Below are positions 1 to 36,885 of a DNA stretch of 36,885 nt, in pieces. Made by a program: the position numbers and the translations under genes. The stretch's first letter is position 1; the number at the start of each line of letters is the position of its first letter. The DNA lies in NCBI GenBank assembly GCA_944372455.1, contig CALVZF010000012.1, positions 1 to 36,885 on the forward strand. The letters are read 5' to 3'. The notes below the pieces were generated by a model. That model had not been told where the DNA came from, did not search any database, and worked only from the letters and a program-made list of their open reading frames with translations. Source of the stretch: an uncultured Bacilli bacterium (GTDB lineage Bacteria > Bacillota_I > Bacilli_A > RF39 > UBA660).

Positions 1-180
1 ACAGGTCCAACAGGGCCTCAAGGAATAACAGGACCTACTGGTCCAACAGGTCCAACAGGGCCTCAAGGAATAACAGGGCCCACTGGTCCAACAGGTCCAA
101 CAGGGCCTCAAGGAATAACAGGACCTACTGGTCCAACAGGTCCAACAGGGCCTCAAGGAATAACAGGACCCACTGGTCCA
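1..180 (+). repeat. Four 45-bp tandem repeats encoding collagen triplets
   Basis: Four consecutive 45-bp units (1-45, 46-90, 91-135, 136-180), each coding 15 residues, differ only at one or two third-codon positions in the GGA/GGG-CCT/CCC part. The array probably extends upstream of the window. Unit GC is 24 of 45. Near-identity at the DNA level points to recent duplication or ongoing homogenisation, so the copy number is likely to vary between strains. Confidence 0.95.
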
Positions 181-876
181 ACTGGAGAGGATGGAACTTC
201 CGATACAATCACAGTCCGTAATACTACAACTGGTGAACCTGGAACGGATGCACAAGTAACAGATGTTACGGGTGGTCCTAATCATGTTCTTGACTTCGTT
301 ATACCTAGAGGTTTTAACGGGAAAGATGGCGTTATAGGTCCAACAGGACCAACAGGTCCAGCAGGCTCAAATGAAGACTCAATTTCTTGCTTTTGCATTA
401 AACAAATGAGAAATGTAATAGAGCAATTAATCACTTTATACCCTAATAGTAATTTAATAGTAAGTATGGAAAGTGGAGATAATGCAAGTGGAAGACCTGG
501 CTCTTTGTTACCTGGCCCAAACAGTAATCCTAACGCCGGATTGTTTCAACTAGTAAATAGTCAAGGAGTTCCAGAAGAAGCATTATCAATATGTAGAATT
601 GCTTCAATTAGAATTCCTGGCACAACATATAATGAAAATATTACATACTTACCTGCACCAACTCCAACACCTGCAGGATGCGATACAGATTGTGCTAATG
701 CAATTAAATCGTATTTACCAGTAGGAACAAATAAAGTTTCAATAAATGCTGGAGGCCAAACAGTTGCAAATGGTAGTGTGATAAAAAGTGAACTTGGAAT
801 GGTAGTAATAGTAGGAAGTAATAATTCTAATCCAACTTTTGTATCTTCATGCAAAGCAGAAATAATTACAAAATAA
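1..876 (+). CDS. Collagen-like surface/exosporium-type protein (5' end outside window)
   Basis: The reading frame is open from base 1, so the N-terminus lies upstream. The visible 291 codons start with about 60 residues of perfect Gly-X-Y collagen triplets (GPTGPQGIT type), then a short non-collagen insert with the pattern [18 protein letters not shown] and LDFVIPRG, a second short [10 protein letters not shown] stretch, and a C-terminal domain opening with [14 protein letters not shown]. The triplets should form a trimeric rod and the Cys-containing C-terminal domain probably is the trimer head. Proteins of this build in Bacillota are usually surface- or spore-coat-exposed (BclA-like); that location is inferred. 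The repeat is much richer in GC than the neighbouring genes. A terminator hairpin follows the stop. Confidence 0.85.
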
Positions 877-897
877 AAAAAATTAATATTATTTTTT

Positions 898-949
898 AGA
901 CTGTTGATAAAGTTGGCTTTTTAAACCATCTTTGTCATACAGTCTTTTA
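898..949 (+). terminator. Terminator of the collagen-like gene
   Basis: AGACTGT at 898-904 pairs with ACAGTCT at 939-945. Inside it GATAAAG can pair with CTTTGTC (one G-T wobble) and TTGG with the complementary bases near the loop, followed by TTTTATTTT. It separates the gene from the convergent yigZ-family gene and may work for both strands, because the left flank is A-rich. Confidence 0.7.
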
Positions 950-977
950 TTTTGAAACTTATTATACATCAAAAATT

Positions 978-1547
978 CTAATTTTCTTCTTTTATTGTTG
1001 CTATCTTTTTTAATTTATTTAATATATTTTTACAATGATCTCCTTCTATTTCTACATTAAATGTAACTAGATTATTAAAGTATTTTTTTATAATTTTTTC
1101 ATTTTTTAGTATATACTCAATTTCTTTAATTTTGTCATATTCAAATTCAATTTTAAATCTTTCAATTTTTTTATCTTCTATTAAATTAACATTATTTAAA
1201 CAATTTAATACACTATTTTGATAAGCTCTTATTAAACCGCCAACTCCTAATTTTATTCCTCCAAAATATCTAACAACCACACATAAAATATTATTTATTT
1301 GTTTCTTTTTTAATATATTTAAAATAGGGACTCCTGCAGTTCCTTGAGGTTCTTTATCATCACTACATTTTTCTAAATTATTAAGCCTATAAGCATAGCA
1401 ATAATGTGTAGCTTTCTTATATTGACTCTTTATCTGTTCTAAAAATTTATTTATTTCGTTCTCATTATATACTTTAATCAAAACACAAATAAATCTTGAT
1501 TTTTGTATAATGTATTCTTTTGTAACATTCTTTTCTAATATATACAT
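978..1547 (-). CDS. yigZ: YigZ/IMPACT family protein (UPF0029)
   Basis: This 189-residue protein has the family signature in order: an N-terminal KSRFI segment, HYCYAYR around residue 47, DDKEPQGTAGVPIL around residue 63, and VVVRYFGGIKLGVGGLIRAY around residue 88. Family members have an N-terminal domain fold shared with the eukaryotic translation regulator IMPACT and a C-terminal ferredoxin-like domain; the bacterial role is not settled, with nucleic-acid binding suggested. It is slightly shorter than the usual length of about 210. The ATG follows a GGTGAT Shine-Dalgarno sequence. It is transcribed divergently from pgsA from an overlapping promoter region. Confidence 0.9.
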   Translation of the reverse strand: MYILEKNVTKEYIIQKSRFICVLIKVYNENEINKFLEQIKSQYKKATHYCYAYRLNNLEKCSDDKEPQGTAGVPILNILKKKQINNILCVVVRYFGGIKLGVGGLIRAYQNSVLNCLNNVNLIEDKKIERFKIEFEYDKIKEIEYILKNEKIIKKYFNNLVTFNVEIEGDHCKNILNKLKKIATIKEEN

Positions 1548-1565
1548 AATATCACCATCAATTTA

Positions 1566-1571
1566 ATTATA
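1566..1571 (-). promoter_or_regulatory. Putative -10 box of yigZ
   Basis: On the minus strand this reads TATAAT, 18 bases upstream of the ATG. No good -35 is visible; the T-rich bases around 1588-1595 lie at about the right distance and overlap the -35 of the divergent pgsA promoter. Confidence 0.5.
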
Positions 1572-1585
1572 CATTAAAATATATA

Positions 1586-1614
1586 TTTACAAAAGTTATT
1601 TAAAGTCTTATAAT
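1586..1614 (+). promoter_or_regulatory. Sigma-A-type promoter of pgsA
   Basis: TTTACA (1586-1591), a 17-base spacer and TATAAT (1609-1614). Transcription would begin near 1621, immediately before the AAGGGGG Shine-Dalgarno, giving a very short leader. Confidence 0.8.
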
Positions 1615-1637
1615 AAACTGCTAAGGGGGAAACCAAT

Positions 1638-2468
1638 ATGCAATGGAAAGAATTTAGAAAAAAAATTCCTAATATTCTTACTACACTAAGGCTAGCTATT
1701 GTACCTATATTTTGTACTTTATTTTTAAGTGAAGCATACATAGCTGCTCTTATACTTTTTGCTAGTGCATGTATAACGGACGCTATTGACGGATATTTAG
1801 CACGTCATTGGGATGCACAAAGTACTTATGGAAAAATAGTAGATCCAATTGCTGATAAAGCATTAGTACTTAGTTCAATTATTTTAGCTTCATTTTCTAA
1901 TTCTTTAATGTTAGTACCAATTATAATTGAAACTGGAATAATGGGAATTAATACAGTAGGAATAATGAAAAGAATGAACTTAAAAAAACTAAAGGGATCA
2001 ACTACAATTAAAAAAATAGAACACTTTTTTAATTCTGTAAAAGGTCCTACTGAATTAGGAAGAGCCAAAACAATTCCACTTATGGGAACCTCAGTCTTAT
2101 CAGTAATTAATGCAGCTACAAACTTTTCTTTAACTATTCCTTTAAATATTATGATTTTATCAACAGGGGTAATTGAGAGTGCAACATTAGTTCAATATTT
2201 TAATATGAAAATACTTAATAAAGAGAGTAAAGATATAAAATTTATAAGATTAGGAAGTAAAGATAATAAAGAAGTAACAGAAGAAACCATTATACAAAAA
2301 GAAAATACTAAAATAATTCCAGTTACTAAAACAAATAATTCTATTAAAAATGAAAAAGAAATGTATATTAAATTTCAAAAAGAACTTAAGTTTTTAGAAC
2401 AAAACTCTAAAACACTTGATACTAAACCTAAAACTTTTAGTTTAAAAATTGACAACAAAACTTTTTAA
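1638..2468 (+). CDS. pgsA: CDP-diacylglycerol-glycerol-3-phosphate 3-phosphatidyltransferase
   Basis: Membrane enzyme that joins glycerol-3-phosphate to CDP-diacylglycerol, making phosphatidylglycerophosphate, the precursor of phosphatidylglycerol and cardiolipin. The CDP-alcohol phosphotransferase motif is intact around residues 48-75: D-AI-DG-YL-AR, then G-KIV-D-PIA-D. The N-terminal IPNILTTLRL is typical of PgsA, and there are several hydrophobic segments up to about residue 190. After these comes a Lys/Glu-rich tail of roughly 80 residues that ordinary PgsA (about 180-200 residues) lacks; its role is unknown. CDP-alcohol enzymes are hard to tell apart, so another head-group acceptor is possible. 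A terminator overlaps the stop codon. Confidence 0.88.
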   Translation: MQWKEFRKKIPNILTTLRLAIVPIFCTLFLSEAYIAALILFASACITDAIDGYLARHWDAQSTYGKIVDPIADKALVLSSIILASFSNSLMLVPIIIETGIMGINTVGIMKRMNLKKLKGSTTIKKIEHFFNSVKGPTELGRAKTIPLMGTSVLSVINAATNFSLTIPLNIMILSTGVIESATLVQYFNMKILNKESKDIKFIRLGSKDNKEVTEETIIQKENTKIIPVTKTNNSIKNEKEMYIKFQKELKFLEQNSKTLDTKPKTFSLKIDNKTF

Positions 2469-2484
2469 AAGTTTTGTTTTTTTT
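2456..2484 (+). terminator. Terminator of pgsA, overlapping its stop codon
   Basis: A perfect 9-bp stem CAAAACTTT/AAAGTTTTG (2456-2464 with 2468-2476) followed by eight T residues. The 5' arm lies in the last codons of pgsA. Confidence 0.85.
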
Positions 2485-2519
2485 AAAAAAAAGCTATTTA
2501 AAATAATAAATAAATATTG

Positions 2520-2525
2520 TATAAT
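2520..2525 (+). promoter_or_regulatory. -10 box of the zinc-ribbon protein gene
   Basis: A perfect TATAAT lies seven bases before the TTGGAGGA Shine-Dalgarno. A -35 is not recognisable at 17 bases (TTTAAA). The predicted leader is only about 15 bases. Confidence 0.5.
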
Positions 2526-2546
2526 TATAATTGGAGGACAATACTT

Positions 2547-4370
2547 ATGGTTTGTAAAAAGTGTGGTAAAACAATAATGGACACCAAACAAGTATGTCCA
2601 TATTGTGGGGTTGGTCAAAATCATAGTATAAATCTAAGTAAATTTAATCGTGAACTTGAAGATTTAAAAATTGGAAATAATTCTTCAAGTTTTAGTAGTG
2701 AAGAAGAAATTAATTTTAATGGTCCAATAGATGTAGAAGAAATAATTGAAGATTTAGAAGAATTAAAAATAAAAGAAAAAGATGAAGAAGAAAAAATACT
2801 TCCTAGAGTAGAGTTAGTAAGTGATGAAGTTTTAGAAGAAGTAATTGAAAATATTAACGAAAATAAAGAATTATTTAGAAAAGATAGAAGTTATATAAAT
2901 TACAATATAAAACCACAACAAAAAGAAGAACAACAAGAAAGAAAAGAAATTAGTGATTATCCAAGAAATCAAGCATATATTCCAGTAGAAAAAATTAATA
3001 ACAATTTCAAAGAGGAGAAAGAACCAATAGTCGTTAAAAATAAAAATAAAATAAGCACTAAATATTTTGATCTTTCAAAAATAAATAGTAGATTAATAAA
3101 AGCTACTTTAATTGTTTTAGCGCTAATCTTAGTGGTTTTATTCACAACATACAAATTAGTATTAAGCCCTCAAGCCAGACTATTCAAAAATTTTGATGAA
3201 TTTTATAATCAAACAATGGAATTAGTTAATAAGATAGAAAAAAATTATAGTATTTTAAATAATAAAGATATTATAGAAATAAATTCTACTTCTAAAGTAA
3301 ATAAAACAATTAATAATGTTTCAACCAATGAAATATTAAATACTAAATATGTAGAAGATACTAATAATAAAAGACAATATTATGAATATACAAATTTAAA
3401 TAATAATAAATCATCAATAACTAAAGTATTTGTACAAAATAATAAATTTTATGTTAACAAAGATAATTCTAGCGAAGATTTTTATGTAACTGATGGAAAC
3501 TATGTAAGCATAATTGATTATTTAAATAAAAAAAATATTGAAGATCTATATAAAACTATTTCTAAAAATGTAAAAGATCAATTAACAAATCACAAATTTA
3601 GTAGTATTTCAGTAGAAAAAAAATTAAATGAAAAAACATACAAGTTAAAAGAACACACCTTAAACATTAAAACCGAAGATTCTAAGAAAATCGTTAAACA
3701 ATTTTTAGAAAACTTAAAAAAAGATAATACACTTACAAACTTATCTAAATACACAAACACTACTAAACAAGAATTAAAATCTAAAATTGATAAAATAATT
3801 CAAAATTTAGGAAACAATAAATTAACATATAAATTTTATTTAGATGAAAATAATAAATTAGTAATGCAAAATCTTGAATATCAACATTTAAAAATTAATC
3901 ATACCATTATTGATAGTGTACATAATCTTGAAATTACTTATAATGATAATACATATAAATTAGTAATAAGTAATAAAAACAATAATTTTAATATTAAAGT
4001 AAGATATAATCTAGAAAAAGAATTTATAATAAATATTCATAAACAGAATAATAAATTAATTATCAACTATCAAATAACAGAACCAGCAGTAGAAGATTAT
4101 CAAGAAGTAAATATTATACAAAAAAGAAAAGTAGTAAATATCATATCTAAAATAGAAAAGAATAAAAATTCATATAGGAACAATTTATCAATAAGTATTT
4201 CATCTAACTTAAAAGATGAAAATATAGCAGAAAATATAGAAACAGTAAATACAATAAAAGAAATAGATAATTTTCCTCAATTAAAATTAAATAATCCAAA
4301 TCAAATTACTTTAATGGATAACACATTAAAAAATAAATATAAAACAAATTTTTCAATGTTTATCAAATAA
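2547..4370 (+). CDS. Zinc-ribbon, single-pass membrane protein of unknown function
   Basis: The start is placed at 2547, ten bases after GGAGG; an in-frame ATG at 2517 would precede the promoter -10 and Shine-Dalgarno. The 607-residue protein opens with a zinc ribbon (VCKKCGK, then VCPYCGVG), followed by an acidic, probably disordered cytoplasmic stretch to about residue 180, one transmembrane helix (about 184-206) and about 400 residues rich in Asn, Lys, Ile and Tyr that should be outside the cell. No catalytic motif is seen. Zinc-ribbon-plus-TM proteins are common in Bacillota and largely uncharacterised; TcaA-type envelope stress proteins share this plan, but I cannot claim homology. Flanked by terminators on both sides, it is monocistronic. 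Confidence 0.75.
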   Translation: MVCKKCGKTIMDTKQVCPYCGVGQNHSINLSKFNRELEDLKIGNNSSSFSSEEEINFNGPIDVEEIIEDLEELKIKEKDEEEKILPRVELVSDEVLEEVIENINENKELFRKDRSYINYNIKPQQKEEQQERKEISDYPRNQAYIPVEKINNNFKEEKEPIVVKNKNKISTKYFDLSKINSRLIKATLIVLALILVVLFTTYKLVLSPQARLFKNFDEFYNQTMELVNKIEKNYSILNNKDIIEINSTSKVNKTINNVSTNEILNTKYVEDTNNKRQYYEYTNLNNNKSSITKVFVQNNKFYVNKDNSSEDFYVTDGNYVSIIDYLNKKNIEDLYKTISKNVKDQLTNHKFSSISVEKKLNEKTYKLKEHTLNIKTEDSKKIVKQFLENLKKDNTLTNLSKYTNTTKQELKSKIDKIIQNLGNNKLTYKFYLDENNKLVMQNLEYQHLKINHTIIDSVHNLEITYNDNTYKLVISNKNNNFNIKVRYNLEKEFIINIHKQNNKLIINYQITEPAVEDYQEVNIIQKRKVVNIISKIEKNKNSYRNNLSISISSNLKDENIAENIETVNTIKEIDNFPQLKLNNPNQITLMDNTLKNKYKTNFSMFIK

Positions 4371-4399
4371 AAAGACAAAATAATACTTGTCTTTTTTTT
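4371..4399 (+). terminator. Terminator of the zinc-ribbon protein gene
   Basis: AAAGACAA (4371-4378) pairs with TTGTCTTT (4387-4394), loop of eight, with a run of Ts. It begins at the base after the stop and insulates the sporulation cluster. Confidence 0.85.
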
Positions 4400-4419
4400 A
4401 TACTATTTTTGGTGATTAG

Positions 4420-5208
4420 ATGAAACTATATCTAGACCTAATTTTATTATTAAACTTTGCATTTGATTTTCTTCTTTTAATGACAGTTTCGTTAGTTTTA
4501 AAAAGAAGTATAAAAATTAGAAGAGTATTATTAGGGGCACTAATTGGTTCTTTAAGCATTTTTTTTCTATTTTTAAAAATCAATTCTATAACTTTATTTT
4601 TCTATAAATTAATAATAAGTATTATTATGACAATTGTTTCTTTTAAGTATAAAAATATTAGATATACTTTAAAAAATTTATTTTATCTTTATATTACAAG
4701 TATTCTTCTAGGAGGATTCATGTATTTTTTAAATATAGAATTTAGTTATAAACAAAAAGGACTAGTTTTCTATCACAACGGATTAAGTATAAATTTTATA
4801 GTATTAATAATCTTATCACCAATAATTTTATATGCATATATAAAACAAGTTAAATATTTAAAAAATAATTATTCTAATTATTATAAATTAGACATATATT
4901 TAAAGGAAGAAATAATTAGTTTAACTGCATTTTTAGATACGGGAAATAAACTTATTGATCCCTATAGTAAAAGACCTATTATTCTAGTAAATAGATGTTG
5001 TATAAAAAAATATTTAGATAATTATCCTAAAATATTAGTTCCTTATGATGGGATTAATAATCATGGATTATTAGAATGTATAAAACCTGAAAAAATATAT
5101 ATTAAGAATTACGGTTTCAAAAAAAATTTATTAATAGGTATATCAAATGAAATAATTGATATAGATGGAGTAGATTGTATTTTACATACTAGATTATTGG
5201 AGGGATAG
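4420..5208 (+). CDS. spoIIGA: Sporulation sigma-E processing peptidase SpoIIGA
   Basis: Membrane-embedded aspartic protease that cleaves pro-sigma-E in the mother cell after engulfment signalling. The N-terminal half (about residues 1-145) has five hydrophobic segments; the C-terminal half carries the catalytic signature TAFLDTGNKL with the probable nucleophilic Asp at residue 173, followed by DPYSKRPIIL, matching the family. The length of 262 is slightly short of the roughly 300 of Bacillus. It starts at an ATG after GGTGATT and ends one base before sigE, so protease and substrate are co-transcribed as in other spore formers. A possible -10 (TATACT) sits just after the upstream terminator. 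Confidence 0.93.
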   Translation: MKLYLDLILLLNFAFDFLLLMTVSLVLKRSIKIRRVLLGALIGSLSIFFLFLKINSITLFFYKLIISIIMTIVSFKYKNIRYTLKNLFYLYITSILLGGFMYFLNIEFSYKQKGLVFYHNGLSINFIVLIILSPIILYAYIKQVKYLKNNYSNYYKLDIYLKEEIISLTAFLDTGNKLIDPYSKRPIILVNRCCIKKYLDNYPKILVPYDGINNHGLLECIKPEKIYIKNYGFKKNLLIGISNEIIDIDGVDCILHTRLLEG

Positions 5209-5209
5209 A

Positions 5210-5902
5210 ATGTTACAAAAAATAATAGAGTTTTTAAGAAGTATTTTGAGAATTAAAAATCATATTTTCTTTTTAGGAAGTAGTGATGCTTTACCCCCAC
5301 CTTTAAGCAAAGAAGAAGAATTAAATTATTTAATTTTAAAAGAAGAAGGAGATAAAAAAGCTAAAGAAAAACTAATTGAACATAATCTTAGATTAGTTGT
5401 TTTTTTAGCTAAGAAATATGAAAATACTAACGTAGATTTAGAAGATTTAGTAAGTATTGGAACTATTGGATTAATTAAAGGAATAGATACTTATAAAACA
5501 GATAAAAACATTAAATTAGCAACCTATGCTTCTAGATGTATTGATAATGAAATATTAATGTTTTTAAGAAAAAATAAAAGAAAAAAAACTGAAGTAAGTT
5601 TTGAAGATTCGCTAAGTTTTGATGCAGAAGGTAATGAATTACATTTAGAAGATGTATTAGGTACAGATCCTGATATAGTAACTAAACCATTAGATGAAGA
5701 AGTTAACAAAACTTTATTAAGACAAGAATTATCTAAATTAAATGCTAGAGATAAAGAAATAATGATATTAAGATATGGGTTAATGGGTAGAGAAGAAATG
5801 ACTCAAAAAGATGTGGCAGAATATCTAGGAATTAGTCAATCTTATATTTCTAGAATAGAAAAAAAAGTTATAAAAAATCTTAAAAAAGTAGTCAAAATAT
5901 AG
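5210..5902 (+). CDS. sigE: Sporulation sigma factor sigma-E (pro-protein)
   Basis: Mother-cell sigma factor made as an inactive precursor. The N-terminus is an amphipathic pro-sequence (IIEFLRSILRIKNHIFF) followed by GSSDALPPPLS at residues 23-33, the segment next to the cleavage site in pro-sigma-E. Region 2 follows (NLRLVVFLAKKYENTNVDLEDLVSIGTIGLI and the LATYASRCIDNEILMFLR helix) and region 4 with a helix-turn-helix (QKDVAEYLGISQSYISRIEKK) at about 195-218. At 230 residues it is near the usual size. The adjacency to spoIIGA argues for sigma-E over sigma-K. sigG, the usual next gene, is absent; the gene 8 bases downstream is an activase-family protein. Confidence 0.95.
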   Translation: MLQKIIEFLRSILRIKNHIFFLGSSDALPPPLSKEEELNYLILKEEGDKKAKEKLIEHNLRLVVFLAKKYENTNVDLEDLVSIGTIGLIKGIDTYKTDKNIKLATYASRCIDNEILMFLRKNKRKKTEVSFEDSLSFDAEGNELHLEDVLGTDPDIVTKPLDEEVNKTLLRQELSKLNARDKEIMILRYGLMGREEMTQKDVAEYLGISQSYISRIEKKVIKNLKKVVKI

Positions 5903-5910
5903 GAGGCATT

Positions 5911-6828
5911 ATGAAAATAGGAATTCCAAGAGCATTGTTTTTCCATAAATATGGATATTTATGGAAAAGTTTTTTTGATTATTTAGAAGTTCCTTATATA
6001 GTTAGTCCTAAAACTAATAAATTAATTTTAGAAAAGGGGAAAAAATACGCTACTGATGAAACTTGTATTCCTTGTAAAATTTATTTAGGACATATTGATT
6101 ATTTAAAAAATAAATGTGATATAGTTTTAGTTCCAAGATACCTAGGAAACGAAAAATTAAGAATAGAGTGTATTAAGTTTAATTCAATATATGATGTAGT
6201 AAAAAATACATTTAAAAACTTAAAAACCATTGAATATAATATTGATTACACAACAAGAAAATTTGAAAAGCAAGAGTTTATTAGACTTGGTAATCAATTA
6301 GGTTTTAAATTAAAAGATGCAGTTAATGCATATAAATATGCTAAAGAAAAATATGAAAAAAGAAGAAAAGATTTATTTAAAAAGCAAGAGATGAAATCAA
6401 GTATAATTAATAAAAGAAAAATTTTAATATTATCGCATCCATATAATACTTTTGATGAAATTATAGGTATACCTGTAATAAATATTTTAAAAAAATATAA
6501 TGTAGAATTAATTTATTCAAATCTTTATTATGAACAAATGGATAATTCTAAAAAATATAGTGAAACATTATATTGGAATTCAAGCAAAGAGATTTTAAAT
6601 GCATTAGATTATTACAAAAATAAAGTAGATGGCATTATAATTTTGACTGCTTTTCCTTGTGGAAATGATTGTTTAGTTAATGAACTAATTTTAAGAAGTG
6701 TTAAGGATAAACCAGTAGTTAATATTGTAATTGATGAATTAAATAGTGAAGCTGGATTAATAACTCGTTTAGAAAGTTTTATAGATATTATTGATGAAAG
6801 GAGTGAAAAGTATGAAGAAAGTTATTAG
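5911..6828 (+). CDS. Acyl-CoA dehydratase activase-related protein (DUF2229/HGD-D-like), first subunit
   Basis: This 305-residue protein begins MKIGIPRALFFHKYG, the usual opening of DUF2229-type proteins that are partners of the BadF/HgdC ATPases. It has likely cluster cysteines in CIPC (C52 and C55) and in PCGNDC (C250 and C254). In related double-cubane and 2-hydroxyacyl-CoA dehydratase systems such proteins carry iron-sulfur clusters and receive a low-potential electron driven by ATP from the activase. The substrate is unknown. It starts 8 bases after sigE behind an AGGAGG sequence, so it is probably in the same transcript, and overlaps the next gene by 17 bases. In many anaerobes this region is part of one fused protein of about 1400 residues; here it is separate. 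Confidence 0.8.
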   Translation: MKIGIPRALFFHKYGYLWKSFFDYLEVPYIVSPKTNKLILEKGKKYATDETCIPCKIYLGHIDYLKNKCDIVLVPRYLGNEKLRIECIKFNSIYDVVKNTFKNLKTIEYNIDYTTRKFEKQEFIRLGNQLGFKLKDAVNAYKYAKEKYEKRRKDLFKKQEMKSSIINKRKILILSHPYNTFDEIIGIPVINILKKYNVELIYSNLYYEQMDNSKKYSETLYWNSSKEILNALDYYKNKVDGIIILTAFPCGNDCLVNELILRSVKDKPVVNIVIDELNSEAGLITRLESFIDIIDERSEKYEESY

Positions 6829-7912
6829 TTTTCCAAACTTTGGAAATTATTATATTCCCCTTAAAACTTTTCTTAGTAAGATCACTAAGTGTAAAGTAAT
6901 TACTGCTCCTAAAAACACTAAAAAAACTTTAGAATTAGGTAGTAAATATAGTCCCGATTTTGTATGTTTACCATTTAAATATACTCTTGGAAATTATCTT
7001 GAATCTATTGAATGCGGCGCTAATGTTTTGGTTCAAGCAGGTGGAGGATGTAGATATGGTTATTATGGAGAAATTCAAGATAAGATTTTAAAAGATTTAG
7101 ATTATGATATTACATTTATTAATCTAATGGAAAATGGTAGTTTTTCCTTGATAAAATTTTATAAAAGTGCAAAAAGGCTAAATCCAAATTTAAGTTTTAT
7201 AAATTTTATTCATAACGTTTTGATTACTTTAACTGCTTTTATTTGTATGGATAAAATGGATCACTACGTTAGAGCTAATTCTAAATATGAAATTAATAAA
7301 GGAACTTTAAATAAAATTAAATCTAGATTTTTAGATTTTATTCCTAATAATTTTAGTATTATAAAGATGATAAGACTATATAAAAGAAATAAACAAGATA
7401 TGAAGTTTAATATTGATAAAAAAATTAATAAATCAACCATAAAAATTGGATTAATCGGTGAACTTTTCTCATTAATTGAAAAAAGTAGTAGTTATAATAT
7501 TGAAGAATATTTAATGAATAGAGGTATAGAAGTTAAAAGATATACAGATATTACTTATTTATTGATTGGTAAAAGATTTAATGAAAGAAAAATTTTAAAC
7601 AAATCTAAAAGATATGCTAAATATAAATTAGGAGCCGATTCTTCTGATAATATTGCCCATGCAATAGAGCTTGCAGAATTAGGATTTGATGGAATAATTC
7701 ATTTAAAACCTTTTAGTTGTTCTCCTGAAATTAATACAGTTCCAATTTTACAAAGAGTAAGTGAAGATTATGATATTCCGGTTTTATTTTTAACTTTTGA
7801 TTCACAGTATGCTAAAGGAGCAGTAGATACTAGAATAGAAGCTTTTATTGATATGCTTATAATGAGAAAGGAGAATAATCTAAATGAAGAAAGAATACTA
7901 TCTAGGAGTTGA
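6812..7912 (+). CDS. Acyl-CoA dehydratase activase-related protein (DUF2229/HGD-D-like), second subunit
   Basis: The start at 6812 has AAAGGAGTG seven bases upstream and overlaps the previous stop; the in-frame codon at 6791 precedes that site and is rejected. The 366-residue protein has conserved-looking cysteines in DFVCLPF (C52), QAGGGCRYGYYG (C80) and FSCSPE (C303), the pattern of the C-terminal part of the fused DUF2229/HGD-D proteins. It probably forms an iron-sulfur heterodimer with the preceding gene product; no substrate can be named. It overlaps the ATPase gene by 29 bases, which implies tight translational coupling. It ends in TGA, showing TGA is a stop in this organism. Confidence 0.78.
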   Translation: MKKVISFPNFGNYYIPLKTFLSKITKCKVITAPKNTKKTLELGSKYSPDFVCLPFKYTLGNYLESIECGANVLVQAGGGCRYGYYGEIQDKILKDLDYDITFINLMENGSFSLIKFYKSAKRLNPNLSFINFIHNVLITLTAFICMDKMDHYVRANSKYEINKGTLNKIKSRFLDFIPNNFSIIKMIRLYKRNKQDMKFNIDKKINKSTIKIGLIGELFSLIEKSSSYNIEEYLMNRGIEVKRYTDITYLLIGKRFNERKILNKSKRYAKYKLGADSSDNIAHAIELAELGFDGIIHLKPFSCSPEINTVPILQRVSEDYDIPVLFLTFDSQYAKGAVDTRIEAFIDMLIMRKENNLNEERILSRS

Positions 7913-8831
7913 TATTGGGTCTATTTCTACTAAGGGAGTAATTATTGATAATATGAATAATATAATTGCAGATGATTATTTATGGACTGAAGGTAATCCA
8001 ATAGAAGCAGTAAAAAAACTTATTAATTCATTATATAAACAAGCTGGTGATGTTAATATTGTAGGAGTAGGAACTACTGGTTCTGCTAGATATTTAATTG
8101 GAAAAATTTTAAATGCAACGGTAATAAAAAATGAGATAACTGCACATGCAATTGGAACGATGAGTTTAATTCCCGATGTAAAAACAATTATTGAAATAGG
8201 GGGTCAAGATTCTAAAATTATCTTAATTGATAAAGGAATAGTTATAGATTATGCAATGAATACAATTTGTGCAGCTGGAACAGGAGCATTTTTATCTTCA
8301 CAAGCTAAAAGATTAGGAGTTAATATTGAAGATTTTGGAGAAATCGCACTAAAAAGTAAAAATTGTCCTAAACTTTCTGCTAGATGTAGTGTATTTGCAG
8401 AATCAGATTTAGTTCATAAACTTCAAATGGGGTATAAAAAAGAAGATGTTATTAGAGGATTATGTAACGCTATTGTGTCAAATTATTTAAACAATGTAGC
8501 CAAAGGTAAAAGAATAAAACCTAAAATTGTATTTCAAGGGGGAGTAAGTAAGAATATTGGAGTAAAAAAAGCTTTTGAAGAACAACTAGGAGAAGAAGTA
8601 ATTACTATTGATAAAGGTCATTTAATGGGAGCTTTAGGAATTGCTTTAATAGCTAAAAAAAGTGATTCTAGAATAAATTTTGATTTTAATATAAAAGATT
8701 ATAATTTTAAAACAGTAGGTATGGAATGTAATGGATGTGCTAATAACTGTGAAATAGTTAGTGTATATAAAAATGATGAAATAATTGATCAATATGGAAA
8801 TAAATGTGAAAGAGGAATTTATAATAGATAA
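7884..8831 (+). CDS. BadF/BadG/HgdC-family ATPase, acyl-CoA dehydratase activase
   Basis: ASKHA-fold ATPase that uses ATP hydrolysis to drive an electron to a low-potential partner. The phosphate-binding motifs are clear: GVDIGSISTKG (from residue 8), GTTGSARYLIG, EIGGQDSKI and FQGGVSKNIGV. C129 (TICAAGTGAFL) and C168 (SARCSVFAESD) are 39 residues apart, as are the two cysteines that hold the [4Fe-4S] cluster bridging the HgdC dimer. An additional C-terminal CNGCANNC motif is present. It is the last gene of the run from spoIIGA and is followed by a strong terminator. The family assignment is firm; the reaction it powers is not known. Confidence 0.9.
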   Translation: MKKEYYLGVDIGSISTKGVIIDNMNNIIADDYLWTEGNPIEAVKKLINSLYKQAGDVNIVGVGTTGSARYLIGKILNATVIKNEITAHAIGTMSLIPDVKTIIEIGGQDSKIILIDKGIVIDYAMNTICAAGTGAFLSSQAKRLGVNIEDFGEIALKSKNCPKLSARCSVFAESDLVHKLQMGYKKEDVIRGLCNAIVSNYLNNVAKGKRIKPKIVFQGGVSKNIGVKKAFEEQLGEEVITIDKGHLMGALGIALIAKKSDSRINFDFNIKDYNFKTVGMECNGCANNCEIVSVYKNDEIIDQYGNKCERGIYNR

Positions 8832-8842
8832 TTAAAATTTTC

Positions 8843-8877
8843 TAGTACTTAATTTATATAAATTAAGTACTATTTTT
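8843..8877 (+). terminator. Terminator closing the spoIIGA-sigE-activase run
   Basis: A perfect 13-bp stem (8843-8855 with 8860-8872, TAGTACTTAATTT and its complement), a loop of four, then TTTTT. Confidence 0.88.
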
Positions 8878-8892
8878 ATGTACCTTATTTAA

Positions 8893-8921
8893 TTGACATA
8901 AAAACTAATAAATGATAGAAT
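8893..8921 (+). promoter_or_regulatory. Sigma-A promoter of the 181-residue orphan gene
   Basis: TTGACA (8893-8898), a 17-base spacer and TAGAAT (8916-8921), followed by a strong AAGGGGAGGA Shine-Dalgarno. Confidence 0.88.
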
Positions 8922-8948
8922 ACATGACATAAGGGGAGGAGAATTTTT

Positions 8949-9494
8949 ATGAGTGAAGAGTACTCATTCATGAAGTTAAAACTAGGAGTAATTAAAGATA
9001 ATTTAAAACCAAAAAAAGAAGAAATAATTGATTTAGGTCCATCTGTACAATTAGTTAGATCTAATATAATGAAATGTGTTAAATATGATCGTTGGAATAA
9101 AAAAGTTACTAATTATAATGGAACATTTAGTACTTATAAATTAGGTATTGATATTTCAAGTGAAATTTATAAAAAAGGAATAGTTTTACTTAGAACTAAA
9201 CATTATGGATATGTAAGGTTGGATCAAATTGAAAATAAGGATGATTGTGAAAAAATTAAACACTTAGAAAGTAAAGGAGTAATTGATTTTTTACAAAGAA
9301 CTAATGGAAATTCAACAATTAAAGCAAGCCAAAAATTATTTCAACATGGTGATATAATATTAGATACAATACCAGATAAAGTTGGTTCTTTATATATTGA
9401 TGATAGTAAAGAAATTATGAGAGTTGAGCCTGTAGACAATTTAGATCAAAAAAAATTGAATCTTATTAAAAAATATTATGTGGATACTAAATAA
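8949..9494 (+). CDS. Hypothetical protein, 181 residues
   Basis: I do not recognise this protein. It is soluble, mixed-charge, with no signal peptide or transmembrane segment. The central part (KLGIDISSEIYKKGIVLLRTKHYGYVRLDQI) looks like a compact alpha/beta or beta-barrel domain, and the C-terminal third has short hydrophobic strands (GDIILDTIPDKVGSLYID). The near-consensus promoter and strong Shine-Dalgarno suggest good expression. It stands alone between the activase terminator and the threonine T-box. Confidence 0.7.
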   Translation: MSEEYSFMKLKLGVIKDNLKPKKEEIIDLGPSVQLVRSNIMKCVKYDRWNKKVTNYNGTFSTYKLGIDISSEIYKKGIVLLRTKHYGYVRLDQIENKDDCEKIKHLESKGVIDFLQRTNGNSTIKASQKLFQHGDIILDTIPDKVGSLYIDDSKEIMRVEPVDNLDQKKLNLIKKYYVDTK

Positions 9495-9496
9495 AT

Positions 9497-9525
9497 TTGC
9501 ATTATTAAATAAATTATGTTAATAT
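9497..9525 (+). promoter_or_regulatory. Putative promoter of the threonine T-box
   Basis: TTGCAT (9497-9502), a 17-base spacer and TAATAT (9520-9525). The match is moderate, but position and spacing fit the start of the T-box leader. The -35 begins just after the upstream stop. Confidence 0.55.
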
Positions 9526-9534
9526 TAAAATATA

Positions 9535-9741
9535 TTTTTATTACAAAGACAAAGGACATGATTATTAAAATTTTATTTTATAGAGAGTTAGTGTGTGGTG
9601 AAAACTAATAAATAAATTTAATAATTACTACCTTTAGAGTAGAAATAATAAAATATTTCCGGTGTTGCCGTTATACAATGAAGTTACAAGGTAGGATGGT
9701 ACCGCGTATATACGCTCCTTAAATTTATTTTAAGGAGTTTT
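9535..9741 (+). promoter_or_regulatory. T-box riboswitch for threonine (thrS leader)
   Basis: The T-box itself is AGGATGGTACCGCG at 9693-9706, one base off the common AGGGTGGNACCGCG. Stem I can be drawn: AAAGG (about 9549-9553) pairs with CCTTT (9631-9635), and ATTATTAAA pairs with TTTAATAAT, leaving a specifier loop whose 3' side ends in ACT-A just before CCT. The specifier is therefore ACU (Thr, 9627-9629). The distal part has AGTTAGTG and the GTGAAAACTAA sequence. The terminator is CTCCTTA (9715-9721) with TAAGGAG (9731-9737) and Ts. Uncharged tRNA-Thr should favour readthrough into the 74-codon gene and thrS. Confidence 0.92.
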
Positions 9742-9763
9742 TAATTTTTATAGGGGGTATAAA

Positions 9764-9988
9764 ATGGAAGATAAATTTATTGTAAAGGAAAAAGTAGATA
9801 GAGATTTTAGAAATATGGAAATAAAAAAACTAAGAAGTTTTATATCTAGAATTTATGATACTAATGAATTTGATAACTATAGATTAGTAGGTACATTAGA
9901 TAAAAAAATTAATGAAAGATACAACAAGTATACAAAACAAAAAGATAATGCCAAAAGCCTTAGAAAATATATGAAAGGAAGATTTTAA
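9764..9988 (+). CDS. Small basic protein encoded between the T-box and thrS
   Basis: A 74-residue, highly charged protein (many Lys, Arg, Asp, Glu; no Cys or Trp) with predicted helices ([15 protein letters not shown] and [23 protein letters not shown]). It has its own AGGGGG Shine-Dalgarno and its TAA shares a base with the thrS ATG, so it is co-regulated by the T-box and probably coupled to thrS translation. It does not look like the TGS domain that thrS lacks. Function unknown; the lack of other features leaves a small chance that it is not conserved. Confidence 0.6.
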
Positions 9989-11745
9989 TGATTAATATTA
10001 AAGAAGATGAAAATTTAAGTATTTTAAATCATAGTGGGGCACATTTACTTGCTCATGCAGTAAAAAGACTTTATCCTGATGCCTTATTTTGGGTTGGACC
10101 TGTAATTAGTGATGGTTTTTATTATGATATTGATTTAGGTGATAAAGTTTTAACTACTGATGATTTACCTTTAATTGAAAAAGAAATGAAAAAAATAGTT
10201 AAAGAAGATAAATTAATCAAAAGAGAGGAATTAACTAAAGAAGAAGCATTAGAAATGTTTAAAAATGATCCATATAAAATAGATTTAATTAATAATATGG
10301 AGGAAAATACTGTAATTACCTGTTATCGTCAAGGAGAGTTTGTAGATCTTTGTCGTGGACCTCACGTTAAAAGTACTAAGCTTTTAAAACATTTTAAACT
10401 TTTAAAGGTAAGTGGTGCATATTTTAAAGGAGATTCTAAAAATAAGGTTTTACAACGTATATATGGTATATGTTTTAAAACGGATGAAGAGCTACAAGAA
10501 CACTTAAAATTACTAGAAGAAGCTAAAGAAAGAGATCATAGAAAATTAGGTAAAGAACTTGAAATTTTTATGAATCATGAATTAGTAGGTCCAGGTTTCC
10601 CGTTATGGCTTCCAAATGGAGCTTTAGTTAGAAGATTACTAGAAAACTATATTGTAGAAAAGGAAGTAGCTTTAGGATATCATCATGTTTATACTCCTTG
10701 TATCGCAACAACAGATTTATATAAAACCTCTGGACATTGGGATCATTATAAAGAAAATATGTTTCCAGTAATGAAAGTGGATAATGAAGAATATGTTCTA
10801 AGACCAATGAACTGTCCACATCACATGTTAATTTTTAAAAATTCACTTCATTCATATCGTGATTTACCAATAAGAATTGGAGAATTAGCAGCAGATTTTC
10901 GTTATGAAGCTAGCGGTGCGGTATGTGGTTTAGAAAGAGTTAGAGCAATGTGCCAAAACGATGCCCATTTATTTGTAAGACCCGATCAAATAGAAGAAGA
11001 ATTTTCTAAAGTAGTTAAATTAATTTTAGATGTATATAAAGATTTTAATTTAAATAATTACTCTTTTAGATTATCTTTAAGAGATAAAGAAGATACTGAA
11101 AAGTATTATCCAGATGATGACATGTGGAATAAAGCAGAAGATAAGCTTAGAAAAGTATTAAATGACCTTGGAATTGAATATTTTGAAGCAGTAGGGGAAG
11201 CAGCGTTCTATGGACCAAAACTTGATGTAGAAGTTAAAACAGCTATTGGTCATGAAATAACTTTATCTACTTGCCAATTAGACTTTTTACTTCCAGAAAA
11301 ATTTGATTTAAATTATATTGATAATGATGGACAAAAGAAAAGACCTGTAGTACTACATAGAGCAATCTTAGGTACTTTAGATAGATTTACTGCCTTTCTT
11401 ATTGAAGAAACTAAAGGAGCTTTTCCATTATGGCTTTCACCTATTCAAGTTAATATAATTCCAGTTAACAATGAATACCACTTAGATTACGCTAAAGAAA
11501 TTTTTGATAAGTTAAATGAAAAAAATATTAGAGTTAATCTTGATGATAGAGATGAAAAACTAGGATACAAAATGAGAGAAAGTGTTATGAAAAAAAATCC
11601 ATACACATTAGTTTTAGGACAAAAAGAAGTTGATAATAAAACAGTAAGTTATAGAAAAAGGGGTAGTGAACAAACTATTACTGTTACTATTAATGAATTT
11701 TTGAATTTATTACAAAAAGAAATTTCTGATAGAGTAAATAATTAA
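9988..11745 (+). CDS. thrS: Threonyl-tRNA synthetase lacking the TGS domain
   Basis: Charges tRNA-Thr. The 585-residue protein starts directly in the editing domain ([18 protein letters not shown] from residue 12; CRGPHV further on, giving the HxxxH and Cys/His editing site). The class II catalytic core follows, with [12 protein letters not shown] at 272-283 carrying zinc-ligand C276, the [16 protein letters not shown] motif 2 and the [11 protein letters not shown] motif 3, then the anticodon-binding domain. Usual bacterial ThrRS has about 640 residues with an N-terminal TGS domain, missing here. The start is fixed by the AAAGGAAG sequence and the overlap with the preceding TAA. Expression is T-box controlled. 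Confidence 0.95.
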
Positions 11746-11746
11746 G

Positions 11747-11772
11747 GAATAGCATTAATGTGCTATTCTTTT
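11747..11772 (+). terminator. Terminator of the thrS operon
   Basis: GAATAGCA (11747-11754) pairs with TGCTATTC (11761-11768), loop of six, followed by four Ts. Confidence 0.75.
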
Positions 11773-11846
11773 CGTTTAAGATTAGTAGAAATTAAAATTT
11801 TAAAGTTAATGATTAATTAATAAAATGTGGAGTTTTTTAGTATTTT

Positions 11847-11876
11847 TGTGTAATTATCAATTTTATAACCATACTA
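11847..11876 (+). promoter_or_regulatory. Possible forespore (sigma-G-like) promoter of the FAD/Rieske gene
   Basis: CATACTA at 11870-11876 matches the sigma-G -10 as known from Bacillus, and TGTGTA at 11847-11852, 17 bases upstream, matches four of six positions of TGAATA. A related leader without a good -35 lies before uvsE. This is an inference from motif similarity only. Confidence 0.35.
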
Positions 11877-11890
11877 ATAATGGTGATTAT

Positions 11891-13369
11891 ATGAAAAATC
11901 AAAGTTTATGGGTGAATAATATAAATGCAAATATAGAAAAAACGCTTAACAAAGATATAGAAGTAGACGTTTTAATTATTGGTGGAGGATTAACAGGGAT
12001 ATCAACTGCCTTCTATTTAAAAAATAGTAACCTTAATATCGCACTTATTGAACAAGATAGAGTAGGATTTGGAGTTAGTTCTAGAACAACGGGTAAATTA
12101 ACATATCTTCAAGAGTTAATTTATCATAAATTAGAAACTAACTTTAATTTTGAAACTAGTAAAAAATATTTAGAATCTCAAAAATATGCTATTAATCTTA
12201 TATTAGATAATATCAATAAATATCAAATTGATTGTAATTTAACTAAGAATGATTCCTATACTTTTACAAACGAAGAAACTGAAATTGTAAATTTTAAAAA
12301 AGAGGAAGCTTTTTTTAAAAAAGCAGGAGTAAAGTTTTCTACTGCTAAAAATTTACCAATTAAACTTGCATGTAAGTATGTAATAAAAGTAGAAGATACC
12401 TATGTGTTTCACCCCCTTAAATATATTTTAGAGCTTAAAAAAATTTGTCTTGATAATAATATAAAAATATATGAAAATACTAAAGCTACTAAATTAGATA
12501 AAGTTAATGATGAATATATATGTTATACTGACAAATATAAAATTATTGCTAAAAAAGTAGTAGTAAGCACTCATTATCCATTTTTTGTAGTACCTGGATT
12601 TATTCCACTAAAAACTCATGTTGAAAAAGCTTATGTAACCGCTTCTTTAGTAGATCAGACTAAAGATTTTAACGCAATTACCAACACTTATCCTATTAAG
12701 TCAATAAGATATTATAACGATAAATCTAATTATATTATATTTGCAGGAAAATCTCATAAATTATGTAATCATTTAAATAGAGAAGAACAATATAAAAGTT
12801 TAGAAAAAGAAGTAAAGGTTAGTTTAAGTAAAAATATAGAATTTATTTGGTCTAATCAGGATATTATGAGTAATGATAATTTACCTTTAATTGGAGTACT
12901 TCATAAAAGTGAACCAAATTTATTAGTAGGAATTGCATATAACACTTGGGGTATGACCAATGCTACTTTAGCAGGAAAAATTTTAAGTGATATTATTTTA
13001 AATAAACATAATGAATATATTAATTTATTTAATCCTAATCGTGCTATTTCATTAGATAAAGTTAAAAATCTAGTTTTAAATTCTTGTTATAACCTAAAAG
13101 CCTTTGCACTAACTAAATTAAAAAGAAACTATTCTTGGTATGATAGTAGTGTTAAATTTGAAATTAGAAATGGTAAAAAAGTAGGAATATATACAGATAA
13201 ATCTGGAATAGAACATATTGTTCACAATTTATGTCCTCACTTAAAATGTAGTTTAATTTTTAATGAAAGAGATAAAACTTGGGATTGTCCTTGTCACGGT
13301 TCTAGATTTGATATAGATGGAAATGTTATTGAAGGGCCTAGTGTATATAATATTAAAATAGATAAGTAG
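11891..13369 (+). CDS. FAD-dependent oxidoreductase with C-terminal Rieske domain (YhfW-like)
   Basis: The start at 11891 follows GGTGAT; the in-frame ATG at 11825 has no Shine-Dalgarno. The 492-residue protein has an N-terminal Rossmann FAD motif (DVLIIGGGLTGISTAFYL) of the DAO/DadA family, a second FAD-contact region (LLVGIAYNTWGMTNATLAGK) near residue 350, and a C-terminal Rieske [2Fe-2S] domain with CPH (C448, H450) and CPCHG (C466, H469) ligands. The architecture is that of Bacillus YhfW, whose substrate is not known. It is a stand-alone gene between the thrS terminator and fmt. The leader resembles the one before uvsE, suggesting shared control. Confidence 0.88.
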   Translation: MKNQSLWVNNINANIEKTLNKDIEVDVLIIGGGLTGISTAFYLKNSNLNIALIEQDRVGFGVSSRTTGKLTYLQELIYHKLETNFNFETSKKYLESQKYAINLILDNINKYQIDCNLTKNDSYTFTNEETEIVNFKKEEAFFKKAGVKFSTAKNLPIKLACKYVIKVEDTYVFHPLKYILELKKICLDNNIKIYENTKATKLDKVNDEYICYTDKYKIIAKKVVVSTHYPFFVVPGFIPLKTHVEKAYVTASLVDQTKDFNAITNTYPIKSIRYYNDKSNYIIFAGKSHKLCNHLNREEQYKSLEKEVKVSLSKNIEFIWSNQDIMSNDNLPLIGVLHKSEPNLLVGIAYNTWGMTNATLAGKILSDIILNKHNEYINLFNPNRAISLDKVKNLVLNSCYNLKAFALTKLKRNYSWYDSSVKFEIRNGKKVGIYTDKSGIEHIVHNLCPHLKCSLIFNERDKTWDCPCHGSRFDIDGNVIEGPSVYNIKIDK

Positions 13370-13408
13370 TAAAATTCATTATTATTAGCAATTTCCCTCA
13401 TTTTATTG

Positions 13409-13414
13409 TATAAT
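13409..13414 (+). promoter_or_regulatory. -10 box of fmt
   Basis: TATAAT, seven bases before the AGGTGAT Shine-Dalgarno. TTAGCA at 13385-13390 is a possible -35 at 18 bases. Confidence 0.55.
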
Positions 13415-13431
13415 CATTTTAGGTGATAGAA

Positions 13432-14376
13432 ATGCAAAAGCTTAGAATTGTTTTTATGGGAACTCCTTCATTTAGTGTACCTGTTTTAGAAGGACTAATT
13501 GAAAATTACAATGTAGTAGGAGTTGTTACTCAACCTGATAAAAAAGTAGGAAGAAAACAAGAAATTGTTTTTTCACCTGTTAAACAATTAGCGCTTAAAA
13601 ATAATATAAAAGTTTTTCAACCAATTAAAATTAGAACAGAATATGATAATATTTTAAAATTGAAACCAGATATTATAATAACTTGTGCTTATGGACAAAT
13701 AATACCGTTAGAAATATTAAACTATCCAAAATATGGTTGTATAAATGTACATGCTTCACTTCTTCCCAAATTAAGAGGAGGCGCACCTATTCATAAGGCT
13801 ATAATTAATGGCTATAAAGAAACAGGAATAACAATAATGTATATGGATGAAAAAATGGATTCAGGAGATATAATAAGTCAAGAAAAAATAAAAATTTTAG
13901 ATAGTTATAATACAGGAATATTACACGATAAATTAGCTTTAATAGGTAAAAATTTATTACTTAAAACATTACCTGATATTATTAATGGAACCATTAATCC
14001 AATTAAACAAAATGAAAATGATGTAACTTATGCTTGGAATATTAAAAGAGAAGAAGAAATTATTGACTTTAACAAATCAACTAAAGAAGTATTTAATCAA
14101 ATAAGAGGGTTAGCTCCATATCCATCTTCATACAGTATTTTAGATGGTAAAGTAATAAAAGTATATGAAAGTATAATAGGAAATCAAAAGCCTAAGACTC
14201 CAGGAGAAATTTTAAAAATATACAATTGTGGGATTGGAGTTAGTACTAAAGATGGAGAAATTATTTTAACTAAAATTAAACCCTTTGGTAAAAAACTAAT
14301 GAATGTAAAAGATTATTTAAATGGACTTAAAAATAAAGAAGAATTAATTGGTAAGAGGTTTAGTTATTATGAATAA
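13432..14376 (+). CDS. fmt: Methionyl-tRNA formyltransferase
   Basis: Formylates the amino group of Met-tRNA(fMet) with 10-formyltetrahydrofolate for translation initiation. The start is ATG at 13432; an in-frame GTG at 13423 lies inside the AGGTGAT Shine-Dalgarno and is rejected. The N-terminal formyltransferase domain has VFMGTPSFSVPVLEGL, the folate/catalytic segment NVHASLLPKLRGGAPIHKAI near residue 106, and MDSGDI; the C-terminal domain contains IRGLAPYPSSYS, usual for Fmt. The length of 314 is normal. The last 8 bases overlap the next gene. Confidence 0.95.
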   Translation: MQKLRIVFMGTPSFSVPVLEGLIENYNVVGVVTQPDKKVGRKQEIVFSPVKQLALKNNIKVFQPIKIRTEYDNILKLKPDIIITCAYGQIIPLEILNYPKYGCINVHASLLPKLRGGAPIHKAIINGYKETGITIMYMDEKMDSGDIISQEKIKILDSYNTGILHDKLALIGKNLLLKTLPDIINGTINPIKQNENDVTYAWNIKREEEIIDFNKSTKEVFNQIRGLAPYPSSYSILDGKVIKVYESIIGNQKPKTPGEILKIYNCGIGVSTKDGEIILTKIKPFGKKLMNVKDYLNGLKNKEELIGKRFSYYE

Positions 14377-15004
14377 AATAAAAGAAATATATACTTTTAT
14401 AAAAGATAAATTAAAAAATAAAAGAACTAGAGCACTAGCAATTCTTTCTTTATATTTTATTTTCTTTCTTTTTATGTTCTTATTTATTAAGTTTTCTTCT
14501 CCTAAAATAGATAATACTAAAACTCAAGAAGAAGTAATCACAAATTATAAAAATATAAATGAATTCTATAATTATGAATATAGCATTGAAATAGAAAAAA
14601 CTGATAAAATAGATAAATATTTACTTAAAGGTACAAATAATAATGAAGGATTTACCCAACAAATGTATTTATATAATCCTAAAACTAATAACTATGAAGA
14701 AATATTAGAATATGTAGATATTAATTCATTATTTATAGACAGAGATAATATAATTTCTTATGTTGATAACCTTAAAGAAGAATTTAAAACAGATTATAAA
14801 GATGGAACTATTCAAAAAAATTATCTTGTTTCTATAAATAAAATAGATAAAAATTATCAAAATGCAGATATAGAAATCAATGTTTTTGAAAAAGATAATT
14901 TTATAAATAAAATTGTAATTGATGGTACCAATTTAGATAATAAGAGTGAAAGTGGAATTATTTCTTCAAAATATACTCTTATATATACAGATATTAATGA
15001 ATAA
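14369..15004 (+). CDS. Single-pass membrane protein of unknown function
   Basis: The start at 14369 overlaps the fmt stop by 8 bases and is preceded by AAGAGG; an upstream in-frame start at 14348 lies deeper in fmt and is less likely. The 211-residue protein has a basic cytoplasmic start, one transmembrane helix (about residues 23-44, AILSLYFIFFLFMFLFIKF) and an external domain of about 165 residues rich in Asn, Asp, Lys and Ile, probably beta-rich. No lipobox, no catalytic motif. Coupling with fmt is probably positional rather than functional. I do not recognise it. Confidence 0.7.
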   Translation: MNKIKEIYTFIKDKLKNKRTRALAILSLYFIFFLFMFLFIKFSSPKIDNTKTQEEVITNYKNINEFYNYEYSIEIEKTDKIDKYLLKGTNNNEGFTQQMYLYNPKTNNYEEILEYVDINSLFIDRDNIISYVDNLKEEFKTDYKDGTIQKNYLVSINKIDKNYQNADIEINVFEKDNFINKIVIDGTNLDNKSESGIISSKYTLIYTDINE

Positions 15005-15020
15005 TATAAGTAAAAATCAC

Positions 15021-15058
15021 AAAGAATAAAGCAATTATAAGTTTTATTCTTTTTTTTC
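15021..15058 (+). terminator. Terminator of the fmt operon
   Basis: AAAGAATAAA (15021-15030) pairs with TTTATTCTTT (15043-15052), loop of twelve, followed by more Ts. Confidence 0.75.
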
Positions 15059-15062
15059 ATGA

Positions 15063-15068
15063 TATAAT
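15063..15068 (+). promoter_or_regulatory. -10 box of polA
   Basis: TATAAT directly after the fmt-operon terminator and six bases before the GGTGGT Shine-Dalgarno. The corresponding -35 would lie in the terminator and is not well matched. Confidence 0.5.
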
Positions 15069-15084
15069 ATTATTGGTGGTAAAA

Positions 15085-17673
15085 ATGAAAAAAGTAATAT
15101 TAATAGATGGAAACAATTTATTATTTAGAAGTTATTATGCAACTGCATACAATGGTAACTTTATGAAAAACTCTAAAAACTTTCCAACAAATGCTTTATT
15201 TGGTTTCGTAAATATGATAAATAAAATAATAGAAGAAGAACAACCTGTTTACGTTTTAGTGGCATTTGATAAAGGCAAAACCTTTAGACATGAAAAATAT
15301 GATTTTTATAAGCAAGGTAGAATTGAAACCCCTAATGAACTTAAAGTACAGTTTCCAATTGCTAAGGAAATTTTAGAATTGATGGGGATAAAATATTTAG
15401 AAGTAGATAATTATGAAGCAGATGATATAATAGGGACAATGGCTCGTATGTGTGATGAAAATGATAATTATATTGCAACTATTGTAAGTAGTGATAAAGA
15501 TTTATTACAACTAATTTCTAGTGATGTAGAGGTTAAACTCTTAAAACAAAAAGACTATATTAGAATGAATGAAAATACCTTCTTTGAAACTTATGGTATC
15601 AAACCGATAAATATAATAGATTTAAAAGCTCTTGAAGGTGATCCTTCAGATAATATTCCTGGAGTTAAAGGAATAGGTGAAAAGACGGCACTTACTTTAC
15701 TTAGAGAATATAAAACGATAGAAAACATATATGAAAATATTGATAAAATTAAGGGCAAAGTAAAAGAAAAATTAATGAATGATAAAGAAATGGCTTTTAA
15801 AAGTAAAGAAATCGCAACAATCTATAAATATGTACCTCTAGAATTAGATTTTGAGGACATAAAGATAAAAGAAGAAAATAAAGAACAACTACTAGAAAAA
15901 TTTGAAGAATTAGAATTTTATTCTTTCATAAAGAAACGAAAAGAAAATCAAAAAAAAGAAATAGTCGTAGATAGAGAGCCTATAATTATTAAAGATATAA
16001 ATGAAATAAATATTAAAGAAGAATGTGCCGTTTATTTGGAATTAGATGGTATAAACTATCATACTGCTAATATTTATGGTATGGGAGTTTACAATAATGA
16101 AGTAAGCTATTATATTCCTTATGAAATTTTAAAACAAAATCCAGAAATTTTAACGTCAAATATTAAATATACTTACGATATTAAAAAAGTATTAACCGCA
16201 CTAAAATGGCATGATATTAAAATTTCTAATCTTAATTTTGATACTATGATTGCAGCTTATCTTTTAAACTATAATGTTAAAGATGACATAAGTTATTTAG
16301 CTAATATTAGAGGTTATGATATTCCTTTTTATGATAATCTTAAAAAAGATAAAGAACTTACCACCGAAAAATTAGCTAAAATTTGTACTGATAAAGCAAA
16401 ATTTATTTTTGAAACTTATAATTTTTTCAAAGATCAAATGGAACAAGAAGAAGTAATAGATTTATATCAAAATATTGAGTATCCATTAGCTTTTGTACTT
16501 TCAGATATGGAATATACAGGAATACATGTTGATAAAAATATATTAGATGAAATGGGTATTAATTTAACTCAAAAAATAGATAATATTAAATCAGAAATTT
16601 ATAGTATGAGTGGAATAGAATTTAATATTGCGTCACCTAAACAATTGTCTGAAGTTTTATTTGAAAAATTAAAATTAAAAGGAATTGGAAAAAAAACTAA
16701 AAATGGTTATTCTACAAATGCTAATGTACTTAATAAGTTAATAGGAAGTCATCCAATAATAGAAAAAATATTAGAATATAGAACTCTTACTAAAATTTAC
16801 AGTACTTATATAGAAGGACTTAAATCTTCAATTTTAAGTGATGGAAAAATTCATACTATATATACTCAAACCTTAACTAGAACTGGAAGACTATCTAGTA
16901 TAGAACCTAATTTACAAAATATTCCTATAAGATATGAAGAAGGAAGATTAATTAGAAAAGCATTTGTCCCTAGTGAAAATAGTATATTAGTATCTAGTGA
17001 TTATTCACAAATTGAACTTCGTATACTAGCACATATTTCAAATTCAGAAGATTTAATAAAAGCATTTGATTCGCATGTAGATATTCATACAAAAACTGCT
17101 TCAGATATTTTTGGAGTAGATGTTAACTCAGTTACTAAAGAAATGAGAAGAACTGCTAAAGCGGTAAATTTTGGAATAATATATGGAATAAGTAGTTTTG
17201 GATTATCAGAAAATTTAGAAGTAGATACAAAAACTGCTAAAGCATTTATTGATAAGTATTTAGAAACCTTTAAAGGGGTAAAAGAATATATGGATAATAT
17301 TATAAAAGAAGCTTATCAAAATGGTTATGTTAAAACTTTAATGAATAGAAAAAGAGTGATTGAAGAATTAAAAAACACTAATTATATGATAAGACAACAA
17401 GGAGAAAGAATTGCGCTTAATACTCCAATTCAAGGTACTAGTGCAGATATAATTAAAAAAGCTATGATAGATGTGGCGAAAGCTTTTAAAACTCATAAAT
17501 TGAAAAGTAAAATGATTCTTCAGGTTCACGATGAATTAATATTTGATTGTTTAAAAGAAGAAAAAGAAGAAGTTTATAAAATAGTTAAAGATACAATGGA
17601 AAATGTTATGGACTTAAAAGTTAAATTAGAAGTAGAAATAGATAGTGGTAAGGATTGGTATGATGCTAAATAA
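15085..17673 (+). CDS. polA: DNA polymerase I
   Basis: Repair and Okazaki-fragment processing polymerase. The start is ATG at 15085, after GGTGGT. The order is: 5'-3' exonuclease (LIDGNNLLFRSYYA at the N-terminus; YEADDIIGTMA; SSDKDLLQL; LEGDPSDNIPGVKGIGEKTA), a 3'-5' exonuclease-like domain, then the polymerase with motif A (SSDYSQIELRILAH, D639), motif B (RRTAKAVNFGIIYG) and motif C (QVHDELIFD, D816). The 3'-5' domain reads CAVYLELDG where active enzymes have an FDTET-like motif, so proofreading is probably lost, as in Bacillus PolA. The length of 863 is normal. It overlaps the next gene. Confidence 0.96.
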   Translation: MKKVILIDGNNLLFRSYYATAYNGNFMKNSKNFPTNALFGFVNMINKIIEEEQPVYVLVAFDKGKTFRHEKYDFYKQGRIETPNELKVQFPIAKEILELMGIKYLEVDNYEADDIIGTMARMCDENDNYIATIVSSDKDLLQLISSDVEVKLLKQKDYIRMNENTFFETYGIKPINIIDLKALEGDPSDNIPGVKGIGEKTALTLLREYKTIENIYENIDKIKGKVKEKLMNDKEMAFKSKEIATIYKYVPLELDFEDIKIKEENKEQLLEKFEELEFYSFIKKRKENQKKEIVVDREPIIIKDINEINIKEECAVYLELDGINYHTANIYGMGVYNNEVSYYIPYEILKQNPEILTSNIKYTYDIKKVLTALKWHDIKISNLNFDTMIAAYLLNYNVKDDISYLANIRGYDIPFYDNLKKDKELTTEKLAKICTDKAKFIFETYNFFKDQMEQEEVIDLYQNIEYPLAFVLSDMEYTGIHVDKNILDEMGINLTQKIDNIKSEIYSMSGIEFNIASPKQLSEVLFEKLKLKGIGKKTKNGYSTNANVLNKLIGSHPIIEKILEYRTLTKIYSTYIEGLKSSILSDGKIHTIYTQTLTRTGRLSSIEPNLQNIPIRYEEGRLIRKAFVPSENSILVSSDYSQIELRILAHISNSEDLIKAFDSHVDIHTKTASDIFGVDVNSVTKEMRRTAKAVNFGIIYGISSFGLSENLEVDTKTAKAFIDKYLETFKGVKEYMDNIIKEAYQNGYVKTLMNRKRVIEELKNTNYMIRQQGERIALNTPIQGTSADIIKKAMIDVAKAFKTHKLKSKMILQVHDELIFDCLKEEKEEVYKIVKDTMENVMDLKVKLEVEIDSGKDWYDAK

Positions 17674-18628
17674 TGATGAAGTTATTGAAATAATTAATAA
17701 AAATTATTATGAAAGACAAATAAAATATAAAATACATAGAGAAGAAAGCTTAAAAAAGAAAAGATTTAAAGCCCAAAAAAGAATAAAAGCTATTAAACTA
17801 TCTTTAGCGGTTGGAACTTTGTGTATATGTTCATTAGTTTTTGCTTTAGGATTGCAATATCAAAAACCTAATGAAAATATTTCATCTACTTCTTCAATAG
17901 TATTAAATACTAATATAAATCAAGATATTAATACTAATCAATCATATAAAGATCTTTTTGATAATTATTGTAATAGTGTTTATAATATAAATCCTGAGAT
18001 TGCCTATTCATTAGCGCTTGAACTTACTGATAACTTTACTAATAAAGAGTATTTAGAAACTTTAAATCCTGCTTTTAAAGTTTCTAATAAAAAAGTATCT
18101 AATGTAGAACAAGGTATAATAATTTTTTTAAGACATTTAAGTCAAATCCCTCAAGATTTTAACTTATCAGCTGAACAAATTTTAAATAAGAATTTTAATT
18201 CTAAGGAAAAAGGTAATGAACCATATAAAGTAAAATACTATTCGGATTTATTTGGGATAGATGAAGTTTTAACATTAGCAATACAGTACCAAGAATCTTC
18301 AAAAGATGGGATTCCTTATAATAGTAATGCTTATCTAAATTATAATAATCCAGCGGGTTTAATGAACCCAGCTAATCCAAGTGAATTATGGAAATTTGAA
18401 AGTCCTGATGCTGGAATTATAGAACATATTGTACAGCTTAGATATAATTATATAGATAAAGGATTTGATACTCCTTCTAAAATTAGAAATTTATATGCTC
18501 CAACTAATGCTAAAAATGATCCTAATGACTTAAATAAATACTGGGTAGAAGGAGTAACTCATTTTATGGAAACTTTTAACAGTGAAAATGATATATTTAA
18601 CAATAATGAGTTTACTAAGAAAAATTAG
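17660..18628 (+). CDS. Membrane-anchored glucosaminidase-like cell-wall protein
   Basis: The start lies in the end of polA; ATGs at 17660 and 17663 are both possible behind TAAGGA. The roughly 322-residue protein has a basic, coiled N-terminus, one transmembrane helix (about residues 46-68, LSLAVGTLCICSLVFALGL), and an external region. Its last third has YYSDLFGIDEVLTLAIQYQES, NSNAYLNYNNPAGLM and a Trp-rich tail typical of lysozyme-fold glucosaminidase/muramidase domains; the Glu in QES is the likely catalytic acid. A peptidoglycan-cleaving role is inferred. It is translationally linked to polA, without an evident functional link, and closed by a terminator. Confidence 0.7.
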   Translation: MMLNNDEVIEIINKNYYERQIKYKIHREESLKKKRFKAQKRIKAIKLSLAVGTLCICSLVFALGLQYQKPNENISSTSSIVLNTNINQDINTNQSYKDLFDNYCNSVYNINPEIAYSLALELTDNFTNKEYLETLNPAFKVSNKKVSNVEQGIIIFLRHLSQIPQDFNLSAEQILNKNFNSKEKGNEPYKVKYYSDLFGIDEVLTLAIQYQESSKDGIPYNSNAYLNYNNPAGLMNPANPSELWKFESPDAGIIEHIVQLRYNYIDKGFDTPSKIRNLYAPTNAKNDPNDLNKYWVEGVTHFMETFNSENDIFNNNEFTKKN

Positions 18629-18647
18629 CTAAAAACTAATTTTTTTC
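18619..18647 (+). terminator. Terminator of the polA operon, overlapping the last codons
   Basis: AAAAATTAG (18620-18628) pairs with CTAATTTTT (18636-18644), loop of seven, followed by Ts. The stop codon is within the 5' arm. Confidence 0.78.
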
Positions 18648-18670
18648 TTTATTATATTTGAATTTTATTA

Positions 18671-18676
18671 TATAAT
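18671..18676 (+). promoter_or_regulatory. -10 box of the proS operon
   Basis: TATAAT before a strong TGGAGGCGA Shine-Dalgarno. No convincing -35. Confidence 0.45.
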
Positions 18677-18699
18677 TAATAAGACATGGAGGCGATTTT

Positions 18700-20388
18700 A
18701 TGAAACTCAAAAACAGTTTTTTTTATACTTTAAGAGAGAATGTAAAAGATGAAGAGAGTGTAAGTGGAAATTTATTAGTAAGAAGCGGAATGATTAAAAA
18801 AAGTTCTAGTGGAGTTTATATGCTTATGCCTCTTGGATTAAAAACTATTAAAAATATTGAGAATGTTGTGAGAACTGAAATGAATAATGCAGGATCACAA
18901 GAACTTTTAATGCCTTCTTTAATTCATGAAGAAGTATATGAAAAATCTGGAAGGACTAAAAGTTTTGGAAGTAGTATCTTTAAACTTAATGATAGATATG
19001 ATAAACCTTATGTTTTAGGACCAACTCACGAAGAATTATTTGTACTTGCAGCCAAAGAAAAAATTAAATCATATAAAGATATGCCATTTAATATTTATCA
19101 AATACAAAATAAATTTAGAGATGAAGCAAGGCCAAGATATGGATTAATTCGTGTTAGAGAGTTTACCATGAAAGATGCTTATTCTTTTGATAAAGATTTA
19201 GAAGGCTTAGATAAATCGTATTCAAAAATTTATAATGCTTATAAAAATATTTTTAATAAATTAGGAATAAATTACAAAATTGTTAAAGCCGATACAGGAG
19301 TAATGGGAGGACTTTTATCTGAAGAGTTTCAAGCCTTATCTTCTATTGGAGAAGATAGATTAATTACTTGTACCTCTTGTGATTATGCATCTAATATAGA
19401 AGTAGCGGAGTGTGTTACTGAAAAATGTATTAAAGAAACTTTAAAGCCAAAGGAATTAGTACATACTCCTAAAGCTAAAACTATTGAAGAAGTATCGAAT
19501 TATTTAAATCTTCCAAAAAGCAAACTTTTAAAGGCAGTAGTAGTAAAAGCTGATGAGGAGTTAGTACTATGCTTATTAAGAGGAGATAGGGAGTTAAATG
19601 ATGTTAAACTTTCTAAACTATTAGACAATAAAGAAATTACTTTAGCACTTCCTAATGAGGTTGATTCTTTTACTTGCCAAGGATTTATTGGTCCAATTGA
19701 CCTTAATATTAAAGTAGTAATTGATAATGAAGTTTTAGAAATGACTAATTTTGTAGTAGGAGCTAACAAAGAAGATTACCACTATATAAATGTTAACTTA
19801 AATGATTTTAAATATGATATAGCAGGTGATATTAGATTCATCACGTTAGATGATGTTTGCCCTAAATGTGGTGGTAAATTAGAAAGTGTTAAGGGAATAG
19901 AAATTGGAAATACTTTTAAACTTGGTACTAAATATTCTACTTGTTTAAATTTAAATTATTTAGATGAATCAAATAAACTTAAACCAGTAGTAATGGGAAG
20001 TTATGGAATTGGAATTGGAAGATGTATGGCTGCAATAGCTGAACAAAATAATGATGAAAAAGGTCTTATTTGGCCAATTAATATTGCACCATATAAAGTA
20101 GCTATTGTAATTATAAGTACAAAAGATGAAAACCAAGTAAATTATGCAACTGAGCTTTACAATAATTTAAATAATTTAGGAATTGATACTTTACTAGATG
20201 ATAGAGATGAAAGACCTGGAATTAAATTTAATGATATGGATTTAATAGGACTTCCAATTAGAATAGTAGTTGGAAAATCTTTAAATGAAAATTTAGTAGA
20301 AATTAAATTGAGAAAAGATAATGAATCTAAAAATATCAAATTGGATGAAGTTATAGATTATATTAAAAATATTATTGATAATAATTAA
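18700..20388 (+). CDS. proS: Prolyl-tRNA synthetase
   Basis: Charges tRNA-Pro. The bacterial type is shown by class II motif 1 (KTIKNIENVVRTEMNNAGSQELLMPSL), motif 2 (FRDEARPRYGLIRVREFTMKDAYSFD) and motif 3 (GSYGIGIGRCMAAIAEQ), with an editing (INS) domain between about residues 225 and 385 that contains CTSCDYASNIE and a CPKCGG pair. The C-terminal part is the anticodon-binding domain. The length of 562 is normal. The start is fixed by GGAGG eight bases upstream. First gene of a three-gene operon with a nucleotide kinase and alaS. No T-box leader is seen. Confidence 0.96.
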   Translation: MKLKNSFFYTLRENVKDEESVSGNLLVRSGMIKKSSSGVYMLMPLGLKTIKNIENVVRTEMNNAGSQELLMPSLIHEEVYEKSGRTKSFGSSIFKLNDRYDKPYVLGPTHEELFVLAAKEKIKSYKDMPFNIYQIQNKFRDEARPRYGLIRVREFTMKDAYSFDKDLEGLDKSYSKIYNAYKNIFNKLGINYKIVKADTGVMGGLLSEEFQALSSIGEDRLITCTSCDYASNIEVAECVTEKCIKETLKPKELVHTPKAKTIEEVSNYLNLPKSKLLKAVVVKADEELVLCLLRGDRELNDVKLSKLLDNKEITLALPNEVDSFTCQGFIGPIDLNIKVVIDNEVLEMTNFVVGANKEDYHYINVNLNDFKYDIAGDIRFITLDDVCPKCGGKLESVKGIEIGNTFKLGTKYSTCLNLNYLDESNKLKPVVMGSYGIGIGRCMAAIAEQNNDEKGLIWPINIAPYKVAIVIISTKDENQVNYATELYNNLNNLGIDTLLDDRDERPGIKFNDMDLIGLPIRIVVGKSLNENLVEIKLRKDNESKNIKLDEVIDYIKNIIDNN

Positions 20389-20416
20389 TTATAAAATCAC
20401 TTAGGAGGATTATAGT

Positions 20417-20983
20417 ATGGAATTAATAAACAGTGAACCAACTATTATTTTAATATGTGGAAAAGCTAGACATGGAAAAACTACTACTGGAGAATTTATA
20501 AAAGAATATTATGAAGCTCAAAATAAAAAAGTTACTACTACCTTAATCGCACTATATTTAAAATTATATGTTAAAAATTTCTTTGGTTGGGACGGAAAAG
20601 ATGAGACTAAGCCAAGAGAATTATTACAACAACTTGGTACAGAAGTAATTAGAAAGGGCTTAAATAAAGAAACCTTTTTCATTGATAGAACTATTGAAGA
20701 TATTGAAATTTTAAAACATTTTTTTAATATATTCATAATTGATGATATACGTTTTCCTTTAGAAATAGAAAGTTTAAAAGCTAGTTTTAAAAATGTAATA
20801 ACTTTAAAACTTGAAAGAAATAATTTTGAAAGTGATTTAAATAGTAAACAACTAACACACTCAACAGAAACTGCTTTAGATAATTATCAAAATTATGATT
20901 ACATTATTAAAAATAATGGTACATTAGATGAATTAAAAGAAAAGGTAATTAATGTAATAAAGGATGTGAAGATAGATGGCTAA
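20417..20983 (+). CDS. P-loop kinase, deoxynucleoside monophosphate kinase-like
   Basis: A 188-residue P-loop NTPase with Walker A ICGKARHGKTTTGEFI (residues 14-29) and a later hydrophobic strand ending in Asp (NIFIIDDIRFPLEIESL, about 108-124) as in nucleotide kinases. WDGKDETKPRELLQQLGTEVIR resembles the region around the monophosphate site of phage-type dNMP kinases. Phosphorylation of a (deoxy)nucleotide is the best guess; a precise substrate cannot be named. It starts after AGGAGG 28 bases behind proS and overlaps alaS by 8 bases. Confidence 0.72.
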   Translation: MELINSEPTIILICGKARHGKTTTGEFIKEYYEAQNKKVTTTLIALYLKLYVKNFFGWDGKDETKPRELLQQLGTEVIRKGLNKETFFIDRTIEDIEILKHFFNIFIIDDIRFPLEIESLKASFKNVITLKLERNNFESDLNSKQLTHSTETALDNYQNYDYIIKNNGTLDELKEKVINVIKDVKIDG

Positions 20984-22748
20984 AAATTTAAAAGACTTAT
21001 ATTTAGATTTCTTTGTATCAAAAGGGCATACAAAAATAGAATCTGCTTCTGTAATACCAGAAAATGATCCAACTTGCCTATTTAATACTGCTGGTATGCA
21101 ACCATTAATACCATACTTACTAGGTGAAGCTCATCCAATGGGGAAAAGACTTACTGATGTTCAAAAATGTTTTAGATTAACAGATTTGGATAAAGTGGGA
21201 GATAAAACTCATCATACTTTTTTTGAAATGTTGGGAAATTGGAGTCTAGGTGATTATTTTAAAAAAGATTCTATTGCTTGGAGCTTTGAGTTTTTAACTA
21301 AGGTTTTAAATATTCCTGTAGAAAAATTAGCGGTTACAGTATTTAAAGGGAACGAATTAGTTGAAGCTGATAATGAAAGTGTAGAACACTGGATAGAACA
21401 AGGAATTCCCAAAGAAAGAATTGCTTACCTTGGAGAAAAAGATAATTGGTGGGGAGTAGAATCTGGAGGACCTTGTGGACCTGATACTGAAATTTTCTAT
21501 TTTAGAAGTGATGAAGAAGTCCCAAAAGTATTTGACCCTAAAGATGATAGATGGGTAGAAATTTGGAATAATGTATTTATGCAATACAATAAAACTTCAG
21601 ATGGTAAATTTGAAACTTTAAAACAAAAAAATGTAGATACCGGTATGGGGGTAGAAAGAACCACTGCTATCTTAGAAGGCAAAACAGATAACTATGAAAC
21701 TTCAATTTGGAAAGATGTAATTGAAAAAATTGAAAAATTATCAAATAAAAGTTACCAAAATGAAGAATATGCTAAAGCAATGAGAATTGTAGCAGATCAT
21801 ATACGAGCAGTCGTTATAATTACTGCGGATGACGCTAATATAGTACCATCTAATACTGATCAAGGTTATATTTTAAGAAGATTAATTCGTAGGATGATTA
21901 GATATGCTAAAAAACTAGAAATTGATATAAATAGTGATTTTGATTTAGAACTTGCTAAATTAATTTTTAAAAAATATGGTAAATATTATAAAGAAATTGA
22001 AAGAAATAAAGATAGAATCTTAGAAGTTTTAAAACAAGAAAAAGAAAAATTTGCTAAGACTCTTGAAAAAGGTATTAAAGAATTTAATAAGATTACTGAA
22101 ATATTAAAAAAACAAAATATTAATACAATAAATGGTAAAACTGTTTTTAGACTTTATGATACATTTGGGTTTCCACCTGAAATGACAAAAGAGTTTGCAG
22201 ATGAAATTGGTATGGATTTAGATATGGAAGGATTTCATAAATTTTTTAATGAACATCAAGAAAAATCTAGAAAAGGCGCTACAGAAAAATTTAAGGGTGG
22301 ATTAGCTGATCATTCTTTAATTAATATTAAATATCATACCGCAACTCATTTACTTCACCAAGCACTAAAAGATGTATTGGGTAATGATGTTAATCAAAAA
22401 GGATCTAATATCAATTCAGAAAGATTAAGATTTGATTTCTCATATCCAGCTAAACTTACTGATGAACAAAAGAAAAAAGTAGAAACAATTGTGAACGAAA
22501 AAATAAGTGAAGCATTAGATGTTTCAATGGAAGAAATGAGTGTAGAAGAAGCAAAACAAAGAGGCGCAGTAGGATTATTTGCTAATAAATATGGAGAAAT
22601 TGTAAAAGTTTATTCTATTGGTAATTATTCTAAAGAAATTTGTGGGGGACCTCATGTAAAAAATACTAGTGAATTAGGGGTATTTAAAATAATAAAAGAA
22701 GAAGCAGTAGGCGCTGGAGTAAGAAGAATTAAAGCAACACTAAGCTAA
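20976..22748 (+). CDS. alaS: Alanyl-tRNA synthetase, short form without C-Ala domain
   Basis: Charges tRNA-Ala. The catalytic core has FFVSKGHTKIESASVIP, THHTFFEMLGNWSLGDYFKKDSI, VEIWNNVFMQYN and the GMGVERTTAILEG motif 3; the tRNA-recognition domain follows, then the editing domain with HTATHLLH (H454, H458) and CGGPH (C556, H560). The protein ends right after the editing domain at 590 residues; common bacterial AlaRS has about 870 with a DHHA1-type C-Ala domain. The natural terminus (VRRIKATLS then stop, followed by a terminator) argues that this is a short form, not a frameshift. Short AlaRS forms occur in some reduced lineages. Confidence 0.93.
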   Translation: MAKNLKDLYLDFFVSKGHTKIESASVIPENDPTCLFNTAGMQPLIPYLLGEAHPMGKRLTDVQKCFRLTDLDKVGDKTHHTFFEMLGNWSLGDYFKKDSIAWSFEFLTKVLNIPVEKLAVTVFKGNELVEADNESVEHWIEQGIPKERIAYLGEKDNWWGVESGGPCGPDTEIFYFRSDEEVPKVFDPKDDRWVEIWNNVFMQYNKTSDGKFETLKQKNVDTGMGVERTTAILEGKTDNYETSIWKDVIEKIEKLSNKSYQNEEYAKAMRIVADHIRAVVIITADDANIVPSNTDQGYILRRLIRRMIRYAKKLEIDINSDFDLELAKLIFKKYGKYYKEIERNKDRILEVLKQEKEKFAKTLEKGIKEFNKITEILKKQNINTINGKTVFRLYDTFGFPPEMTKEFADEIGMDLDMEGFHKFFNEHQEKSRKGATEKFKGGLADHSLINIKYHTATHLLHQALKDVLGNDVNQKGSNINSERLRFDFSYPAKLTDEQKKKVETIVNEKISEALDVSMEEMSVEEAKQRGAVGLFANKYGEIVKVYSIGNYSKEICGGPHVKNTSELGVFKIIKEEAVGAGVRRIKATLS

Positions 22749-22755
22749 TAATATA

Positions 22756-22792
22756 AAAATCAATATCACAAAATTAATATGATATTGATTTT
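22756..22792. terminator. Bidirectional terminator between alaS and the DUF6512 gene
   Basis: A perfect 13-bp stem AAAATCAATATCA/TGATATTGATTTT (22756-22768 with 22780-22792) with a loop of eleven. T-runs lie on both strands; the minus-strand stop codon overlaps the right arm. It serves both convergent genes. Confidence 0.88.
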
Positions 22793-23330
22793 ATTTATAA
22801 TAAGTATATAATCCGTATTTATTGTTTGAAAAATCATACAATAATGGAACTTTTATCGGGTAATAAGTTAATAATCCATATACAGTAAAAATAATTGGAA
22901 TAACAATAACAGATATAATATTTAAAGTTTTATAGTGCTTATTATTTTTAATAATATAATAACTAAAAATTTGTCCAATAATAATAGAGATAAAATAAAT
23001 AATTAAAGTTATAATCATGTTTTCTTTTTTATTCATTAAATAATAAATAGGAGTAAAAGTTAATACTAAAAAAATAATTGTAATAATAGAACTTGTTAGT
23101 AAAGCAAAACAAAAATTTTCTCTATTATATTTTTTTAAAATAAAATATTCAATAATTCCATAAATCATAATAGTCGTAAAAATCATTTTTGTATGTTCAA
23201 AAATACTTTCATTTACAGGAAAAAATATACTTGTAAAAGTATTAGGAAATAACTCATAAACAAAATGAGTTAAAAAGCTTAGTAAAAAAATTGAAAATAC
23301 ATTAATAATAAATATTTTTTTTAAACTCAT
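22791..23330 (-). CDS. DUF6512 family integral membrane protein
   Basis: A 179-residue protein with about five or six hydrophobic segments. The N-terminal LTHFVYELFPN followed by FFPVNESIFEHTKMIF is the recognisable signature of the DUF6512 family of small Bacillota membrane proteins, whose function is unknown. A strong GGAGG sequence precedes the start on the minus strand. It is divergent from uvsE with about 50 bases between the starts and convergent with alaS. No lipobox or catalytic residues are seen. Confidence 0.78.
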   Translation of the reverse strand: MSLKKIFIINVFSIFLLSFLTHFVYELFPNTFTSIFFPVNESIFEHTKMIFTTIMIYGIIEYFILKKYNRENFCFALLTSSIITIIFLVLTFTPIYYLMNKKENMIITLIIYFISIIIGQIFSYYIIKNNKHYKTLNIISVIVIPIIFTVYGLLTYYPIKVPLLYDFSNNKYGLYTYYK

Positions 23331-23384
23331 TTTTTTCCTCCTTTAAAAATTCAATTTATTACCATAATAATAATGGTGATTATT

Positions 23385-24344
23385 ATGAGAATAAGATTAG
23401 GTTATGCTGCATTATCTAAAACTTTAAAAGATTTTACTACTTCTAGAACATTAACTTATACTAATTATTTAAAAATGGATGAAGATAAAAGATTAGAAAT
23501 AATTAATCAGAAAATAATAGCTAATTTTAAAGCGTTAGAAGAAATAATTAAATATAATATTAAAAATAATTTTCATTTTTATCGTTTAACCTCAAAGCTT
23601 ATTCCTTTAGCTACAAAATCTGATGTCAAATTTGATTATTTAAAAAAATATCAAAAATATTACACTAAAATTGGTAATTTAATAAATAAAAGTAAAATGA
23701 GAGTAGATACTCATCCAGATCAATATTGTGTATTAAATAGTGTAAATAAAGAAACCTTAAGTAACACTATTAGTATACTTAAATTTCAACAAAATATGCT
23801 AGAATCATTCAATATTAAAGAACCTAAATTAGTACTTCATGTAGGTAGTAACGCTTTTGGAAAAGTTAATAGTATAGCTAGGTTTAAAAATAATTTTAAA
23901 AAACTTGATCCTAAAATACAAAATATGATAATTATAGAAAACGATGATAAAGTATTTAATATACAAGATGTATTAAGACTTTGTAAAGATTTAAAAATTC
24001 CTATGGTACTTGATTATCATCATTTTATGTGCAATAATAATGGTGAAAAAATTTCTCTATATATTAAAGATATATTTGATACTTGGAATAATCAAAAGTT
24101 AAATCCTAAAGTTCATTTTTCTTCTCCAAAAAGTAAATTAAAAAAAGAATTTAGAAGTCATCACGAATATATAAATGTAGATGACTTTATAAACTTTATA
24201 GAACAAATTAAATTTATAAATAGAGATTTTGATATTATGATAGAAGCTAAAATGAAAGATGATGCTTTAAGTAGGCTTGTAAGAGAATTAAAATATAAAA
24301 CAAACTATAAATTTATAGATGAAACCACTTTTGAAGTTACTTAG
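23385..24344 (+). CDS. uvsE: UV DNA damage endonuclease UvsE/UVDE
   Basis: TIM-barrel metalloenzyme that nicks DNA 5' of UV photoproducts and abasic sites. The start is ATG at 23385 behind GGTGAT (an in-frame GTG at 23373 is part of that site). Family residues are visible: RLGYAA at the N-terminus, HFYRLTSKLIPLATK, VDTHPDQYCVLNS around residue 107, LVLHVGS around 150, IIENDD around 185, PMVLDYHH around 206, VHFSSPKS and DIMIEAKMKDDAL. The length of 319 is normal. The next gene follows after 9 bases. In spore formers this enzyme helps protect spore DNA; see the shared-leader finding. Confidence 0.92.
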   Translation: MRIRLGYAALSKTLKDFTTSRTLTYTNYLKMDEDKRLEIINQKIIANFKALEEIIKYNIKNNFHFYRLTSKLIPLATKSDVKFDYLKKYQKYYTKIGNLINKSKMRVDTHPDQYCVLNSVNKETLSNTISILKFQQNMLESFNIKEPKLVLHVGSNAFGKVNSIARFKNNFKKLDPKIQNMIIIENDDKVFNIQDVLRLCKDLKIPMVLDYHHFMCNNNGEKISLYIKDIFDTWNNQKLNPKVHFSSPKSKLKKEFRSHHEYINVDDFINFIEQIKFINRDFDIMIEAKMKDDALSRLVRELKYKTNYKFIDETTFEVT

Positions 24345-24353
24345 GAGGTACTT

Positions 24354-25028
24354 ATGCCATTTGAAGAAAAACTAATGTATAATAATCCATTAAATAGTTA
24401 TGATGCTTTTCAAGTGATTCAATATTTAATTAATCAAGCAAGAATTGAAAATAATGTTACAAAAGCTGACAATAGAAAATGTTTTGAATGTTGTAGTTTT
24501 ATTGGACAAGAATTATATGATTTTAAAAATATAAATTATGACTTACTGAGTACTAAAGATTTGGGATTTCAAGATACTGTCCATTATTTTTCTATTATAG
24601 GACTTAATACAGAAAAAGGGTATAGAAGTTTTGTAATTGATCCAGTATTTGATCAATTTGATAATGAAAAATATCCAAATTATCCAAATGTTTTAAACAC
24701 TAAGAAGATATTTTGCAGTAACGAACAAAATACAAAGTTTTTTGATAGAATGAAAAATCAAAGATACTTTGAGTTAACTAATTATAATATTACTAGTTAT
24801 ATAAATGGTCTAGTTAATATAGGTAAAAATATGAATCAAAATATATCTTATAATACAATATTAACTAATTTTTATAGTAGATTAAATAATAAACATTTTA
24901 AAATTTCTAATGAAAATAATTTACTAATAGATGATATTGAACTTTTAAAACTCCTTAGATTAAGACTTATTGAAATATTAAAAAAACAAAATTTACAAAA
25001 TAATGAAACAAGAGAAAAAACAAGATAA
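24354..25028 (+). CDS. Unknown protein, possible papain-fold (Cys-His-Asp) enzyme
   Basis: I do not recognise this 224-residue protein. It has a Cys cluster KCFECCSFIGQEL (about residues 42-54), a later VHYFSIIGL (His near residue 80) and RSFVIDPVFDQF (Asp near 100). A Cys followed by a helix, then His on a strand and Asp-Pro on the next strand is how papain-fold enzymes (transglutaminase or peptidase type) usually look; the assignment is an inference. No signal peptide. It is translated from an AGGAGG sequence 9 bases after uvsE, so it is probably in the same transcript. Confidence 0.6.
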   Translation: MPFEEKLMYNNPLNSYDAFQVIQYLINQARIENNVTKADNRKCFECCSFIGQELYDFKNINYDLLSTKDLGFQDTVHYFSIIGLNTEKGYRSFVIDPVFDQFDNEKYPNYPNVLNTKKIFCSNEQNTKFFDRMKNQRYFELTNYNITSYINGLVNIGKNMNQNISYNTILTNFYSRLNNKHFKISNENNLLIDDIELLKLLRLRLIEILKKQNLQNNETREKTR

Positions 25029-25046
25029 AAGAAAGGAAAGATTAAG

Positions 25047-26870
25047 ATGATTACAGAAGAACAAATTGAAGAAATAAAAAAGAAAACCAATATTGTAGAA
25101 GTAATTTCATCTTATATACCTTTAACCAAAAAAGGACGAAATTATTTCGGACTTTGTCCATTTCACGATGACCACTCACCATCAATGAGTGTTTCACCAG
25201 AAAAGGGAATATATACTTGTTTTGTTTGTGGTGCGAAAGGTAATGCCATTAGTTTTGTAATGAATTACGAAAATTTAAATTATGTAGAATCCCTTAAAGT
25301 ATTAGGAAATAAATGTGGGGTTACCCTTAATGTAAATACTTATAAAAAGAAAGATAATTATGATAAATTTTACGAAATATATGACTTTACTAACAAGTTT
25401 TATCAAAACAATTTAAATACTACTAATGGACATGAAGCAAGAGAATATTTAAAAAATAGAGGAATTAATGAAGACATTATAAAAGAATTTCAAATAGGTC
25501 TAGCGCTTTCTTTTGATAAAAGTGTAACAAAATTATTAATACAAAAAGGCTATAGCGAAAAAGATTTATTAGATATTGGAATAAGTAATAAAACAGATTA
25601 TGGATATCAAGATTTATTTATTAATCGTATTATGTTTCCGGTGTGGAATTTAGAGGGTAAAATAGTTGGATATAGTGGAAGAATTTACAATGTGAGTGAT
25701 ACTGCTAAATACATAAATACTAAAGAAACAGTAATATTTAAAAAGGGATTAAACTTATATAATTATCATAGAGCTAAAAATGAAATTAGATTATCAGGTT
25801 CAGTAATAATTATGGAAGGTTTTATGGATGTAATTAGAGCATATTCAATTGATGTTAAAAATGTAGTTGCTACTATGGGGACAGCACTTACAGTAGAAAA
25901 TGCAAATTTAATTAAAAAAATGAGTCATAACGTTATTTTATGTTTTGATGGCGATAGTGCAGGTAATAAAGCTACTTATGCTTGTGGGAATGAATTAGTA
26001 AAAATTGGCGTTAATCCTAAGGTAGTAAGATTAGAATCTAACTTAGATCCAGATGAATATATAATTAAATTTGGAGCTAAAAAATTTAAAGAAAAATTAA
26101 ATAACTGTATTAGTTTTTTAGATTTTAAACTGAATTATTTAAAAGAAGGAAAAAATCTAAATAGTAATGAAGATCTAAGTAATTATATTAATGAAGTAAT
26201 AAAAGAAGTTAAAACTATTGATGATGAAGTATTAAGAGAATTAACTTTAAAGAAAATTTCAAATGAAGTAAGTATAAGTTTTGAAACTTTAATGGACAAG
26301 TTGTGGAAAGAGTTAAATAATGATAATAAAGAATTAGAACAACAATATAGTGATTCTTTAAAACATTTAGAAATAATAGAGGAAAGACCTAAATATATCC
26401 CTAAAAAACATAAACAATATAAAAAAATAGATACTAATATCGTAGATAAATATACAAAGGCAGAAAGAAAAATTTTATACTATATGTTAAAAGATAAAGA
26501 ATTAACTTATAAATATGAAAAGGTATTTCCATACCTTCCAACTAAAATTTATCGTTTTTTAGCATCAGAAATAATGTATTTTGTCAAAAAATATGATACA
26601 ATTAACACTAGTGATTTTTTAAATTATCTCTCAAATAAGCAAGAACTGGTAGATTTAGTGAGTGAAATCTTAAATTTTGATTATAAGTTAGATTACACAG
26701 AAGAAGAAATAACAGATTATTTCAAAGTTCTAAGAGAGTATAATTTTAAGAGTGAAGTTGATAGATTGACTGAAAAATTAAAAGATGAAAAAGACTTAGA
26801 AAAACAAATAGAACTAGCTCAAAAAATTACCAATTTAAAAAAGGGAGTGGAAAGTAATGGAAGAGATTAA
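25047..26870 (+). CDS. dnaG: DNA primase
   Basis: Makes RNA primers at the replication fork. The CHC2 zinc domain is complete (C37, H40, C58, C61 in [14 protein letters not shown] and YTCFVCG). The N-terminal core follows, then TOPRIM with [11 protein letters not shown] and [14 protein letters not shown] (acidic catalytic residues), and a C-terminal helicase-interacting region of about 170 residues. The length of 607 is normal. An AAAGGAAAG sequence precedes the ATG. It overlaps rpoD by 14 bases, the ancestral macromolecular-synthesis arrangement; rpsU is not present next to it here. Confidence 0.96.
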
Positions 26871-27933
26871 AACTTTTGAACAAAGGCAAAAAGAATTACT
26901 TGAATTAGGAAAAGACGGAAAAATTACTTATGAACAATTAGCTGAAGTATTAAAAGGTCTTGATATGGATAGTGATTCTTTAGATCAAGTCTATAATCTT
27001 CTTACTGATAATCATATTGAAGTAGTATCAGCTAGTGAAGAGGATGATGACGAAGATGGTACTCCATTAATTTTAGATGACGATGCTTTAACAAAAGATA
27101 TTAATATTAACGATCCAGTTCGTATGTACTTAAAAGAAATAGGAAAAATTTCACTTTTATCTTTGGATGAGGAATTAGAATTATCACACAGGATTGCAGA
27201 TGGTGATGAAGAAGCAAAGAGATTACTTGCAGAATCTAATTTAAGATTAGTAGTTAGTATCGCAAAACGTTATGTAGGTAGAGGAATGCTTTTTCTAGAT
27301 TTAATTCAAGAAGGAAATATTGGATTAATGAAAGCAGTAGATAAATTTGATTCTTCTAAAGGATATAAATTTAGTACTTATGCTACTTGGTGGATAAGAC
27401 AAGCTATTACAAGAGCAATTGCAGATCAAGCAAGAACGATACGTGTACCAGTGCATATGGTAGAAACTATAAACAGAATGACTAGACATCAAAGACAATT
27501 AACACTAGAATTAAACCGTGAACCTACAGAGGAAGAAATTGCTGCACGTATGAAAATTCCTGTAGAAAAAGTACGTGAAATTATTAAAATTGCTCAAGAT
27601 CCAGTATCACTTGATACTCCAATAGGTGAAGAAGAAGACTCACATTTAGGGGATTTCATTCCTGATGAAAGAAACATGAGTCCAGAAGATTTCGCAACTA
27701 ATGAAATTTTAAAAGATCAAATAAGTAATGTATTAATGACATTAACAGATAGAGAAGAACAAGTTTTAAAATTAAGATTTGGACTTATTGATGGTACTTG
27801 TAGAACTTTAGAAGAAGTGGGACAAATCTTTGGGGTAACAAGAGAAAGAATTAGACAAATAGAAGCTAAAGCACTAAGAAAATTAAGACACCCATCACGT
27901 TCTAAAAAATTAAAGGATTTTATGAGTGAATAA
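26857..27933 (+). CDS. rpoD: Primary sigma factor RpoD/SigA
   Basis: Housekeeping sigma factor. Visible parts: a short N-terminal region 1.1 ([16 protein letters not shown] and [10 protein letters not shown]), an acidic linker, region 1.2 ([20 protein letters not shown]), region 2 ([50 protein letters not shown]), region 3 and region 4 ([21 protein letters not shown]). The -10 recognition helix is the usual one, in agreement with the TATAAT boxes in the window. The start codon lies within dnaG, after GGGAGTGG. The length of 358 is close to that of Bacillus SigA. Confidence 0.97.
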
Positions 27934-28645
27934 AATAATAAATATCTCCAATAGACTAAAAACTATTGGAGATTTCGTTATAGATAATTCTAAAATAATT
28001 GATGTAGGATGTGACCATGGTCTTTTAAGTATATATATTGCTCAAAAATATAAAAATGTTAAAATTATAGCTTCAGATATTAATAATGGACCTTTAAATA
28101 GTGCTTACTTAAACGTGAAAAAATTTCATTTAGAAGATAAAATAGAAACTAGAATTTCTGATGGACTAAAAAATATTAATGATAATGAGTTTGATACTAT
28201 TATAATTTCTGGACTTGGTGGTAATAAAATAGTAGATATTTTAAAATTTGATATAAATAAAACTAAACAGGCTAAAAATATTATTATACAAGCAAATAAT
28301 AATATAAATAATGTTAGAAGATTTTTAACAGCTAATAAATATAAAATCGTTGATGAAATTTTAATTAAAGAAAATAATGTTATTTCAACAATTATATTGT
28401 TTAAAAAAGTTAATAATAAAGTTAAATATAAAAAGATTGAAATTTTATTTGGTCCTATTTTATTAAAAGAAAAAGCTCCCTTGTTCATTGAATTAATAAC
28501 AAATATCTTTGATAAAGAAAAGCAAATCTTTAATAAAATACCTAACAAATACGTTATTAAAAAAATTAAAATGATAGGCTATATTAAAATATTAAAGAAA
28601 ATAATTAAAACTTCAAAAATTAGAGAAAATGAAAATAATTTATAA
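27926..28645 (+). CDS. trmK: tRNA (adenine(22)-N1)-methyltransferase TrmK
   Basis: SAM-dependent methyltransferase for m1A22 in tRNA. Motif I is [17 protein letters not shown] at about residues 23-39 and the [12 protein letters not shown] segment follows; [15 protein letters not shown] stands where the family has its (A/S)G(M/L)GG motif. It starts with GTG eight bases inside the end of rpoD, preceded by AAAGGA. Position after dnaG-rpoD is conserved in Bacillota. The length of 239 is normal. The companion yqfO is not downstream; instead a terminator ends the operon. Confidence 0.9.
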
Positions 28646-28675
28646 AATTAATAATTTAGTTTAATATAAAATTAG

Positions 28676-28718
28676 AAATTACAGAGATAAAAAAATGCTC
28701 TGTAATTTTTAATTTTTA
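28676..28718 (+). terminator. Terminator of the dnaG-rpoD-trmK operon
   Basis: AAATTACAGAG (28676-28686) pairs perfectly with CTCTGTAATTT (28698-28708), loop of eleven, followed by a T-rich tract. Confidence 0.87.
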
Positions 28719-28796
28719 GGATTTATTATAGAAATAAAATAACTAATTGTATGTTTTACAGTAAAAAAATATTGTGTTAAAAAGTAAGAGAAAGAG

Positions 28797-29813
28797 GTGG
28801 TAAAAATAAGAAAAGTAATAAAAAAAGGAGAAATAATACCAGCAGTATATGATCCAGTATTTAAAGCTTTACTAACATCAGAAGAATGTAGGGATTATTT
28901 AGCAGATTTAATAAATATAGTAACAAAGATACCAAAAGAAGTAATAAAAGATAATGTAATAATAAGAAATAGTGAACATATGAATAGAAAAGCAAGAGAA
29001 AAGAAAAAAACATCAGATTTAATAGTAGACGTATTAAATAATAGAATAAATTTAGAAATGAATAAAGATTACTATGAAGGATTGTTTTCCAAAAATAATG
29101 CATATCAACAAAAGATAGCAGCAGAACAATTCATAAGTGGAGAAGATTATATAGAAGAGAAAAAGATAATACAAATAAACTTTGATATGTTCACAAAATT
29201 TGATGAGCGAGTAATAATAAAGTTTAAAATAATGGATGAAGAAAGGAAACTGGTAGAGAACGAAAATTATGAAAAGTATCATGTAAACCTAGATAAAGTA
29301 AAAAGAATATATTATAATGAAAAAAAAGAATTAACAAAAGAAGAGAAAGCGTTGTTATTATTAACGATGAAGGACATAAAAGAGATAGAAAAGATAGTAG
29401 AAGGTGATGATACTATGGAGAAAGCGAAAGAAAAGTTAGTAGATTTATCAGAGGATGAAGAGTTAGTAGGGATGTATGATAGAGAAATAGTAGAAAGAAA
29501 AGTTAGAAATACAATGATAAAGAGTGCGGTAAATAGTGCAGTAAAGAGTGCGAAAATAAAGGCTGAAAAGAAGGGATTACAAAAGGGATTACAAAAAGGA
29601 ATACAAAAGGGAATACAAAAAGGTTTGAAAGAGGGTATACAACAAGGACTTAAGGAAGGTATAGAGCAAGGAGTTCAACAAGGTTTGAAAGAAGGGGAAC
29701 ATCAAGCAAAAAGAGAAATGATAAAAAATATGATTAATAACAATATTGATTTACAAACTATTTCTTTAGTTTCTGGGTTATCAGAGCAACAAATTGAAAA
29801 ATTAATTTCATAA
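28797..29813 (+). CDS. Rpn/PDDEXK_2 family nuclease-transposase protein
   Basis: 338-residue protein with the Rpn-family opening IIPAVYDPVFKALLTSEECRDYL and a PD-(D/E)XK core: Asp in TSDLIVDV (about residue 74) and Glu in INLEMNKDYY (about residue 85), strands typical of this nuclease fold. The C-terminal third is a GxxxGxxxG array (KGLQKGIQ type) and a short helical tail. Such proteins are annotated as Rpn family recombination-promoting nucleases. No ATG is available; the frame starts at GTG 28797, which lies in the AGAGGTGG Shine-Dalgarno, and the codon at the normal distance, 28806, is ATA (see findings). No inverted repeats are seen next to it. Confidence 0.85.
   Translation: MVKIRKVIKKGEIIPAVYDPVFKALLTSEECRDYLADLINIVTKIPKEVIKDNVIIRNSEHMNRKAREKKKTSDLIVDVLNNRINLEMNKDYYEGLFSKNNAYQQKIAAEQFISGEDYIEEKKIIQINFDMFTKFDERVIIKFKIMDEERKLVENENYEKYHVNLDKVKRIYYNEKKELTKEEKALLLLTMKDIKEIEKIVEGDDTMEKAKEKLVDLSEDEELVGMYDREIVERKVRNTMIKSAVNSAVKSAKIKAEKKGLQKGLQKGIQKGIQKGLKEGIQQGLKEGIEQGVQQGLKEGEHQAKREMIKNMINNNIDLQTISLVSGLSEQQIEKLIS
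29574..29693 (+). repeat. Ten 12-bp repeats in the Rpn-like gene
   Basis: Ten consecutive 12-base units, each coding Gly-X-X-X (for example GLQK, GIQK, GLKE). The first four are nearly identical at the DNA level, which makes slippage in units of four codons possible. Confidence 0.8.
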
Positions 29814-29892
29814 CATTATTTTATAGATAACGTATATTGGTGGTAATAAAAACTTTTCAAGTATAATTTTTGGAAAAAAACATAAAAATATA

Positions 29893-29922
29893 TTGACAGC
29901 TAATTTATAAATAGATTATAAT
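29893..29922 (+). promoter_or_regulatory. Promoter of tRNA-Asn
   Basis: TTGACA (29893-29898), 18-base spacer, TATAAT (29917-29922), about 22 bases before the mature tRNA. Confidence 0.9.
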
Positions 29923-29944
29923 TGGAATGTACTTGAAAAAGTTT

Positions 29945-30020
29945 GCCTGTTTAGCTCAGTCGGTAGAGCACTCGGCTGTTAACCGATAGGTCGTAGGTTC
30001 GAGTCCTACAACAGGCGCCA
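29945..30020 (+). tRNA. tRNA-Asn (anticodon GUU)
   Basis: A 76-nt cloverleaf: acceptor GCCTGTT/AACAGGC, D-arm AGCTCAGTCGGTAGAGC, anticodon stem-loop CTCGGCTGTTAACCGAT with GTT anticodon, T-arm with GGTTCGAGTCC, discriminator G and encoded CCA. It lies about 0.6 kb upstream of the T-box that should sense this tRNA. Confidence 0.97.
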
Positions 30021-30031
30021 TTTAGATAATT

Positions 30032-30062
30032 AAAGCTAACAATTTGTTAGCTTTTATTTTTT
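30032..30062 (+). terminator. Terminator of tRNA-Asn
   Basis: AAAGCTAACA (30032-30041) pairs with TGTTAGCTTT (30045-30054), loop of three, followed by T-rich bases. Confidence 0.87.
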
Positions 30063-30075
30063 AGGAAGTGTTTTT

Positions 30076-30573
30076 ATGAATGAAGATGTTACAATAAGTT
30101 TTATGCCATATAACATAAATAACTTAGACAAAATAAAAGGATGGAATGGGTTCATTTCTCCGGAAGGGATTTTTTATAAAGTTTATGAATTTAATAAATT
30201 GGTAACATTTCACGATGAATATGCCTTAATATTAGCAGAAAAAATTTATAAAATAGATATAAATAAAAAATATCAACAAATAATTCAAAACAATCAAAAT
30301 TTAAGATTTTATAATCTTGGAACTAAAGATATGCTTATAAACATTTTAGGATTTGTTAACTTTGAAGTAAAAGCAAATAAAGTAGATGTACAAATACCAA
30401 ATATTTTATATGCTGGACATAAAATTACCAATAAACAATTTTTAATATTAGAAAAACTAGCTAAAATAAATCATTTAAATATGATGCAAATTAATAATCA
30501 GATTTTAAAACAAGAAAAAGACGATTACCTAAATTTAGTTAATTCTAATCAAAATTTAAAAAAATATAAATAA
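30076..30573 (+). CDS. Hypothetical protein, 165 residues
   Basis: I do not recognise this protein. It has no signal peptide or transmembrane segment; the first half is mixed alpha/beta (GWNGFISPEGIFYKVYEF), and the second is rich in Asn, Lys and Ile with a helical tail. It starts at an ATG with AGGAAG upstream, right after the tRNA-Asn terminator, without a clear promoter, so it may depend on readthrough from the tRNA. The stop lies four bases before the -35 of the asnS promoter. Confidence 0.65.
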   Translation: MNEDVTISFMPYNINNLDKIKGWNGFISPEGIFYKVYEFNKLVTFHDEYALILAEKIYKIDINKKYQQIIQNNQNLRFYNLGTKDMLINILGFVNFEVKANKVDVQIPNILYAGHKITNKQFLILEKLAKINHLNMMQINNQILKQEKDDYLNLVNSNQNLKKYK

Positions 30574-30577
30574 GCAT

Positions 30578-30606
30578 TTGACAAAATATAATTAACAATA
30601 TATAAT
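30578..30606 (+). promoter_or_regulatory. Consensus promoter of the asnS-gatCAB operon
   Basis: TTGACA (30578-30583), exactly 17 bases, TATAAT (30601-30606): a perfect sigma-A promoter. Confidence 0.95.
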
Positions 30607-30612
30607 TGGGCT

Positions 30613-30845
30613 ATAAGTTTTATTTAAAAACTATTATGAGGAAAAGTATTATATTAAACTATTTAAAGAAAGTTAGTGGTTGTGGAAACTAATAATAGTA
30701 ATATAAGAAGAACACCTACTAGTTGTCTATTTGAAAAATTAGTAAAATAGGCCGGATAATCCGTTAAAATTTTGAGATATCAGTTAATGATAAATAGGGT
30801 GGTACCGCGATAATTCGTCCCTTGTTTTCATTAACTTTTTTTATG
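30613..30845 (+). promoter_or_regulatory. T-box riboswitch for asparagine (asnS-gatCAB leader)
   Basis: The T-box AGGGTGGTACCGCG lies at 30796-30809. Stem I: TTATATT pairs with AATATAA, AGG with CCT (30715-30717), and the specifier loop between them carries AGTA on the 5' side and GAAG-AAC-A on the 3' side, so the specifier is AAC (Asn, 30711-30713). The distal part has AGTTAGTG and GTGGAAACTAA. The terminator is AGTTAATGA (30782-30790) with TCATTAACT (30828-30836), supported inside by AGGG with CCCT, then Ts. tRNA-Asn(GUU) from this window matches the specifier exactly. Confidence 0.95.
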
Positions 30846-30859
30846 AAAGGAAGAAAATT

Positions 30860-32248
30860 ATGATAAAAGATTTGAGAGAAGTTTATGCAGAAGAAAAAGC
30901 ATTATTAGGAACAGAGGTTACATTACAAGGTTGGATAAGAAATCATCGTAAACAAAAAGAATTTGGATTTATTGATTTTAACGATGGTACTCATTTTAAA
31001 TCATTACAAATTGTATATGATAATAAATTAAAAATTTTTGAGGAAATACAAAAATTAAAAATAGGAAGCGCTATAAAAGTTACAGGAAAATTAATACCTT
31101 CTCCAAAAGAAGGTCAAGCTTTTGAACTATCTTTAATTAATATAAGTTTAGAAGGAGATTGCCCGGCAGATTATCCTATACAACCTAAAAGACATACTAA
31201 TGAATTTTTAAGAGAACAAGCATATCTTAGACCTAGAACTAATTTATTTAATGCAGTTTTTAGAGTCAGAAGTATTGCTTCTTATGCAATACACAAATAT
31301 TTTCAAGATAGAGGATATGTCTATGTACATACACCACTTATAACTGCTAATGACGGAGAAGGCGCAGGAGAAATGTTTAAATTAACCACATTTGACCTAG
31401 ATAATATTCCAAGAACTGAAGCTGGTAAAATTGATTATAAAAAAGACTTCTTTGGTAAAAAAGTAGGATTAACAGTTACTGGTCAATTAGAAGGAGAAAC
31501 ATTCGCAATGGCCTATAAAAAGATTTATACTTTTGGACCTACTTTTAGAGCAGAAAACTCTAATACTAAAACTCATGCTAGTGAATTTTGGATGATAGAA
31601 CCAGAAATTGCATTCTGTGATCTAGAAAAATTAATGGATATTGAAGAAGATATGCTTAAATATGTTGTAAAATATGTGATGGAACATGCTAAAGAAGAAA
31701 TAGAATTCTTTAATAAATTTGTAGAAAAAGGATTAATTGATAAATTAAATACACTACTTAATAACAAAGCTATTAGAATAACTCATAAAGAAGTTATTGA
31801 AATTCTACAAAATAGTGGTAGAAATTTTGAACATAAACCAGTACAAGGAGAAGATATCGCTAAAGAACATGAAAAATATTTAACTGAAGAATACTTTAAA
31901 GCTCCAGTATTTATTACTGATTGGCCTAAAGACATTAAAGCATTTTATATGAAATTAAATCCGGACAATAAAACAGTAGCTGCAGTTGATTTACTAGTAC
32001 CTGGATCTGGTGAATTAATGGGTGGAAGTCAAAGAGAAGAAAATTACGATAAACTAGTTCAAAGAATGGATGAACTTAAAATGTCTAAAGAAGGATTAGA
32101 CTGGTATTTAAATCTAAGAAAATATGGAGGATGTGTTCATTCAGGATTTGGAATGGGATTTGAAAGACTTTTAATTTATCTAACTGGAGTAGATAATATT
32201 CGCGATGTAATTCCTTATCCAAGAACTCCAAATAATTGTGAATTTTAG
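30860..32248 (+). CDS. asnS: Asparaginyl-tRNA synthetase
   Basis: Charges tRNA-Asn directly. The N-terminal OB-fold (VTLQGWIRNHRKQKEFGFIDFNDGT) is followed by the class IIb core: YLRPRTNLFNAVFRVRS, GEGAGEMFKL, GLTVTGQLEGETFAMAY, FGPTFRAENSNTKTHASEFWMIEPE and GFGMGFERLLIYLTGVDNIRDVIPYPRTPNNCEF at the end. VTGQLEGE and the C-terminal sequence separate it from AspRS. The length of 462 is normal. An AAAGGAAG Shine-Dalgarno fixes the ATG. First gene of a T-box-controlled operon with gatCAB. Confidence 0.96.
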   Translation: MIKDLREVYAEEKALLGTEVTLQGWIRNHRKQKEFGFIDFNDGTHFKSLQIVYDNKLKIFEEIQKLKIGSAIKVTGKLIPSPKEGQAFELSLINISLEGDCPADYPIQPKRHTNEFLREQAYLRPRTNLFNAVFRVRSIASYAIHKYFQDRGYVYVHTPLITANDGEGAGEMFKLTTFDLDNIPRTEAGKIDYKKDFFGKKVGLTVTGQLEGETFAMAYKKIYTFGPTFRAENSNTKTHASEFWMIEPEIAFCDLEKLMDIEEDMLKYVVKYVMEHAKEEIEFFNKFVEKGLIDKLNTLLNNKAIRITHKEVIEILQNSGRNFEHKPVQGEDIAKEHEKYLTEEYFKAPVFITDWPKDIKAFYMKLNPDNKTVAAVDLLVPGSGELMGGSQREENYDKLVQRMDELKMSKEGLDWYLNLRKYGGCVHSGFGMGFERLLIYLTGVDNIRDVIPYPRTPNNCEF

Positions 32249-32260
32249 GAGGATAAATTT

Positions 32261-32551
32261 ATGATAACAAAAGAACTACTAAAAGATTATGCTAATAAAT
32301 TAATGTTTGACATGAAAGATGAAGAATATCAAACATTACTAAAAGAATTTGATGTAATTTTAAAACAAATGGATTTAATTTCAAATATTGAAGGAATTAA
32401 TCAAGTAGAACCAATGACATTTCCTTTTGAATTACAAGATGTAGAATTAAGAAAAGACGAAAATATAAGAACTATTACTAAAGAAGATGCTCTTTCTAAT
32501 ACCGATTCTAAAATGGGTAATGAAATACGTGTACCAAAGGTGGTGGAATAA
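32261..32551 (+). CDS. gatC: Asp/Glu-tRNA(Asn/Gln) amidotransferase subunit C
   Basis: 96-residue helper subunit that stabilises GatA and wraps around GatA-GatB. The usual pattern is present: an N-terminal helix, YQTLLKEFDVILKQMDLISNI, then the VEPMTFPFELQDVELRKDE stretch and the C-terminal NEIRVPKVVE. It starts after AGGAGG, 12 bases behind asnS, and its TAA shares one base with the gatA ATG. Confidence 0.94.
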   Translation: MITKELLKDYANKLMFDMKDEEYQTLLKEFDVILKQMDLISNIEGINQVEPMTFPFELQDVELRKDENIRTITKEDALSNTDSKMGNEIRVPKVVE

Positions 32552-34032
32552 TGAGTTATTTAGATAAGACGATTGCTGAAATAAAACTTTCTCTTGATAA
32601 AAATGAAACAACTGTTTCATCCCTTACAACAGAAGCAATTGAAAGAGCTAAAGATTATCAAGAAAAATTAAATTCATTTGTGACTATTACAGAAGATAAT
32701 GCTAAAAATCAATTGGATAATTTAGATAGTGTAAAAGATTCACCACTTAAAGGAATCCCTTATGCCTTAAAAGATAATTTTTCAACTAAAGGAATTTTAA
32801 CAACTGCTTCTTCAAATATTTTAAAAGATTACGTCCCATTTTTTAATGCTACTTGTGTAAATAAATTATACAATAAAGGGGCAATATTGATAGGCAAAAC
32901 AGTTTTAGATGAATTAGCTATGGGAGGAACTGGGACTACAGGTCACACGGGTCCAGTTAAAAACCCTTGGAATGCAAAAAGATTAATAGGAGGATCCTCA
33001 GCAGGCAGTGCTTCAGCAGTAGCAAGTGGTATTGTACCTTTCTCAATTGGAAGTGATACAGGAGATTCAATAAGAAAACCTGCTTGTTATGGAGGAATTG
33101 TAGGATATAAACCTACCTATGGGTTAGTCTCTAGATTTGGACTTTTTGCTTTTGCTTCAAGTATGGATCATGTAGGGTGTTTTACAAGAAGTGTATTAGA
33201 TTCTGCTATAGTAACAGATGCCATAAAAGGTAAAGATGAAAAAGATATGACTACTTTTGATTCTAGTAATATCAATTTAACCGCTAACATAAATAATGAT
33301 ATTAAAGGAAAAAAATTATTTTATATTAAAGAATTAGTTGATAGAAATAATTATCAAGATGATATGGATGAAGAATTAGATCAAATATTAATTAATTTTG
33401 ATTTAATTAAAGAAAAATGTAAAAATTTAGGAATGACTATAGAAGAAGTTAGCATAGATAAAAATTTATTAAAAGCTATTTTCCCTACTTATATAACAAT
33501 AAGTTGTGCTGAAGCAACAAGTAATAATTCAAATTTAACAGGTATTATTTTTGGGCCAAGAGGTGCAGGAGATAACATTAATGAAATAATGTTTAATGCT
33601 AGAACTAAAGGATTTTCAGAACTAATAAAAAGAAGATTTGTTTTAGGAAGTTATATATTACAAAAAGAAAATCAAGAAAAATTATTTTTAAATGCTGGAA
33701 GAATAAGAAGACTAATAGTAGATAAAATGACTACCTTATTTAAAGAATACGACGCAATGATTTTACCCGCTACTGGCAGCATTGCCCCTACATTTAGAAA
33801 AGAAGATATTGATAAACTATCTGATAGATATTTATTATTAGAAAATCACATGGCAATCGCAAACTTTGGTGGATTTCCAAGTATAACTATTCCCTCAGGC
33901 TTTGTTCATAATATGCCAATTGGAATTAATATAACTTCTGGAATTAAACAAGATGAAAAATTATTAAATATCGCAAATAAAATAGAAAATGCTCTTACAT
34001 ATAAAGGACAAATTGCAGGAGGTGAAAACTAA
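32551..34032 (+). CDS. gatA: Asp/Glu-tRNA(Asn/Gln) amidotransferase subunit A
   Basis: Amidase subunit that hydrolyses glutamine and delivers ammonia to GatB. The Ser-cis-Ser-Lys triad is visible: Lys in GIPYALKDNF (about residue 74), Ser in IGGSSAGSASAVASG (about 150) and Ser in IGSDTGDSIRKPA (about 175). In most bacteria the last segment reads GSDTGGSIRQPA; the Gly-to-Asp and Gln-to-Lys changes beside the nucleophile are odd but the nucleophile is kept. The length of 493 is normal. It overlaps gatC and gatB by one base each. Confidence 0.95.
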   Translation: MSYLDKTIAEIKLSLDKNETTVSSLTTEAIERAKDYQEKLNSFVTITEDNAKNQLDNLDSVKDSPLKGIPYALKDNFSTKGILTTASSNILKDYVPFFNATCVNKLYNKGAILIGKTVLDELAMGGTGTTGHTGPVKNPWNAKRLIGGSSAGSASAVASGIVPFSIGSDTGDSIRKPACYGGIVGYKPTYGLVSRFGLFAFASSMDHVGCFTRSVLDSAIVTDAIKGKDEKDMTTFDSSNINLTANINNDIKGKKLFYIKELVDRNNYQDDMDEELDQILINFDLIKEKCKNLGMTIEEVSIDKNLLKAIFPTYITISCAEATSNNSNLTGIIFGPRGAGDNINEIMFNARTKGFSELIKRRFVLGSYILQKENQEKLFLNAGRIRRLIVDKMTTLFKEYDAMILPATGSIAPTFRKEDIDKLSDRYLLLENHMAIANFGGFPSITIPSGFVHNMPIGINITSGIKQDEKLLNIANKIENALTYKGQIAGGEN

Positions 34033-35471
34033 TGAATTATGAAGTAACAATAGGACTTGAAGTCCACTGTGAAGTAAAAACAAAATCTAAAATGTTTTCG
34101 CCTGCTCCAAATAATTATAATGAAAATCCAAATGAAAATATCTCAGAGATAGATTTAGGTTTCCCAGGAATTTTACCAATTGCTAATATGGAAGCAGTAA
34201 GAAAATCAATTTTAATGGCTATGGCTTTAAATTGTAAATTACCTGAAAAAATGTTTTTTGATAGAAAAAATTATTACTATCCAGATTTACCTAAAGGATA
34301 TCAAATAACCCAAAATACTAAACCAGTGGGGATTAACGGATATATTGATGTATATGTAGCAGATAAAGTAAAAAGAATTAATATTCACGATATTCATTTA
34401 GAAGAAGATACTGCAAGTTTAGATCATTATGACACTTATTCTTTAATAGATTACAATAGAGCAGGTGTTCCACTATTAGAAACAGTTACAGAACCATGCA
34501 TTCATAGTTCAGAAGAAGCTTTAGCATTCTTGGATTCTTTAAGAAGAATATTTTTATATACTAATATTAGTGAAGCAAGAACTGATAGAGGTCAAATGAG
34601 ATGTGATGTTAATATTTCACTTGCTAAAAAGGGAAGTAAAACACTTGGTACAAAAGTAGAAATGAAAAATATAAATTCTTTTAGTAATGTTAAAGATGCA
34701 ATTGAGTATGAAATTAAAAGACAAAGTGAGTTACTTGATAGTGGAGAAAAAATAGTAATGGAAACTAGAAGATATGATGATACTACAGGAAAAACATATA
34801 GGATGCGTGAGAAGGTAGAAAATTTAGATTATAAATACTATATAGAACCAAATATCCCTCCATTTAAAATTACTGAAAAATTAATTAATGAAATTAAAGA
34901 AGAATTACCAATGTTACAATTTGAAAGAATTAACAAATACATAAATGAATATGAATTATCTTTATATGATGCTACTATTTTAACTAAAAATATTGAAACT
35001 GCTTTATATTTTGAAGAAGTAATTAAAAAAGGTGTAGAACCAAAAATTGCTGCAAATTGGATTAATACTAGAATACTAGGTTATATTAATAAAGAAGAAA
35101 TAAATATAAATGATTGTACTTTTAAAACTGATGATTTAGTTGAATTAATAGGATATATAAATAAAAATGTTATCTCTACTAAACAAGCTAAAGATATATT
35201 TTATAAATGTTTAGAAGAAAATAAAAAGCCTTCAATAATTATTAAAGAAAATAATATGGAACAAATTACAGATACAAACGCTATTTTAAGTGTTATTAAA
35301 GAAGTAATTAATGAAAATCTAGATTTAGCAAAAAGCTATAACCCAGAACGTGGTAGAACAGTTGACTTTTTTGTAGGTCAAGTAATGAAAAAAACTAAAG
35401 GGAAAGCCAATCCTAAGAGCGCTATGGATTTAATTAAAGAAGAATTATTAAAGTTAATTCAAAAAAATTAA
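34032..35471 (+). CDS. gatB: Asp/Glu-tRNA(Asn/Gln) amidotransferase subunit B
   Basis: Kinase/amidotransferase subunit that activates the acyl-tRNA and uses ammonia from GatA. Conserved blocks: YEVTIGLEVHCEVKTKSKMFSP at the N-terminus, GFPGILPIAN, FDRKNYYYPDLPKGYQITQ, RAGVPLLETVTEP, EARTDRGQMRCDVNIS and VEMKNINSFSNV; the C-terminal YqeY/GatB domain ends at residue 479. Since asnS is in the same operon, the complex probably makes Gln-tRNA(Gln) in this organism. No clear terminator is seen after it. Confidence 0.96.
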   Translation: MNYEVTIGLEVHCEVKTKSKMFSPAPNNYNENPNENISEIDLGFPGILPIANMEAVRKSILMAMALNCKLPEKMFFDRKNYYYPDLPKGYQITQNTKPVGINGYIDVYVADKVKRINIHDIHLEEDTASLDHYDTYSLIDYNRAGVPLLETVTEPCIHSSEEALAFLDSLRRIFLYTNISEARTDRGQMRCDVNISLAKKGSKTLGTKVEMKNINSFSNVKDAIEYEIKRQSELLDSGEKIVMETRRYDDTTGKTYRMREKVENLDYKYYIEPNIPPFKITEKLINEIKEELPMLQFERINKYINEYELSLYDATILTKNIETALYFEEVIKKGVEPKIAANWINTRILGYINKEEININDCTFKTDDLVELIGYINKNVISTKQAKDIFYKCLEENKKPSIIIKENNMEQITDTNAILSVIKEVINENLDLAKSYNPERGRTVDFFVGQVMKKTKGKANPKSAMDLIKEELLKLIQKN

Positions 35472-35525
35472 AAAATGTATAAAATTTCAAATTTCTTCTC
35501 ATATTAGTATTGAGGAGGAATTTTT

Positions 35526-36080
35526 ATGGTAAACTTGAAAAAATTGACATTTATATTTTTAGGCTTCTTATTATTATTTTCAACTGGCTGTGATAAAGTA
35601 AGTAATACTCCAACTAAAAGAGTAGAAGAACTCTTAAATAAGTATCAAACAGTAGATGATGATGTATTAGATGATTTAAATGATGTAGTTGATGATGAAA
35701 ATGATTTAACAAATGATCAAAGAGAAAGATACAAACAAGTTTTAAAAAACCAATATAGTAATTTAACTTATCAAATTAAAGAAGAAAAAGTAGATGGAGA
35801 TAATGCTACTGTAGAAGTAGAAATAGAAGTATATGATCTTGCTAAAATAAATAATGATGTAGATGAATACATGAATAATAATAGGAGTGAATTTACTGAT
35901 AATGATGGAAATATTTTGAAAGAAAAATATACAGATTATAAACTAGATAAATTAGAAAAAGCCAAAGATAGAGTTAAATATACTTTAAATTTAACTTTAA
36001 CAAAAGATGATCAAGAATGGAAAGTAGATAATTTAACAGAAACTGAAAGACAAAAAATTCATGGTATATACAATAAATAG
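35526..36080 (+). CDS. Lipoprotein of unknown function
   Basis: 184-residue protein with a lipoprotein signal: NLKKLTFIFLGFLLLFSTGC, the Cys at residue 22 being the lipidation site (STGC lipobox). The mature part is acidic at first (VDDDVLDDLNDVVDDENDL) and then beta-rich (LTYQIKEEKVDGDNATVEVEIEVYDL), with a KDDQEWKVDNLTETERQKIHGIY ending like DUF4878/DUF5105-type NTF2-fold lipoproteins; this is a likeness, not proven. The ATG lies behind a strong GAGGAGG. Ends in a terminator. Confidence 0.8.
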   Translation: MVNLKKLTFIFLGFLLLFSTGCDKVSNTPTKRVEELLNKYQTVDDDVLDDLNDVVDDENDLTNDQRERYKQVLKNQYSNLTYQIKEEKVDGDNATVEVEIEVYDLAKINNDVDEYMNNNRSEFTDNDGNILKEKYTDYKLDKLEKAKDRVKYTLNLTLTKDDQEWKVDNLTETERQKIHGIYNK

Positions 36081-36103
36081 AACATTCAAAGTTCTATTTT
36101 TTT
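36075..36103 (+). terminator. Terminator of the first lipoprotein gene
   Basis: AAATAGAAC (36075-36083) pairs with GTTCTATTT (36091-36099), loop of seven, then TTTT. The TAG stop is inside the 5' arm. Confidence 0.83.
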
Positions 36104-36105
36104 GA

Positions 36106-36134
36106 TTTACAAAGTATTATTATTATGATATTCT
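36106..36134 (+). promoter_or_regulatory. Promoter of the second lipoprotein gene
   Basis: TTTACA (36106-36111), 17-base spacer and TATTCT (36129-36134), right after the preceding terminator. Confidence 0.7.
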
Positions 36135-36153
36135 AATAGTGGAAGGTGAGAGT

Positions 36154-36636
36154 ATGAGAAAAGAAATTAAAACTGCCTGCTTAATTACATTATTAGCATT
36201 TGGAGTTACTGGTTGTACAAAAGATGAAACTCTAAAAAAAATTACTTGCACATTAGAAAACAAAAATGTGGTAAGTAATTATACATTAAATTCTACTTAC
36301 AATATTAATTATGTAGGTAAAACTGTTAAAAGTGTAGAAACAGTTGAAAAAGTAACTTCTACTGATGAAAATATAATTAAAACGTTTGAAAGTACATTTA
36401 ATGATACTTATTCTAAATTAGATAAAGAGTATGGTGGATATGTATTTGAAGTAAAAACAGAAAATGATTCAGTTACAAGTACTGTATCTATTGATTATTC
36501 AAAAATGGATTTAGACAAATTAGTTAAAGATCAACCAAGTCTGAAAGATTCAATGAATGAAGATAATGAGTTATTAGTTTCAAGATTACAAGAATCTTAC
36601 GAAGCAATGGGAGCTACTTGTAGTGAGTCAAAATAA
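36154..36636 (+). CDS. Lipoprotein, possibly YehR/DUF1307-like
   Basis: The start at 36154 lies after AAGGTGAG; an in-frame start at 36139 lies upstream of that site and is rejected. The 160-residue protein has a signal peptide with KTACLITLLAFGVTGC, the Cys (about residue 21) being the lipidation site. The mature part is KDETLKKITCTLENKNVV, then beta-strand-like segments, and ends in SRLQESYEAMGATCSESK, which recalls the DUF1307/YehR lipoproteins with their ATC ending. Function unknown. Not homologous in any obvious way to the lipoprotein before it, but both are outer-face proteins with their own terminators. Confidence 0.78.
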   Translation: MRKEIKTACLITLLAFGVTGCTKDETLKKITCTLENKNVVSNYTLNSTYNINYVGKTVKSVETVEKVTSTDENIIKTFESTFNDTYSKLDKEYGGYVFEVKTENDSVTSTVSIDYSKMDLDKLVKDQPSLKDSMNEDNELLVSRLQESYEAMGATCSESK

Positions 36637-36660
36637 TTGCTATTATTACAAATAGTTTAA

Positions 36661-36690
36661 ACAGTCCAAAATTTTTGGATTGTTTTTTTT
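36661..36690 (+). terminator. Terminator of the second lipoprotein gene
   Basis: ACAGTCCAAA (36661-36670) pairs with TTTGGATTGT (36674-36683) with one G-T pair, loop of three, followed by seven Ts. Confidence 0.85.
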
Positions 36691-36750
36691 ATTTTGGTAT
36701 GATAATATAAATAATAGGGATGTATACTGATAGTTAAGTATAAAATATAA

Positions 36751-36766
36751 AGTGTTGGAAAACACT
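36751..36766 (+). other. Small hairpin with GGAA tetraloop upstream of the G-tract promoter
   Basis: AGTGTT (36751-36756) pairs with AACACT (36761-36766) with loop GGAA. No T-run follows, so it is not a terminator. It sits 36 bases before the -35 of the downstream promoter; it could be a regulator site or part of a longer leader from an upstream -10 near 36701. No function can be stated. Confidence 0.4.
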
Positions 36767-36801
36767 AAAATGTAAAGTAACCTTCTGTTGATAGAAAAAT
36801 A

Positions 36802-36830
36802 TTGACCGGGGGGGGGTAATATGATATCTT
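36802..36830 (+). promoter_or_regulatory. Probable phase-variable promoter with nine-G spacer tract
   Basis: TTGACC (36802-36807) is followed by nine Gs (36808-36816), then TAATATGA and TATCTT (36825-36830) with a TG one base upstream (extended -10). The spacer is exactly 17 bases with nine Gs. A homopolymer in a promoter spacer changes length by slippage and switches promoter strength. It is by far the longest G-run in this AT-rich window. Confidence 0.72.
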
Positions 36831-36867
36831 AAATATGTAAAATGTTGATAATGAAAGGAAGTATATT

Positions 36868-36885
36868 ATGGAAGAAGAAAAAAAT
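36868..36885 (+). CDS. Start of a gene running off the window
   Basis: ATG followed by GAA/AAA codons gives MEEEKN, with AAAGGAAG ten bases upstream. Only six codons are inside the window, so nothing can be said of the product except that it lies about 30 bases behind the G-tract promoter. Confidence 0.55.

Follow-up and report, generated by a model that had tools for sequence, protein, structure and literature searches.

The promoter at 36802-36830 of the DNA analyzed here carries a run of nine Gs between its -35 and -10 elements, and this arrangement is, judging from the sequence comparisons described below, very probably a length-variable expression switch for a surface protein gene. The best explanation, which we hold to be probable, is that it belongs to a set of slippage-controlled promoters of surface-protein genes whose spacers contain poly-G. 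The stretch analyzed (the window; 36,885 nucleotides) is an entire contig, C12, of a genome of 1.146 Mb in 49 contigs. Sporulation-type sigma factor genes are present in this genome, and relatives from its family are recorded as uncultured Bacilli from rabbit gut. The features at the end of the window are as follows.

36659-36685, + strand: intrinsic terminator behind the preceding lipoprotein-like gene (36139-36636), separating that gene from the poly-G promoter.
36690-36885, + strand: repeated leader, common to about 12 other places in the genome (BLAST against the own genome, block identities).
36786-36794, + strand: conserved upstream box TGTTGATAG, eight bases 5' of TTGACC and likewise placed ahead of poly-G genes that are unrelated.
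36802-36807, + strand: -35 hexamer TTGACC, read from the sequence; 15 sites in the genome have TTGACC followed by G7 or more.
36808-36816, + strand: nine-G homopolymer within the promoter spacer, the putative slippage element; paralogous copies have G7, G8 or G9.
36822-36830, + strand: extended -10, with TG at 36822-36823, A, and TATCTT at 36825-36830; spacer to the -35 of 17.
36855-36861, + strand: Shine-Dalgarno AAGGAAG, from the sequence.
36868-36885, + strand: start of the MEEEKN gene, which encodes a paralog of the TasA/SipW-type surface proteins and is truncated by the contig end; paralogs with an identical start reach 681 aa (C25).

A sequence-only reading of this DNA had described TTGACC, G9 and an extended -10 (TG-A-TATCTT) with 17-base spacing, and each of these elements was confirmed from the sequence. 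The spacer consists of the nine Gs and TAATATGA, with TAATA lying between the end of the tract at 36816 and the TG. The same reading had placed the gene start at 36868, where an ATG is indeed found and the window ends right after MEEEKN, and had stated that no other G-run exceeds five; the longest of the other G or C runs in the window indeed has five bases. Under a first-order model, only 0.004 runs of nine or more are expected in the window. The match to the promoter consensus (9/12, plus the TG) proves nothing by itself, with nine further 9/12 sites within the same AT-rich 826 bp and 6.5 expected by shuffling. What sets the site apart from chance is its G-run, which 18 further sites carry at the corresponding position of the same module. 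The terminator, a 12-pair stem with a 3-nt loop and a T-rich tail (0.1 expected in shuffles), closes the upstream gene, and the MEEEKN gene thus has its best promoter candidate in the poly-G site. Elsewhere in the window, the first ORF, which is left-truncated, has collagen-like GPTGPQGIT repeats at 1-350 and encodes a further protein of surface type, again at a contig end, and an alanyl-tRNA synthetase-like ORF of 590 aa (20976-22748) apparently lacks the usual C-terminal part.

Nineteen of the 21 G or C runs of at least seven in the genome lie in one promoter module, composed of TGTTRAYAR, about 8 bases, TTGACC, G7-G9, and then TAATATGATATCTT or similar, with TATNNT as the -10. The first-order model predicts 4.7 runs of at least seven genome-wide and 0.76 of at least eight, versus about 16 of the latter found; these counts and the shared placement led us to reject a chance origin of the G-run. 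In 266 kb of the genome's own DNA, TGTTRAYWN followed by TTGAC occurs 16 times and carries a G-run in 15. The remaining two runs, both G7 and outside promoters (L038:5796 and L035:5987), are in or near coding sequence, and the run at L038:5796 is in an apparent coding frame, where frameshift switching may occur. A phage-borne module was rejected, as the module-specific motif is absent from IMG/VR phages and a general version of it occurs there in 5 scattered contigs; a megablast search against plasmids gave no match. Poly-G calls of two-colour chemistry could in principle produce such runs in sequencing or assembly, and several runs do lie near contig ends, including G18 and G22 in one relative (G291) that may be artefacts. 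Most runs, however, are internal with conserved promoter parts on both sides, and they recur in many independent assemblies in a constant orientation to the gene, which refutes an artefact as the general cause and makes it an exceedingly improbable explanation.

The genes behind the module in this genome include about 11 MEEEKN-type (TasA/SipW-type) paralogs, many of them at contig ends, and a small membrane protein in three copies that weakly resembles T4SS pilins (PF18895, below the cut-off). A WXG100-like protein, an ATP-grasp protein, an ABC transporter ATPase and small membrane proteins make up the others. The MEEEKN gene has 20 matches in its own genome, and the contig end, which is also the window end, falls inside the shared MEEEKN leader repeat. 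The full-length paralog at C25 encodes 681 aa that comprise an N-terminal membrane segment, an AYF motif, a dockerin domain and additional sequence at the C-terminus. The AYF motif is typical of SipW-processed TasA-like proteins. The own-genome MEEEKN paralogs score below the PF12389 (camelysin/TasA) cut-off, having in common only the N-terminal membrane segment and the AYF motif, and the own N-terminal region gave no hit in a sequence search of the PDB. Relatives behind the same promoter type exceed the cut-off of 22.5 (39.7 bits for G060/L255 and 37.5 for G082), with Pfam identifying camelysin/TasA plus a C-terminal laminin-G lectin domain and also an N-methylation motif. A structure prediction made without an alignment for an L255 relative had a mean pLDDT of 33.5 and was set aside. 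Across the family, an N-terminal hydrophobic (membrane or signal) segment is present in 63 of 77 non-redundant proteins encoded downstream, versus 5 of 32 window genes; 28 of the 77 have a SipW/TasA-type motif and 4 a prepilin motif. The sequence-only reading had noted that a surface or secreted protein downstream would fit, and the gene is indeed a member of a secreted/surface family whose N-terminus is of the SipW/TasA type. Type VII secretion YukD/EsaB-like and WXG100-like proteins were also seen behind poly-G promoters in three genomes (L181, L216, L036), the YukD/EsaB-like call for L181 being a weak Pfam match.

The MEEEKN copies in this genome have about 150 bp of leader in common by duplication, which would fit G-runs that are neutral leftovers of a module copied along with surface-protein genes and whose length has no effect on expression. 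Block identities show that identity upstream among the copies fades after about 150-170 bp, and the copies are therefore separate loci. The module also stands before the unrelated WXG100-like, ATP-grasp, ABC transporter and T4SS-pilin-like genes, which have different leaders, and 51 genera have the run in this position within flanks that are unrelated. Both observations argue against leftover runs, an explanation that we consider highly improbable.

With one genome per species, tract lengths were compared between paralogs within genomes rather than between alleles or strains. Among the own-genome copies with the same flanks, most have G8 (spacer 16), and G9 occurs at C12 and C41; G9 is thus the minority state in this genome. 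The sequence-only reading had held that a tract invariant in deep error-corrected reads and in all relatives would refute switching, and across paralogs and relatives the tract is not invariant, ranging from G7 to G13. Length varies between near-identical paralogs in seven genomes (G000, G011, G082, G134, G145, G258 and G299), for example G9-G12 in G299 and G10/G13 in G258 with flanks almost identical. Near-identical paralog pairs differ in tract length in 19 of 52 cases and have an indel in the 57-bp flank, which is six times the tract length, in 14 of 52, the 52 pairs not being independent. This lability of the tract among paralogs supports slippage as the likely source of the differences without proving it.

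Three copies in this genome depart from the pure tract. In the MEEEKN paralog at C10 (L104, upstream of C10:39793), AGTGAAAGG replaces the tract and the spacer of 17 is kept; this is possibly a locked-on copy. The T4SS-pilin-like copy at C45 has an interrupted tract, GTAGGGGGG, in which a 9-nt insert likewise keeps the spacer at 17, and the one at C24 has GTGGGGGGG plus two bases, for a spacer of 19. Spacers range from 15 to 21 across sites, with modes at 16 and 19, and promoters lacking G-runs in the same DNA have their spacer peak at 17. The idea of 17 as a functional optimum rests on general knowledge, on this peak and on the copies at C10 and C45. Mean spacers per genus run from 15 to 20.5, in a sample cut at G8 that is missing short-tract states and is biased to long spacers. 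Compensation between the tract and non-tract parts of the spacer was not found across genomes (rho 0.24, p 0.24). Since the genus means differ without such compensation, a single optimum of 17 does not explain all genera.

The promoter type is widespread in the family. Of 291 family genomes, 65 contain TTGA followed by 0-6 bases and G8 or more, and these represent 51 of the 150 genera; a reversed control pattern is far rarer. In a class-wide sample searched with TTGAC, 16 of 56 family genomes were positive (219 overlapping matches, 0 control matches), as were 9 of 339 genomes from other families. Nearly all of 80 family stretches retrieved for inspection, sampled with a cut at G8 or more, have TTGAC, 0-4 bases, G8-G13, a TATAAT-like -10 and an ORF close downstream, and a TATAAT-like -10 accompanies a G7-G13 tract at nearly all of 109 parsed sites. 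The same architecture is scattered in Clostridia, Veillonella, Spirochaetaceae and others in a named scan. One genome (G016; C43, C51, C54, C87 and C93) apparently has a C-strand form, TTGACC then C8 or more, at several loci, and some genera (G134, G299 and G258; L147-L148, L191-L195 and L201-L207) have a C-rich stretch such as CCCCCATTGACTTGGGGG before the G-run, with which it could pair.

A different role for the run was also considered, in which it is a constant component of the promoters of a regulon, with an activator or repressor recognizing the box, TTGAC and the G-run, and with tract length selected for binding or DNA shape. Consistent with this, the upstream box lies at a fixed distance in each genus, and the run is nearly always on the G strand (the C version occurs in 5 of 145 genomes), whereas slippage alone allows either strand. 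Sampled paralogs are mostly of one length in G206, G273 and G060, and the many spacers of 19-20 bp are reminiscent of regulator-dependent promoters. A regulon of this kind fits poorly with the differing lengths of near-identical paralogs in the seven genomes and with the C10 paralog, which has the same box and -10 yet no run; a long pure homopolymer is also intrinsically unstable and unlikely to serve as a recognition sequence. On balance we regard the regulon as an unlikely explanation, and slippage control of the spacer remains the one that we prefer.

The identity of the upstream box was addressed in relation to DnaA. A DnaA box (TTATCCACA, up to one mismatch, either strand) lies within 36 bp upstream of TTGAC at 26 of 90 non-redundant sites, compared to 1.9% by the same criterion in neighbouring stretches, and its distance and strand are constant within each genus. 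DnaA-box-like TTWTCCACA was seen upstream of poly-G promoters at many loci (L149-L157, L166, L170-L172, L187-L190, L220-L226 and others). In each of six genomes examined, such DnaA boxes form a cluster next to dnaA; one of the six is the own genome, where the oriC boxes are TTWTCCACA. The box at 36786-36794 has 2 mismatches to the DnaA box TTWTNCACA and so is not counted as one, which makes a DnaA role at this site at most conjectural. A DnaA box as the general upstream element was rejected, being found in part of the genera only and differing from the own box. It is conceivable, and in our estimation quite improbable, that in a genome-wide poly-G set the DnaA-box-like site couples the switchable surface genes to DnaA and replication, linking expression state with replication-dependent slippage.

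In the slippage mechanism that we propose, the site would act as a sigma-A promoter in which a G homopolymer makes up most of the -35/-10 spacer. Slipped-strand mispairing at replication would alter the number of Gs, the number of Gs would set the spacing (16 bp for G8 and 17 bp for G9 here), and the spacing would in turn set how strongly the surface protein gene at 36868 is transcribed. Independent slippage at about 19 promoters would then yield a population with many surface-protein combinations. Spacers of 16 and 17 are both usable by sigma-A. An extended -10 may soften the effect of length, and for these two reasons the change may perhaps be graded rather than on/off. The position of the tract, its repetition, the type of gene behind it and the length differences between paralogs are direct observations, and we infer slippage in the living population and an effect of length on transcription. 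Taken as features of slippage promoters, those present here are a homopolymer between -35 and -10, a tract beyond what composition predicts, surface or secreted products, and length variation among paralogs.

Promoters with homopolymers in the spacer have been described chiefly in Treponema and in Gram-negative pathogens. The closest known mechanism would appear, by analogy, to be that of tp0126 in Treponema pallidum, in which a poly-G of about 7-11 lies between -35 and -10 and a 17-bp spacing is best (PMC7864442). As with tp0126 and tprE/G/J/L, poly-G promoters here precede several surface-protein genes in one small genome; in contrast, Treponema belongs to an unrelated phylum, the products are outer-membrane proteins, and both length variation and its reporter effect were measured there (PMC7864442). 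In Neisseria meningitidis, a homopolymer between the -10 and -35 of porA, fetA and opc alters sigma-factor binding, and these are likewise surface-protein promoters with the homopolymer inside the spacer (PMC2791445). That organism is a Gram-negative pathogen with single promoters per gene, unlike the common module over about 19 loci found here (PMC2791445). In Bordetella pertussis, one-base changes in the C-stretch of fim2, fim3 and fimX alter transcript level, and a homopolymer with a conserved upstream box again precedes paralogous surface genes (PMC1891110). The Bordetella promoters have a C-stretch and are activator-dependent (fim box), whereas those here have a G-run, a different box and a near-consensus -35 (PMC1891110). 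Among the papers available, a literature search found only the known pathogen systems and no paper joining RF39 with phase variation. New here are the lineage, the scale, and a module common to these promoters, whose conserved upstream box is DnaA-box-like in part of the genera.

The repeated poly-G promoter arrangement explains why assemblies break at surface-protein genes. As gut shotgun reads are plentiful, tract lengths and the states of the surface proteins could be read from existing data. A large uncultured family of Bacilli apparently uses this device wholesale, with as many as dozens of loci in a 1-Mb genome, and the genes that it serves encode surface proteins of the fibre, lectin and pilin types.
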